NCBI GenBank assembly: GCA_002842345.1
Contig: PHCU01000006.1
Coordinates: 1 to 53,939, forward strand
Source of the DNA: Betaproteobacteria bacterium HGW-Betaproteobacteria-12
GTDB lineage: Bacteria; Pseudomonadota; Gammaproteobacteria; Burkholderiales; Rhodocyclaceae
Direction of reading: 5' to 3'
Length of the DNA stretch: 53,939 nt
Shown here: one piece after another, positions 1 through 53,939 of the stretch
Layout: each line of letters opens with the position of its first letter
How positions within the stretch are numbered: the first letter of the stretch is position 1
Notes under the pieces: generated by a model
What the model saw: the letters and a program-made list of their open reading frames with translations, nothing else
What the model was told of the DNA's origin: nothing
Databases searched by the model: none
Translations under genes and position numbers: made by a program

Positions 1-1074
1 CAAGGCCAGCAACAGCCCGGCGCTGGCGGCGAGCAGGGTGCCGACCACCGAGATGGCCAGGGTCTCGCCGATGCCCTTGACGACTTTGCCCAGCCATTCC
101 GGCGAGAGATCGGGCGGGAAAAAGCTGGCAACGAATTGGCCGATCGAGGTCGCCGACTCCAGCGAGAACAGCGCGCCGAAGCCGAGGTCGAGCCAGCGGA
201 AACTGGCGCCGATGGCCAGCAGCAGGGCGACCAGGCAAGCCAGGCTGCGCCGGCCGAAGGGTGACGGCCGGTCGGCCGGGGGCCGTTCGAGCGAGCGGCG
301 CAGCCAGCCGGAAAGCCCGTCGGCGGCAAAAACCAGGAGCATGAAGGTGAGCAGGATGGTCGCGGCTTCGCCGCCATTGAGCATCTTCATCGCCTGGTCC
401 ATCAACTGGCCGAGGCCGCCGGCACCGACGAAGCCCATCACCACCGAGGCGCGGATGGCGCACTCCCAGCGGTAGACGGTGTATGACGAGAGTTCCCGGG
501 CGGCTAGGGGCAGCAGTCCGTAAACAATGGCCAGGGGCCGGCTGGCCCCGCTCTGGCGCAGGGCGCGCGCCGGTGTCGTCGCCACCGATTCGAGGATTTC
601 GCCATAGACCTTGGCCAGCATGCCGCCGTAGGTCAGGCCGAGCGCCAGCACGCCGGCGGCCGGGCCGAGGCCGAAGACGCGGACGAAAAGCAGGGCCCAG
701 ACCAGTTCCGGGATGCCGCGCAGGATCGTCAACAGGCCGCGGCTCAGGGGATTGAGCGTCGCCTTTTCGCGCCCCGCGGCGCTGGCCAGATAGGCCAGGG
801 GCACGGCGACGAGGATCGCCAGCGCCATGCCGGCGGTAGCGATGGCCAGGGTTTCCAGCGTTGCCTTGGCGAGATAGCCGAGAAACTCGGCGCCGCTTTC
901 CGGCGGCAGGAAGGCGCCGAGGAAGTTGCCGATGACCTTGAGGTTGCCCGGGTCGAACAGGGCGCCGGGTTTGACTTCGGCCGTCTGGAACAGCGGCCAG
1001 AGAACGAGCAGCGCCAGGATGGCGCCGGTCAGCCGGCCGCGGGCGGCCGGGTCGCGCTCGGCGGCCTTCAGCAT
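1..1074 (-). CDS. phnE: PhnE-type ABC permease, tandem-fused, 3' end cut by window edge
   Basis: Inner-membrane permease of a phosphonate-type ABC importer. The frame opens at ATG 1074 (start MLKAAERDP) and stays open to base 1, so the C-terminus lies outside the window. The first ~270 residues are a complete permease unit: hydrophobic helices and an EAA-like cytoplasmic loop ([20 protein letters not shown]). After a short basic linker a second copy begins ([20 protein letters not shown], then [20 protein letters not shown]), so this is a fused double permease rather than a single PhnE. The start overlaps the end of the ATPase gene by 7 bases, showing translational coupling in the order D-C-E. 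Substrate is not determined: phosphonate, phosphite or another oxyanion is possible. Confidence 0.85.
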
Positions 1075-1892
1075 GCGATGCGGTTGGCCGGGGCCGGCGG
1101 GGCGAGCGGCGGCAGGGTATGCGCTTCGTGCGCCTGCACCGGCAATTCGCCGCCCTCGCTGGCGTACAGCTCCTGCAACAGGGGCACCGTGACTTCGCTG
1201 GCCGGCATGTCGAAGGCGATGCGCCCGGCCTTGATGCCGACAATGCGCGGGAAGCAGCCGAGCGCCAGGTCGACGGCGTGCAGGCTGGCGACCAGTGTGG
1301 CGCCGCGCCGTTCGGCATCGTCGACCAGCAGCTGGACGGTGGCCATGGCTAGGGCCGGGTCGAGGGCGGAGACCGGCTCGTCGGCGAGCATCAAGTCGGC
1401 CTGGTGGTAGAGCACGCGGGCGATGCCGACGCGCTGCAGCTGTCCGCCGGAGAGCTGGTCGCAACGGGCGAACAGCTTGTCGGCGAGGTCGAGACGCGCG
1501 AGCGCGGCGCGGGCGCCGGGCGCGTCGAGCGGATAGAGCAGCGAGACGAGTGCCTTCCAGGCCGGCCATTGCCCCAGTTTGCCGGCGAGTACGGCGGTGA
1601 CCACGCGTTGCTGCGGCGGAATCGGCGGTGCCTGATGCACCGTGCCGATGCGGGTGCGCAAGGCCTGCAGCGCGGCAGCAGAAAGTCCGCCCAGCGGGGT
1701 GTCGAGCACCGTCGCCCGCCCGGCGCTCGGTGCCAGCGCCGTGCCGAGCAGCGAGATCAGCGAGGTCTTGCCGGCCCCGGACGGGCCGATCAGGGCGATG
1801 CGCTCGCCGCGCTTCGCCTGCAGCGTGATCTCGGCAAGCGCAGCAAAGCCATTGGCGTGGGTCAGGCCCACGCCATCGAGGGCAAAACTCAC
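1068..1892 (-). CDS. phnC: PhnC-type ABC transporter ATP-binding protein
   Basis: ATPase subunit energising the PhnD/PhnE importer at the cytoplasmic face. The 274-residue protein has Walker [11 protein letters not shown] near residue 37, the ABC signature [15 protein letters not shown] in mid-protein, and Walker B LMLADEP followed by the D-loop SALDP. A switch His appears in [10 protein letters not shown]. Its ATG overlaps the stop of the upstream binding-protein gene by 4 bases (ATGA), and its own end overlaps the permease start, so the three genes form one minus-strand operon. The family also includes ATPases for other oxyanions, so the symbol reflects family, not proven substrate. Confidence 0.85.
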
Positions 1893-2764
1893 TTCAACAG
1901 GCCGGCCGAGTGGGCTGCCTTTTCGATGCCGTCGTAGTTTTCCTTCCGGGTCGGAATGAACTTGGCGGCGCGTTGCAGGGCTAGAATTTCCTTGTGCTCC
2001 GGGTTGGCCGGGTCGAGCTTGAGGAAGGCGTCGGTCAGTTTCTTGACCAGGGCCGGGTCGAGGTCGCCGCGTACCGTCCAGTTGTAGTCGAAATAGGGCG
2101 GCGTCGTGGCGAAGACGCGGACCTTCTCGGGATCGACCTTCTTTTGCTCGACCAGCTTGTCCCAGACCGAGGCGTTGAGCACGCCGGCTTCGGCCTTGCC
2201 GGCGGCGACGAAGGCCACCGTCGCATCATGGGCGCCGGAAAAGGCGACATTCCTGAAGTCTTTTTCCGGATTCAGGCCGGCCTGCTGCAGGAAGAAGCGC
2301 GGCATCAGGCTGCCCGAGGTCGACGACGGCGAGCCGAAGGCGAAGGTCTTGCCCTTGAGGTCGGTCAGCGACTTGATTGCCGGGTCGGCGGTGATGAACT
2401 TGGAGGTGAATTTGGCATCCTCCTCGCGTTGGGCGATCGGGATGGCCGTGCCGTTGGTGCGGATCCTGGCCTGGACGAAAGTGAAGCCGCCGAGCCAGGC
2501 GAGGTCGATCTTGCGGGTGGCCAGCGATTCGACGACGGCGGCGTAGTCGGTGACCGGGGTGAAGACGACCTTCATGCCGGTCTGCGCTTCGAGGTATTTG
2601 CCGAGCGGCGCGAACTTGCGTTGCAGTTCGGTCGGCGCTTCGTCGGGGATGGCCGAAACGCGCAGTACGGCATCGTCGGCCAGGGCCGGCAGGGAAACGG
2701 CGGTAGCGAGGGCGCAGGCGAGCGCCCCCTGCAGCGCCAGACGGCGCATGGGGGAATGCATCAT
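1889..2764 (-). CDS. phnD: PhnD-family periplasmic substrate-binding protein
   Basis: Periplasmic receptor of the importer, 291 residues. I place the start at ATG 2764 because GGAG lies 8 bases upstream; the frame stays open further upstream without ribosome-site support. A signal peptide is visible ([20 protein letters not shown], then PALA before mature [15 protein letters not shown]). The body shows PhnD-family features: [23 protein letters not shown], the [10 protein letters not shown] segment, and a C-terminal helix rich in lysine. The opening [15 protein letters not shown] recalls the PhnD subfamily proposed to bind selenate, so phosphonate is not the only candidate. No selenium genes are visible in the window to settle it. 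Confidence 0.85.
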
Positions 2765-2877
2765 TCTTGTGACTCCGATTTTTACAGCAACCGCCGCCGT
2801 GCGGATGTCACGGCAGCTTACAAGGCACCGAAGTGCCACCCGTCCAGTGCGGTACGCAGACCGCGGGCGAGATTATA
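2765..2877 (-). promoter_or_regulatory. Candidate promoter and structured leader of the phnDCE operon
   Basis: A perfect TATAAT lies at 2877-2872 on the minus strand, giving an untranslated leader of about 100 bases. No convincing -35 box is seen at 16-18 bases. The leader can fold into GGCAC-TTCG-GTGCC (2837-2824), a UUCG-capped stem, and GCCGTG-N7-CACGGC (2814-2796), before the GGAG ribosome site. A separate 9-bp GC stem lies just upstream at 2886-2906, after the end of the GGDEF-EAL gene. It lacks a T-tract, so it is a weak terminator candidate. I do not recognise the leader as a known riboswitch. Confidence 0.4.
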
Positions 2878-2937
2878 GCCGCCCGGCTGCGGCAAGCTGC
2901 CGCAGCGCCTCGGCAACGGGCGAGCGGAGCGGCGCCG

Positions 2938-5900
2938 TCAGCTGCCGGCGGCGGTATCCAACCAGGCTTCGATGGCGCTCAGCGGCTGCGCCCGGGAAAA
3001 CAGGTAGCCCTGGGCGCTGTGGCAACCCAGCGATTGCAGCAGCTCAGCCTGGCCGCGCGTTTCGATGCCTTCGGCCACTACCTGCAGTTTCAGGGCCTGG
3101 CCCAGGGCCAGAATGGTCTTGACGATCTGCGCGTCCTCCTCGTTGCGCTCGGCATCCATGACGAAGGAGCGGTCGATTTTCAGGATGTCGATCGGCAGGC
3201 GGCGCAGGTAGGCCAGGCTGGAGTAGCCGGTGCCGAAGTCGTCCACGGCGACGCTGACGCCGAGTTGGCGCAAACGGGCGAAGATGCCGCTGACCTTCTC
3301 CGGATTGGCCATCACCGAACTCTCGGTCAATTCGATTTCCAGGTCGCTCGGGGCAACGTCGTGCTCGGCGATCAGCTGGCTGATGCGCTCGACCAGATCG
3401 CCGCTCTCCAGTTCGCGCGCCGACACATTGACCGCCACCTTGAGCGGGCGGCCGGCCGTTCGCCAGGCACCGGCCTGACGGCAGGCGGTGGCGAGTACCC
3501 AGGCGCCGAGCTCGACGATCAGGCCGCTTTCCTCGGCGAGCGGGATGAAGTCGTCCGGCGGCAGCAGGCCGCGCACCGGATGCCGCCAGCGAACCAGGGC
3601 CTCGACGCCGGTCGGCCGGCCGCTCGCCATGTCCACCTGCGGCTGGTAGTGCAGTTCCAGTTCGTCGTGGGCGATGGCATGGCGCAGCTCCATTTCCAGC
3701 GTCAGGCGCTGGCTGGTCCGTTCCAGCATCTGCGGCTGGAAAAACCGGTAGGTGTTGCGGCCGGCCGATTTGGCGGCATACATCGCCATATCGGCACATT
3801 TCATCAGCTCGAGCGGATCGCTGCCGTCTTCGGGGAAAAAGGCCATGCCCATCGAGGCGCCGATTTCGACGCGGTGGCCGAGCAATTGCATCGGCCGTGC
3901 CACTTCGGCGATCAGTTCCTGCGCCAGACAGGCGCAATCGCCGACTTCCCGCAGGTCTTCCATGAGCACGACGAATTCGTCGCCGCCCAGGCGGGCCACC
4001 GTATCCATCGCCCGCAGCCGGTGCTTGATGCGCCGCGCCACTTCCTGCAGCAGCAGGTCGCCAACATCGTGGCCGAGCGCGTCGTTAACCCCCTTGAAGC
4101 GGTCGAGATCGATAAAGGTCACCGCCAGCCGGGTGTACTCGCGCTGCGAACGCTTGATCGCATGCTGCAGGCGTTCGAGCATCAGCGTCCGGTTGGGCAG
4201 GCCGGTCAGCGCATCGTGAAAGGCCAGGTGGTGGATGCGCTCGTCCTTGCGGCGCAGTTCGGTGATGTCGTGGAAGACCGAGACGTAACGCACCGGCAGG
4301 CCGTTATGGTCGTCGATGCGGTTGATGGTCAGCCATTCGAGATAGGCCTCGCCGCTCTTCCGGCGGTTCCAGATCTCGCCCTGCCAGCGCCCGGTCCGGG
4401 CCAGGGCGTCCCACATCGCCTGATAGAACTCCGGCGCGTGGCGATCGGAGCGCAGCAGGCGCGGCGTCTGGCCCAGCGCATCGCCTTCGCCATAGCCGGT
4501 AATCTCGCTGAACGCCGGGTTTACCGAGACGATGGTGCAGGCCGCGTCGGTAACCAGGACGCCTTCGGCCGAACTGTGGAAGACGCTGGCGGCGAGGCGC
4601 AATTCCTCCTCGGCGACCTTCTGCGCCGTCAGGTCGCGGCCGACGGCGAGGACGCTGACCGGCCGGCCGTCCGGCCCCAGTTCGGCGACGATGCGAATGG
4701 CGTGATAGCGCGGTTGGCCGTCGGGGCCGGGGACGATCTGCTCGAGATCGATGCTGTCGCCGCTGGCGCCGACCTGCAGCACGGCCGCGGCCAGCGCATC
4801 GTAACGGCCGTCGGGCGCGGCTTCGCGCGCCGTCTTGCCGATCAATTCGCCGGCACTGCGCCCGAGCGTGCGCTCCAGCGTGCGATTGAGGTAGAGGGCG
4901 CGGCCCGCCAGATCGTAGCGGATGACGTTGTCCGGCACGTTGTCGGCCAGGCTGCGGAATTCGCGCTCGCGCTCGGCCAGGGCCTCCGCTGCCCGGCGTT
5001 GTTCGGTGATGTCGTCGAGCATCAGCAGCAGATGCGCTTCGCCGTGGCTGGTGAACTGCGACAGCTGGACATGCACCCACAGTTCGCGGCCGAAGGTCGA
5101 GGTGAAGCGGCTTTCGAGTTCCTCGCGCAGGCCGCTGGCGAGCACCCGCTCGGCCGCGGCGCACAGGCCGGAGGTCTGCCACGAGGCGATCTGGCGGAAG
5201 TTCTGGGCCAGCAGTTGTTGCCGCGAGCCGCCGACCAGTTCGGCGACTGCCGGATTGGCCAGCAGGCACTGGCCATCCTGCCGGTAGGCGAGGATCCCGG
5301 TCGGCGAGTTCATCAGGATGCTCTCGTTGAGGACCAGGCTTTCGCGCAGTTGCGCTTCCTTGGCATGCAATTCGCGGGTGCGTTCCTCGACCCGCTGCTC
5401 GAGGTTCTGGTTAAGGGCCTGGATTTCCGCCTCGGCCTGTTTGCGCCGGGTAATGTCCGAGGCGATGCCGCAGACGGCATAGATCTGCCCGGCCGCGTCG
5501 TGCAGCGGGAACTTGAGCGCCAGCCAGGTGTGCGGGCCGTCGTCCTGCGGGATGATTTCCTCGAACTGCCGCGGCGCGCCGCTGGCCAGCACCTGCTGGT
5601 CGGCGGCCCGGAGCGCCTCGGCCACCGCCGGCGGCAGCACGTCGTAGTCGGTGCGCCCGGCCATCTCCTGTTCGCTGACGCCGAACAGCTCGCCGTAGCG
5701 CCGGTTGATCAACAGGTAGCGCCCGTGCAGGTCCTTGACGAAAACCACCGCGCGCGAGTTGTCGATGATCGCCCGGAGCAGTTGCTGGTTCTGCCGCAAT
5801 TCCTCCTCGGCGCGCTTCAATTCGCCGATCTGGGTGGCGACGCCGAGGATCTTGTCGCAGCCGCCGTCGGCGTCGAGCAGCGGAGTCTTGGTGGTGCTGT

Positions 5901-6555
5901 ACCAGGGTTGGCTGTCGTCGGCGAAAGTGACGCGTTCCTCGACGACCAGCTTGCCCTGCCGGCTGTCCATGACCTGCCGGTCGGCGGCGAGAAAGGCGGC
6001 GACTTCCTCGGCGTTGGGGTTGAAATCGGCGTCGGTCCGGCCTTGCAGATTGTCGACCGTGGTGCCATAGGCGTGGGCCAGCGCCTCGTTGGCGAGCAGG
6101 AAGCGGCCGCTGCGATCCTTGACGAAAATCAGGTTGGGGCTGCTGTCGATGACGTGGCGCAGGAACAGGCGTTCGCGGCGCCAGGCTTCGGCGGTCTGCT
6201 GGTGCCGGCTGATGTCGCGGACAAAGACCAGGTGGCCGTCCTCGTCGCCGAGGCGGAACGGCACGGCGGAAACCTCGACGGCGACCGGCGTGTCGTCCAG
6301 TCGCAGGTAGGTCTGTTCATGTGCCGGGGTGGGTTCGCTGGCGGCGCCGTGGCGTCCGATCCGGGCGGCGGCGGCCCGGTCGGCTGGATGGATACGGTCG
6401 ATGACCGGTCGGCCGAGCAGTTCGTCCGGCACACCGGCGCCGAACAGGCGCAAGGCCGCCGGATTGGCGTAGCGGAAATCGCCGCCAGTACAAACATAAA
6501 TGCCGTCCGGGAAGCTTTCGGCAAGGTGATAAAACGGGTTGTCGATGTGGTTCAC
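2938..6555 (-). CDS. Six-PAS GGDEF-EAL cyclic di-GMP turnover protein
   Basis: Soluble signalling protein of about 1205 residues with no membrane segments. Six PAS-like repeats can be traced, at roughly residues 10-120, 135-250, 260-375, 400-510, 525-645 and 650-770, joined by short helices and one longer coiled coil (LNQNLEQRVEERTRELHAKE). The GGDEF domain (about 770-930) has intact GGDEF and an inhibitory I-site RAMD five residues before it. The EAL domain (about 945-1195) keeps EALVRW, NVSARE, ELTESS, DDFGTGYSS, LKIDRSF, EGIET and QGYLF, so both synthesis and hydrolysis look possible. The start is uncertain: I use GTG 6555, just before the first PAS; ATG 6711 is in frame but has no ribosome site. 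Confidence 0.85.
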   Translation of the reverse strand: MNHIDNPFYHLAESFPDGIYVCTGGDFRYANPAALRLFGAGVPDELLGRPVIDRIHPADRAAAARIGRHGAASEPTPAHEQTYLRLDDTPVAVEVSAVPFRLGDEDGHLVFVRDISRHQQTAEAWRRERLFLRHVIDSSPNLIFVKDRSGRFLLANEALAHAYGTTVDNLQGRTDADFNPNAEEVAAFLAADRQVMDSRQGKLVVEERVTFADDSQPWYSTTKTPLLDADGGCDKILGVATQIGELKRAEEELRQNQQLLRAIIDNSRAVVFVKDLHGRYLLINRRYGELFGVSEQEMAGRTDYDVLPPAVAEALRAADQQVLASGAPRQFEEIIPQDDGPHTWLALKFPLHDAAGQIYAVCGIASDITRRKQAEAEIQALNQNLEQRVEERTRELHAKEAQLRESLVLNESILMNSPTGILAYRQDGQCLLANPAVAELVGGSRQQLLAQNFRQIASWQTSGLCAAAERVLASGLREELESRFTSTFGRELWVHVQLSQFTSHGEAHLLLMLDDITEQRRAAEALAEREREFRSLADNVPDNVIRYDLAGRALYLNRTLERTLGRSAGELIGKTAREAAPDGRYDALAAAVLQVGASGDSIDLEQIVPGPDGQPRYHAIRIVAELGPDGRPVSVLAVGRDLTAQKVAEEELRLAASVFHSSAEGVLVTDAACTIVSVNPAFSEITGYGEGDALGQTPRLLRSDRHAPEFYQAMWDALARTGRWQGEIWNRRKSGEAYLEWLTINRIDDHNGLPVRYVSVFHDITELRRKDERIHHLAFHDALTGLPNRTLMLERLQHAIKRSQREYTRLAVTFIDLDRFKGVNDALGHDVGDLLLQEVARRIKHRLRAMDTVARLGGDEFVVLMEDLREVGDCACLAQELIAEVARPMQLLGHRVEIGASMGMAFFPEDGSDPLELMKCADMAMYAAKSAGRNTYRFFQPQMLERTSQRLTLEMELRHAIAHDELELHYQPQVDMASGRPTGVEALVRWRHPVRGLLPPDDFIPLAEESGLIVELGAWVLATACRQAGAWRTAGRPLKVAVNVSARELESGDLVERISQLIAEHDVAPSDLEIELTESSVMANPEKVSGIFARLRQLGVSVAVDDFGTGYSSLAYLRRLPIDILKIDRSFVMDAERNEEDAQIVKTILALGQALKLQVVAEGIETRGQAELLQSLGCHSAQGYLFSRAQPLSAIEAWLDTAAGS

Positions 6556-6762
6556 TGGGGTCTTCGGCGCGGCGGATTCAGATGGCAATGAGGGCAGGAC
6601 GCGTTTGGCGCCACCGGGAATAGGGCATCGGGCCAAACCTGAAAATTCTATGACCTTTCGCCTAGGTCGATGCTGATCCTGGTCAACCTTGGAGCAGTTG
6701 CCGGATGGCATACGGGGGGCGCATGGCCAGCCCTTGCCGGCCGGTGTTATCCTGCCAGCCCC

Positions 6763-7458
6763 ATGTTTGCCACCCTTGCCGACGCCCTGTCCCTGCTTGG
6801 CCACTTCGACCAGCGCCTGCTGGAGATCGTCGGCCTGTCGCTGCGCGTCAGCCTGACGGCGCTGCTGATCGGCGCCCTGCTCGGCCTGCCGTTCGGCGCC
6901 TGGCTGGCGGTGTCGCGGTTTCCCGGCCGTACCGCGCTGGTCGTCGGCCTCAATGCACTGATGGGCCTGCCCTCGGTGGTGGTCGGCGTGCTCGTCTATC
7001 TGGCGCTGTCGCGCAGCGGGCCGTTCGGCAGCCTGGGGCTGCTCTTTTCGCCGGCGGCGATGGTCGTCGCCCAGACGCTGCTGGTGCTGCCGTTGATCGC
7101 CGCGGTCAGCCGGCAGATCGTCGAGGACGCCTGGAAGGACTACGCACCGGAGTTTTCATTGCTCGGCATCGGCCGGCCGCAGGCGGTGGCGCTGCTGCTC
7201 GCCGACTGCCGCTTCTCGCTGTCGGTGGCGACGCTGGCCGGCCTCGGCCGGGCGATGTCGGAAGTCGGCGCGGTGATGATCGTCGGCGGCAATATCGACG
7301 GCTACACCCGGGTGATGACCACGGCCATCGCGCTGGAGACCAGCAAGGGCGACCTGGCGCTGTCGGTGGCGCTGGGCCTGGTGCTGATGAGCCTGATCCT
7401 CGGCATCAATGTCGTCGCCCATGGCGTCCGCGGCTGGGCCGCCCGGCGGGTCGGCTGA
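6763..7458 (+). CDS. tupB: TupB-type tungstate/molybdate ABC permease
   Basis: Inner-membrane permease, 231 residues from ATG 6763 (MFATLADALSLLGHFDQ). It has five or six hydrophobic helices and the characteristic loop GLGRAMSEVGAVMIVGGNI, with the EAA-like segment DYAPEFSLLGIGRPQAV before it, as in TupB/WtpB proteins. The frame extends upstream to 6670, but that stretch looks non-coding. It overlaps tupC by one base (TGATG), so the two are translationally coupled, and moeA follows. No binding-protein gene (tupA) lies in the window, so the receptor must be encoded elsewhere or be shared. Tungstate versus molybdate cannot be told from sequence. Confidence 0.82.
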   Translation: MFATLADALSLLGHFDQRLLEIVGLSLRVSLTALLIGALLGLPFGAWLAVSRFPGRTALVVGLNALMGLPSVVVGVLVYLALSRSGPFGSLGLLFSPAAMVVAQTLLVLPLIAAVSRQIVEDAWKDYAPEFSLLGIGRPQAVALLLADCRFSLSVATLAGLGRAMSEVGAVMIVGGNIDGYTRVMTTAIALETSKGDLALSVALGLVLMSLILGINVVAHGVRGWAARRVG

Positions 7459-8177
7459 TGTTTCCGCTGCAGATCGCCGGCCTGCGCTTCCAGCCCAACG
7501 GCCGGGCCATCCTCGACGGCCTTGACCTGGAAATTTCCGGCGAGGGCATCAGCGTCGTGCTCGGCCCCAACGGTACCGGCAAGACGCTGCTGCTGCGCCT
7601 GCTCGCTGGCCTGCTGCCGGCCGATGGCGGGAGCATCCGCTGGGGCGGCGCGGCGCAGCCCGCGGACCGCCTGGCGATGGTCTTCCAGCAGCCAATGCTG
7701 CTGCGTCTGTCGGTGTTCACCAACGTCGAGTTCGCCTTGCGCCCGCAGGCGCTGACGGCGGCCGAGCGCCGCGCGCGCACGGCCGAAGTGCTGGAGCGGG
7801 TGGGCCTGGCCCACCGGCAAAGGGATGGCGCCCGCCTGCTCTCCGGCGGCGAGCGCCAGCGCTTGGCCCTGGCCCGCGCCTGGGCGGTGCGGCCGCGCCT
7901 GCTGCTGCTCGACGAGCCGACCGCCAGCCTCGATCCGTCGGCCACCGAGCAGGTCGAGCGGATCATCCGCGAAATCCGCACCGAGGGCGCCAAGGTGCTG
8001 ATGACCACGCACAACCTCGGGCAGGCGACGCGCCTGGCCGATGACATCATTTTCCTCGCCGACGGCCGCGTGCAGGAGCATGCCGCTGCCACACGCTTTT
8101 TCGCCCAGCCGCAATCGCCGGCGGCACGCGCCTTCCTGCAGGGGGAACTACCCTGGCGCATCGCCTTCGAACGCTAA
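7458..8177 (+). CDS. tupC: TupC-type tungstate/molybdate ABC ATPase
   Basis: ATP-binding subunit partnering the preceding permease, 239 residues from the ATG that shares a base with the permease stop. It shows Walker A GPNGTGKTLLLRLL, Q-loop VFQQPMLLRLSVFTNVEFAL, signature LSGGERQRLALARAW, Walker B LLLLDEPTASLDP and switch His in MTTHNLGQATRLADD. It lacks the C-terminal molybdate-sensing (MOP) domain of ModC, in line with the shorter TupC type. moeA starts 19 bases downstream, tying transport to molybdenum/tungsten cofactor assembly. Confidence 0.85.
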   Translation: MFPLQIAGLRFQPNGRAILDGLDLEISGEGISVVLGPNGTGKTLLLRLLAGLLPADGGSIRWGGAAQPADRLAMVFQQPMLLRLSVFTNVEFALRPQALTAAERRARTAEVLERVGLAHRQRDGARLLSGGERQRLALARAWAVRPRLLLLDEPTASLDPSATEQVERIIREIRTEGAKVLMTTHNLGQATRLADDIIFLADGRVQEHAAATRFFAQPQSPAARAFLQGELPWRIAFER

Positions 8178-8196
8178 CGAAACAAGAGAATCCACC

Positions 8197-9429
8197 ATGT
8201 CCGATCACGCCCACCGTTCCCTGACCGCCTTTGATGCCCGCGCCCGCATGCTGGCCGAAGTGGCGCCGATCGCCGGCCACGAATTCCTGCCGCTGCGCAG
8301 CGCCCTCGGCCGCATCCTGGCCGCCGACATCATCGCCCCGCACGACGTGCCGGCCCATGACAACTCGGCGATGGATGGCTATGCGGTCAATTTCGCCAGC
8401 CTCGCCGGCAGCGGCGAGACGCGCCTGGCCGTGGTCGGCACCGCCTTCGCCGGCAACGCCTTCTCTGGCCTGGTCGGCAAGGGCCAGGCGGTGCGCATCA
8501 TGACTGGCGCCGTGCTGCCGGCCGGGGCCGATACGGTGATCGTCCAGGAAGTGACGCGTGTCGAGGACGGTGTCGTCGTCGTTCCCGACGGCCAGCGCCT
8601 TGGCCAGAACACCCGGCGCGCCGGCGAGGATTTGGCGCGCGGCGCCGTCGCCCTGGCCGCCGGCCAGCGCCTCGGCCCGGCCGAACTCGGCCTGATCGCC
8701 TCGCTCGGCATCGTCGAGGTCGCCGTCAAGCGCCGCCTGCGCGTCGCCTTCTTCTCCACCGGCGACGAACTGGCCTCGCTCGGCCAGCCGCTGGCGCCGG
8801 GCCAGATCTACGACAGCAACCGCTACACCCTGCACGGCCTGCTCGCCCGCCTGGGCGCCGAGATCATCGACATGGGCGTTGTCCCCGACCGGCCGGAAGC
8901 GCTGGAGGCGACGCTGCGCGAAGCCTCCCAGGTGGCCGACGCGATCATCACCACCGGCGGCGTCTCGGTCGGCGAGGCCGATTTCATCAAGGAGGTGCTG
9001 GCCCGCCTCGGCGAAGTGAAGTTCTGGAAGCTGGCGATCAAGCCCGGCCGGCCGATGGCCTTCGGCAAGATCGGCGACGCCTGGCTGTTCGGCCTGCCCG
9101 GCAACCCGGTGGCGGTGATGGTCAGCTACACGCAGTTCGCGCTCGATGCGCTGCTCCGCCTCGCCGGCCTCGATCCGGTTCCCGAGCGGCCGCTGCTCAC
9201 CGTCGTCGCCGCCAATGCCATCAAGAAACAGCCCGGCCGGCGCGAATACCTGCGCGGCACGGTGGCGGTGATCGACGGGCGCTGGCAGGTGCAGACCGTC
9301 GGCAACCAAGGCTCCGGCGTGCTGCGCTCGATGTCGGAAGCCAACTGCTTCGTCGTCCTGCCGGAAGACTGCGCTGGCGTGGCGGCCGGCGAGAGTGTTG
9401 CCGTGCAGTTGTTCGAGGGCCTGCTCTGA
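8197..9429 (+). CDS. moeA: Molybdopterin molybdotransferase MoeA
   Basis: Inserts molybdate (or tungstate) into adenylylated molybdopterin in the last step of molybdenum cofactor synthesis. The 410-residue protein from ATG 8197 (AAGAGAA upstream) has the N-terminal motif HDVPAHDNSAMDGYAV, the MoCF-binding domain with STGDELA, YDSNRYTL, TTGGVSVGEADF and KPGRPMAFGK, followed by LPGNPVAVMVSY and a C-terminal beta domain (domain IV). Length matches E. coli MoeA. Its place right after tupBC makes a coherent oxyanion uptake and insertion unit. The next gene starts inside its last codons. Confidence 0.95.
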   Translation: MSDHAHRSLTAFDARARMLAEVAPIAGHEFLPLRSALGRILAADIIAPHDVPAHDNSAMDGYAVNFASLAGSGETRLAVVGTAFAGNAFSGLVGKGQAVRIMTGAVLPAGADTVIVQEVTRVEDGVVVVPDGQRLGQNTRRAGEDLARGAVALAAGQRLGPAELGLIASLGIVEVAVKRRLRVAFFSTGDELASLGQPLAPGQIYDSNRYTLHGLLARLGAEIIDMGVVPDRPEALEATLREASQVADAIITTGGVSVGEADFIKEVLARLGEVKFWKLAIKPGRPMAFGKIGDAWLFGLPGNPVAVMVSYTQFALDALLRLAGLDPVPERPLLTVVAANAIKKQPGRREYLRGTVAVIDGRWQVQTVGNQGSGVLRSMSEANCFVVLPEDCAGVAAGESVAVQLFEGLL

Positions 9430-9722
9430 GCGCCGGCGAAACGGCCGTCGGCTGCGACACCTGCCGCGCCTGCTGCTGCCGGCTGGAAGTCATGCTGATG
9501 GGCGACGATGAACCGCCGCGGCAAATGACCCTGCGCGACCGCTGGGGCGGCTGGGTCATGCGCCGGCTGGAAGACGGCTGGTGCGTGGCGCTCGACCGTC
9601 AGACCATGCTGTGTACCATCTACGAACAGCGGCCCTTCATCTGCCGCGAATACCAGGCCGGCGACTACGACTGTCTCGAACAACGCCTACAACTCGTCAC
9701 CCGGCAAGCGGAATCGCCATGA
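9426..9722 (+). CDS. YkgJ-family cysteine-cluster protein, probable CTG start
   Basis: Small cytoplasmic protein of about 98 residues with the YkgJ N-terminal metal-binding cluster CDTCRACCCRL and later cysteines in DGWCVAL, TMLCTIYE, RPFICREY and YDCLEQ. The cluster lies upstream of the first in-frame ATG (9492), so starting there would delete it. In frame, the only start-like codon that keeps it is CTG 9426, which overlaps the moeA stop and has GAGGG six bases upstream. I therefore choose CTG. The gene then overlaps the VF530 gene by ATGA. YkgJ proteins are thought to bind zinc or iron; the function is not known. Confidence 0.75.
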   Translation: MSAGETAVGCDTCRACCCRLEVMLMGDDEPPRQMTLRDRWGGWVMRRLEDGWCVALDRQTMLCTIYEQRPFICREYQAGDYDCLEQRLQLVTRQAESP

Positions 9723-9946
9723 CCACCGAACAACCGAAAAACCCGCTGCACGGCGTCACGCTGGCGACGATGCTCGACGAACTGGTCGCCCATTACGGCT
9801 GGGAGGCCCTCGGTCGCGAAATCGAGATCCGCTGCTTCACCCATGACCCGAGCACCGCCTCCAGCCTGAAATTCCTCCGCCGCACGCCGTGGGCGCGCGA
9901 ACGGGTCGAGTCGCTCTACCTCTACATGAAGCGCCGCCAGGGCTAA
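9719..9946 (+). CDS. VF530 family (DUF2132) small DNA-binding-type protein
   Basis: A 75-residue protein matching the VF530/DUF2132 family: NPLHGVTLATMLDELVAHYG, then WEALGREIEIRCFTHDPS and SSLKFLRRTPWARERVESLY. The family adopts a SAP-like helical fold and is presumed to bind nucleic acid; no role is established. Start at ATG 9719 overlaps the ykgJ stop by 4 bases, so it is translated with the moeA-ykgJ group. It ends tail-to-tail with the RNase H-like gene, sharing 4 bases. Confidence 0.85.
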   Translation: MTTEQPKNPLHGVTLATMLDELVAHYGWEALGREIEIRCFTHDPSTASSLKFLRRTPWARERVESLYLYMKRRQG

Positions 9947-10434
9947 GCCGCGGCCAGCGCCGCATGGCGGTCGGCCAGCAGGTTGCCGCGACAGCTGGCA
10001 TGCGCGCGGACCCAGTGGAAGGTGCTCAGCGCCAGCATCCCGGCGAGATCCTCGGGGGCGAGCAGGGCGGCCAGTTGCGGATCGACGGCCAGGCCGAGCC
10101 GGCAGGCCCGGTCGAGGCGGTCGATGGCGTCGCGGTTGTCGGAAAACAGCGCCAGCGGCCGGCCGGGAAAGTGAAGCCGGGCTTGCGCCAGGGCGAACAG
10201 CGCCGCCTGCAGTTCCAGTTCGTTGCTGCCGTGCACGGCAACCGTGCGCGTCACCACCAGCGGTTCGCCATCGGCATCGGCAAACAACACCGCGGCCAAC
10301 CCGCCATGACGGCGCTGGCTGGCGTCGCTGAACACCTGCAGCAGTCCGGCAAAAGCCGGGGCCAGCCGGGCCGGCAGCGGAGCGGGCGACGGGGTGTAGC
10401 GGCGGACGATCTTCTTCGGGTGCTTTCGCGGCAT
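9943..10434 (-). CDS. RNase H-like fold nuclease family protein
   Basis: About 163 residues from ATG 10434 (MPRKHPKKIVRRY). It shows the acidic residues expected of an RNase H fold: Asp in LQVFSDASQ, Glu in SNELELQAALFAL, Asp in LALFSDNRDAID, and a C-terminal Asp in GNLLADRHAAL after FHWVRAHAS. These match the RNase HI order D-E-D-D, so hybrid-strand cleavage is plausible, but it is not the housekeeping RnhA by sequence. The N-terminus is basic. An ATG at 10446 and one at 10503 are also in frame; the latter would run into higA. None has a strong ribosome site. Confidence 0.7.
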   Translation of the reverse strand: MPRKHPKKIVRRYTPSPAPLPARLAPAFAGLLQVFSDASQRRHGGLAAVLFADADGEPLVVTRTVAVHGSNELELQAALFALAQARLHFPGRPLALFSDNRDAIDRLDRACRLGLAVDPQLAALLAPEDLAGMLALSTFHWVRAHASCRGNLLADRHAALAAA

Positions 10435-10463
10435 CGCCGGCAGCATAGCCCAGGGCGGTAGGC

Positions 10464-10844
10464 TTATGCGGCCAACGGCAGTTTGGGCGGCTGGATCAGG
10501 CATTCAGCGGGAATGCCGAATTGCTGATGCAGTTTCCAGATCATGTTCAAGGTCAGTGGCCGTTTGCGGTTCAGAATCTCGTAGACACGATTGAGCCGCC
10601 CGATGGCGGGCACCAGGTCCTTGGGCGTCAGCCCGCCCTGATCCATACGGAACTTGATGGCTTCGACCGGATCGGGCAGATCAATCGGGTAGTGCTTGGC
10701 CTCGTAGGCTTCCACAAGCGTCAGCAGGATTTCAAAACGGTCGCCGTCCGGGCTGCCTGGGGCTGGTTCGCTGTCGAAGTACGCGGAGACTTCGCGTAGT
10801 GCTGCCTTGTAGTCTTCTTCGGTGTGGATCGGGCGAATTTCCAT
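10464..10844 (-). CDS. higA: HigA-type antitoxin with helix-turn-helix
   Basis: Antitoxin partner of the adjacent HigB toxin, 126 residues. The N-terminal half (IHTEEDYKAALREVSAYFD) is typical of longer HigA proteins, and the C-terminal half is an Xre-type helix-turn-helix: GGLTPKDLVPAIGRLNRVYE, then ILNRKRPLTLNMIWKLHQQF. It would neutralise HigB and repress the operon. The toxin gene comes first, with one base between its stop and this ATG, as usual for higBA. The base composition is less GC-rich than the flanking genes, suggesting horizontal arrival. Confidence 0.88.
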   Translation of the reverse strand: MEIRPIHTEEDYKAALREVSAYFDSEPAPGSPDGDRFEILLTLVEAYEAKHYPIDLPDPVEAIKFRMDQGGLTPKDLVPAIGRLNRVYEILNRKRPLTLNMIWKLHQQFGIPAECLIQPPKLPLAA

Positions 10845-10845
10845 G

Positions 10846-11151
10846 TCAGATCTCCATTTCTACGGTTTCGGCGTCAATGGCATCGTATTCCTTGTGGGTG
10901 CCGATAAATTTCACATAGACCGCTTGATATTGGTAGGCAACAGATACCACCAGCCGGTAATCGTTGCCCTTGATGTTGAACACCACCCGGCGATTTTTGA
11001 GGATGCTTGCGTTACGGTATTGCTCCTTGATTTCGGCGGGTTGCGCCCAACATGATTTCTTGGCTTCATCGGCCCAGGATTTGAGGGCTTGTTCCGCATC
11101 CGGGTGTTTTTCCCAGAATGCTCTCAAGAATTCGACGGCAACGATATGCAT
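10846..11151 (-). CDS. higB: HigB-type mRNA interferase toxin
   Basis: Toxin of a higBA module, 101 residues of RelE/HigB fold. Features seen are the opening FLRAFWEKHPDAEQALKSW, the central EIKEQYRNASILKNRRVVFN, then IKGNDYRLVVSVAYQYQAVY and the closing VKFIGTHKEYDAID. The family cleaves mRNA on the ribosome. The ATG at 11151 fits the usual family N-terminus. No ribosome site is visible upstream, and the candidate promoter places the transcript start almost at the ATG (see regulatory entry). The antitoxin gene follows after one base. Confidence 0.88.
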   Translation of the reverse strand: MHIVAVEFLRAFWEKHPDAEQALKSWADEAKKSCWAQPAEIKEQYRNASILKNRRVVFNIKGNDYRLVVSVAYQYQAVYVKFIGTHKEYDAIDAETVEMEI

Positions 11152-11157
11152 TGGCAG

Positions 11158-11185
11158 AGTTTGGTCCCAATTTGGGATTCGTCAA
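11158..11185 (-). promoter_or_regulatory. Candidate higBA promoter with operator palindrome
   Basis: On the minus strand TTGACG (11185-11180) and CAAACT (11163-11158) are 16 bases apart and could serve as -35 and -10. The spacer holds the palindrome TCCCAAATTGGGA (11177-11165, 6-bp arms around one base). A repressor bound there would block RNA polymerase, fitting HigA autoregulation. The -10 match is poor, so the palindrome is the firmer part. The predicted transcript start falls at or next to the higB ATG. Confidence 0.5.
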
Positions 11186-11255
11186 CTTGCCGCTCTTTTC
11201 TCTGCATCTCTGCGTTGAAAGGTCAGCTGCCTGCAATTGCCTGGCCGGAAAAGGT

Positions 11256-11290
11256 GAAGGCCCGCACCAGGGGGGGGAGTGCGGGCCTTC
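11256..11290 (-). terminator. Strong GC hairpin, possible minus-strand terminator or attenuator
   Basis: A perfect 12-bp stem, GAAGGCCCGCAC (11256-11267) with GTGCGGGCCTTC (11279-11290), encloses an 11-base G-rich loop. Read on the minus strand it is followed by ACCTTTTCC, a short T-run, so it could stop minus-strand transcription heading toward higBA. No gene lies immediately upstream on that strand, so it may be a remnant leader. The rest of the 383-base gap 11152-11534 holds the higBA promoter, the G-run block and the yheS promoter region; I see no gene in it. Confidence 0.45.
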
Positions 11291-11308
11291 GGGACGGTGG
11301 GAGGGGGG
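11270..11308 (+). other. Candidate G-quadruplex motif
   Basis: Five runs of three or more G on the plus strand (11270-11277, 11283-11285, 11291-11293, 11299-11301, 11303-11308) are separated by loops of 5, 5, 5 and 1 bases. This meets the standard G3+N1-7 rule. It overlaps the hairpin at 11256-11290, so the two structures would exclude each other. Confidence 0.5.
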
Positions 11309-11534
11309 TTACCGTCAGGCTGATGTCTGGTCAGCGCATGGGTAGAAGATAAGGGTCGACCCCCGGCAATTCAAGTAACCGATTGCAACAGAACGTGCCG
11401 TTGTGTGCGGCGAACGGCGGCGATCCTGCTGCCAGCGTGCATCTTGGGGCTTTTTCCGGAGGCTCGCGGTGAAAAATCGGTAGGTCGGCGGCGGCGGGCT
11501 GGCTATCATGCTCGGCTTCCCCGAAAGTCCAGCC

Positions 11535-13208
11535 ATGATCATCCTGAAGAACGTCACCCTGCGCCGCGGTACCAAGACCCTGCTCGACAAGACCTCGGTC
11601 ACCATCAATCCCGGCGAAAAGGTGGGTCTGGTCGGCCGCAACGGCGCCGGCAAATCGACGCTGTTTGGCCTGCTCAACGGCACGCTGCACGAAGACGGCG
11701 GCGATTATTCGATCCCGAGCCAGTGGCGGATGGGCCAGGTGGCGCAGGACATGCCGGAAACCGCGCAGAGCGCGACCGATTTCGTCATCGATGGCGACAC
11801 GCCGCTGCTCGCCGCGCGCAACGAGGTGTTCGAAGCCGAGGCCAGCGACGACGGCATGCGCATGGCCGAAGCCTACATGGCGTTGCACGATGCCGGCGAG
11901 CACGATGCCGAGGCGCGTGCCCAGGCGCTGATCCTCGGCCTCGGCTTCAAGGTTTCGGAGCTGCATAACCCGGTCGACAGCTTTTCCGGCGGCTGGCGCA
12001 TGCGCCTGCAGCTGGCCCGTGCGCTGATGTGCCCGTCTGACATCCTGCTGCTCGACGAACCGACCAACCACCTCGACCTCGACGCGCTGGTCTGGCTGGA
12101 AGCCTGGCTCAAGCGCTACCCGGGCACGCTGGTGATGATCAGTCACGACCGCGAATTCCTCGACGCCATCACACAAGTGACGCTGCACATCGACAATACC
12201 AAGCTGGTCCGTTACGGCGGCAACTACAGCAAGTTCGAGGATATGCGCGCCGAACAGATGCTGCTGCAGCAGGCGACGATGGCCAAACAGGCGGAGAAGA
12301 TCGCCCACCTGCAGTCCTTCATCAACCGCTTCAAGGCCAAGGCCAGCAAGGCCAAGCAGGCGCAGAGCCGGGTCAAGGCGCTGGACCGCATGGAGAAGAT
12401 CGCGCCGGTGCTGGCCGATGCCGAATTCAGCTTCGAATTCGCCGAGCCGCAGAACCTGCCCAACCCGATGCTGTCGATGGTCGACACCGCCATCGGCTAC
12501 CCACCGCCCGACGACGCCCCGGCCGGCACGCCGCCAACCGTCATCGTCCGCGGCATCAACCGCTCGGTGATGGCCGGCCAGCGCATCGGCATCCTCGGCG
12601 CCAACGGCCAGGGCAAATCCACGCTGGTCAAGACCATCGCCCGCGACCTGCAGGCGATCAGCGGCGAAGTTACCGAAGGCAAGGGCCTGAACATCGGCTA
12701 CTTCGCCCAGCAGGAACTCGACGTGCTGCGCCCGCAGGACACGCCGCTCGAACACATGGTCCGCCTGGCCAAGGAAGCCATCGCCAACGGCCGCAGCAAC
12801 GTGCCGGGCCGCGAGCAGGAGTTGCGCAACTTCCTCGGCACCTTCAATTTCGGCGGCGAGATGGTCAAGCAGGCGGTCGGCACCATGAGCGGCGGCGAAA
12901 AGGCCCGGCTGGTGCTATGCATGCTGGTCTGGCAGCGGCCCAACCTGCTGCTGTTGGACGAGCCGACCAACCACCTCGACCTGAACACCCGCGAGGCGCT
13001 GGCCGTGGCGCTCAACGAATTCGAAGGCACCGTCATGCTGGTCAGCCACGACCGCGCCCTGCTGCGCTCGGTCTGCGATGAGTTCTGGCTGGTCTCCAAG
13101 GGCGGCGTCGCGCCCTTCGACGGCGACCTCGAGGACTACCAGCGTTACCTGCTCGACGAAGCCAAGCGCGTCCGCGAGGAAGCGGCGGCGCAGGCCCGCC
13201 TGGGCTAG
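11535..13208 (+). CDS. yheS: ABC-F family ATPase, YheS type
   Basis: Cytoplasmic ABC-F protein acting on ribosomes, 557 residues from ATG 11535 (MIILKNVTLRRGTKTLL). Two ABC modules are seen, with Walker A GRNGAGKST and GANGQGKST, signatures FSGGWRMRLQLARAL and MSGGEKARLVLCMLV, and LLLDEPTNHLDLD in both. The linker between them is helical and basic (FINRFKAKASKAKQAQSRVK). SATDFVIDGD and the overall order match E. coli YheS, but this copy stops soon after DLEDYQRYLLDEAKR and lacks the longer C-terminal extension. An in-frame ATG at 11508 precedes the chosen start. The stop shares 4 bases with the convergent peptidase gene. Confidence 0.9.
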   Translation: MIILKNVTLRRGTKTLLDKTSVTINPGEKVGLVGRNGAGKSTLFGLLNGTLHEDGGDYSIPSQWRMGQVAQDMPETAQSATDFVIDGDTPLLAARNEVFEAEASDDGMRMAEAYMALHDAGEHDAEARAQALILGLGFKVSELHNPVDSFSGGWRMRLQLARALMCPSDILLLDEPTNHLDLDALVWLEAWLKRYPGTLVMISHDREFLDAITQVTLHIDNTKLVRYGGNYSKFEDMRAEQMLLQQATMAKQAEKIAHLQSFINRFKAKASKAKQAQSRVKALDRMEKIAPVLADAEFSFEFAEPQNLPNPMLSMVDTAIGYPPPDDAPAGTPPTVIVRGINRSVMAGQRIGILGANGQGKSTLVKTIARDLQAISGEVTEGKGLNIGYFAQQELDVLRPQDTPLEHMVRLAKEAIANGRSNVPGREQELRNFLGTFNFGGEMVKQAVGTMSGGEKARLVLCMLVWQRPNLLLLDEPTNHLDLNTREALAVALNEFEGTVMLVSHDRALLRSVCDEFWLVSKGGVAPFDGDLEDYQRYLLDEAKRVREEAAAQARLG

Positions 13209-15283
13209 CGCCGAGGCTTCGCGGCGCCGGCCTCGCCGGTGACGCGGATCGGCAGGGCCGGCATTTCCGCCGGCCAGACGCCGCGGGCGGTCATCCGGCT
13301 GCCGGTGAAGACCAGCCAGCTCTGGCTGCCGTAATGCGGCAGGCCGCGTTGCAGCGCATTCAGCGAGGCCACGTCGTCGGCGGCGATAACGGCCAGCGGT
13401 GGCGCCGCCGTCGTCGCGCCGGGCGGCAGCGTCCACACCTGGGCGCTACCCTGGCCGCGGACTTCCGTCGGCCGGCCGGGCAGGCCGGCGGCCACCAGCG
13501 CCGCATCGACGTCGGCTTGCAGCCCGGCGATCAGCACGGGCGCGGCGGCGTTGAGGGCTGCCGTCAGTTCATGCAAGGCCAGCGCGCGCGGTGGTCGTTC
13601 GTAGAAGCGACTGGCCAGTTGTTCGACGGCGGCGCGGCTTTCCGGGCTGCGCCCGAGATTCACCAGTTGCGGTGCGTCGCTACCGATCCAGCGACGCAGG
13701 ATCGGCGGCAACTGGGCCGGCTCCAGGCGTCGCCAGACGCGAAATTCCGGGTCGAGGCGGACGGTTTCCGCCGGGAAGTCGAGCTCCAGCGTCGCCTGCG
13801 TGCGCTTCCCGGCGATCTCCAGCCAGTGCGTCGCCCGTCGTTCGCCGGCGGCGACTTCCAGCGGCAGGCGCAGGGTCAGCGGCGGGCCGTCCTGGCTGAG
13901 CGTCAGCTGCAGTCGGTAGCGCCCGCCTGGTGTTCGCAGTTCGGCATCCTCCAGGCGGATGGCCGGTAGCGATGGCTGGTCGAGCCAGGTGGCGAAGAAG
14001 GGGCCGAGCGGCTGGCCAGCGGCCGCCTCGAAGGCCGTCTGCAGGTCGGCCCAGCCGGCGACGCGGAACTGCTGGCGCGTCCAGAAATCGCGGATGCCGC
14101 GCTGGAACGCGGCTTCGCCCAGGCGGTCGCGCAGCATGACGAAGAGCATCGCTGCCTTGCCGTAGCCGACAGCGGCATCGGCGCCGTGCGTCCGACCGCG
14201 GAACTGGCGCAGGGCGGGTTGTTCTGCTGCCGGCAGCGCCGCCGCATCGCGCAGCCAGCCCTGGCGCATGGCCGCCGCGGCGGCTGGCGACTCGGCCGCC
14301 TTGAAGGCGTAGTCGGCCATCAAGGTAGTCAGTCCTTCCGACCAGTTGCCGCGCGGGTAGTCGACATAGACGCCGTTGCCCCACCAGTTGTGCAGGATTT
14401 CGTGGCCGAGCGAGGTTTGCCGGATGAAGGGCAGGCGCAGCACGCTTTCGCCCAGGTAGGTCAGCGTCGGCATGCCGAAGCCGGTGGGCAGCGGGCTGGC
14501 GACGACGGAGAATTCGCTGTACGGGTAGGCGCCGATCTCGTTGCTGAAGCGTTCGATAAAGCGGGCGCTGTCGGCCAGGTAGGCGTCGGCCAGGCCGGGC
14601 ACGGCGTCGAGCTCGGCCGGGAAATAGGTGCGCAGTCTCAGCGTTTCGCCGCCCGGACGCGCCACGCTGTGCTCGCGTACCCGCCAGGGGCCGGCCATCA
14701 GGTCGATGCCGTCGGTCGGCCGGGTGAAGGCGAAGGTGGCGCGATAGCGCTCGCCGGCGCTGGTCGGCAGCTGTTCGGCGAGGCGCCGGCCGGCGACCAG
14801 GCCGCGCTGCTCGGCCGGCAGCGACAGCGTCAGACGATAGGAAAAGAGGCCGGCCGGTAGCGGATACCAGGCGCTGCCGGACGGCAGGAAGCTGCCTGCC
14901 GGCGAACTCATCGGCGGCAGGGCGCCCAGCACCTGGCGATGGTCGCGCTGCGTCTCGAGCCCCGGCAGGCGGCCGCCATAGCTGAGGCGCAGCTTGGCGC
15001 CGGGCTTGGGCAGAACGATGCGCCACTGGCGGTAGCCGGCGTGGCTGCCCAGGCGTTCGATGGCCTGCGGCCGCCCGTTGATGCTGAGGGCCGAAACGCT
15101 CAGTGTCTCGTGCAGGACGAAGCGGAACTCGCGGCCGGCCGGGGTCAGCTCGGCGGTCGCGGCGAACTCGCCGCTGGCCGGTTCCAGGCGGACATCGAGC
15201 TCGAGGTGCGGCAGGGCGGCGCCGGCCAGGCCGGCGACGAGCAGCAGGCCGAGACCGACGAGCCGGCGGATGAGCGTCGGCAT
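13205..15283 (-). CDS. M1-type zinc metallopeptidase, exported
   Basis: A 692-residue protein with a signal peptide (MPTLIRRLVGLGLLLVAGLA). The zinc site is GHEILHNWWGN with a downstream Glu in GNWSEGLTTLMADY, as in gluzincin M1 peptidases. The Glu is the 18th residue after the second His, one fewer than in classical M1 aminopeptidases. The usual GAMEN exopeptidase motif is not evident; the equivalent stretch reads GFGMPTLTYLG. An N-terminal beta-rich domain (about 25-220) precedes the catalytic domain (220-460), and a distinct C-terminal region follows. It lies 4 bases downstream of the ChaN-like gene, so they share an operon. A periplasmic aminopeptidase role is inferred. Confidence 0.8.
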   Translation of the reverse strand: MPTLIRRLVGLGLLLVAGLAGAALPHLELDVRLEPASGEFAATAELTPAGREFRFVLHETLSVSALSINGRPQAIERLGSHAGYRQWRIVLPKPGAKLRLSYGGRLPGLETQRDHRQVLGALPPMSSPAGSFLPSGSAWYPLPAGLFSYRLTLSLPAEQRGLVAGRRLAEQLPTSAGERYRATFAFTRPTDGIDLMAGPWRVREHSVARPGGETLRLRTYFPAELDAVPGLADAYLADSARFIERFSNEIGAYPYSEFSVVASPLPTGFGMPTLTYLGESVLRLPFIRQTSLGHEILHNWWGNGVYVDYPRGNWSEGLTTLMADYAFKAAESPAAAAAMRQGWLRDAAALPAAEQPALRQFRGRTHGADAAVGYGKAAMLFVMLRDRLGEAAFQRGIRDFWTRQQFRVAGWADLQTAFEAAAGQPLGPFFATWLDQPSLPAIRLEDAELRTPGGRYRLQLTLSQDGPPLTLRLPLEVAAGERRATHWLEIAGKRTQATLELDFPAETVRLDPEFRVWRRLEPAQLPPILRRWIGSDAPQLVNLGRSPESRAAVEQLASRFYERPPRALALHELTAALNAAAPVLIAGLQADVDAALVAAGLPGRPTEVRGQGSAQVWTLPPGATTAAPPLAVIAADDVASLNALQRGLPHYGSQSWLVFTGSRMTARGVWPAEMPALPIRVTGEAGAAKPRR

Positions 15284-15287
15284 AGTC

Positions 15288-16514
15288 TCAGGAACGCGCC
15301 GGGAAGCGGACGACGATTTCCAGCGCCTCTTCCCGGCGCAGGATGCGCAGCGGCAGCCAGGTGCCCGGCGGCTGGCGGCGGATCATGGCGATCGCCTCGG
15401 CGCTCTTGCTGACCGGTCGCCCGGCCATCTCGGCAATGTGGTCGCCGGCCTGCAGACCCGATTTCTCGGCCAGGCTGCCGGCCATCACCTGGCTGATGCG
15501 CAAGCCGTCGCGGCCGTCTTCCAGCGTCACGCCGAGGCGCGGTGGCTCGACCGGCGGCAGCGGCTTGTCGGGCAGCAGGAACAGGGCATCGGCCAGGCCC
15601 GGACGCAGTTCACGGCATTCGCCGTCGGGCGAGACGGGCAGCAGCGTGGCGATGCGCTGGATGCCGAGAGCACGCAATTGATGCGGCACGCCGTGGCCGA
15701 AACGGAGGTGGCCGCTGCCCATGATGCCGACCACCAGGGGGCGTGCCGCCGCGTCGGTGCCGCCGAGGCGGCCGGCCAGCGCTTCGGCCATCGCCCGGTC
15801 CCAGGTCAGCTGGGTATCGATGAAATGGGTCAAGGGCACCTCGGGCGGCGGCGGCTTGTCGCCGTGCGGATGGCGGCGCATCTCGACATGCATCTGGTGC
15901 TGCTCGCGGAGAAATTCGCGATAGGCCGGCGACGGCGGCGCCGCCTTGCCGACGCCCTCGCGCTCGGCGACCGGCACGCCATCCCAGCCCTTGTCCGAGA
16001 TGGCGCGCGTCAGCGTCTGCTCGACATTCAGCGCCAGCATCGGGATGCGGTTGATGCGGGCGAACTCGAATAGCGGCAGGTAGATGTGCGGCGGGAAATT
16101 CCACACCTTTTCCCATTCCGTTCGGGCGAGGAATTCCGGGGTGGTCAACTCGCCCTTCACCCACCGGTCGAGCACCGGCTGCAGGCGCCGCGGAAACATC
16201 TCGAAGCCGATCACCAGGTCCGGACGCTGGGCGTGCAGGGCGGCCAGCACCTGCAGCTGCCAGCGGTGGTGATCCTCGCTGTCGTGCTGTTCGCCGAGCA
16301 GCACTACCTCCTTGGCGGCGGCCGCGGCAATCACCCCGCTGGCCGCTTGCGGCCGGGCCTTCTGGCCATCAAAGGCGAGCCAGCGGCTGGTCTCGTTGCA
16401 CAGGCGGGCGGCCGGACCGTCGGCCAGCCGGCTGCCGGTCAGCGCGGCGACGGACAGGCTGGCGCCGACGAACAGCATCGCCAGGCACGAACGACCGAAC
16501 GAAAGCTTGATCAT
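15288..16514 (-). CDS. ChaN-like haem-binding family protein with C-terminal PDZ domain
   Basis: A 408-residue envelope protein. The N-terminus is a hydrophobic export signal (MIKLSFGRSCLAMLFVGASL). The ChaN/Tiki-type domain shows VVLLGEQHDSEDHHRWQLQV, GFEMFPRRLQPVLDRW, EWEKVWNFPPHIYLPLFEFA and VVGIMGSGHLRFGHGVPHQL. ChaN homologues bind haem in iron uptake. Residues ~325-400 form a PDZ domain (GLRISQVMAGSLAEKSGLQA, GDHIAEMAGRPV). I use ATG 16514; a GTG at 16553 is also in frame. The M1 peptidase gene follows by 4 bases, so a joint role in periplasmic protein or haem handling is possible. Confidence 0.82.
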   Translation of the reverse strand: MIKLSFGRSCLAMLFVGASLSVAALTGSRLADGPAARLCNETSRWLAFDGQKARPQAASGVIAAAAAKEVVLLGEQHDSEDHHRWQLQVLAALHAQRPDLVIGFEMFPRRLQPVLDRWVKGELTTPEFLARTEWEKVWNFPPHIYLPLFEFARINRIPMLALNVEQTLTRAISDKGWDGVPVAEREGVGKAAPPSPAYREFLREQHQMHVEMRRHPHGDKPPPPEVPLTHFIDTQLTWDRAMAEALAGRLGGTDAAARPLVVGIMGSGHLRFGHGVPHQLRALGIQRIATLLPVSPDGECRELRPGLADALFLLPDKPLPPVEPPRLGVTLEDGRDGLRISQVMAGSLAEKSGLQAGDHIAEMAGRPVSKSAEAIAMIRRQPPGTWLPLRILRREEALEIVVRFPARS

Positions 16515-16601
16515 GAGGGCGCTCACAAGGGATCCGCTGATAGGAGTGGGCACCTTGCCGGAAGTTCCGTGCCGGCGATAGCCCGCCCGCGATTCCGGGG
16601 G

Positions 16602-16640
16602 TATATTCCGCCGTCAACGCTTGCGCCTGGCAGGCGTTGA
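16602..16640 (+). promoter_or_regulatory. Candidate -10 box and leader hairpin of the small repeat-protein gene
   Basis: TATATT (16602-16607) lies 75 bases upstream of the ATG. The expected transcript start falls at an inverted repeat TCAACGC (16614-16620) with GCGTTGA (16634-16640), which would put a hairpin at the 5' end of the mRNA. A clear -35 box is not seen. Confidence 0.35.
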
Positions 16641-16681
16641 ATGGTCAAGGCGCCGTGCCTTCTACAGAGGAGTTAAATCAA

Positions 16682-16954
16682 ATGAACAAGATCCTGTCCA
16701 CCGTACTACTGGCCTTCCTGGCCGCCAACCTCGCCCATGCCCAGGCGCCAGCCGCACCGGCCGCCGCCACCAGCTGCGAGGCACGGGCCATCGACAAGAA
16801 CGGCAAGCCCCTGGCCGGCGCCGCCAAGACTTCCTTCCTCAAGAAGTGCGAAGGCAATTGCGAAGCCAAGGCCATCGACAAGAACGGCAAGCCGCTGGCC
16901 GGTGCCGCCAAGGCCTCCTTCATCAAGAAGTGTGAAGCCGACGCTGCCAAGTAG
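16682..16954 (+). CDS. Small secreted two-repeat protein, PsiF-like
   Basis: A 90-residue exported protein, signal peptide MNKILSTVLLAFLAANLAHA with cleavage after AHA. The mature part is an Ala/Pro stretch followed by two near-identical 28-residue repeats, each starting at a Cys (C32, C60) and holding a second one (C56, C84): CEAKAIDKNGKPLAGAAK is the core. The Cys-Lys-Leu-Gly-Phe-Cys pattern recalls the PsiF repeat of phosphate-starvation proteins, but here both units carry an insert DKNGKP. GAGGAG precedes the ATG, and a strong terminator follows, so it is monocistronic and likely well expressed. Function unknown; periplasmic. Confidence 0.8.
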   Translation: MNKILSTVLLAFLAANLAHAQAPAAPAAATSCEARAIDKNGKPLAGAAKTSFLKKCEGNCEAKAIDKNGKPLAGAAKASFIKKCEADAAK

Positions 16955-16974
16955 GCGTTTTGCCTGCAGCCCGG

Positions 16975-16999
16975 AAGCCGGCCGCGTGCCGGCTTTTTT
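16975..16999 (+). terminator. Rho-independent terminator
   Basis: AAGCCGGC (16975-16982), loop CGCGT, GCCGGCTT (16988-16995), continuing as a T-run to 16999. This is a textbook terminator 20 bases after the small repeat-protein gene. Confidence 0.85.
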
Positions 17000-17137
17000 G
17001 TGCCTGGGGGAAGGGGCTCAGTGTGGATGGAGCTTCGTTCGGCAGCTGCCGGCCATAACCAGACATTGCAGTTGATATGACAATAGTGTTGTGAAACTAT
17101 CAGAGTTCTTATTGGTTACAAGACGATACGTGCTGAA

Positions 17138-17815
17138 ATGTTGATGCACTGGGCTATCTGGTTTTGTTTGTCCATTATCCATCTCCTCGGTTTTTTGTCC
17201 TTAAACGGGACAACACTGCCTCTTCGACTAAACAAAGGAAATTCAGTCGAAATTTCGGTTATTAGACCTCTTCCTGATCCCCTCCACCTCCAAGTGGTTT
17301 TCAAAAAGCCAAGCGGAGTAAAGCGTTCTGAACTGGGGGGGCAGCGGCGCACAGAAGTCGATGGGGGATTCCGATTCGACAACCCCGGTGAGGCTATTAA
17401 GTTTGAGGTTAGCTGTGATGGCGCAACTACAGTGTTCGAAATGTTTCCGGGAGGAAATCTTGCTTTCGAAGAAAAAAACGACAAGGCAAGGCGAGATTTC
17501 AGACCATTTTTAGATGACGGCACCCCTGCTGTATTTCCCTGGCCGCCGGTCAACAATCTGAGACCTGTTCTCCCTATAGGATTTTCGAAAGTAACAATCA
17601 CTGTGCTCGAAACGGGTCCGATAACCACAGGGGAATTGGTAACGCTATACGTCGAGCCGCCAGTAAATCCAAAAACTGTTCATACACATGCATATCTTTG
17701 GTTAGGCTGGCTAATGCTTTTCTGGCCTATCAACCTCATTTTGCTGTTTGCATATGGAGTTTTCTGCCTGAAGAAAACATGGCACGGCTTGAGGAAGCAA
17801 GGCGTTGAACCCTGA
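17138..17815 (+). CDS. Orphan membrane protein in an AT-rich island
   Basis: A 225-residue protein I do not recognise. It has an N-terminal hydrophobic segment (IWFCLSIIHLLGFLSLNG, residues ~6-24), a ~150-residue probably extracytoplasmic domain with beta-type hydrophobic alternation and many Pro/Phe, and a C-terminal membrane helix (LWLGWLMLFWPINLILLFAY, ~190-212) ending in a basic tail. The DNA from about 17040 to 17830 is clearly poorer in GC and uses A/T-ending codons freely (AAA, ATT, TTT), unlike both neighbours, which marks recent acquisition. ATG 17138 and 17144 both lack a good ribosome site. No mobile-element gene accompanies it. Role unknown. Confidence 0.65.
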   Translation: MLMHWAIWFCLSIIHLLGFLSLNGTTLPLRLNKGNSVEISVIRPLPDPLHLQVVFKKPSGVKRSELGGQRRTEVDGGFRFDNPGEAIKFEVSCDGATTVFEMFPGGNLAFEEKNDKARRDFRPFLDDGTPAVFPWPPVNNLRPVLPIGFSKVTITVLETGPITTGELVTLYVEPPVNPKTVHTHAYLWLGWLMLFWPINLILLFAYGVFCLKKTWHGLRKQGVEP

Positions 17816-17854
17816 GCGTTGCTCACCCTCAGCCCCCAAATCCATAACCCCCGT

Positions 17855-18511
17855 TCAGCCCGCCAACAGTAACTCGCTGAGCCGTTCCGGCCGCGGGGCC
17901 GTTTGCCATTCCTCGCGCATTTCCGCCGGCGTCAGGCTGCCATAACCCCAGGTGACGGCGATGAAGGGCAGGCCGTTGGCGTCGGCGGATTCGCCGTCTT
18001 CGCTGCGGTCGCCGATGTAGATGGCGGCGTCCCGCGGGATCGCCTGGTCGGCCAGCAGGCGGCCGATCATCGCGGCTTTGTCGGGCAGGCGGGTGGGGAA
18101 CAGGTCGAGGGCGTAAACGTGGGCGAAGTGCTCACGCCAGCCCAGGTGGTCGAGGATCAGGCGGGTGGGGTGGATGCGCTTGTTGGTGGCGATGGAGAGG
18201 GTCAGGCCGGCAGCGGCCAGGCCGGCCAGCATGGCGCCGACGCCTTCGTAGGCGGAGGTGGCCTGGTAGCCGCCGGTGTCGTAGCTGGCCTTGAAGGCCT
18301 CGGCCAGGCGGGCGATCAGGGCGGGGTCACGGCTGCCGGCGAGGTGTTGCAGGGTTTCGGTCAGCGGCGGGCCGATGATGCTGTCGTCGATGGCGCAGGC
18401 CGGGGCGATGCCCGCCTGGGCGAAGGCTTCGCGGAAGCTGGCCAGGATGGCCGGGGCGGAATCGATCAGGGTGCCGTCGAGGTCGAACAGGATGTGCTGA
18501 TAGCGGGCCAT
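17855..18511 (-). CDS. HAD-family phosphatase, Gph/PpaX-like
   Basis: A 218-residue haloacid dehalogenase hydrolase. Motif I is ILFDLDGTLIDS (nucleophile Asp), motif II SIATNKR, motif III Lys in LPDKAAMIG, and motif IV IYIGDRSEDGESADANG. A helical cap domain lies between residues ~15 and 80. The overall pattern fits phosphoglycolate phosphatase or related phosphatases, but the substrate cannot be assigned. It stands alone, separated by the AT-rich island on one side and the DUF1631 gene on the other. Confidence 0.85.
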   Translation of the reverse strand: MARYQHILFDLDGTLIDSAPAILASFREAFAQAGIAPACAIDDSIIGPPLTETLQHLAGSRDPALIARLAEAFKASYDTGGYQATSAYEGVGAMLAGLAAAGLTLSIATNKRIHPTRLILDHLGWREHFAHVYALDLFPTRLPDKAAMIGRLLADQAIPRDAAIYIGDRSEDGESADANGLPFIAVTWGYGSLTPAEMREEWQTAPRPERLSELLLAG

Positions 18512-18612
18512 GGGGGAAGGGCAAGGGAACGGGAGGGGCGATTATCGCCCGCTCCGTTCCCGACCGAACGCTCGGCGAGGCCGGCGTGCCGTCTTTTTGT
18601 CTTCCGGCTGGC

Positions 18613-20796
18613 TCAGGCCGCTTGCAGGACGTCGATGGTGCGCGACAGGGCGCGATCGAAGATCGGTTCGGTGGACAGGATCCGCGCTTCGCCGCGCTCG
18701 ATCTGCAGGCTCATGGCCTCCGGCGAGACGGCCAGGGCGTTCGGCGATTCGGGATTGGTGAACAGGAAGATGCCGCGTTGCGGGCTGATCCAGGACAGGC
18801 GGTAGCGGATGGCGCTGCCGTCGGCCTGGAGGTACTCGACCCAGTCGCCGCGTTGCAGCGCCGCGACATCCTGCAGTGGCTGGGCGGCCAGCAGCGGGGC
18901 GGTGACTGAAATACTCTGCACCTTCACCTCGCCATCGTCCAGCGCCTGGCTGGCGATGTCCGGCTCGTCGGCAACCGGTTCCGGCGCGGGCGTTTCATAG
19001 GCCGTGGCCGGCGGTTCGTTGCCACGCAGTGAGGCGGCGTGCAGGGAGAACAGCGCGTCGAGCAGGCGGTGCCGACGGTCGGCCGGAACGCCGACGCGAT
19101 CGAAGCCGGCGGTCAGCTGCTTGATCAGGATCGGCAGTTGGCGGGCCAGGGCCTGCCGTTCCTTGACGTCGTGCTTGGCCCGCACGCTGTCCACCAGGTC
19201 GCCGGCGGTGCTCAGGGCGGTCTGCCAGACCTCGCTGTCGGGGCCTTCCTTCAGATGGATGCGCTTCAACAGCGCCCGCCATTCATGGTCGAGCAGTTCG
19301 CTGACTGCCGTCGGCAGGTCGCTGCCCAGCCAGAGCTGCAATTCGCAGTCAGCCGCCATGGTGGCCAGTTCTTCCAGTTCGCGCTGGACGACGAGCTTGG
19401 CGGCCCGGGTGACGTTGCCCTCGGCCGCCGCCTCGTGGGTCTTCAGGAACGCCTCCAGGTCGTGGGCCAGTGCCTCGAACAGGCTGGTGTCCTGCTTGAA
19501 ATCGCTGTGGATGCGTTCGATGACCTCGGCAATCTTGCGATAGAGCGGATCGTCATGACTGATCTCGCGGCCCCAGCGCAAGGCGGCCCGCGAGATGACT
19601 TCGAGCAGACGGCGGGTCGGGTGGGCCTTGCTGGAGAAGAAGCTGCGGTCGAGCATCGCCACCTTGAGCACCGGGATCTGCAGCTTGCCGACCAGGGCCT
19701 TGATCGGATCGGCGATTTCGCGGTCGTCGAAAATCATGTCGAACAGCATGGCGACAATATCGACCGTGATCGCATCGAGCTGGCCGAGCCCCTGCCCGAC
19801 ATCGCTGGCGCGGAACTGGTGCAGGACATTGGCCAGGTCGCTGGCCGTCGGTTGTGGGGTGATGGCGACCGGGAACGTGTGCTGGAGGGTTTCCAGCGAG
19901 GCCCAGACATGCGCTGGCGCTGCCGGGCGCTCGCCCGTTCCGGCCAGTGCCGCCAGGGCACCGGCGGGCCCCTGCGGCGCAGCGGCCGGAACGCCGCCGG
20001 AGACCAGGCGTTGCAGCATGTCGAACATGTCGGCCGGAGCGGTATTCGCTTTCGACTCGATGCTGCTGGCGCTGCCGGTCTTCGATGGCTGGCTCGCTGC
20101 CCGGCCATAGTCGCGGCGCAGGTTGGGCAGGATGCCATGCTGCAGCAGATGGGCGTTGAGCGCGTGGTAGACCGGGCCGACGTCGGCGTCGATGCCGCTC
20201 TCCAGGAAACGGAACAGCTCCAGGCGGGCGCGGCTGTCGAACTCGGTATCCCGCAAGGCGTCCTTCAGGGACCGGGTGAAGACTTCGGGCGATGACGGAT
20301 TGGCATCCTCGGCGGAATTCTCCCGGCCGACCAGGAAATTGAACCGGCGGCCCAGCGCATACAGCTCCGACTCGCACTTGTCCTTGAGCCGGTTGGCCAG
20401 GGCCTTGAGGGCCAGATCCTCGTCCATTTCGCCGAAATCGACGATCTGCAACTCCTCCAGCAGGAGTTCGCCGGGCGCATGATTCGGCGACCCCTTCAGT
20501 GCGCTATCGAACTCGCGGCCCCAGTGCGCCGCCAGCTGACCTTCGAGGCGGCCACCGTTCTCCGTAAATCTGTCCTTGAGGCCGTAGAGGAAGCGGCGTT
20601 CTTCGCCATCGGTCGTGTTGTCGGCGCGGCGGGCGAGATCCTCGCTGGTGCGCTGCAGCATTTCGCGCAAGGCCTCACGCAGGCGACGGGCCGCCAGATC
20701 ACGGCATTCGAGCAGAATGCGATTGGCCGCCACCGTCACCCGGGGGCCGCCCGGCTGGAGGTTGATTACATTGTTGTAGGTCGTCGTCGCTGCCAT
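18613..20796 (-). CDS. DUF1631 family protein
   Basis: A large soluble protein (727 residues) of the DUF1631 family. The start is ATG 20796, because GAGAGG lies six bases upstream; an upstream in-frame ATG at 20841 has no such site. The N-terminal half is helical (LLECRDLAARRLREALREML, LKDALRDTEFDSRARLELFR), the middle contains DMIFDDREIADPIKALVGKL, typical of the family, and the C-terminal ~110 residues form a beta-rich domain (LQRGDWVEYLQADGSAIRYR, LSWISPQRGIFLFTNPE) that looks like a PilZ-type barrel but lacks an obvious RxxxR. No function is established. The 5' leader carries a predicted c-di-GMP riboswitch, linking its expression to that second messenger. Confidence 0.85.
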   Translation of the reverse strand: MAATTTYNNVINLQPGGPRVTVAANRILLECRDLAARRLREALREMLQRTSEDLARRADNTTDGEERRFLYGLKDRFTENGGRLEGQLAAHWGREFDSALKGSPNHAPGELLLEELQIVDFGEMDEDLALKALANRLKDKCESELYALGRRFNFLVGRENSAEDANPSSPEVFTRSLKDALRDTEFDSRARLELFRFLESGIDADVGPVYHALNAHLLQHGILPNLRRDYGRAASQPSKTGSASSIESKANTAPADMFDMLQRLVSGGVPAAAPQGPAGALAALAGTGERPAAPAHVWASLETLQHTFPVAITPQPTASDLANVLHQFRASDVGQGLGQLDAITVDIVAMLFDMIFDDREIADPIKALVGKLQIPVLKVAMLDRSFFSSKAHPTRRLLEVISRAALRWGREISHDDPLYRKIAEVIERIHSDFKQDTSLFEALAHDLEAFLKTHEAAAEGNVTRAAKLVVQRELEELATMAADCELQLWLGSDLPTAVSELLDHEWRALLKRIHLKEGPDSEVWQTALSTAGDLVDSVRAKHDVKERQALARQLPILIKQLTAGFDRVGVPADRRHRLLDALFSLHAASLRGNEPPATAYETPAPEPVADEPDIASQALDDGEVKVQSISVTAPLLAAQPLQDVAALQRGDWVEYLQADGSAIRYRLSWISPQRGIFLFTNPESPNALAVSPEAMSLQIERGEARILSTEPIFDRALSRTIDVLQAA

Positions 20797-20953
20797 GATC
20801 TGCCTCTCTTGCTGCTGACACGTTACTGAGCTGTCGCACACCGATTAAATCGGGCCTGTCGGCTAACCAATGAAAGCGGTTGAAGCAATGAGGACGCGCC
20901 ACGGACAGCGCGAACTGCCGTCCCGAGGGGAGACGACCGATCCCGCCTAGCCT

Positions 20954-21040
20954 GGCAGTCCCGCTATCTTAGGGTTGATCAATAAATTCAACCCCTTAGA
21001 CCGGTGACTTTGCGTCCCCACCTTTCGATGGGTTTGCCTT
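20954..21040 (-). promoter_or_regulatory. Cyclic di-GMP-I (GEMM) riboswitch aptamer
   Basis: On the minus strand the conserved GEMM-I elements occur in order: AAGGCAAACC (21040-21031), a stem CATC-GAAA-GGTG with GNRA tetraloop (21030-21019), GGGACGCAAAG (21018-21008), the receptor-side segment CCGGTCTAAGG, a second hairpin GGGTTGA/TCAACCC (20994-20972), then CCCTAAGATAGCGGG and closing TGCC (20957-20954). The closing TGCC pairs with the opening GGCA (21038-21035). It lies in the 303-base gap before the DUF1631 gene, 157 bases upstream of its ATG. No intrinsic terminator is seen between aptamer and gene, so the mode of control is open. Recognition is by motif recall; no covariance search was run. 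Confidence 0.88.
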
Positions 21041-21062
21041 GATGCAGTTAGGCCACCAACCC

Positions 21063-21068
21063 ATTCTA
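21063..21068 (-). promoter_or_regulatory. Candidate -10 box for the riboswitch-DUF1631 transcript
   Basis: TAGAAT on the minus strand would start transcription near 21056, about 16 bases before the aptamer core. The surrounding stretch 21061-21110 is AT-rich. A -35 match at the expected spacing (CTGTGA) is poor. Confidence 0.4.
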
Positions 21069-21099
21069 GAACAAAGAAAAAAGATTCACAGAACAAAAA

Positions 21100-21939
21100 T
21101 CAAAAACTCAGAGAGGCGGCCAGCGTGTTTAGTTCCTCACCCGATTCTTCGAGTATTTCGCCCAGGGTCCGGTCGGCCATGACCTGCGTTGACAGGGCCA
21201 GCATGGCGTTGCGCTCCATGTCCGCCGACGGTTGCTGCAGCGGATTGGCGATCGGCGTCAGGCAGTTGGCCAGGTACAGCGTATCGGCGAGGTTTTTCGG
21301 CGGCAGGGTGAAGTTTCCTTCCCATTGCGCGCGGACGGCCGCGGCGATTTCGTCGGGAACCGACAAGCCGCGCAGCACCGCCTGACCGACCTGGGCTTCG
21401 CCGCCGCTCCGCCAGGCTTCCTCGACCCCCTCGCCGAGCAGATCCGGGCAATCGCCGGCGCGGGAGATCAGATAGAAACTGCCGACTTCGTGAACAATGC
21501 CGGCGAACAGGGCCATCTCCGGGTTCTGCCGGCTGACGCGGCGGGCCAGCACGTGACTGAGCGCGGCGACGTGCGTGCTGTGCTCCCACAGTCGGGCCGA
21601 CAGGCTGGCCTGCTCGGGCGACTGGGCGGTGGCGAACTGGCGCATGATCAGGGCCGTCGACAGGCCGCGGATCAGCGGCAGGCCGAGGCGCAGGACCGCC
21701 GTGCGCACGTCCGAGACGGGTTTGCCGGTGCGGTTGTAGGCGACCGAGTTGGCCAGTCCGACGACCTTGGCGGCGAGCATCGGTTCGGCCTGGACCAGTT
21801 TGGCCGCCTTGTCCATGTGGATTTCCGGATCGTCCAGCGCCATGCGTACCTGCAGGGCGACATGGGCATGGGTCGAAAATACCAGTTCGCCGCCTTCTGC
21901 CGCGGCGGCAAGTCTGCGAATCGCTTCTCTGCTGTTCAT
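21100..21939 (-). CDS. HDOD-domain signalling protein
   Basis: A 279-residue protein made of one HDOD domain, a catalytically degenerate relative of HD phosphohydrolases used in bacterial signalling. The HDOD core is visible: LVQAEPMLAAKVVGLANSVA, VSDVRTAVLRLGLPLIRGLS, LWEHSTHVAALSHVLARRVS, ALFAGIVHEVGSFYLI. There is no fused output domain. It lies directly upstream of the riboswitch-controlled DUF1631 gene on the same strand, but the promoter-like box and riboswitch between them suggest separate transcription. Partner unknown. Confidence 0.85.
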   Translation of the reverse strand: MNSREAIRRLAAAAEGGELVFSTHAHVALQVRMALDDPEIHMDKAAKLVQAEPMLAAKVVGLANSVAYNRTGKPVSDVRTAVLRLGLPLIRGLSTALIMRQFATAQSPEQASLSARLWEHSTHVAALSHVLARRVSRQNPEMALFAGIVHEVGSFYLISRAGDCPDLLGEGVEEAWRSGGEAQVGQAVLRGLSVPDEIAAAVRAQWEGNFTLPPKNLADTLYLANCLTPIANPLQQPSADMERNAMLALSTQVMADRTLGEILEESGEELNTLAASLSF

Positions 21940-21968
21940 AGTCTGCTATCCGTGTCCGTCACAGTGTC

Positions 21969-21998
21969 GGCAGCCCGTCACCGGGTGGCGGGGCTGCC
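21969..21998. repeat. Inverted repeat between divergent genes
   Basis: GGCAGCCC (21969-21976) pairs with GGGCTGCC (21991-21998), with inner CACC/GGTG complementarity, in the gap between the divergent HDOD and arfB genes. It could be a leader hairpin or operator; no T-tract follows on either strand. Confidence 0.4.
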
Positions 21999-22116
21999 TG
22001 GTTGACACATGGTAAGCGCAGACGGGGGCAAATGCGATTCACCGCTTTCGCTGTCGGCAATACAAATGGGCGGGCCTGCCGTAGACTGCGGCGTCCTGCT
22101 ACCGGCTTTCCCCACC

Positions 22117-22521
22117 ATGCGCCCCGTTATCGCCATTCCCGCCGAAGAAATCGAGATCACCGCGATCCGCGCCCAGGGGGCAGGCGGGCAGAACGTTAAC
22201 AAGGTGTCGAATGCCGTGCATCTGCGCTTCGACATCGCCGCCTCGTCGCTGCCCGAGGACATCCGCCAGCGCCTGCTGCAACTGCGCGACCAGCGGATCA
22301 GCAAGGACGGCGTAGTGATCATCAAGGCACAGGAGTTTCGCAGCCTGGAGAAGAACCGGGGCGAGGCGCTGCGCCGGCTGGAGCAACTGGTGGCCAGCGT
22401 CGCCGTCGTGGCCAAGGCCCGGCGGCCGACCAAGCCGACGCATGGCTCGGTCAAGCGGCGCCTGGAAAGCAAGGGCCGGCGGGCGGCGATCAAGGCCGGC
22501 CGGCGCTCGACCGGCGACTAG
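22117..22521 (+). CDS. arfB: Alternative ribosome-rescue factor ArfB (YaeJ)
   Basis: Peptidyl-tRNA hydrolase that frees stalled ribosomes lacking a stop codon. The 134-residue protein from ATG 22117 has the catalytic GGQ motif in IRAQGAGGQNVNKVSNAVHL near residue 28 and a long basic C-terminal tail (KRRLESKGRRAAIKAGRR) that enters the empty mRNA channel. Size and architecture match E. coli YaeJ. The frame extends upstream to 22009 but that portion does not look like ArfB. A YgjP-type protease gene starts 7 bases after its stop. Confidence 0.92.
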   Translation: MRPVIAIPAEEIEITAIRAQGAGGQNVNKVSNAVHLRFDIAASSLPEDIRQRLLQLRDQRISKDGVVIIKAQEFRSLEKNRGEALRRLEQLVASVAVVAKARRPTKPTHGSVKRRLESKGRRAAIKAGRRSTGD

Positions 22522-22528
22522 CGCGGCC

Positions 22529-23119
22529 ATGAAGCCGAGCCCGCCGCCCGACTACCTGGCCGGCTATCCCGAGGAGCTGGTCGCCCCGGTGCGCCGGCTG
22601 ATTGCCGAGCAGCGCCTGGGCGACGTGTTGCGGCGCAAGTATCCGGCGGCGCATGAGGTGCGCACCGACCGGGCGCTTTACGACTACGTCCAGGACCTGC
22701 GCGGGCAATACCTGCGCAATGGCGCCCAGGTCAGCAAGGTGGCCTTCGACAGCAAGATGCACGTGCTGCGCAATGCGCTCGGCACGCACACCACCATCGC
22801 CCGGGTGCAGGGCGGCAAGCTCAAGGCCAAGCGCGAGATTTGCGTCGCCTCGGTGTTCCGCGAGATGCCGCCGGAGTTTCTGCGAATGATCGTCGTGCAT
22901 GAGCTGGCGCACCTGAAGGAAAGTGGCCATGACCGGCATTTCTACCAGCTGTGCCGGCACATGGAGCCGGCCTATCACCAGCTCGAATTCGACGTGCGCG
23001 TCTATCTCAGCCATCTGGCCGCCGGTGGCGCGGCGCTGTGGGCGCCGGAGGAGCGCGATCAGGGCGGCAACCCGACGGCATCGATGGGGGAAAGTTGTGG
23101 AACTTTCGCCCGGCAATAA
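22529..23119 (+). CDS. YgjP-like (DUF45/M48-type) zinc metallopeptidase
   Basis: A 196-residue cytoplasmic protein with the zinc motif VVHELAHLKESGHDRHFYQL: HELAH plus a third His ligand in GHDRHF. This is characteristic of the YgjP/WLM metalloprotease group. There is no signal peptide or membrane segment. It begins 7 bases after arfB, so they are probably co-transcribed. Substrate unknown. The C-terminal ~20 residues (DQGGNPTASMGESCGTFARQ) look unstructured. Confidence 0.82.
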   Translation: MKPSPPPDYLAGYPEELVAPVRRLIAEQRLGDVLRRKYPAAHEVRTDRALYDYVQDLRGQYLRNGAQVSKVAFDSKMHVLRNALGTHTTIARVQGGKLKAKREICVASVFREMPPEFLRMIVVHELAHLKESGHDRHFYQLCRHMEPAYHQLEFDVRVYLSHLAAGGAALWAPEERDQGGNPTASMGESCGTFARQ

Positions 23120-23210
23120 CGGCCTTATGGGTGTGTTGCCAATGTCGTGACACGCCTTGCGGGCCGCGTATGACAGTGTGGGGTTCGCGAGCTTTTCCAA
23201 GGAGACAAAC

Positions 23211-23609
23211 ATGAAACGCTTGCAGCGCCTTCTGGCTTTTGTTCTCAGTCTCAGCCTCGTCAACGTGGGGATGCTCCAGTCGGCTCATGCCGGCCTGATT
23301 TCGACCGAAGAGGTGGCTGGCGTCTTGGCCGCCGGTCAGTCCGGTCCGGGACATGCCCGCCTGGTCGCCGCCCTGGCCCGTGACGAAGTCCGCAGCGAGA
23401 TGGTCCGCCTGGGTGTCGACCAGGCCCTTGCCGTCGACCGCGTGGCCGCCCTGACCGATGAAGAGGCCGCCCGCCTGGCCGATCAGATCGATAGCGCCCC
23501 GGCTGGTAGCGGCATCGTCGGTGCCCTGTTGCTGGTGTTCTTCGTCCTGCTGTTCACCGATCTTCTTGGCTGGACCAAGGTCTTTCCGTTTACCCGTACG
23601 ATCCGCTGA
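23211..23609 (+). CDS. PA2779-family small membrane protein
   Basis: A 132-residue protein with an N-terminal signal (RLLAFVLSLSLVNVGMLQSA, then HA), a helical acidic/basic middle (LVAALARDEVRSEMVRLGVD, VDRVAALTDEEAARLADQID) and a C-terminal membrane helix preceded by a Gly-rich stretch (PAGSGIVGALLLVFFVLLFT, then DLLGWTKVFPFTRTIR). AAGGAG precedes ATG 23211. It matches the family typified by P. aeruginosa PA2779, which typically occurs next to a PA2778-type cysteine peptidase, as here. Function is not known; a substrate role for the neighbour is an inference. Confidence 0.82.
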   Translation: MKRLQRLLAFVLSLSLVNVGMLQSAHAGLISTEEVAGVLAAGQSGPGHARLVAALARDEVRSEMVRLGVDQALAVDRVAALTDEEAARLADQIDSAPAGSGIVGALLLVFFVLLFTDLLGWTKVFPFTRTIR

Positions 23610-23655
23610 AGCAACCTTGATCCACGCGCCCCAGCGGACAGGTGGACGACCGGTC

Positions 23656-24585
23656 ATGCCGGCGGGCGTCTGGCTGTTGCTGGTGGCGTTGCTGCTGGGC
23701 GGTTGTGCCGGTAGCGGCGGGCAATTGCCGGCCCATGAAATAACCGGGCTGCCGCCGCGGGCCGAACTTGTCGCTACCCCGTTCTTTCCTGACGACAGCT
23801 ACTATTGCGGCCCGGCGGCACTGGCGACCAGCCTTGGCGCTGCCGGGCTGGCGGTGCCGCCGGCCACCCTGGTCGACCAAGTCTTCCTGCCCGGCCGGGG
23901 CGGCTCGCTGCAGGTCGAGATGCTGGCCGGCGCCCGCCGTCAGGGCGCCGTGGCGATGCTGATTCCCGGCCGGCTGGAGGCCTTGTTGCGGGAAATCGCC
24001 GCCGGTCATCCGGTGGTCGTGCTGCAGAACCTCGGCCTCGACTGGGTGCCGGCCTGGCATTACGCGGTGGCGGTTGGCTACGACCTGGAGGCCGGCCAAC
24101 TGCTGCTGCGTTCCGGGCCGGAGCGACGCCAGGTATTGCCCTGGCGCACCTTCGAAAACACCTGGGCGCGCAGCCAGCGCTGGGCCTTCGTCGCCCTGCC
24201 GCCCGGCCGCCTGCCGGCGACGGTTGACGAGACGGAGGCGACGCGCGCTCTGGTTGCCTTCGAGCGCAGCGCGTCGCCGGCGGCTGCCGTCCTGGCCTAC
24301 CGCAGCGGCCGGCAACGCTGGCCGGGCAATGCGACGCTGGCCATGGGCTTGGGCAATACGCTGCATGCGGCGGGCGACAAGGTGGAGGCGGCGGTGGTTT
24401 TCGCCAGGGTCGGCGCCGAGCACGATCTGCCGGCAGCGCACAACAACCATGCGCGCGTCCTGCTGGAACTGGGGCAGGTGGCGGAAGCCCGGCAGGCCGT
24501 CGAACGCGGCCTGCGCCATCCCGGTTCCTGGCAGGCCGCCCTGCGCGAAACGCTGGCCGCCATCGAGGCGGCAGCGAAACGCTGA
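23656..24585 (+). CDS. PA2778-family C39-like cysteine peptidase lipoprotein with TPR region
   Basis: About 309 residues. The lipobox LLGGC puts a lipidated Cys at residue 17. The C39-like peptidase domain (about 40-190) has the nucleophile in DDSYYCGPAALATSLGAAG, GSLQVEMLAGARRQGAV, and the catalytic His in VPAWHYAVAVGYDLEAG. A TPR-like helical region follows (about 210-305: LAMGLGNTLHAAGDKVEAAV, NNHARVLLELGQVAEARQAV). ATG 23656 gives a signal without positive charge; a TTG at 23617, in frame and just after the previous stop, would add arginines and may be the true start. It is paired with the PA2779-type gene. Confidence 0.82.
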   Translation: MPAGVWLLLVALLLGGCAGSGGQLPAHEITGLPPRAELVATPFFPDDSYYCGPAALATSLGAAGLAVPPATLVDQVFLPGRGGSLQVEMLAGARRQGAVAMLIPGRLEALLREIAAGHPVVVLQNLGLDWVPAWHYAVAVGYDLEAGQLLLRSGPERRQVLPWRTFENTWARSQRWAFVALPPGRLPATVDETEATRALVAFERSASPAAAVLAYRSGRQRWPGNATLAMGLGNTLHAAGDKVEAAVVFARVGAEHDLPAAHNNHARVLLELGQVAEARQAVERGLRHPGSWQAALRETLAAIEAAAKR

Positions 24586-24603
24586 CCGCGCGGCCTGGCG
24601 CTG

Positions 24604-26004
24604 TTACAACGCCCGAATCTTGACCGTCTTGCCCTTGACCTTGCCGGCCGTCAGCTTGCGTACGGTGTCGCGGGCGACGCTGCGGGCGACGGCGATGTAG
24701 GTGTTCTGGTCGGTGACGGTGATCTTGCCGACCTGTTCGCGGCTCAGCCCGGCCTCGCCGGCCAGCGCGCCCATGACGTCGCCCGGGCGGATCTTGTCCT
24801 TGCGCCCGCCGAGCATCAGCAGCGTGACCATCGGCGGCACCAGCGGCGCTTCGTCGGCGGCCGGCAGTTCGGCCAGTTTGTGCACTTCCGGCGTGCCGCC
24901 GCCCAGTTCGGCGATGGCCGCCAGGCGGCGCTTGTCGCCCGGGCCGCAGAGGCTGAACGCCCAGCCTTCGCGGTCGGCGCGGCCGGTCCGGCCGATGCGG
25001 TGCACATGGATTTCCGGATCGGGCGTGACATCGACGTTGATCACCGCTTCCAGATCGGCGATGTCCAGGCCGCGGGCGGCGACGTCGGTGGCGACCAGCA
25101 CCGAGACGCTGTTGTTGGCGAACTGGATCAGCACCTGGTCGCGTTCGCGCTGTTCCAGATCGCCGTTCAGCGTCAGCGCGTGGATGCCGGCGTGGCGCAG
25201 CACGTTCAACAGATCGCGGCACTGCTGCTTGGTATTGCAGAAGGCCAGCGTGCTCAGCGGCCGGTAGTGCTTGAGTAGCTTGGCGACGGCTTCCAGGCGT
25301 TCGTCGTTGGCGATTTCATAGACGCGCTGGCGGATCTTGCTGGCGGCGTGCTGCTCGGCCAGCTTCACTTCCTGCGGCTGGCGCAGGAACTGCCGTGCCA
25401 GTTGGGCGATGCCTTCCGGATAGGTGGCCGAGAACAGCAGCGTCTGGCGCTGGGCTGGGCAGCGCTTGGCGACGTAGGCGATGTCGTCGTGGAAACCCAT
25501 GTCGAGCATGCGGTCGGCTTCGTCGAGGACCAGCGTCTGCAGGGCATCGAGCTTCAGATAGCCGCGTTCCATGTGATCCATGATCCGGCCGGGGGTGCCG
25601 ACCACGACGTGCACGCCGTTTTCCAGGCTGTTCGCCTGGTTGCGCAGCGTCGAGCCACCGACCAGCGTCAGCACGCGCAGATTGTCGATGCAACGCGCCA
25701 GGCGGCGGATTTCCTGCGTCACCTGGTCGGCCAGTTCGCGCGTCGGGCACAGCACCATGGCCTGCACGGCGAGGCGGCTCGGGTCGAGGCGGGCCAGCAG
25801 CGGCAGCGTGAAGGCGGCGGTCTTGCCGCTGCCGGTCTTGGCCTGGGCGATCAGGTCGTGCCCGGCCAGGGCCAGCGGCAGGCTGGCCGCCTGGATCGGC
25901 GTCATGCTCCGGTATTCGAGCTGGTCCAGATTGGCCAGCATGGCCGGCGTCAGCGGCAGGTCGGCGAAGCTGATGCTGGCGGCTTGGGTGTCGGTCTCTT
26001 TCAC
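24604..26004 (-). CDS. dbpA: ATP-dependent RNA helicase DbpA
   Basis: DEAD-box helicase acting on 23S rRNA during large-subunit assembly. The 466-residue protein starts at GTG 26004. It has the Q-motif YRSMTPIQAASLPLALAGHD, AKTGSGKT, PTRELA, VGTPGR, DEAD, LLFSATYPEG, VATDVAARGLD and HRIGRTGR. Residues ~390-466 are the DbpA-specific RNA-binding domain (KDKIRPGDVMGALAGEAGLS, then ITVTDQNTYIAVARS), which distinguishes it from RhlE elsewhere in the window. A hypothetical gene ends 7 bases upstream on the same strand, so they share a transcript. Confidence 0.93.
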   Translation of the reverse strand: MKETDTQAASISFADLPLTPAMLANLDQLEYRSMTPIQAASLPLALAGHDLIAQAKTGSGKTAAFTLPLLARLDPSRLAVQAMVLCPTRELADQVTQEIRRLARCIDNLRVLTLVGGSTLRNQANSLENGVHVVVGTPGRIMDHMERGYLKLDALQTLVLDEADRMLDMGFHDDIAYVAKRCPAQRQTLLFSATYPEGIAQLARQFLRQPQEVKLAEQHAASKIRQRVYEIANDERLEAVAKLLKHYRPLSTLAFCNTKQQCRDLLNVLRHAGIHALTLNGDLEQRERDQVLIQFANNSVSVLVATDVAARGLDIADLEAVINVDVTPDPEIHVHRIGRTGRADREGWAFSLCGPGDKRRLAAIAELGGGTPEVHKLAELPAADEAPLVPPMVTLLMLGGRKDKIRPGDVMGALAGEAGLSREQVGKITVTDQNTYIAVARSVARDTVRKLTAGKVKGKTVKIRAL

Positions 26005-26011
26005 GGGCGGC

Positions 26012-26500
26012 TCAGCCCTTGCGCTTGCGCGCCGGCATCGGCTTGCGCTGGCGCTGGCCGGGGCGGGTCGTCGGCTCGACCGGTTTGGGTTTCGGCACCA
26101 GCAGGTTCTTGGCCGTGGTGGCGGCGGCGGCGCGGTGGGCCAGCATGGCGGCGCGCAGGTCCTCGACGGCGATGATCACTGGCGGGCATTCGCCCTTGCT
26201 CTGGTGCATCGACAGCAAATCCTTGATGCCGAACAGGCGTTCTTCGTTGGTGGCCTTGCGCGGTTGCGCTTCGATGATCTGCTGGGCCGCCGGGGTCAGC
26301 GCCAGGCCGCCGGCGGGGGCGCAGATCAGGCCATGCGCGGCGAGGCGGGAAATGGCTTCGGCCAGCTTGGCCTCGGCGGGAATGTTGCCATTGACCAGAT
26401 CGATGGCGGCCATGATTTCCACCAGTTCCGCCGGGCGGCGCTTGGAGGACATGGCAACGGCCAGCAACAGGAGGGCATCTACATCGTGAATCGGGTGCAT
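26012..26500 (-). CDS. Hypothetical winged-helix-like protein upstream of dbpA
   Basis: A 162-residue soluble protein not assigned to a named family. Residues ~10-75 alternate helices in a way suggestive of a winged helix ([56 protein letters not shown]). The C-terminus is strongly basic and Pro-rich ([17 protein letters not shown]), which suggests nucleic-acid contact. The gene is the first of a two-gene operon with dbpA, so a role alongside RNA remodelling is possible, but this is inference from position and charge. Confidence 0.65.
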
Positions 26501-26636
26501 GCGGGGCTTTCGGGGGAATGGGGGCGGGCGGCGCGGGAAAGAAAAGGGGGCGGCCCGGCAGGTCAGGAGTGTGGCGTGAGGCCGACAGTGTACGCCATGA
26601 TCGGCCTAAGGCATTGAAAATATTGAAGCTGTCGTT

Positions 26637-26882
26637 TCAGGTAGCGCGTTTGACGGCGGCGCGCAGGCGCTCGATGGTGTCTTCGATGGCGGCCTGCCTT
26701 GAGACTTCCAGCCCGAGGTTGCGGGCCACGGCATTGACCCGCGCCGGGTTCAACGGAATGCCGCCGCGGTCGATGGCGGCGATCAGCCGGCGCGCCTGTT
26801 CGATGTCGGAAACCGGCTGCAGCGGTGGCGTGAACAGCCCTTTCAGCCAGCCGAAAATTCCTTTCCGCGCGCCTGATCCCAT
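26637..26882 (-). CDS. Small conserved-looking hypothetical protein
   Basis: An 81-residue protein from ATG 26882 with AGGA about ten bases upstream. The N-terminus is amphipathic and aromatic ([16 protein letters not shown]), and the rest is helical: [56 protein letters not shown]. It may be a small peripheral membrane or regulatory protein. The gene is divergent from def with 37 bases between starts. The frame is open further upstream to 27038, but that overlaps def and is dismissed. Function unknown. Confidence 0.6.
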
Positions 26883-26919
26883 AAACTTGCATCCTGCCCA
26901 AAACCCCGAGGATACATCG

Positions 26920-27450
26920 ATGGCTGTCAGAAGCATTTTGCGCATGGGCGATCCGCGCCTGCTGGAAGTCGCCCGGCCGGTCGGGGATTTCGCCACGCCG
27001 GCACTGGCCGGACTGATCCAGGACATGTTCGACACCATGGCCGCTGCCGGCGGCGTCGGCCTGGCTGCACCGCAGATCGGCGTCGGGCTGCAGCTGGTGA
27101 TTTTCGGCTTCGAGGCCAGCGAGCGCTATCCGGCAGCCGAGGCGATACCGCAGACCATCCTGATCAACCCGCAGATCACGCCGCTGACGACCGACGAGGA
27201 GTTGGGCTGGGAAGGCTGCCTGTCGGTGCCCGGCCTACGCGGCGAAGTGCCGCGCTTTGCCCGCATCCGCTACCAGGGAGTGGACGAACGGGGCGCGCCG
27301 ATCGACCGCACGGTCGAGGGCTTCCATGCCCGCGTCGTCCAGCACGAATGCGACCACCTGATCGGCCGCCTGTACCCGACCCGGATGCACGATCTGACGC
27401 GCTTCGGTTTCACCGATGTACTGTTTCCCGGCTTGGCGGAAAAGGAATGA
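26920..27450 (+). CDS. def: Peptide deformylase
   Basis: Removes the formyl group from N-terminal methionine of new proteins. The 176-residue enzyme shows all three motifs: [18 protein letters not shown] (metal Cys) and QHECDHLIG (two His and catalytic Glu). Start ATG 26920 gives the usual N-terminus [18 protein letters not shown]. This is a stand-alone def without fmt beside it, so a second copy with fmt may exist elsewhere. Its stop overlaps the esterase ATG by 4 bases, starting a coupled run of genes. Confidence 0.94.
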
Positions 27451-28124
27451 GCATGGAACCACTACTGGATGCCATCGAACTGGTCCACGGCGCCGAGCCG
27501 CAATACACGGTGATCTGGCTGCACGGCCTCGGCGCCGACGGCTCCGACTTCGTGCCGGTGGTGCCGGAACTTGGCCTGGCGGCGAGCCCCGGTGTGCGCT
27601 TCGTCTTCCCCCATGCGCCGGAAATGCCGGTCACCTGCAACGGCGGCTACGTGATGCCGGCCTGGTACGACATCATTTCGCTTGAGCCGCACAGCCGGCG
27701 CATCGACGAGGCCGGCATCGTCGCCTCGCGCGCCGCCATCCGCCGGCTGATCGAACGCGAGAACGCGCGCGGCATTCCCTGCGCCCGCATCTTCCTGGCC
27801 GGTTTCTCGCAGGGCGGGGCGGTCGCCTACACGACGGCGCTGACGCATCCGGAAACGCTGGCCGGCATCATCGCGCTGTCCACCTACTTGCCGGTCGAGA
27901 CGCTGGTCGAGCGCGAGGTGAGCCCGGCCAACCTGGCGCTGCCGGTGTTCGCCGCGCACGGCAGCCAGGACGACGTGGTCTCCCCGAGCCTTGGCCGGCG
28001 CGCCCGCGATTTCGTTCAGGCGCACGGCCATGCCGTCGTCTGGCAGGAATACCCGATGCCGCATTCGGTCTGCCTCGAGGAAGTCGCCGACATCGGCGCC
28101 TGGCTGCGCGAGCGCCTGGCATGA
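27447..28124 (+). CDS. Alpha/beta-hydrolase carboxylesterase
   Basis: A 225-residue member of the phospholipase/carboxylesterase family. The oxyanion region is [13 protein letters not shown], the nucleophile elbow GFSQGGAVA, with Asp in [11 protein letters not shown] and His in [11 protein letters not shown] completing the triad. The [11 protein letters not shown] segment is typical of the family. Cytoplasmic, no signal. Start overlaps the def stop (ATGA); a second ATG six bases later is also possible. Natural substrate unknown. Confidence 0.88.
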
Positions 28125-28732
28125 GCGGTGTCGAAATGACCCGCGCGGCGTTGGCCGAAGCCGAACTGCCGGACTATCCCGGTATCGCGCTGGCCCAGGT
28201 GACGCTGGTCACTTCGCCGGAACTGGCCGTCGTGGCGCAGGCGGCGCTCATGGCGACGGATGCCGTCGGGTTCGATACCGAGTCGAAGCCGACCTTCCTC
28301 AAGGGCGAGGTATCGACCGGACCGCATCTGGTGCAGCTGGCCACCGACGAGCATTGCTGGCTGTTCCCGATCGCCCGCGGCGGCGACCATGCGGCGCTGC
28401 GCGCCATCCTCGAGTCACCGGCCGTGCTCAAGGTCGGCCTCGGCCTGGGTAACGACCGCAGCGCGCTGCAGGCGCGGCTCGGCATCAGCCTGAACAATGT
28501 CATCGACCTCGGCGAAAAGCTGCGCGGTCCGGGCCATCGCGGCACCGTCGGGGCCAAGGTGGCGGTCGCCCATTTCTTCGGTCAGCGGCTGCAGAAGTCG
28601 AAAAAGACAGGCACTTCCAACTGGGCCAACCGCAGCTTGAGCGAGCGCCAGCTGCTCTATGCCGCCAACGACGCCCATGTCGCCCTCAGGCTCTACCGGG
28701 CCTGGCTGCGCAGCCAGACCGCCCAGGCCTGA
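28121..28732 (+). CDS. DEDDy 3'-5' exonuclease domain protein (RNase D-like)
   Basis: A 203-residue protein consisting of one RNase D/WRN-type exonuclease domain. The catalytic acidic residues are visible: D and E in VGFDTESKPTF, D in GLGLGNDRSALQARLG, and the Tyr-Asp pair in LLYAANDAHVALRLY. There is no HRDC domain, so it is shorter than RNase D. NWANRSLSERQ is the usual segment before the last motif. It overlaps the esterase stop by 4 bases. Substrate (RNA or DNA) cannot be told. Confidence 0.88.
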   Translation: MSGVEMTRAALAEAELPDYPGIALAQVTLVTSPELAVVAQAALMATDAVGFDTESKPTFLKGEVSTGPHLVQLATDEHCWLFPIARGGDHAALRAILESPAVLKVGLGLGNDRSALQARLGISLNNVIDLGEKLRGPGHRGTVGAKVAVAHFFGQRLQKSKKTGTSNWANRSLSERQLLYAANDAHVALRLYRAWLRSQTAQA

Positions 28733-28768
28733 CCGTTTTTCCAGCCCTTTCCGCAGAAAGCCCTCCTC

Positions 28769-29404
28769 ATGTCCTCACCCGTTCCCGTCCTCAGCCTGGC
28801 CGAAACCCGTGTCCTCGGCACGCTGGTCGAAAAGCAGCGCACCGTGCCCGATACCTACCCGCTGTCGCTCAACGCCCTGGCTGCCGGCTGCAATCAGAAG
28901 ACCAGCCGCCAGCCGGTGCTCGAACTGAGCGAGGCGGAGATCCTGCAAGCCATCGACGGCCTGAAGGACGTCGGGCTGGTGGTCGAGGTCAGCGGCAGCC
29001 GCGTGGTGCGCTTCGACCATCGGCTGGAAAAGGGGCTCGCCGTGCCGACCCAGGCCTCGGCCCTGCTCACCGTGCTGCTGCTGCGCGGCCCGCAGACGGC
29101 CGGCGAACTGCGCCTGAACTGCGAGCGTCTGCACCGCTTTGTCGACATTTCCTCGGTCGAGGCCTTTCTCGAAGAACTGGCCGGCCGCGGCCTAGTCGTC
29201 GAACTGCCGCGCCTGCCCGGTGCCCGCGAGAACCGCTGGAGCCATCTGCTGAGCGGCCAGCCGGCGGTGGAGATGCCGGCGGCGGGTGGCCGCGCCGGCC
29301 ATCAGGAAATCGAGGAACTGAAAGGCCGCGTCGCGGCGCTGGAAGCCGAGGTCGGCGAACTGCGCACGCTGCTCGCCGGCCTGCGCGCCGAACTCGGCGG
29401 CTGA
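28769..29404 (+). CDS. yceH: YceH family (DUF480) winged-helix protein
   Basis: A 211-residue DUF480 protein. The family signature is clear: LSLAETRVLGTLVEKQRTVP, DTYPLSLNALAAGCNQKTSR, then AGELRLNCERLHRFVDISSV and GRGLVVELPRLPGARENRWS HLL. Two tandem winged-helix domains are predicted, with a C-terminal coiled coil (EEIELKGR-like region, EELKGRVAALEAEVGELRTL). A regulatory role is assumed for the fold, but none is known. It follows the exonuclease gene by 36 bases. Confidence 0.9.
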   Translation: MSSPVPVLSLAETRVLGTLVEKQRTVPDTYPLSLNALAAGCNQKTSRQPVLELSEAEILQAIDGLKDVGLVVEVSGSRVVRFDHRLEKGLAVPTQASALLTVLLLRGPQTAGELRLNCERLHRFVDISSVEAFLEELAGRGLVVELPRLPGARENRWSHLLSGQPAVEMPAAGGRAGHQEIEELKGRVAALEAEVGELRTLLAGLRAELGG

Positions 29405-29411
29405 GCGCGGC

Positions 29412-30092
29412 TCAGTCGGCCAGTTCGATCTGCCCGCTGACGCTGGTCGTCACCAGGCTGTCGCCAGCCTCGATCGGCATCGGCGCGGCTTCCGCCATCA
29501 TCGTCTTGGCGGCGCGGAACATCGGCACCGGCGGCGGCTGGCTGCCCTGCTGCTGGACGTTCAACTGCTTGATCTTGTAGGGCTTGCCGAACTGCTCGGC
29601 GATCAGCCCGGCGCGGGCGCGAAAGGCGCGGATGGCGTCGCGCGTCGCCTCGTCTTCGGCAACCGCCCGCGTCGCCGGCGACGGTAGCTGCGTCAGGTGG
29701 CCGAGGGCCAGGCGCATCGCCTGCAGCTTGCCGAGCAGTTCCGACATCGTCGCCTGATCCTTCGCTTCGAGCAGCAGTTCGGAGCGCAGGCGCCAGCTGT
29801 CCACCTTCTGGCTCTGGCCGTAGACCGGGTAGGTGCTCTGCTGGCCGGTCTTGACCGTGACCGTGGGGTGGCTGCGGATCAGCTTCAGCGCTTCGGCGAT
29901 GTCCTGGTTGATCTTGCGCGCCAGTTCGGCCGGGTTGCTGCCGCTGGCTTCGCCATAGACGCTGGCGCGCAGCAGGTCGTTGGCCGCCGGGCGGCTGGCT
30001 TCGGCGCTCAGTTCGATCAGCGGGCCGGCCTGGGCGGTGGTGGCCAGCAGGCTGCCGGCAAACAGCGCGGCGGCGATGGGGGAAAGGCGCAT
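29412..30092 (-). CDS. SIMPL (DUF541) periplasmic protein
   Basis: A 226-residue exported protein with a clean signal peptide (MRLSPIAAALFAGSLLATTA, then QA). The mature part follows the SIMPL pattern: LIELSAEASRPAANDLLRAS, an ...KINQDIAEALKLIRSHP... helix, the TYPVYGQSQKVDSWRLRSEL segment, and DAIRAFRARAGLIAEQFGKP. AAAGGA lies at good spacing before the ATG. SIMPL proteins occur in envelope stress contexts; specific function unknown. A GlsB-type gene lies 21 bases upstream on the same strand. Confidence 0.85.
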   Translation of the reverse strand: MRLSPIAAALFAGSLLATTAQAGPLIELSAEASRPAANDLLRASVYGEASGSNPAELARKINQDIAEALKLIRSHPTVTVKTGQQSTYPVYGQSQKVDSWRLRSELLLEAKDQATMSELLGKLQAMRLALGHLTQLPSPATRAVAEDEATRDAIRAFRARAGLIAEQFGKPYKIKQLNVQQQGSQPPPVPMFRAAKTMMAEAAPMPIEAGDSLVTTSVSGQIELAD

Positions 30093-30113
30093 GGTGAATT
30101 CCTTTCGCGGGGC

Positions 30114-30359
30114 TTAGCGTTGGCGGATGCGGCCATAGATGGCCAGCAGCAGGATGGCGACGATCACCGAGGCGATGAAACCAGCGCCTTCTCCGGCCCG
30201 GTACCAGCCGAGGAACTGGCCGATGACGCCGGCCAGGAAGGAGCCGGCGATGCCGAGCAGGATGGTGGCGATGAAGCCCATGTTCTCCTTGCCCGGGTGC
30301 AGCAGCTTGGCGATGACGCCGATGACCAAGCCGAGGACGATGGTCCAGATGATGCCCAT
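30114..30359 (-). CDS. GlsB/YeaQ/YmgE-family membrane protein
   Basis: An 81-residue inner-membrane protein of three hydrophobic segments: MGIIWTIVLGLVIGVIAKLL, GFIATILLGIAGSFLAGVIG and GFIASVIVAILLLAIYG, with the conserved loop HPGKENMG. This is the transglycosylase-associated/GlsB stress family. Length is typical. It precedes the SIMPL gene and may be co-transcribed with it. The role is presumed to be envelope stress. Confidence 0.88.
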   Translation of the reverse strand: MGIIWTIVLGLVIGVIAKLLHPGKENMGFIATILLGIAGSFLAGVIGQFLGWYRAGEGAGFIASVIVAILLLAIYGRIRQR

Positions 30360-30453
30360 GATTATTGCTCCGGAAAAATGACGTTCAATCTTAGTCCGGG
30401 AAGGCCCCGGCGGGGTGCCCGCGCGTCGGCAAATGTCGCCGCGGCAGCCGTCG

Positions 30454-33429
30454 TCAGAGACGGGGGCGGGTCAGCCAGTAGAGCAGCGTGCCGAACAGCA
30501 GGTCGGGATCGACCGGCTTGGCGATGTGGTCGTTCATGCCGGCTGCCAGGCAGGCCTGGCGATCCTGTTCGAAGGCGTTGGCGGTCATCGCCAGGATCGG
30601 CGTGTGCTCGTGGCCGGGCAGGGCGCGGATCTGCTGCGTCGCGTCGATGCCGTTCAGCTGCGGCATCTGGATGTCCATCAGGATCAGGTCGTAGGGCCGG
30701 CGGCGGCAACTGGCCACGGCGGCCACGCCATCGTCGGCGACCTCGACGGCGAGGCCGACCTCCTCGAGCAGGCCGTGCGAGACTTCCTGATTGATCGGCT
30801 CGTCCTCGACCAGCAGGATGCACATGCCGGAACATTCTTCCAGCAAGCGGCTTTCCGGCGACTCGGCGCGGGCCAGCGGCGGCTGGGCGAGGCTGCCGTC
30901 GGCGGCCGGGAAATGCACGGTAAACCAGAAGGTGCTGCCGGCGCCGGGCGTGCTGACGACGCCGATGTCGCCGCCCATCATGCGCACCAGCCGCTTGCTG
31001 ATCGCCAGGCCGAGGCCGGTGCCGCCGTACTGCCGGGTGGTCGAGCCGTCGGCCTGTTCGAAAGCCTGGAACAGGCGCGCCTGGTCGGCCGCGGCGATGC
31101 CGATGCCGGTATCCTCGACGGCGAAGCGTAGCGTCGTGCCCCGGGCGTCGCGCCCGGCCAGACGGGTGCGCACGGTGATGCCGCCGGTGGCGGTGAACTT
31201 GATCGCGTTGCCGGCCAGATTGAACAGGATCTGCCGCAGGCGCAGCGGATCGCCGCGCAATTCCAGGCCGGCTAGCTCGGGGGCGGTGTCGATGACCAGG
31301 CGCAGATCCTTCTCGGCCATCTTGTGGCCGACCAGATTGGCCAGGTGCTCGAGCACTTCGGCCAGGCGGAAGTCGGCGACTTCCAGCGTCAGCCGCTCGG
31401 CCTCGATCTTGGAGATGTCGAGAACGTCGTTGATCACCGCCAGCAGGTGCTGGGCCGCCTGCTCGATCTTGGCCAGCTGGTCGCGCAGCCGGGGATCTTC
31501 GGCGCGGCGCAGGGCCAGGCCGCTCATGCCCATGATGGCGTTCATCGGCGTACGCAACTCGTGGCTCATGTTGGCCAGGAAAGCGCTCTTCGCCCGGTTG
31601 GCCGCTTCCGCCGCTTCCTTGGCCAGGCACAGGTCGTTGGTGCGTTGTTCGACCTGCTGCTCGAGGTGCCGCTTGTGCTCCTCCAGTTCGCGCTGCAGGC
31701 GCTTCTGCTCGGTGATGTCGACGTGGGTGCCGATCAAGCGGCGCGGCTGCAGCGGCCGGCCATCATCGGTGCAGGCCAGCCGGGCGCGCGACAGGATGTC
31801 GCGCCAGTGGCCCTGGCGGTGGCGCATGCGGAACTCGACTTCGTAGACCGGCCGGCGCCCTTCCAAGTAGTCGCTGACCATGGCCAGCGCCGCCGTCTTG
31901 TCCTCCGGGTGGATCAGCTGCGCCCAGGTATCGAGCGTCTCGGGGAAATCGCCGGGGCTGTAGCCGAGCATCTCCAGCCAGCGCGGCGAGTAGTAGACCG
32001 CGTTGCTTTCCAGGTTCCAGTCCCAGAGGCCGTCGTTGGCGCCCTGCAGGGCGAATTTCAGGCGTTCGTGCGTGTTGAGCAGGCTGTGGGCGATGGCCAG
32101 GCGCTCGGACTCGTCGGTCAGGTAGCCGCGCAGGCGCAGGGCCTGGCCGTTGGCATCGCGTTCGGCGACGGTGAAGTCGTACAGCCAATGCACGTTGCCG
32201 TCCGGCCAGACGATGCGATAGCGGCATTCCCAGCTGCGCCGCTGAGGGTCGGCCAGGCAGGCGCGGGTTTCGGCGATGACCCGCTGGCGATCTTCCGGAT
32301 GCAGGCAGTCGGCATAGCTGAAGCCCGGGGCGAGCATGGTTTCGCGGCGGTGGCCGAAGACGTTGTGGATATTCGGCGAGGCATAGGTCACCGGCCAGCC
32401 GGCCGTCGTCTGCCAGACCAGCACGCCGACCGGGCCGTCGATGAACAGGTCGCGTTCGGCCTGCAGTTCGGCGATTGCCGCCTTGCGTTCGGTGATGTCG
32501 CGCGAGGAATTGAAGATCAGCGGCTGGCCATCGATCTGCAAGGCGTAACCGCTGACCTCGACGTCGATGATGCGGCCGTCCTTGCAGCGGTGGCGCGTCT
32601 CGAACACCGTGCGGCCGCTGCCTTTGAGTTGCTGGTGCAGCATCTGCTCGATCTTGGTGGCGTCGAAGCTGGCCTCCCACTGGCTGACGTGCATGCCGAT
32701 GACTTCGTCGCGGCTGTAGCCGAGCATGGTGCAGAAGGATTCGCTGGCTTCGACGACGCGGGCGTTGGCATCGAGGATGTGCACGCCGTCGCTGGCGTTT
32801 TGCAGCAGCGCCCGGTTTGTCTCGCTTTCGCGCCGCAGCGCGGCATCGGCCTGGCGCCGCTCGGCGATCTCGCGCATCAGGTGCAGGGTGTTGGTCGACA
32901 GCGTGCCGTAGATGGCCAGAATGATGTCGATCAGCGTTCGTGTCGCGCCGCTCATCTGCTGGTCGGCACGTTGGCGCGCCGCCTCGGGCGACAGACCGGC
33001 CTGCAGGGCGAGCACCGTGTAGGCCAGGTGGCGGTCGCTCTCCAGGATGTGCGAGGCCAGCCAGCGGGCGAGGAAGGCCAGGGCTTCCTCGGCGACTTCG
33101 CGGGTCGGCCGGTCGTCCTCGGTACTGCGGAACTGGCTGATTTTGTTCACGAACTCGGCGTGGACCGCGCGATGGGCGGCCTCGCCGGCATCACCGGGCA
33201 GGTAGCGCTGCCAGATGCTTTCTTCGGTGCTGAAGTGATAGACCGTGTAGGCCGCCAGTTCGTCGAAGACGCGCGTCAGCTCGGCGCGTGCCGCGCCGTA
33301 GGCGACGTGGCTGGCCAGCTGGTTGATCAGCCGGACCAACTGGCGATGCTGTTCGTCGACCGTCGCCAGTCCGGTATTGAAGTGCTCATCCCAGGGAAAG
33401 ATGTCGATCGAGTTCGTCGGCGAGGTCAT
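30454..33429 (-). CDS. Hemerythrin-PAS hybrid histidine kinase
   Basis: A 991-residue soluble hybrid sensor kinase. Residues 1-140 are a bacteriohemerythrin with a full di-iron set: VDEQHRQLV, YHFSTEES, HRAVHAEF and SHILESD supply five His plus Glu and Asp. Three PAS/PAC units follow (about 195-320, 325-450, 460-590), then HisKA with the phospho-His in NMSHELRTPMNAIMGMSG (~622), HATPase (GNAIKFT, DTGIGI, GTGLGLAIS) and a receiver domain (VEDEPINQE, acceptor Asp in LILMDIQMP ~918). No HPt domain is present, so phosphate would leave by a separate protein. Oxygen, NO or redox sensing is implied by the hemerythrin. ATG 33429 is chosen; the frame extends to 33477. Confidence 0.9.
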   Translation of the reverse strand: MTSPTNSIDIFPWDEHFNTGLATVDEQHRQLVRLINQLASHVAYGAARAELTRVFDELAAYTVYHFSTEESIWQRYLPGDAGEAAHRAVHAEFVNKISQFRSTEDDRPTREVAEEALAFLARWLASHILESDRHLAYTVLALQAGLSPEAARQRADQQMSGATRTLIDIILAIYGTLSTNTLHLMREIAERRQADAALRRESETNRALLQNASDGVHILDANARVVEASESFCTMLGYSRDEVIGMHVSQWEASFDATKIEQMLHQQLKGSGRTVFETRHRCKDGRIIDVEVSGYALQIDGQPLIFNSSRDITERKAAIAELQAERDLFIDGPVGVLVWQTTAGWPVTYASPNIHNVFGHRRETMLAPGFSYADCLHPEDRQRVIAETRACLADPQRRSWECRYRIVWPDGNVHWLYDFTVAERDANGQALRLRGYLTDESERLAIAHSLLNTHERLKFALQGANDGLWDWNLESNAVYYSPRWLEMLGYSPGDFPETLDTWAQLIHPEDKTAALAMVSDYLEGRRPVYEVEFRMRHRQGHWRDILSRARLACTDDGRPLQPRRLIGTHVDITEQKRLQRELEEHKRHLEQQVEQRTNDLCLAKEAAEAANRAKSAFLANMSHELRTPMNAIMGMSGLALRRAEDPRLRDQLAKIEQAAQHLLAVINDVLDISKIEAERLTLEVADFRLAEVLEHLANLVGHKMAEKDLRLVIDTAPELAGLELRGDPLRLRQILFNLAGNAIKFTATGGITVRTRLAGRDARGTTLRFAVEDTGIGIAAADQARLFQAFEQADGSTTRQYGGTGLGLAISKRLVRMMGGDIGVVSTPGAGSTFWFTVHFPAADGSLAQPPLARAESPESRLLEECSGMCILLVEDEPINQEVSHGLLEEVGLAVEVADDGVAAVASCRRRPYDLILMDIQMPQLNGIDATQQIRALPGHEHTPILAMTANAFEQDRQACLAAGMNDHIAKPVDPDLLFGTLLYWLTRPRL

Positions 33430-33496
33430 CGTATGAATCCGGAATTGGTGCGGCGGCGCCCGGCCATTGTAGGGCATCCGCCGTGGCCCCGGGAGC

Positions 33497-33877
33497 TCAG
33501 CCGCGGCCGGCAGGCGGCCACAGGCGCCGGTGGCGGAAGGCGCCGGGGGCGTGCGAGAGAAGCGCGGAAAGGGCGAGGACGAGCCAGAACAGGCTCAGCG
33601 CATGCTCGGGCAGCAGCGCCATCAGACCGACCAAGGCCAGCTTGACGAGGATGCCGGCGCCGGCCGTTTCGCCGAGGTGGGCCGGGTTGGCCCAGAGGTC
33701 GATGGCGAACATGGCCAGGCCGGACCCGAAGGTGAGCAGGGCGCCGCTGCGCAGGTCGCCGGCCCCGAGCAGGGCGGCGCCGAGCAGCACCAGACCGGCC
33801 AGGTGGGCCGTGCGCAGGGCCAGATTGAGCCAGCGTTTGCCGGGAAAGTCGCGAATCTGCTCGCGGGCGCGTCGCAT
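33497..33877 (-). CDS. Small four-helix membrane protein downstream of rhlE
   Basis: A 126-residue inner-membrane protein of unknown function. Four hydrophobic segments are visible (LRTAHLAGLVLLGAALLGA, ALLTFGSGLAMFAIDLW, GAGILVKLALVGLMALLP, LSLFWLVLALSALLS), after a basic start MRRAREQIRDFPGKRW. It ends with HAPGAFRHRRLWPPAGRG. It begins 11 bases after the rhlE stop on the same strand, so it is likely in the rhlE transcript, though no functional link is evident. Confidence 0.7.
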   Translation of the reverse strand: MRRAREQIRDFPGKRWLNLALRTAHLAGLVLLGAALLGAGDLRSGALLTFGSGLAMFAIDLWANPAHLGETAGAGILVKLALVGLMALLPEHALSLFWLVLALSALLSHAPGAFRHRRLWPPAGRG

Positions 33878-33888
33878 CGTCGTCGGCC

Positions 33889-35199
<1,311 letters not shown>

Positions 35200-35272
35200 G
35201 GCGGCAAAGGGAAGCGGGAAAGGGGCGAGTTTAACCGTTTCGCGCCCGGAGTCGGCAGCCGTGCGGCCGGTG

Positions 35273-35278
35273 TAATAT
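35273..35278 (+). promoter_or_regulatory. Candidate -10 box of pncC
   Basis: TAATAT ends 7 bases before the pncC ATG at 35286, so transcription would begin at or next to the start codon and the mRNA could be leaderless. No ribosome site is seen before this ATG, in agreement. Confidence 0.4.
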
Positions 35279-35285
35279 GGGCCGC

Positions 35286-35789
35286 ATGAACGATGAACTC
35301 GAAACCCTCGCTGCCGACCTCGGCGCCGCGCTGCTCGCCCGCGGTGAATGGCTGGCCGCCGCCGAATCCTGCACCGGCGGCTGGCTGGCGCAGAGCGTGA
35401 CGGCCATCGCCGGCAGTTCCGCCTGGTTCGACCGCGGTTTCGTCACCTATTCCAACGAAGCCAAGATGGACATGTTGGGCGTGCCGGAAAACACCCTGGA
35501 GCGCCACGGCGCGGTCTCGGAAGCCACCGCCCGGGCCATGGCCCAGGGGGCGCTGGCGCACAGTCGGGCCGACTGGGCCGTGGCCATCACCGGCATCGCC
35601 GGGCCGAGTGGCGGTTCGCCGGACAAGCCGGTCGGTACCGTCTGCTTTGCCTGGGCTTCAAAGGAGGGCGGCTGCGAAGCGCAGACCTGCCATTTTTCCG
35701 GCGACCGCGCGGCGGTGCGCCAGCAGTCGGTGCGCCACGCCTTGCTGGGCCTGCTGCAGCGCCTCGAGGCGACGCCCCTGCTGGCCTGA
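35286..35789 (+). CDS. pncC: CinA-family nicotinamide-nucleotide amidohydrolase
   Basis: Converts nicotinamide mononucleotide to nicotinate mononucleotide in NAD recycling. The 167-residue protein is a stand-alone C-terminal CinA domain: WLAAAESCTGGWLAQSVTAI, GSSAWFDRGFVTYSNEAK, GAVSEATARAMAQGAL and ITGIAGPSGGSPDKPVGTVC. Length matches PncC of E. coli. ATG 35286 is preferred to an in-frame ATG three codons earlier. It ends facing the DUF302 gene, 8 bases away. Confidence 0.92.
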   Translation: MNDELETLAADLGAALLARGEWLAAAESCTGGWLAQSVTAIAGSSAWFDRGFVTYSNEAKMDMLGVPENTLERHGAVSEATARAMAQGALAHSRADWAVAITGIAGPSGGSPDKPVGTVCFAWASKEGGCEAQTCHFSGDRAAVRQQSVRHALLGLLQRLEATPLLA

Positions 35790-35797
35790 GCTGGCGA

Positions 35798-36238
35798 CTA
35801 GCGTCCGGCCTCGGCGGCGATGTCGGCGAGCAGCGGCCCGACAATGGCGGCGACGGCGGGCGGCGGCCGGCGATAGGCGACCCAGGTGACGCCGGGTTCG
35901 CCGGGCAGGGTGTAGATGGAAATGGCGAACGGGCAGAGGACGATGTTGTGCGGATCGGCCTCCATCATCTGCCGCGACAGCTTGGCCGAGCAGAATTCGA
36001 CGATTTCCGCCTGGACGAAGATCCGTTTGCTGGCACCGAGGTCGGCGCCGGTGCGCTGTAGCATCTCGCCGATGTGCGAGGTGTAGTTGATCACCAGGCC
36101 GCGACTCTCGATGCCCATGACGATGGCGTCGCGGGCGTCGGCGAAGGGGGTGGCGAATTTCTCGCGGACCTGCCAGTCCCCGGCCGGGGCGGCGGCGCTG
36201 CCGAGCAGCAGGGCGAACAACATCAACAGGCGGAGCAT
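35798..36238 (-). CDS. DUF302 domain protein, exported
   Basis: A 146-residue protein with a signal peptide (MLRLLMLFALLLGSAAAPAG). The DUF302 core reads WQVREKFATPFADARDAIVM, GIESRGLVINYTSHIGEML, VEFCSAKLSRQMMEADPHNI and VLCPFAISIYTLPGEPGVTW. ATG 36238 is chosen since AAGGA lies six bases upstream of it; the other ATG at 36244 abuts that site. Such proteins are often near thiol or respiratory genes, but no role is established. Periplasmic. Confidence 0.8.
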   Translation of the reverse strand: MLRLLMLFALLLGSAAAPAGDWQVREKFATPFADARDAIVMGIESRGLVINYTSHIGEMLQRTGADLGASKRIFVQAEIVEFCSAKLSRQMMEADPHNIVLCPFAISIYTLPGEPGVTWVAYRRPPPAVAAIVGPLLADIAAEAGR

Positions 36239-36310
36239 CGGCATTCCTTGGCAGGGGGCGGAGTGACGCGAGCATAAGACAGCATGGCGCCCGGCGCCAG
36301 CCGCCCGCGC

Positions 36311-39300
36311 TTACTCGGGCAGCGGCTCGAACAGTGCGGCGAGGTCGTCATTGCCGAACTTGACTTCGATACCGCGGTCCTCCGAGAGGATGCCGGCGGC
36401 CAGCTCGGCCTTGCGTTCCTGCAGGGCGAGGATCTTTTCCTCGATGCTGCCGCGCACGATCAGCTTGTAGACGAACACCGGCTTGTCCTGGCCGAGGCGG
36501 TGGGCGCGGTCGGTGGCCTGGTTCTCGACCGCCGGGTTCCACCACGGGTCGTAGTGGATCACGGTGTCGGCGGCGGTCAGGTTGAGGCCGACGCCGCCGG
36601 CCTTCAGGCTGATCAGGAAGATCGGCACCTCGCCGTCCTGGAAGCGGCGGATCGGCGTTTCGCGGTTGACCGTGTCGCCGGTCAGCGTCGCGTAGGCGAT
36701 GCCGGCTTCGTCGAGTTCCTGCTGGATCAGCGCCAGCATGCTGGTGAATTGCGAGAAGACGAGGATCTTGCGGCCTTCGTCGACCAGTTCCGGCAGCATC
36801 GCCATCAACAGGTCGAGCTTGGCCCGTTCCTTGACCTTCTTGGCCGCCAGCGCCTTGACCAGGCGCGGGTCGCAGCAGACCTGACGCAGCTTCAACAGGG
36901 CGTCGAGGATGACGATCTGGCTGCGCGCGAAGCCGCGCTGGGCGATTTCGTCGCGCACCTTGGCGTCCATCGCCGCCCGTACCGTTTCGTAGAGGTCGCG
37001 CTGGCTGCCTTCGAGTTCGACACTGCGGACGATGATGGTCTTCGGCGGCAGTTCCTGGGCGACGTCTTCCTTCTTCCGGCGCAGGATGAAGGGGCGGATG
37101 CGGCGGGCGAGCAGGCGGGCGCGCTGGCTGTCGCCGAGCTTCTCGATCGGCGTCCGCCAGTGGCGGGTGAATTGCTTGGCGGTGCCGAGAAAACCGGGCA
37201 GCAGGAAGTCGAACTGGCTCCACAGCTCGCCCAGGTGGTTTTCCAGCGGCGTGCCGGTCAGGCACAGGCGGTGCCGCGTGTCGATCTTGCGCACGGCCTC
37301 GGCGCTGCGGCTCTGGGCATTCTTGACCGTCTGCGCCTCGTCGAGGATGAGCAGGTGGTAGCGGTGCTGCATCAGCTCCTCGGCGTCGCGCCAGAGCAGC
37401 GGATAGGTGGTCAGCACGACGTCGTGGGTGTCGATCTCGGCAAAGCGGCTCTTGCGTTCCGGGCCGTGCAGGGAGAGCACCTTCAAGCCGGGGGCGAAAC
37501 GCTCGGCCTCGTTCTTCCAGTTGAAGATCAGCGAGGTCGGCAGGACGATCAGCGCCGGCCGGTCCAGCCGCCCGCCTTCCTGTTCGAGCAGCAGGTGGGC
37601 CAGGGTCTGGGCGGTCTTGCCGAGGCCCATGTCGTCGGCCAGGATACCGGACAGGTTCTGGGCGCGGAGGAATTGCAGCCAGGCCAGGCCTTCCTTTTGG
37701 TACGGTCGCAGGGCCAGGCGCAGGCCGGCCGGCGGTTCGATATCGACGATGCCCTGCGCTGCCTGCAGGCGCTCGGCCAGGGCCAGGACGTCGCCCTGAC
37801 CGCGGAACTGCCAGCGGCTGATGTCGTTCAGCTCGACCAGGCGCGGCGCGTCGAAGCGCGACAGGCGCAGCGTTTCGCCACCGGTGAAGCCGTCGAACAG
37901 GTCGATCAGCGTCGCCGCCAGCGGCTTGATGCGGCCGGCCGGCACGCGCAGGCGCTTGCCGCTCGGCGTGTGCAGCTCGATGCCCTCGTCGTCCGGCACG
38001 CGCGCCAGTTCGCCGGCCTCCAGCCAGCGCGCGTCGCGGCGGAACAGCCCGGCGAGCAGCGGGGCCAGCGGCAGGCGTTCGCCCTCGACGATGATGCCCA
38101 TGTCGAGATCGAACCAGCCGTTGTCGGCTTCGTGCAGCTCGGCTTCCCAGCCGTCGACCTCGATCACGTGGTGGCGGAAGTCCTCGGGGAATTCGACCTG
38201 CCAGCCGGCCAGCTTCAACTGCTCGGCACCATCCTGCATGAACGGCGTCCAGGCGGCTTCCTCGGCCAGGCCGTAAAGGCCTTCCGGCGGGCTGCCGAAA
38301 GTGTGCAGGGTGTGCCCCGGTACCTTCTGCATGCCGCTCGCCAGCAGCGCTTCCAGGGCCCGGGTCTCGGCTTCCGGGCGGCGCTTCAGGCGGATCGTCT
38401 CGCCTTCCGGCAGGGTGATGAACTCGCTCTTTTCCTCGGGGCGGATGTCGACGTCGGCATAACGGAAGATCACCCGGGCGACATCGAAGGGGCCGCCGGT
38501 AAAGCTCGGCGAATAGTTGCGCCAGGCGCGCTGACCGTGCGTGTGCAGGGTTTCCAGCTGGAGGATGGCCTGCAGCGGGGTATCGACCAAGCGCAGCCGG
38601 GCGCTGGCATCCTCGGCCGGCAACGGCAGATCGGGCGCCAGTTCGGACAGCGCTTCGGCGACCAGCGCCGCCTCCTTGGCCGACAGCGGCGGCAGCGAGA
38701 ACAGGCGGTTGATCACCGCCGGATTGCCGGCGACGTCGAGCGGTCCGGTTTCGCCTTCATTGAGGTCGAGATACCAGGGCGGGGCGACGCCGATGATCAT
38801 CGTCGCCGAGGGTTCCGGCTTCAGATAGGGGCGCTGGAAACCCTGGGCGTCGATCTGCCAGCCGATGCTGGCCGGCCGCGTGGCGCCAGCGGCGAGCGGC
38901 AGGCCGAGATCGTCCTCGGGGTAGAGGCGATGGCTGGCCGCCATGCGCTGCAGGATTTCGGCGCCATGCTTGGGGCCCAGGCCGAAGGCGCGCAGCCCGG
39001 TCTCATGGCTGCGCTCAGCCCAGATCAGGCGCAGGATGCCGAGGTCTTCCTCGCCGACGAATTGCGGCGGGGTGATCAGGGCACGGTCGACCTTCCACCA
39101 TTCATCGGCACTTTCCGGGTACTTGCCCTTGCGGATCTCGACGCCGAAATGGCGCCGGTCGGCGGTCCATTTCAGGATATAGAACAGCTGCTGGCGGGCG
39201 CCGGCCGGGCGGGCCTTCTTCTTGGCGACGGCGACCGAGACCCGGCGCAGATCCTCGACCCAGGACAGCACGCTGCTGCTCACCCGCTCCTTCGGGTTGT

Positions 39301-39589
39301 GCTCCGGGATGCCCTTCAGCAGCATCGCCGCGACGTGCTTGCAATGGCGGCCGACCGGGCAGGTGCAGCGGCTGACCACCATCATCTCGCCGCTCTGCGA
39401 CTGGCTCAGGTAGGCCTGGGCGACGTAGGGCAGCTTGGCCGAGCCGGGGATCGTCGCCCGGATTTGGCCGTTGGCGATTTCCAGGTCGCGGACCAGGTCG
39501 ACGTAGGGGCGCGCCTTGGTGATGTCGCGCGTGGCGAACCATTCGGCGATATCCGCCTCGGTATAGGTTTCGAGTGTGACGGCTGCCAT
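36311..39589 (-). CDS. SWIM zinc-finger SNF2-family helicase
   Basis: A 1092-residue DNA-dependent ATPase of the bacterial SNF2 type. An N-terminal SWIM zinc finger is seen (CTCPVGRHCKHVAAMLL, about residues 74-90). The ATPase core (about 640-880) has ILADDMGLGKTAQTLAHLLL, LLILDEAQTVKNAQS and CLTGTPLENHLGELWSQFDF. The second RecA lobe (about 920-1070) has LVFSQFTSMLALIQQEL, LKAGGVGLNLTAADTVIHYD and TDRAHRLGQDKPVFVYKL. The region between SWIM and ATPase carries no motif I recognise. It follows ubiB by 6 bases on the same strand. Likely role: remodelling protein-DNA or RNA polymerase complexes. Confidence 0.92.
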   Translation of the reverse strand: MAAVTLETYTEADIAEWFATRDITKARPYVDLVRDLEIANGQIRATIPGSAKLPYVAQAYLSQSQSGEMMVVSRCTCPVGRHCKHVAAMLLKGIPEHNPKERVSSSVLSWVEDLRRVSVAVAKKKARPAGARQQLFYILKWTADRRHFGVEIRKGKYPESADEWWKVDRALITPPQFVGEEDLGILRLIWAERSHETGLRAFGLGPKHGAEILQRMAASHRLYPEDDLGLPLAAGATRPASIGWQIDAQGFQRPYLKPEPSATMIIGVAPPWYLDLNEGETGPLDVAGNPAVINRLFSLPPLSAKEAALVAEALSELAPDLPLPAEDASARLRLVDTPLQAILQLETLHTHGQRAWRNYSPSFTGGPFDVARVIFRYADVDIRPEEKSEFITLPEGETIRLKRRPEAETRALEALLASGMQKVPGHTLHTFGSPPEGLYGLAEEAAWTPFMQDGAEQLKLAGWQVEFPEDFRHHVIEVDGWEAELHEADNGWFDLDMGIIVEGERLPLAPLLAGLFRRDARWLEAGELARVPDDEGIELHTPSGKRLRVPAGRIKPLAATLIDLFDGFTGGETLRLSRFDAPRLVELNDISRWQFRGQGDVLALAERLQAAQGIVDIEPPAGLRLALRPYQKEGLAWLQFLRAQNLSGILADDMGLGKTAQTLAHLLLEQEGGRLDRPALIVLPTSLIFNWKNEAERFAPGLKVLSLHGPERKSRFAEIDTHDVVLTTYPLLWRDAEELMQHRYHLLILDEAQTVKNAQSRSAEAVRKIDTRHRLCLTGTPLENHLGELWSQFDFLLPGFLGTAKQFTRHWRTPIEKLGDSQRARLLARRIRPFILRRKKEDVAQELPPKTIIVRSVELEGSQRDLYETVRAAMDAKVRDEIAQRGFARSQIVILDALLKLRQVCCDPRLVKALAAKKVKERAKLDLLMAMLPELVDEGRKILVFSQFTSMLALIQQELDEAGIAYATLTGDTVNRETPIRRFQDGEVPIFLISLKAGGVGLNLTAADTVIHYDPWWNPAVENQATDRAHRLGQDKPVFVYKLIVRGSIEEKILALQERKAELAAGILSEDRGIEVKFGNDDLAALFEPLPE

Positions 39590-39595
39590 GGCCGG

Positions 39596-41116
39596 TCAGG
39601 CGAACTGGGCGCTGACGAGCAGGGCGAGCAGCACGGCGATGATGGCGAGCCAGCGGTTTTGCTGGCGCTGGGCGGCGATCAGCCGGTCGATCTGCGGCTG
39701 CAGGTCGGTCTTCGGCGGCTGGGCCAGGGCTTGATGAATGAGGCGTGGCATCTGCGGCAGGCTGCGCGCCAGGTAGGGTGCTTCCTGCTTGAAGGTACGG
39801 ACCAGGCCGCGCCAGCCGACCTGTTCGCTCATCCAGCGCTCGAGGAAGGGCTTGGCGGTCTTCCACAGGTCGAGCTCGGGATCGAGCTGGCGGCCGAGGC
39901 CTTCGATGTTGAGCAGGGTCTTCTGCAGCATCACCAACTGCGGCTGGATCTCGACATTGAAGCGGCGCGAGGTCTGGAACAGGCGCAGCAGCACCTTGCC
40001 GAAGGAAATGTCCTTCAGCGGCCGGTCGAAGATCGGTTCGCAGACGGCGCGGATGGCGGCTTCGAATTCGTCGACGCGGGTGTCCTTGGGCGCCCAGCCG
40101 GATTCGATGTGAGCTTCGGCGACGCGCTTGTAGTCGCGGCGGAAGAAGGCCAGGAAGTTCTGCGCCAGGTAGTTCTTGTCGGAATCGGTCAGCGTGCCGA
40201 CGATGCCGAAATCGAGCGCGATGTAGCGGCCGTCGGCATGGACGAAGATGTTGCCGGGGTGCATGTCGGCATGGAAGAAACCATCGCGGAAGACCTGGGT
40301 GAAGAAGATCTCGACGCCGGCTTCGGAGAGCTTGGAGAGATCGATGCCCTCGGTGCGCAGGCGCTCGGTCTGCGAGATCGGCGTGCCGTGCATGCGCTCC
40401 ATGACCATCACCGTCGAGGTGCACCAGTCCCAGTGCACTTCCGGCACGATCAGCAACTGCGAGTCGGCGAAGTTGCGCCGCAGCTGCGAGGCGTTGGCTG
40501 CTTCACGCATCAGGTCCAGCTCGTCGCGCAGGTACTTGGCGAACTCGGCGACCACTTCCCGCGGCTTCAGCCGCTTGCCGTCCGGCCACAGCTTTTCCAG
40601 CAGCAGGGCGAAATTGTCCATCAGTGCCAGATCGTGCTCGATGACCGAAAGCATGTTCGGGCGCAGTATCTTGACCGCCACCTCATGGCTGCCATCCTCG
40701 TCCTTGAGGCGGGCGAAATGCACCTGGGCGATCGAGGCCGAAGCCACCGGCACCGGATCGAATTCGGCGAACACCGCGCTGGCCGGCCGGCCGTAGGCCT
40801 TCTCGACTTCTTTCAGGGCCAGCGCCGAGTCGAAGGGCGGCACGCGGTCCTGCAGCTTGGCCAGTTCGTCGGCGATGTCGGTCGGCATCAGATCGCGGCG
40901 CGTCGACAGCACCTGGCCGAACTTGACGAAGATCGGCCCGAGCGCTTCCAGCGCCAGGCGCAGTCGTTCGGCCCGCGGCGTCGACAGGTCGCGCCAGAAC
41001 TGCAGGGCATTGGCCAGGCGCACCAGGCGGCCCGACGGCTCGTGTTCGAGCACCATTTCGTCCAGCCCGAAGCGGCTGGCGACGGCGGCGATCTTGAGCA
41101 GGCGGAAAAGGCGCAT
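39596..41116 (-). CDS. ubiB: UbiB-family atypical kinase for ubiquinone synthesis
   Basis: ATPase supporting coenzyme Q assembly at the inner membrane. The ~506-residue protein shows the UbiB/ABC1 hallmarks: [20 protein letters not shown] (KxGQ), [15 protein letters not shown] (Ala-rich loop), [30 protein letters not shown] and [10 protein letters not shown]. One C-terminal membrane helix ends the protein ([17 protein letters not shown]). I start at ATG 41116 ([20 protein letters not shown]), a common beginning in relatives; ATG 41161 is in frame too. Neither has a strong ribosome site. It lies just upstream of the SNF2 gene. Confidence 0.88.
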
Positions 41117-41346
41117 GAGGCGGGGCGGTGACGAAATATCGGGTGAACGGGAAACGGGCATGTTAACACGCCGACGGTGCTGCCGGTCCGGCCTTTTGAG
41201 CTCGCATTGCTGGCGAGCGCCGGCCGGTTCATTGACGCAGCATGCGCCGCCGGCATTGTTGCCATGCTCCCCGTGGGATACGATAGGCCCCAATCCGGCT
41301 GCGCCTGCCTGCTGCGCCGCCGCTGCCGAGCTACCTGACTGCGTCG

Positions 41347-42861
41347 ATGAACGAACCCAAGAATCCCTCCGTGATCGCCCGCGAAGCCCTCAAGCGGCTG
41401 GCGGCCGGCCATGTGCCGCCGACGCCGGCGAACTACCAGGCCTGCTACAACGAGATTGCCAAGCTGCCCAATGCGGCCCCCTTTCCCGAGCAACCGCTGC
41501 GCCAGATCGCCCTGGCCCTGACGACGCGCGACAAGGAACAGGCCAAGGTGCTTGAACGCCTCGACCAGGCGATCGGCCGACGCAGCTGGCATGGCATCCA
41601 GGAGGCGCTGGTCGGCTTCTACAACGCCGGCAATGGCGGCGGGGCCCGCCCGCCGGTCGACGAGCCCGCCCTGTCGCCGGAATTTTCGGTGCGTCTGGCG
41701 CACTTCGTCGAAAGCGTGCTGCCGGCCCTGGGTGACGAGAATCCGCAGGTCGCCGAGATGCTGTCAACCTTGCTCGGGGCATTGCGCGAGGTGCCGGTCG
41801 ATGTGCCGAAACTGCAGGCGATGCTGGCCAGCTTCAATCGCCAGATCCAGTTTGCCGCCGAGGAACAGGTCGAGATCAAGGGCTCGTTGCTCAAATTGCT
41901 GCACCTGATCATCGAGAACATCGGCGAGTTGAGCCTCGACGACAGCTGGCTGAAGGGCCAGATCGACGGCCTGCTGACCGTCGTCGCGCCGCCGCTGACG
42001 CTGCGCCACCTCGACGAGATGGAGCGGCGCCTGCGCGACGTCATGGAGAAGCAGAGCGAAGCCAAGCACCGCTCGCTCGAGGCGCAGGAGGAAATGCGCC
42101 AGATGCTGTCGGCCTTCATAGAGCGCCTGGCGACGATGAACGAGTCGAGCGCCGTCTTCCAGGGCAAGATCGAGCAGAGCGCCCGCGAGATCGAGCAGGT
42201 CAAGCGCATCGAGGATCTGGCGCCGCTGCTCAAGGACGTCATCGGCGCCACCCGGTCGATGGCCGAGGAGACGGCGATCTCCCGCCAGCAGCTGCAGAGC
42301 CTGCAGGAGAAGGTGCAGGCGACCGAGGCCGAGTTGGTGCAACTGCACCTTGAGCTGGACAGCGCCAGCGCCCTGGCCCGCCACGATCCGCTGACCGACG
42401 CGCTCAACCGCAAGGGCCTGGACGAGGCCCTGGCGCGCGAGATCGCCGGCATGCGGCGCAAGGATGCGCCGCTGTCGGTGTGCCTGCTCGACATCGACAA
42501 CTTCAAGAAGTTGAACGACCGCCTCGGCCACGACGTCGGCGACAGCGCCCTGATCCACCTGGCTAACGTCGCCCGCGCCAACATGCGGCCGACCGATACG
42601 CTGGCCCGTTACGGCGGCGAGGAATTCGTCATCCTGATGCCGGATACCGGCCTCGACGACGGCGTCGATGCCATGGTCCGCCTGCAGCGCGAGCTGACCA
42701 AGGCCTTCTTCCTCTCCGGCAAGGAGAAGATCCTGATCACCTTCAGCGCCGGCGTCGCCCAGTTGACCGCCGAGGAATCCGGCGCCGACGCCATCCGCCG
42801 CGCCGACCGCGCCATGTATCTGGCCAAGCGCGCCGGCAAGAATCGCGTCATGGGCGGCTGA
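41347..42861 (+). CDS. Diguanylate cyclase with helical N-terminal sensor region
   Basis: A 504-residue soluble GGDEF protein. Residues 1-~190 are an unclassified helical domain ([33 protein letters not shown]), and ~200-330 a long coiled coil ([40 protein letters not shown]). The GGDEF domain (about 340-504) has [32 protein letters not shown] and the active motif [11 protein letters not shown], with I-site RPTD five residues before it. The enzyme should make c-di-GMP under product inhibition. It precedes the glycosylase gene by 16 bases. Confidence 0.9.
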
Positions 42862-42877
42862 GGCCGTCCCGGTTCCG

Positions 42878-43414
42878 ATGCCCCTGGAGTACGGTTTTCC
42901 GCCGGTGGCCGCGGCCGATGCGCGGATCCTGATTCTCGGCAGCATGCCTGGGCGCGCCTCGCTCGATGTGGTTCGCTACTACGCCCATCCGCGCAACGCC
43001 TTCTGGCGGATCATGGGCGACCTGCTCGGTGCCGGGCCTGAGCTGCCCTACGAACTGCGCCTGCAAAAGCTGACCGCCGCCGGCATTGCGCTGTGGGACG
43101 TGATCGCCGCCTGCGAGCGCTACGGCAGCCTGGATGCCGATATTGTCACCGGCTCGGTGCAGGCCAACGACTTCGCCACTTTCTTCGCCGCCCATCCGGG
43201 CATCACGCGGATCTACTTCAACGGCACGGCGGCCGAGGCCGCCTTCCGTCGCCATGTGCTGCCCGAATTCGGCGACCGCCTGCCGCCGCAGTGGCGTCTG
43301 CCCTCGACCAGTCCGGCGCATGCCGCGCGCGGCTATGCCGAGAAGCTGAGCGCCTGGTCGGTGCTCGTTGCGCCGGATAAGGCGGCAGCGGCAGCGTATA
43401 ATCGCCCTCTTTGA
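42878..43414 (+). CDS. DNA-deoxyinosine (hypoxanthine) glycosylase, uracil-DNA glycosylase fold
   Basis: Base-excision repair enzyme of the HDG branch of the uracil-DNA glycosylase superfamily, removing deaminated adenine. The 178-residue protein has the family motif ILILGSMPGRASLDVVRYYA, HPRNAFWRIMGDLLG, then ALWDVIAACERYGSLDADI and IYFNGTAAEAAFRRHVLP, and PSTSPAHAARGYAEKLSAW toward the end. The -10 box for argS lies inside its final codons. Cytoplasmic. Confidence 0.88.
   Translation: MPLEYGFPPVAAADARILILGSMPGRASLDVVRYYAHPRNAFWRIMGDLLGAGPELPYELRLQKLTAAGIALWDVIAACERYGSLDADIVTGSVQANDFATFFAAHPGITRIYFNGTAAEAAFRRHVLPEFGDRLPPQWRLPSTSPAHAARGYAEKLSAWSVLVAPDKAAAAAYNRPL
43397..43402 (+). promoter_or_regulatory. 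Candidate -10 box of argS
   Basis: TATAAT sits 31 bases upstream of the argS ATG, overlapping the 3' end of the glycosylase gene. No -35 box at normal spacing is seen (TTGCGC is 23 bases away). Confidence 0.4.
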
Positions 43415-43432
43415 ATTTTTCGCTGCAAATCA

Positions 43433-45196
43433 ATGGCCCACGACGTCAAATCACAGCTGACCACCCTCATTCGCCAGGCGCTCGCCAGCGTCGCCCCGGA
43501 TTCCGCCGACCTGCCGATTCATCTCGAGCGCCCACGCGACCCGACGCACGGCGACTTCGCCACCAACCTGGCGATGCAGCTGGCCAAGGCGCTGAAGAAG
43601 AATCCGCGCGACATCGCCAAGCAGCTGCTGGCCGAATTGCCGGCGTCGATCCTGGTCAGCAAGGCCGAGGTCGCTGGCGCCGGCTTCATCAACTTCACCC
43701 TCGATCCGCGCGCCAAGACCAGCGTCGTCCGCGCCGTGCTGACCGAGGGCGAGAACTACGGCCGCTCGACACTGGGCGGCTGGCAGAAGGTGCAGGTCGA
43801 GTTCGTTTCGGCCAACCCGACCGGCCCGCTGCACGTCGGCCACGGCCGCGGCGCCGCCTATGGCGCCTCGCTGTCCAGCCTGCTGACTTTTGCTGGCTGG
43901 GACGTCACCCGCGAGTATTACGTCAATGACGCCGGCCGGCAGATGGACATCCTCGGCCTGTCGACCTGGCTGCGCTATCTCGAACAGCACGGCGTCGTCG
44001 TGCCTTTCCCGCCCAATGCCTACCAGGGCGGCTACGTGCGCGACATGGCCGAGCAGCTGAAGCACGCCCATGGCGACAAATACCTGCGCAGCGCCGAAGC
44101 GGTGCAGGCCGGCACGCCGGGCCTGCCGGAAGCCGGCCGCGCCGACGACGAGGCCAAGCAGCAGCGCGAATTGCATCTCGACGCGCTGATCGCCAAGGCC
44201 AAGGAACTGCTCGGCGCCGACTGGGAGTACGTGCACCAGCATGCGCTCAACGAACAGCTGGCCGACTGCCGTGACGATCTCGAACAGTTCGGCGTCGCCT
44301 TCGACGTCTGGTTCTCCGAGAAGGCGCTCTACGACACCGGCCTGGTCGCCCGCTGCGTCGAGCTGCTGGAACAGAAGGGCCACCTGTACGTGCAGAACGG
44401 TGCGCGCTGGTTCAAGTCCACCACCTTCGGCGACGAGAAGGACCGCGTCGTGCAGCGCGAGAACGGCCTGTACACCTACTTCGCCTCCGACATCGCCTAC
44501 CACCTGAACAAGTTCGAGCGCGGTTTCGACAAGGTCATCAACATCTGGGGTGCCGACCACCACGGCTACATTCCGCGCGTCACCGGCGCCGTCAAGGCGC
44601 TCGAGCTCGACGCCGACAAGCTGCAGGTGGCGCTGGTCCAGTTCGCCGTGCTCTACCGCAACGGCCAGAAGGCCTCGATGTCGACGCGCTCCGGCGAGTT
44701 CGTCACGCTGCGCGAATTGCGCGGCGAAGTCGGCAACGACGCCTGCCGCTTCTTCTACGCGCTGCGCAAGTCCGACCAGCACCTCGACTTCGACCTCGAC
44801 CTGGCCAAGAGCCAGACCAACGAGAACCCGGTCTACTACATCCAGTACGCCCACGCCCGCATCTGCTCGGTGCTGAGTCAGTGGTCGGGCGATCCGGCGG
44901 CGCTGGCCGAGGCCGACCTGACCCGGCTCGACAATCCGCGCGAACTGGCCATCGCCAACCAGCTGGCGCTGTTCCGCGAAGTCATCGAGAACGCCGCCCG
45001 CGACCTGGCGCCGCACATGATCGCCTTCTACCTGAAGGATCTGGCCGGCGAATTCCACGGCTGGTACAACGCCGAGCGCATGCTGGTCGACGAGTCGGCC
45101 CTGCGCGATGCCCGCGTCGCCCTGGCCCTGGCCGTCCGCCAGGTGATCCGCAACGGCCTGGCCATCCTCGGCGTCAGCTGCCCGGAATCGATGTAA
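43433..45196 (+). CDS. argS: Arginyl-tRNA synthetase
   Basis: Class I aminoacyl-tRNA synthetase, 587 residues. It has the N-terminal Add1 domain, the HIGH-equivalent ANPTGPLHVGHGRGAAYGAS, the KMSKS-equivalent GQKASMSTRSGEFVTLRELR, and the DALR C-terminal anticodon domain (NPVYYIQYAHARICSVLSQW, then YNAERMLVDESALRDARVAL). The missing second Lys in the KMSKS loop is usual for ArgRS. It begins a plus-strand run argS-SPOR-dsbA-SDR with 9-10 base gaps that looks like one operon. Confidence 0.97.
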   Translation: MAHDVKSQLTTLIRQALASVAPDSADLPIHLERPRDPTHGDFATNLAMQLAKALKKNPRDIAKQLLAELPASILVSKAEVAGAGFINFTLDPRAKTSVVRAVLTEGENYGRSTLGGWQKVQVEFVSANPTGPLHVGHGRGAAYGASLSSLLTFAGWDVTREYYVNDAGRQMDILGLSTWLRYLEQHGVVVPFPPNAYQGGYVRDMAEQLKHAHGDKYLRSAEAVQAGTPGLPEAGRADDEAKQQRELHLDALIAKAKELLGADWEYVHQHALNEQLADCRDDLEQFGVAFDVWFSEKALYDTGLVARCVELLEQKGHLYVQNGARWFKSTTFGDEKDRVVQRENGLYTYFASDIAYHLNKFERGFDKVINIWGADHHGYIPRVTGAVKALELDADKLQVALVQFAVLYRNGQKASMSTRSGEFVTLRELRGEVGNDACRFFYALRKSDQHLDFDLDLAKSQTNENPVYYIQYAHARICSVLSQWSGDPAALAEADLTRLDNPRELAIANQLALFREVIENAARDLAPHMIAFYLKDLAGEFHGWYNAERMLVDESALRDARVALALAVRQVIRNGLAILGVSCPESM

Positions 45197-45205
45197 GGAA
45201 AGACC

Positions 45206-45832
45206 ATGAGTCGCGACATGAAGCCCCGCAAGAGTCAGCCGGCCCGCAAGAAATCCGGCGGCGGCACGCTGATCGGCATGTTCATCGGCCTCGTCCTCGG
45301 CGTTGCCATCGCCGCCGGCGTCGTCTGGTACCTGAACAGTTCGCCGCTGCCGTTCAATAAGCAGGTACAGGCCGACAACGGCCGTGCCGACCTGCCGCCG
45401 GTCGCCGCTGGCAAGGGCGAGCCGCTGGCGCTGCCGGGCAAGCCGGGCGACCCGGTGCCGGAGAAACGCTTCCAGTTCTACGACATCCTGCCCGGCAAGG
45501 CCGACGCCGTGCCCGATCCGGCCGGCCGGCCGGCCGAGGTCAAGAAGGAAGAAAAGAAAGAGGACAAGAAGGACGACAGCAAGAAGGACGAGGGCAAGGA
45601 AAGCAAGGGACCGCTGTTCCTCCAGGCCGGTTCCTTCAGCACGGCCCAGGACGCCGACAACCAGAAGGCCAAGCTGGCCTTCATGGGCATCGAGGCCGTC
45701 GTCCAGCAGGTGATGATCCAGGAGCGGACCTTGTACCGGGTGCGGATCGGCCCGTTCAGCAAGATCGATGAATTGAACAAAGTCCGGGCCGAGCTTGCCA
45801 AATCCGGCATCGAAGCCCAGCTTGCAAAATAA
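45206..45832 (+). CDS. SPOR-domain (FtsN-like) membrane protein
   Basis: A 208-residue inner-membrane protein. A basic cytoplasmic tail (MSRDMKPRKSQPARKKSGGG) is followed by one helix (IGMFIGLVLGVAIAAGVVWY), a periplasmic linker with a low-complexity charged block (residues ~110-135, KKEEKKEDKKDDSKKDEGKE), and a C-terminal SPOR domain (LFLQAGSFSTAQDADNQKAK to IGPFSKIDELNKVRAELA). SPOR domains bind denuded septal glycan, so a cell-division role like FtsN is likely. The position after argS is typical of betaproteobacteria. Confidence 0.88.
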   Translation: MSRDMKPRKSQPARKKSGGGTLIGMFIGLVLGVAIAAGVVWYLNSSPLPFNKQVQADNGRADLPPVAAGKGEPLALPGKPGDPVPEKRFQFYDILPGKADAVPDPAGRPAEVKKEEKKEDKKDDSKKDEGKESKGPLFLQAGSFSTAQDADNQKAKLAFMGIEAVVQQVMIQERTLYRVRIGPFSKIDELNKVRAELAKSGIEAQLAK

Positions 45833-45842
45833 GGAGTAGCGA

Positions 45843-46487
45843 ATGAGATTTGATCGTCGCGGTTTCGTCGGCACCCTCGTCGGGATCGGCGCGGCTTTTG
45901 CCCTGTCTACACCGACCCTGGCCCAGACGGCCGGCAAGGACTACACGCCGATTTCGCCGGTCCAGGCGACCGAGAACCCGGCCAAGGTCGAGGTCCTCGA
46001 GTTCTTCAGCTATGGCTGTCCGCACTGCGCTGAGTTGCATCCGGTGCTCTCCCCGTGGGTCGCCAAGCAGGCCCCCGACGTCGTCGTCAAGAAGGTGCCG
46101 ATCACCTTCGGCCGCGCCGCCTGGGCCAATATCGCCAAGCTCTATTACACGCTGGAAATCACCGGCGACCTGGCCCGCCTCGACGGCGCCGTCTTCCAGG
46201 CCATTCACGCCCAGCGCGTGAACCTGTTCGAGGAACGGGCCATCATGCAGTGGGTGGCGCAGAATGGCGTCGACCAGAAAAAATTCGCCGAGACCTTCAA
46301 TTCCTTCGGCGTCAACAGCAAGGTCCGTCGTGGCGACCAGATGGCGCAGGCCTACAAGATCCAGGGCGTGCCGGCCCTGGCTATCGATGGCAAGTACCTG
46401 GTCGGCGGGCAGAACTTCGACGAGATGCTGGGCAATGCCGACAAGCTCATCGGCAAGGCGCGGGGCGAGAAGTCCGGCAAGAAGTAA
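45843..46487 (+). CDS. dsbA: Thiol:disulfide interchange protein DsbA
   Basis: Periplasmic oxidase that introduces disulfides. The 214-residue protein has a signal peptide (RRGFVGTLVGIGAAFALSTP, cleaved near LAQ), the active site FFSYGCPHCAELHPVL and the cis-Pro loop KIQGVPALAIDGKYLVGG. The helical insertion between is of normal size. It follows the SPOR gene by 10 bases and abuts the SDR gene with no gap. No dsbB is in the window. Confidence 0.94.
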   Translation: MRFDRRGFVGTLVGIGAAFALSTPTLAQTAGKDYTPISPVQATENPAKVEVLEFFSYGCPHCAELHPVLSPWVAKQAPDVVVKKVPITFGRAAWANIAKLYYTLEITGDLARLDGAVFQAIHAQRVNLFEERAIMQWVAQNGVDQKKFAETFNSFGVNSKVRRGDQMAQAYKIQGVPALAIDGKYLVGGQNFDEMLGNADKLIGKARGEKSGKK

Positions 46488-47267
46488 TTGACGCTGAAAG
46501 TCTTCATCACGGGCGCCTCGTCGGGACTCGGCGAGGCGCTCGCCGTTTGCTACGCGGCAAAAAGTGCAAGGCTGGGCCTGGTGGCCCGGCGCGGCGAAAT
46601 ATTGGCGGCGCTGAACGAACGTCTCGGCGGGCAGCATGCCTGCTATGCGCTCGACGTCGCCGATGCGCCGGCGCTGCATGAGGCAGCGGCCGATTTCATC
46701 GCCCGCTTCGGCGCCCCGGACATCGTCATCGCCAATGCCGGCGTTTCGGCTGGCACGCTGACCGAGCACGAGGAAGACCTGGCGGTCTTTCGCCGCATCA
46801 TGGACGTCAATGTGTATGGCATGGCCGCCACCTTCGCGCCGTTCATCCCGGCCATGCAGGCGGCCGGCGGCGAGCGGCGGCTGGTCGGCATCGCCTCGGT
46901 TGCCGGCATCCGCGGCCTGCCGGGGGCGGAAGCCTATTCGGCCTCGAAGGCAGCAGCCATTGCCTATCTGGAAAGCCTGCGTCTGGAGATGCGGCCTTGC
47001 GGCATCAAGGTGGTGACCATCGCCCCGGGCTACATCGACACCCCGATGACCGAGATCAACCCCTATCGCATGCCCTTCCTGCTACCGGCTGATCAGGCGG
47101 CGGCCCGCTTCGCCGCGGCCATCGCCCGCGGCAGCAGCTACACGGTGATTCCGTGGCAAATGGGCATCGTCGCCAAGCTGCTGCGCCTGCTGCCCAACTG
47201 GCTGTACGACCGCCTGTTCACCGGCGCCCCGCGCAAGCCGCGCGGCCTCCTGGCCGAGCGTCCCTGA
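46488..47267 (+). CDS. SDR-family oxidoreductase, TTG start
   Basis: A 259-residue short-chain dehydrogenase. The nucleotide motif is VFITGASSGLGEALAV, with NAG in VIANAGVSAG, catalytic Ser in LVGIASVAGIRG and YxxxK in AYSASKAAAIAY. The start is TTG 46488, immediately after the dsbA stop, as no in-frame ATG precedes the dinucleotide motif. A C-terminal hydrophobic stretch (MGIVAKLLRLLPNWLYDRLF) may contact the membrane. Substrate unknown. Confidence 0.86.
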   Translation: MTLKVFITGASSGLGEALAVCYAAKSARLGLVARRGEILAALNERLGGQHACYALDVADAPALHEAAADFIARFGAPDIVIANAGVSAGTLTEHEEDLAVFRRIMDVNVYGMAATFAPFIPAMQAAGGERRLVGIASVAGIRGLPGAEAYSASKAAAIAYLESLRLEMRPCGIKVVTIAPGYIDTPMTEINPYRMPFLLPADQAAARFAAAIARGSSYTVIPWQMGIVAKLLRLLPNWLYDRLFTGAPRKPRGLLAERP

Positions 47268-47316
47268 CGGCACGGCCGGCGCCCCAAGCGCCGGCATTCG
47301 CCCTACCATAGGCGGC

Positions 47317-49104
47317 ATGAGTACCGTATCCGCCCCACGCCGTCCGCAGCGCGTCAAGGCCAAGTTCTTCGTGCCGTTTGCCATCGCCCTGCTGTTCATC
47401 CTGCTGGTTTTCGCCGTCGCCATCTACAGCGTCGAGCGGCGGGTGCGCGACCAGGACCTGGCCGAACGTTCAGCGGCAGTGGCCAAGCTGTTCGCCCAGA
47501 AGCTGGACAAGGACACCAACCTGATGCTCGCGGCGATGCGCGCGCTGATGACCAACCAGGCCATGGAAGGCGCCCTGCGCGCCGGTGACCGGCAGCAACT
47601 GGCGGCGCAGGCCGGGGATCTGTTCCAGCGCTTGCGCCGCGAGCACCGGATCACGCATTTCTACCTGACCTCGCCGGCGCTGATCAATATCCTCCGTCTG
47701 CACAGTCCGGACAAACATGGCGACCACATCGCGCGCGTCACGCTCGACCGGGCGCAGGCCCGGCAGTTGGCCGTGCACGGCCTGGAACTGGGTTCCATGG
47801 GCACGCTGACGCTGCGCCTGGTGATGCCCTGGCAAGGCGCCGGCGGGCTGGCCGGCTATGTCGAGATTGGCGAAGAGATCGAGCATCTGATCGACGAAAT
47901 CAGCCAGAGCCTGGCGGTCGACCTGGTCGTTCTGGTGGACAAGCACTACCTGCAGGAAGCGCAGTGGCAGCGCGGACAGACGCTGATGCAGCGGCAGGGC
48001 GACTGGGCGCGGTTCACCAGCCACGCCGCGCTGGCGCAAACCACCGCGGCGTTGCCGGCGGCACTCGACGAGCGCCGGCTGGCCGGGCTGCTGGCCGGTG
48101 GCACGACCGAGATCCGCGATGGCGAGCGGGCGCTGCATCTGGCGCTGGTGCCGCTCGACGACATTGCCGGCCGGCGCATCGGCCACCTGGTGGTGATGCG
48201 CGACATCAGCGCCCTGGCGTCTACGGTGCGCTGGTCGCTGCTGGCTGTGCTCGGGGTCAGTCTGCTTGCTGCCGCCGGCGTGCTCGGCGTGTTCTACCTG
48301 GCGCTTGAGCGGGTCGAGCGCGATTACCGTCGTCAGCACGACCTCGAGCACCAGTTGTTGCACCTCGACACCGAGCACCGGCGCATCCTGCAGATCGAGA
48401 AACTCTCGGCCCTCGGCACCATGGTCGGCGGCATCGCGCACCAGCTCAACAATCCGCTGGTCGGCGTCGTCAATCTGGCGCAGCTGGCCGAACGCGAGGC
48501 CGACGTGCCGGTCCGCGTGCGCGAACTGCTCGGCGAAATCCGCAGCGCCGGCGCCGACTGCCGGGCGTTCGTCAAGCGCATGCTGGTCTTTTCCAAGGTC
48601 TCGTCGTTCGAGGGCAAGCCGACGGAGATGGCGGCGCTGATCGAGGAGACGGTGCTGCTGTTCCGCCAGGCGGAAAGCCGGCATCTGCCGGTGACCATCG
48701 ACCTTGAGGAGGTGGCGGCGGTGATCACGGTCGATCCGGTGCTGATCCGCCACGCCCTGTTCAACCTGCTGCTCAATGCCGCGCAGGCGACCGACGGCGA
48801 TGGCGAAATCCGCATCACGCTGCGCCGCGAGGACGATCCGGAGCGCGGGCTGCCCGGCTGGACGCTGGCCGTGACCGACCACGGGCGCGGCATGGCGCCG
48901 GCCGTGCTGGAGAAGGTATTCGTGCCCTTCTTCACGACGCGCAGCGATGGCACCGGGCTTGGCCTGCCGGTGGTCCAGCATGTCGTGCTGCTGCACAATG
49001 GCCAGATCACGGCGCACAGCGAGCCGGGCCGTGGCACCAGAATTGCTATCTGGCTACCGGGGACCTTGCCCGCCACGCCGTCAACGGAGCGCGAAAACGC
49101 CTGA
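47317..49104 (+). CDS. Cache-domain membrane histidine kinase
   Basis: A 595-residue sensor kinase. Two membrane helices (about 18-38 and 305-328) flank a periplasmic double-Cache-type domain (EHRITHFYLTSPALINILRL, GSMGTLTLRLVMPW, YVEIGEEIEHL). The kinase core has phospho-His in ALGTMVGGIAHQLNNPLVGV, with Q after His where many kinases have E, then N-box LNLLLNAAQ-type (FNLLLNAAQATDGDGEIR), DHGRGM and DGTGLGLPVVQHVV. The response-regulator gene starts one base after its stop, so the two form a cognate pair. The ligand is not known. Confidence 0.9.
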   Translation: MSTVSAPRRPQRVKAKFFVPFAIALLFILLVFAVAIYSVERRVRDQDLAERSAAVAKLFAQKLDKDTNLMLAAMRALMTNQAMEGALRAGDRQQLAAQAGDLFQRLRREHRITHFYLTSPALINILRLHSPDKHGDHIARVTLDRAQARQLAVHGLELGSMGTLTLRLVMPWQGAGGLAGYVEIGEEIEHLIDEISQSLAVDLVVLVDKHYLQEAQWQRGQTLMQRQGDWARFTSHAALAQTTAALPAALDERRLAGLLAGGTTEIRDGERALHLALVPLDDIAGRRIGHLVVMRDISALASTVRWSLLAVLGVSLLAAAGVLGVFYLALERVERDYRRQHDLEHQLLHLDTEHRRILQIEKLSALGTMVGGIAHQLNNPLVGVVNLAQLAEREADVPVRVRELLGEIRSAGADCRAFVKRMLVFSKVSSFEGKPTEMAALIEETVLLFRQAESRHLPVTIDLEEVAAVITVDPVLIRHALFNLLLNAAQATDGDGEIRITLRREDDPERGLPGWTLAVTDHGRGMAPAVLEKVFVPFFTTRSDGTGLGLPVVQHVVLLHNGQITAHSEPGRGTRIAIWLPGTLPATPSTERENA

Positions 49105-49105
49105 C

Positions 49106-50482
49106 ATGCCACCGAAAATCCTGGTCGTCGATGATGACCGCCACACCCGCGTACTGTTCGAGCGCCTGCTCGCCAAGTCGGCGCAGGTCACGCTCGCGCT
49201 GAGCGGGGCCGAGGCGCGGCAGTGCTTCGCCGCCGACGACTTCAACCTGGTGCTGATGGATCAGCGCTTGCCCGACGCCAACGGCATCGAACTGCTGCGC
49301 GAGTTCCGCGCCCGCCGGCCGCATCTGGTCAGCATCCTGATGACCGGCTTCGCCGATGTCCGCGATGCCGTGGCGGCAGTGCGCGAAGGGCTGTTCGACT
49401 ACCAGACCAAGCCGTTCGACGATCTCGAGGCGATCGAGGCAGTGATCGGCAAGGCGCTCGAACTCGATCGCGCCTATCGCGAGATCGACGGCCTGCGCCA
49501 GCGCCTGGCCAGCGAGCCGGATCTGCCGCTGGTGGTCGGTCAATCGCCGGCCATGGAGCGGGCGCTGGCCCAGATCCGTCAGGTCGCCGGCCTCGATACC
49601 ACCGTCCTGCTCGAAGGCGAGAGCGGCACCGGCAAGGATCTGGCGGCTCACTTGCTGCACGCCTCCAGTCCGCGTGCGGCCAAACCTTTCCTCGAAGTGA
49701 ATTGCGGCGGCCTGCCCGAGACGCTGCTCGAAAGCCTGCTCTTCGGCTACGAAAAAGGCGCCTTCACCGGCGCCGGCCAGGCGACCGCTGGCTATATCGA
49801 AAAGGCCCACGGCGGCGACCTGTTCCTCGACGAAATTGCCGACATGAGCCCCAAGCTGCAGAGCAGCCTGTTGCGCGTCCTGCAGGATCACAGCTACACG
49901 CGCATCGGCAGCACCCAGCCGCGCACCGCCGACTTCCGCCTGATTTGCGCGACCAACCGGCCGCTGCTCGGCGAAGTCAAGGCCGGGCGTTTCCGCGAGG
50001 ATCTCTATTACCGGATCGCCGTCGTCGCCGTGCGCATTCCGCCGCTGCGCGAACGCGCCGGCGACGTCGTGCCGCTGGCGACCCATTTCCTCGACCACTA
50101 CAACGCCCGTTTCGCCAAGACCTGCGGGCCGTTCACGCCGGCCGCCATGCGTGCGTTGGAGAGCTGTCCATGGGAAGGCAATGTCCGCCAGTTGCAACAC
50201 TGCATCGAGCGCGCCGTTGCCCTGCATGCCGGCGGGCCGCTCGATTGCCTGCACCTCTTTCCCGATGGCCAGGCGGCGAGCGGGCGCTGTGCAGGTGAGG
50301 TCGCCGAAGCCGAGTTCATTTGCGGCTATCAAGAGGCGCGCGCCGAATTCGAGCGTGACTACCTGCGCCGCCTGCTCACCCAGGCGGGCGGCAACGTTTC
50401 CGAAGCCGCCCGCCTGAGCGGCATCCCCCGGCAGAACTTTTACGTGCGCATGAAGCGTTGGCGGGCTGTCACCGAAAAGTGA
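49106..50482 (+). CDS. Sigma-54-dependent response regulator (NtrC type)
   Basis: Transcriptional activator, 458 residues from ATG 49106. The receiver domain has VVDDDRHTR and acceptor Asp in LVLMDQRLPD. The AAA+ domain has Walker A GESGTGKD, the sigma-54 contact loop GAFTGA, and DLFLDEIADMSPKLQSSLLR. A FIS-type helix-turn-helix ends the protein (AGGNVSEAARLSGIPRQNFY VRMKRW). It is partnered with the kinase just upstream. The likely target is the haem lipoprotein gene downstream, which has a -24/-12 promoter and two palindromes, the first of which overlaps the end of this gene. Confidence 0.93.
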   Translation: MPPKILVVDDDRHTRVLFERLLAKSAQVTLALSGAEARQCFAADDFNLVLMDQRLPDANGIELLREFRARRPHLVSILMTGFADVRDAVAAVREGLFDYQTKPFDDLEAIEAVIGKALELDRAYREIDGLRQRLASEPDLPLVVGQSPAMERALAQIRQVAGLDTTVLLEGESGTGKDLAAHLLHASSPRAAKPFLEVNCGGLPETLLESLLFGYEKGAFTGAGQATAGYIEKAHGGDLFLDEIADMSPKLQSSLLRVLQDHSYTRIGSTQPRTADFRLICATNRPLLGEVKAGRFREDLYYRIAVVAVRIPPLRERAGDVVPLATHFLDHYNARFAKTCGPFTPAAMRALESCPWEGNVRQLQHCIERAVALHAGGPLDCLHLFPDGQAASGRCAGEVAEAEFICGYQEARAEFERDYLRRLLTQAGGNVSEAARLSGIPRQNFYVRMKRWRAVTEK

Positions 50483-50505
50483 CACCTGTCATCAGGCGGT
50501 GACAG
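50467..50505 (+). promoter_or_regulatory. Tandem palindromes, candidate activator-binding sites (UAS)
   Basis: Two inverted repeats lie head to tail: TGTCAC-N6-GTGACA (50467-50484) and CTGTCA-N8-TGACAG (50486-50505). Their centres are 20 bases apart, about two helical turns, so both face the same side. They lie about 95-120 bases upstream of the expected transcript start, the usual position for an NtrC-type enhancer. The first overlaps the response-regulator stop codon. Confidence 0.8.
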
Positions 50506-50566
50506 CTCGAATGGCCCCGCCCCCGTTTTTTCCGTGAATTTCCGCGCGAATGGCGCTTTACCGCTA

Positions 50567-50582
50567 TGGCATGGCCTTTGCA
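50567..50582 (+). promoter_or_regulatory. Sigma-54 promoter (-24/-12)
   Basis: TGGCATGGCCTTTGCA matches the -24/-12 consensus TGGCAC-N5-TTGCA closely, with exactly 10 bases between the invariant GG and GC and a single mismatch in the -24 element. Transcription should begin near 50593. The start region also holds a 7-bp inverted repeat GCAGGTT/AACCTGC (50580-50606). The gene ATG is at 50621 with AAGGA before it. Confidence 0.88.
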
Positions 50583-50620
50583 GGTTACCTCCCGTTATAA
50601 ACCTGCGAGAGGTGAAGGAA

Positions 50621-51940
50621 ATGCAAAGCAAAACCCTGTTTATCGGCGCTTCGTTGCTGGCCGCTGCCGGCTGTGCCACCGTGGCCACAGGCCCGCAGGC
50701 GATCGACTGGACCAAGGTGCCGGCGACCCGGGTGGCAATGTTCTATCCCGGCCAATCCTCCTATCAGTGGCTGCGCAGTGCCGGGCACAAGGGGGCGGCC
50801 AAGGAAACGCAGCGCGGCGACGCCTGCACCTCCTGCCACGACGACAGCGAGGAAGAGCAAACCCAGGGCGGCAAGATTATCAGCGGCAAGCATCCGCTCG
50901 AGCCGCAGGCGGCGGCCGTCAAGGGCAAGGCCGGTCATATCGAAGTCAAGGTGCAGGCCGCCTACGACGCCAAGAACGCCTACCTGCGCTTCGAATGGAA
51001 AACCGCGCAAAAGCATCCAGGCAACGACTATCCGGGCTATCGCTTCGATGGCAAGGAGTGGAAGCCCTACGGCCACATGCGTCTGACGCCGAACGTGCTG
51101 GCCGGCAAGACGCCGGCGATCTACGAAAACCGCATGTCGATCATGCTCGACGACGGCAAGGTGCCGGGCTTCGCCAACCAGGGCTGCTGGCAAACCTGCC
51201 ACGACAGCGAGCGCGACATGCCGAAAGCGCCGACCAAAGATGAAGTGGCGGCCAACCCGCTGCTCGGCGGCGTGCTGAAGAAGTCCGACGTGCGCAAGTA
51301 CCTGCCGGCCAGCCGCAATGACGCCAATGACTGGCGCAGCGGCAAGTCGGTCGAGGAAATCGCCCGCCTCAAGGCCGATGGTCAGTTCCTCGAACTGATG
51401 CAGTGGCGCGCTCACCGCACTGACAAGATCGGCGCCGCCGATGATGGCTATGTGCTCGAGTATCGCAACTTCGACCAGGGCGTGAATCCCTTCACCTCGA
51501 ATCTGGACGGCAAGACGAAACAGCCGAAGTTCATGTTCGATGCCGCCAAGTTCGGCAGCAAGGCGATGGTCGCCGGCGACTACGGCAAGAAGGAGATGGT
51601 CCTGGTCAAGGGCATGAATGCCGTGCCCTTCGATCCGAACGCCGGCTGGAAGGAAGGCGACATCCTGCCGCAGTACGTCCTCAGTGCCGAAGACAGCAAA
51701 GGTTCGGCGGCCGACAACAAGGCCATCGGCAGCTGGAAGGATGGCGTGCAGACGGTCGTCTTCATCCGTCCGCTCGGTCTGGCCAACGCCGACGACAAGG
51801 CGCTCAAGGCCGGGGGCGTCTATCACGTCGGCTTTGCCGTCCATGATGACAACATGACCGGGCGCGGCCACTACGTGTCCTATGTCAGGACCCTCGGCCT
51901 CGGGGCCAAGGCCGACATCCAGGCGGTCAAGCTGGACTGA
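50621..51940 (+). CDS. Ethylbenzene-dehydrogenase-type haem-binding lipoprotein with c-type haem site
   Basis: A 439-residue envelope haem protein. The N-terminus fits a lipoprotein signal, with lipobox AAAGC and Cys18. A c-type haem motif CTSCH is at residues 69-73, and the family motif GCWQTCH (C189, C193, H194; CX3CH) precedes ERDMPKAP. The rest resembles the ethylbenzene dehydrogenase gamma-subunit/cytochrome haem domain (ENRMSIMLDDGKVPGFANQG, LELMQWRAHRTDKIGAADDG, VYHVGFAVHDDNMTGRGHYV SYVRT). Role in electron transfer is inferred. No catalytic molybdoenzyme gene is adjacent. It stands alone behind its own sigma-54 promoter. Confidence 0.82.
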   Translation: MQSKTLFIGASLLAAAGCATVATGPQAIDWTKVPATRVAMFYPGQSSYQWLRSAGHKGAAKETQRGDACTSCHDDSEEEQTQGGKIISGKHPLEPQAAAVKGKAGHIEVKVQAAYDAKNAYLRFEWKTAQKHPGNDYPGYRFDGKEWKPYGHMRLTPNVLAGKTPAIYENRMSIMLDDGKVPGFANQGCWQTCHDSERDMPKAPTKDEVAANPLLGGVLKKSDVRKYLPASRNDANDWRSGKSVEEIARLKADGQFLELMQWRAHRTDKIGAADDGYVLEYRNFDQGVNPFTSNLDGKTKQPKFMFDAAKFGSKAMVAGDYGKKEMVLVKGMNAVPFDPNAGWKEGDILPQYVLSAEDSKGSAADNKAIGSWKDGVQTVVFIRPLGLANADDKALKAGGVYHVGFAVHDDNMTGRGHYVSYVRTLGLGAKADIQAVKLD

Positions 51941-51967
51941 GCCGGCCCGTCGCGAGCGGCCAAACGG

Positions 51968-51983
51968 TGACGCGATAGCGTCA
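51968..51983 (+). terminator. Small hairpin after the haem lipoprotein gene
   Basis: TGACGC-GATA-GCGTCA lies 27 bases after the stop codon, within a longer imperfect stem. No T-tract follows, so terminator function is only suggested by position. Confidence 0.35.
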
Positions 51984-52037
51984 GTGGCGGCCGTTCCGCG
52001 CGCTCGCCGGCGGCGCTGCTGCCGGCCTTGTCCGGCA

Positions 52038-52073
52038 TCGTGCCGGCCGATTTTGGAAAATCGGCCGGCACGA
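52038..52073. repeat. Perfect 17-bp inverted repeat, possible bidirectional terminator
   Basis: TCGTGCCGGCCGATTTT (52038-52054) and its exact complement (52057-52073) flank two bases. The stem ends in four A-T pairs at the loop, giving TTTT on one strand and AAAA on the other. It lies between the haem gene and the thiS promoter. No gene lies in 51941-52113. Confidence 0.6.
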
Positions 52074-52098
52074 GCGCGTTAAAGAAGCGGTAGCTTGG

Positions 52099-52104
52099 TA
52101 AAAT
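52099..52104 (+). promoter_or_regulatory. Candidate extended -10 box of thiS
   Basis: TGG-TAAAAT forms an extended -10 element ending 9 bases before the thiS ATG at 52114, so the mRNA would have almost no leader. No TPP riboswitch motif is present here. Confidence 0.4.
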
Positions 52105-52113
52105 CGCCCGATC

Positions 52114-52314
52114 ATGGAACTCACGATCAACGGCGCTGCCCGCCAGTTTCCCGAACCGCTGACCGTCGCCGGCCTGATCGAGCAGTTCGGCTATGCCGGC
52201 AAGCGCATCGCCATCGAACGCAACGGCGAAATCGTCCCGAAAAGTCAGCATGCGACCACGCAGCTCGCCGCCGGCGACCGCCTCGAAATCGTCGTCGCCG
52301 TCGGCGGGGGCTAG
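52114..52314 (+). CDS. thiS: Sulfur carrier protein ThiS
   Basis: A 66-residue ubiquitin-fold protein that carries sulfur as a C-terminal thiocarboxylate for thiazole synthesis. It ends in the required Gly-Gly (VVAVGGG) and opens MELTINGAARQFPEPLTVAG. The conserved Arg-Asn segment IAIERNGEIVP and the LAAGDRLEIV strand are present. thiG follows after a 96-base gap filled by heptamer repeats. ThiF and ThiO are not in the window. Confidence 0.93.
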   Translation: MELTINGAARQFPEPLTVAGLIEQFGYAGKRIAIERNGEIVPKSQHATTQLAAGDRLEIVVAVGGG

Positions 52315-52342
52315 GATTCGGGATCGAGTTGTCAGGATCGAG
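52315..52342 (+). repeat. Degenerate heptamer tandem repeat, block A
   Basis: Four consecutive 7-base units directly after the thiS stop: GATTCGG, GATCGAG, TTGTCAG, GATCGAG. The period is exactly 7 and two units are identical. Part of the 96-base thiS-thiG spacer. Confidence 0.6.
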
Positions 52343-52375
52343 TAAAGTCCTCCCACCATCCGCACGCCGCGCTCA

Positions 52376-52410
52376 CTAACAGCTAATAGCTAACATCTAG
52401 GCAACTAAAA
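52376..52410 (+). repeat. Degenerate heptamer tandem repeat, block B, abutting thiG
   Basis: Units CTAACAG, CTAATAG, CTAACAT, CTAGGCA, ACTAAAA run without gaps up to the base before the thiG ATG. The first three share CTAAYA. No purine-rich ribosome site remains before thiG. The stretch is much richer in A/T than its surroundings. Confidence 0.7.
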
Positions 52411-53193
52411 ATGCACCAGCTCACCATTGCCGGTAAGAAATATTGCTCCCGCCTGCTGGTCGGTACCGGCAAGTACAAGGATTTCGCCGAAACGCGCACG
52501 GCGATCGACGCTTCCGGCGCCGAAATTGTCACCGTCGCCATCCGCCGCACCAACATCGGCCAGGATGCCAGCCAGCCGAACCTGCTCGACGCCATTCCGC
52601 CATCGCGCTTCACCATCCTGCCCAATACCGCCGGCTGCTACAGCGCCGACGATGCGGTGCGCACGCTGCGCCTGGCGCGCGAACTGCTCGACGGCCATCC
52701 GCTGTGCAAGCTCGAAGTCCTCGGCGATCCGAGCAGCCTGTTCCCGAACATGCCGGAAACCCTGAAGGCCGCCGAAACGCTGGTCAAGGAAGGCTTCCAA
52801 GTGATGGTGTACTGCTCGGACGACCCGATCCAGGCGAAGATGCTGGAAGACATCGGCTGCGTCGCGGTGATGCCGCTGGCCTCGTTGATCGGGTCCGGCA
52901 TGGGCATCCTGAATCCGTGGAACCTGCGCCTGATCATCGACAACGCCAAGGTGCCGGTGATTGTGGACGCCGGCGTCGGCACCGCCTCGGACGCCACCAT
53001 CGCCATGGAACTGGGTTGCGACGGCGTGCTGATGAACACCGCCATCGCCCATGCCGAGGATCCGGTGCTGATGGCCAGCGCCATGAAGAAGGGGGTCGAG
53101 GCCGGGCGCGAAGCTTTCCTCGCCGGGCGCATGCCGCGCAAACTGTATTCGGCCGATCCGTCGTCGCCGACTGCCGGGCTGATCGGCTCATGA
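52411..53193 (+). CDS. thiG: Thiazole synthase ThiG
   Basis: Forms the thiazole phosphate of thiamine from DXP, ThiS-thiocarboxylate and a glycine imine. The 260-residue TIM-barrel protein has [20 protein letters not shown] (Lys for the DXP Schiff base is in KLEVLGD at about residue 100), [37 protein letters not shown] and [20 protein letters not shown]. Length is standard. Its start region consists of heptamer repeats rather than a normal leader. The trmB ATG overlaps its stop (ATGA). Confidence 0.95.
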
Positions 53194-53930
53194 GCGGCGC
53201 CCCGCTGATCCACCCGGCCGTCGAGGGCGAGGAAGGCGAATACATCGCCGGCCGCCACGGCCACATCAAGAGCTACGTGCGCCGCGCCGGCCGCATGTCG
53301 GAGGCGCAGCAGCGCTACTACGCCGAGATGATGCCGCAGATCGGCATTCCCTATCAGGCGCAGGCCATCGACCTCAATGCCGTGTTCGGCCGCGCCAATC
53401 CGAAGATACTCGAGATCGGTTGCGGCATGGGCGAGACGACGGCGAAGATCGCCGATGCCAACCCGGACAACGACTACTTCGGCCTGGAAGTGCATGTGCC
53501 GGGCGTCGGCGCGCTGTGCAAGCAGATTGCCGAACGCGGCCTGAACAACCTGCGCATCGGCCAGCACGATGCCGTCGAAGTGGTCCGCGACATGCTGCCG
53601 GAAGCCTCGCTCGACGGCGTCCACGTCTTCTTCCCCGATCCCTGGCACAAGGCCCGGCACAACAAGCGCCGGCTGATCCAGCCGCCGTTCGTCGCGCTGC
53701 TCGCCTCGCGCCTGAAGCCGGGCGGCTATTTCCACTGCGCCACCGACTGGGAAGAGTACGCCCACCAGATGCTGGAAGTGCTGTCCGCCGAGCCGACGTT
53801 GGTCAATACCGCCGACGCGCAGCTGGGCGGCTTCGCCCCGCGCCCCGAGTACCGGCCGCTGACCAAGTTCGAGAACCGCGGCCTGCGGCTCGGCCACGGC
53901 GTCTGGGACGTGATTTTCAAGAAGCGCTGA
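53190..53930 (+). CDS. trmB: tRNA (guanine-N7)-methyltransferase TrmB
   Basis: Methylates G46 of tRNA using S-adenosylmethionine. The 246-residue protein has the SAM motif [40 protein letters not shown], and the active-site [20 protein letters not shown] (PDPW-KxRHxKRR). The C-terminal [20 protein letters not shown] is characteristic. The ATG overlaps the thiG stop by 4 bases; 9 bases remain to the window end. Confidence 0.95.
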
Positions 53931-53939
53931 ACGCTTCGC

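Follow-up and report, generated by a model that had tools for sequence, protein, structure and literature searches.

The window, a stretch of 53,939 nucleotides from contig PHCU01000006.1 of Betaproteobacteria bacterium HGW-Betaproteobacteria-12, carries a c-di-GMP-I (GEMM-I) aptamer between two minus-strand genes, one for an HDOD-domain protein, directly upstream, and one for a DUF1631 protein, downstream (Table 1). The likely start codon of the DUF1631 gene is the ATG at 20796-20794, on the same strand as the aptamer and 154 bases from it; the PF07793 match that identifies the gene was taken from a longer frame starting at 20841. Judged from the sequence, the 5' leader of the DUF1631 gene very probably contains a c-di-GMP-I riboswitch. 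Two GGDEF domains also lie in the window, at 3754-4224 on the minus strand and at 42376-42846 on the plus strand, in frames of 1405 and 524 amino acids, and the genome as a whole has 63 GGDEF matches, 62 of them above the cut-off.

Table 1. Features of the aptamer-DUF1631 locus, in window coordinates.
Feature	Position	Strand	Basis or remark
HDOD-domain gene directly upstream of the aptamer	21100..21939	-	PF08668, E 8.6e-30
-10-like box TAGAAT	21063..21068	-	sequence; no full sigma-70 promoter by scan
P1 5' strand GCCTA	21049..21053	-	complementary to TAGGC 20949-20945; outside the Rfam model
c-di-GMP-I (GEMM-I) aptamer, RF01051	20951..21048	-	79.2 bits, E 5.5e-14, full model; recovered again in genome search
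P1 3' strand TAGGC	20945..20949	-	invariant across four close orthologs
Stem A, a long hairpin behind the aptamer	20908..20947	-	outer pairs overlap the P1 end and the hairpin B 5' arm
Hairpin B, CGCGC-8-GCGCG	20895..20912	-	pairs in 4/4 orthologs, no covariation to test
Ribosome-binding site AGAGAGG	20803..20809	-	sequence; start search
DUF1631 gene (PF07793), 727 aa from ATG	18613..20796	-	PF07793, E 6.5e-150

The cmscan match to RF01051 covered the full length of the model (positions 1-87) with 79.2 bits against a gathering score of 35, and was the sole Rfam match listed for the window at the gathering score. This score settles the identity of the aptamer. The GEMM-I motif thus lies at the place and on the strand given in the original prediction, and the conserved blocks named there were found in the window sequence. 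The conserved core residues are present, and the GAAA tetraloop is invariant in all 46 aligned aptamers, in whose helices 12 of the 20 consensus pairs are changed on both sides. The strand GCCTA, which would form the 5' side of P1, also precedes the aptamer in the relatives L123, L124 and L108. With RF01051 the window shares the full-length model match, the core residues, the tetraloop and the position in a 5' leader, and it differs in having DUF1631 as target and no visible intrinsic terminator. An aptamer model of the same clan, c-di-GMP-I-GGC (RF03167), scored less well for the window than RF01051. Riboswitches of the GEMM-I class are well known, and the genes under their control are of many kinds, as an excerpt of one account describes (PMC7266159). 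The riboswitch itself is ordinary, and what is useful is how strongly it is tied to DUF1631.

The c-di-GMP and cGAMP types of the GEMM-I fold are separated by one base that reads the ligand, in these aptamers presumably G20 in Vc2 numbering: A at this base marks the cGAMP type and G marks the c-di-GMP type. The window has G here, as do 90 of the 91 non-redundant DUF1631-linked aptamers (105 minus near-copies), which fits c-di-GMP rather than cGAMP, and the A of the cGAMP type is absent from the window. It is very improbable that the window's aptamer uses the GEMM-I fold to sense another cyclic dinucleotide such as cGAMP. GEMM-I variants that sense cGAMP do exist and have the same aptamer fold as the window's, according to the same excerpt (PMC7266159), and among the clan models RF03167 scored best for five DUF1631 leaders (L111, L113, L115, L116 and L117), although each match is below its cut-off; against this stand the nearly uniform G and RF01051 as the best-scoring model for the window. 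The one exception among the 91, L085 of genome G501 (aptamer at 121-211), has C at the ligand-reading base, which counts on the side of other ligands, and a change of ligand in this DUF1631-linked aptamer is possible.

The pairing of aptamer and DUF1631 recurs well beyond this genome, as the original prediction had proposed to look for. With a model built from 46 aptamers, an aptamer was found upstream in 60 of the 80 nearest DUF1631 loci of named genomes, a set that includes Azovibrio, Methyloversatilis, Accumulibacter, Propionivibrio, Thiobacillus and Sulfuricella. Three of the 20 near loci without an aptamer match hold fewer than 20 bases upstream, which leaves 17 of 77 without one, so DUF1631 can do without the aptamer. 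Two such loci, L125 and L144, belong to near kin of the window, and L125 retains the end of an HDOD gene; in L143 and L167 the aptamers look decayed by eye. Within the order (399 genomes), RF01051 was found in 144 genomes and PF07793 in 164. At least 44 of the 150 DUF1631 genes listed have one of the 150 listed aptamers on the same strand 120-391 bases upstream, measured from the profile start and excluding two further pairs at about 1.6 kb, whereas, on our own rough reckoning, well below one such pair would be expected by chance. Twelve of the 104 listed genes that remained unpaired were examined, and 5 of these had an aptamer and 7 had none.

Narrower and wider samples place the window's pairing in context. 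Among 120 relatives, RF01051 was found in 50 and PF07793 in 74, and 12 genomes have an aptamer ahead of a DUF1631 gene, as judged by eye. Inspection by eye also showed that, within the window's genus, the pairing occurs only in the window's genome, G026 and G043, and that most other PF07793 matches of the genus are a form starting later in the profile, none with an aptamer ahead. In the class sample (276 genomes), DUF1631 was found in 94 genomes and RF01051 in 44; among the matches listed, read by eye, only the window's genome pairs the two, and outside the order no aptamer lies upstream of DUF1631. In one genome outside the order, G307, an aptamer lies downstream of a DUF1631 gene, at a distance of about 300 bases (contig C32, 91911-91992). 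The window's own genome has a second DUF1631 gene, on contig C258, and none of the three RF01051 aptamers of the genome lies there. A search for phage relatives of the leader gave no match.

A tree was drawn for 85 DUF1631 proteins, 84 of which carried a label. The presence and absence of the aptamer on it requires 11 changes, compared with 19.6 for shuffled labels, and none of 500 shuffles was as low; the tree was quickly made, several of its branches are long and its root is not fixed. The simplest reading is that the link between aptamer and DUF1631 is old and was lost several times, although gains may also have occurred.

PF07793 spans nearly the whole DUF1631 protein with 501.4 bits against a curated cut-off of 33.7, and the family assignment of the original prediction was right. 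A confident structure model of the 727-residue protein (mean pLDDT 86.7, pTM 0.68) consists of helices between residues 22 and 590, followed by a small beta domain (614-707) and a final helix. The fold search with the full model gave no match at E 0.001 or better, and the profile search of solved structures gave a best E of only 0.21. The C-terminal piece modelled alone was poor (pLDDT 51), and the Tudor-like matches of this poor model, with a best E of 0.015, are leads at most. A C-terminal PilZ domain was considered and rejected: hhalign against five PilZ domains of the genome gave a probability of 0.2% and an E of 0.28, and no PilZ title appeared among the best 50 Foldseek rows for either model (316 and 1047 matches). 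The NCBIfam entry NF058594, 'PacR family protein', matched best at residues 339-725 (E 1.8e-60) with 205 bits against a cut-off of 1200, so that the name PacR cannot be transferred, and a literature search for this name yielded nothing useful. We found no role for DUF1631, and in the open-access literature searched we found no papers joining DUF1631 with c-di-GMP or c-di-GMP riboswitches with Rhodocyclaceae. The gene neighbours are a better clue to DUF1631 than fold matches.

For 13 of the 80 loci in named genomes, picked for spread, neighbouring genes were scanned. Of 11 upstream frames tested, 5 held HDOD genes, and of 9 downstream frames, 4 held HDOD or EAL-HDOD genes; some of these frames may be non-genes, and in L195 the upstream frame does not adjoin the locus. 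An HDOD gene lies upstream, as in the window, in L123, L124, L127, L182 and L129. Directly behind DUF1631, EAL-HDOD genes were found in L158 (6317-7627), L162 (6418-7803) and L195 (5705-7120), with one of the three EAL matches above the Pfam cut-off and two below it. In several lineages a tRNA gene lies ahead of DUF1631; of these, L113 and L117 also have the aptamer, and L121 and L122 lack it.

The original prediction had also noted a -10-like box just before the aptamer. The hexamer is there; the nearest relative, L123, has TAGAAT as well, and L127, L182 and L146 have TAGACT. However, a scan of 20700-21200 for sigma-70 promoters found none, with 0.1 expected, and over 91 loci the -10-like hexamers formed no clear peak ahead of the aptamer.

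Behind the aptamer the leader can form stem A and hairpin B. The outer part of stem A takes in the P1 end as well as the 5' arm of B, so that these three can compete. In the window, L123, L108 and L124, stem A has 14 pairs, of which 7 are changed on both sides, and 87.5% of cells pair; none of 500 shuffles reached as many both-side changes, in a test of four related sequences with a structure drawn from the same four. Stem A alone is predicted at -19.1 kcal/mol. RNAalifold with the four orthologs kept the inner hairpin of stem A and hairpin B and dropped the outer stem A pairs, and the P1 strand was paired instead with a conserved stretch farther down. Four leader pieces folded alone were no stabler than shuffles (z -0.39, -1.36, 0.02 and -0.52).

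In all likelihood the aptamer controls DUF1631. Binding of c-di-GMP would hold P1 (GCCTA/TAGGC) closed, the closed P1 would shift the balance among stem A, hairpin B and the remaining leader, and the shifted balance would alter the amount of DUF1631 protein, either through Rho-dependent termination or through ribosome access. From folding models of relatives, we lean slightly towards c-di-GMP lowering DUF1631 expression.

Intrinsic termination was rejected as a shared rule, as a home-made scan found terminator-like sites in just 11 of 88 leaders. A scan of 20700-21200 in the window found no intrinsic terminator, with 0.5 expected, in agreement with the original prediction. It is conceivable, though unlikely, that the window's clade has a terminator of its own, in which closed P1 would free hairpin B and stem A would block hairpin B when c-di-GMP is absent. 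The overlap of outer stem A with the P1 end and the hairpin B 5' arm would allow such a switch, and T-runs follow hairpin B in L108 and L124. However, the scans that find these two sites each expect 0.7 by chance, the window and L123 have the tail TCCTCAT, the overlap of stem A with P1 is limited to outer pairs that RNAalifold did not choose, and the few terminator-like sites among the 88 leaders also speak against it.

Ribosome access was modelled in 44 leaders (46 minus two in which no start was found). With the aptamer fold imposed, access to the ribosome site fell by more than 0.05 in 19 leaders and rose by more than 0.05 in 6, and in the window it shifted by -0.03 only. The models thus give a weak indication of ribosome-site masking across leaders, with a flat prediction for the window. 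Pairing of the leader with the aptamer was also rejected as a general rule: the mean z for complementarity to the aptamer 3' strand over 81 leaders was -0.34, against -0.30 for the 5'-strand control, and z was below -1.64 in 10 and 11 of the 81 leaders, respectively. The window's own value, -2.83, is the most extreme of the 81. This test took 81 of the 91 leaders and the test of base composition below took 50; the start finder gave no start in 3 of the 91 and misplaced some, the shortest leader having 1 base.

Rho may instead decide the outcome, with the aptamer gating access to a C-rich, G-poor leader, a reading that we consider possible but rather doubtful. The best C-minus-G value in 50 bases averaged 9.98 in 50 leaders and 6.27 in 26 control upstream regions (p 1.6e-4), so the leaders as a set exceed the controls, but the control set is small and home-made, and the window's leader is ordinary in its excess of C over G, at the 46th percentile.

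The lack of a clear platform in the window would also be expected if, in this genome, an intact aptamer belonged to a weak or broken switch, left over ahead of a gene that has ceased to need it. The 11 changes of aptamer presence on the tree, the near kin L125 and L144 without a match and the decayed-looking aptamers of L143 and L167 point the same way. Nevertheless, we regard this as quite improbable, because the window's aptamer keeps its high score and ranks 42nd by E-value among the 150 aptamers listed for the order, and because compensatory changes have preserved the adjacent stem A in four orthologs.

The recurrence of the pairing in many relatives suggests that the DUF1631 family is tied to c-di-GMP signalling. 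The original prediction had assigned DUF1631 to the c-di-GMP response on the strength of one locus; the recurrent pairing gives this reading a better foundation, and we still infer it rather than observe it. DUF1631 would be a product made according to the c-di-GMP level of the cell, often beside HDOD or EAL-HDOD genes. More tentatively, and with less than even confidence, DUF1631 proteins could themselves act as an effector or output module for c-di-GMP, alongside HDOD and EAL-HDOD partners; in beta-proteobacteria an old riboswitch for c-di-GMP, dedicated to them and mostly working without an intrinsic terminator, would set their dose. If this is true, DUF1631 is among the main targets of the riboswitch class in the order, with at least 44 of the 150 listed aptamers. 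The conserved riboswitch names the signal to which DUF1631 expression probably answers, in a family that is common, as the class and order counts above indicate. Most genes of the GEMM regulon have no known function, according to an excerpt of a survey (PMC3766115), and DUF1631 may be one of these families.

The other two RF01051 aptamers of the window's genome, a bin with 6.9% contamination, lie on contigs C147 and C4. Each precedes a gene for an exported-looking protein of about 185 amino acids (L002 1607-2161 and L003 1591-2148). Neither protein had an NCBIfam match, the two resemble each other by eye, and they are possibly a second target family of unknown function.
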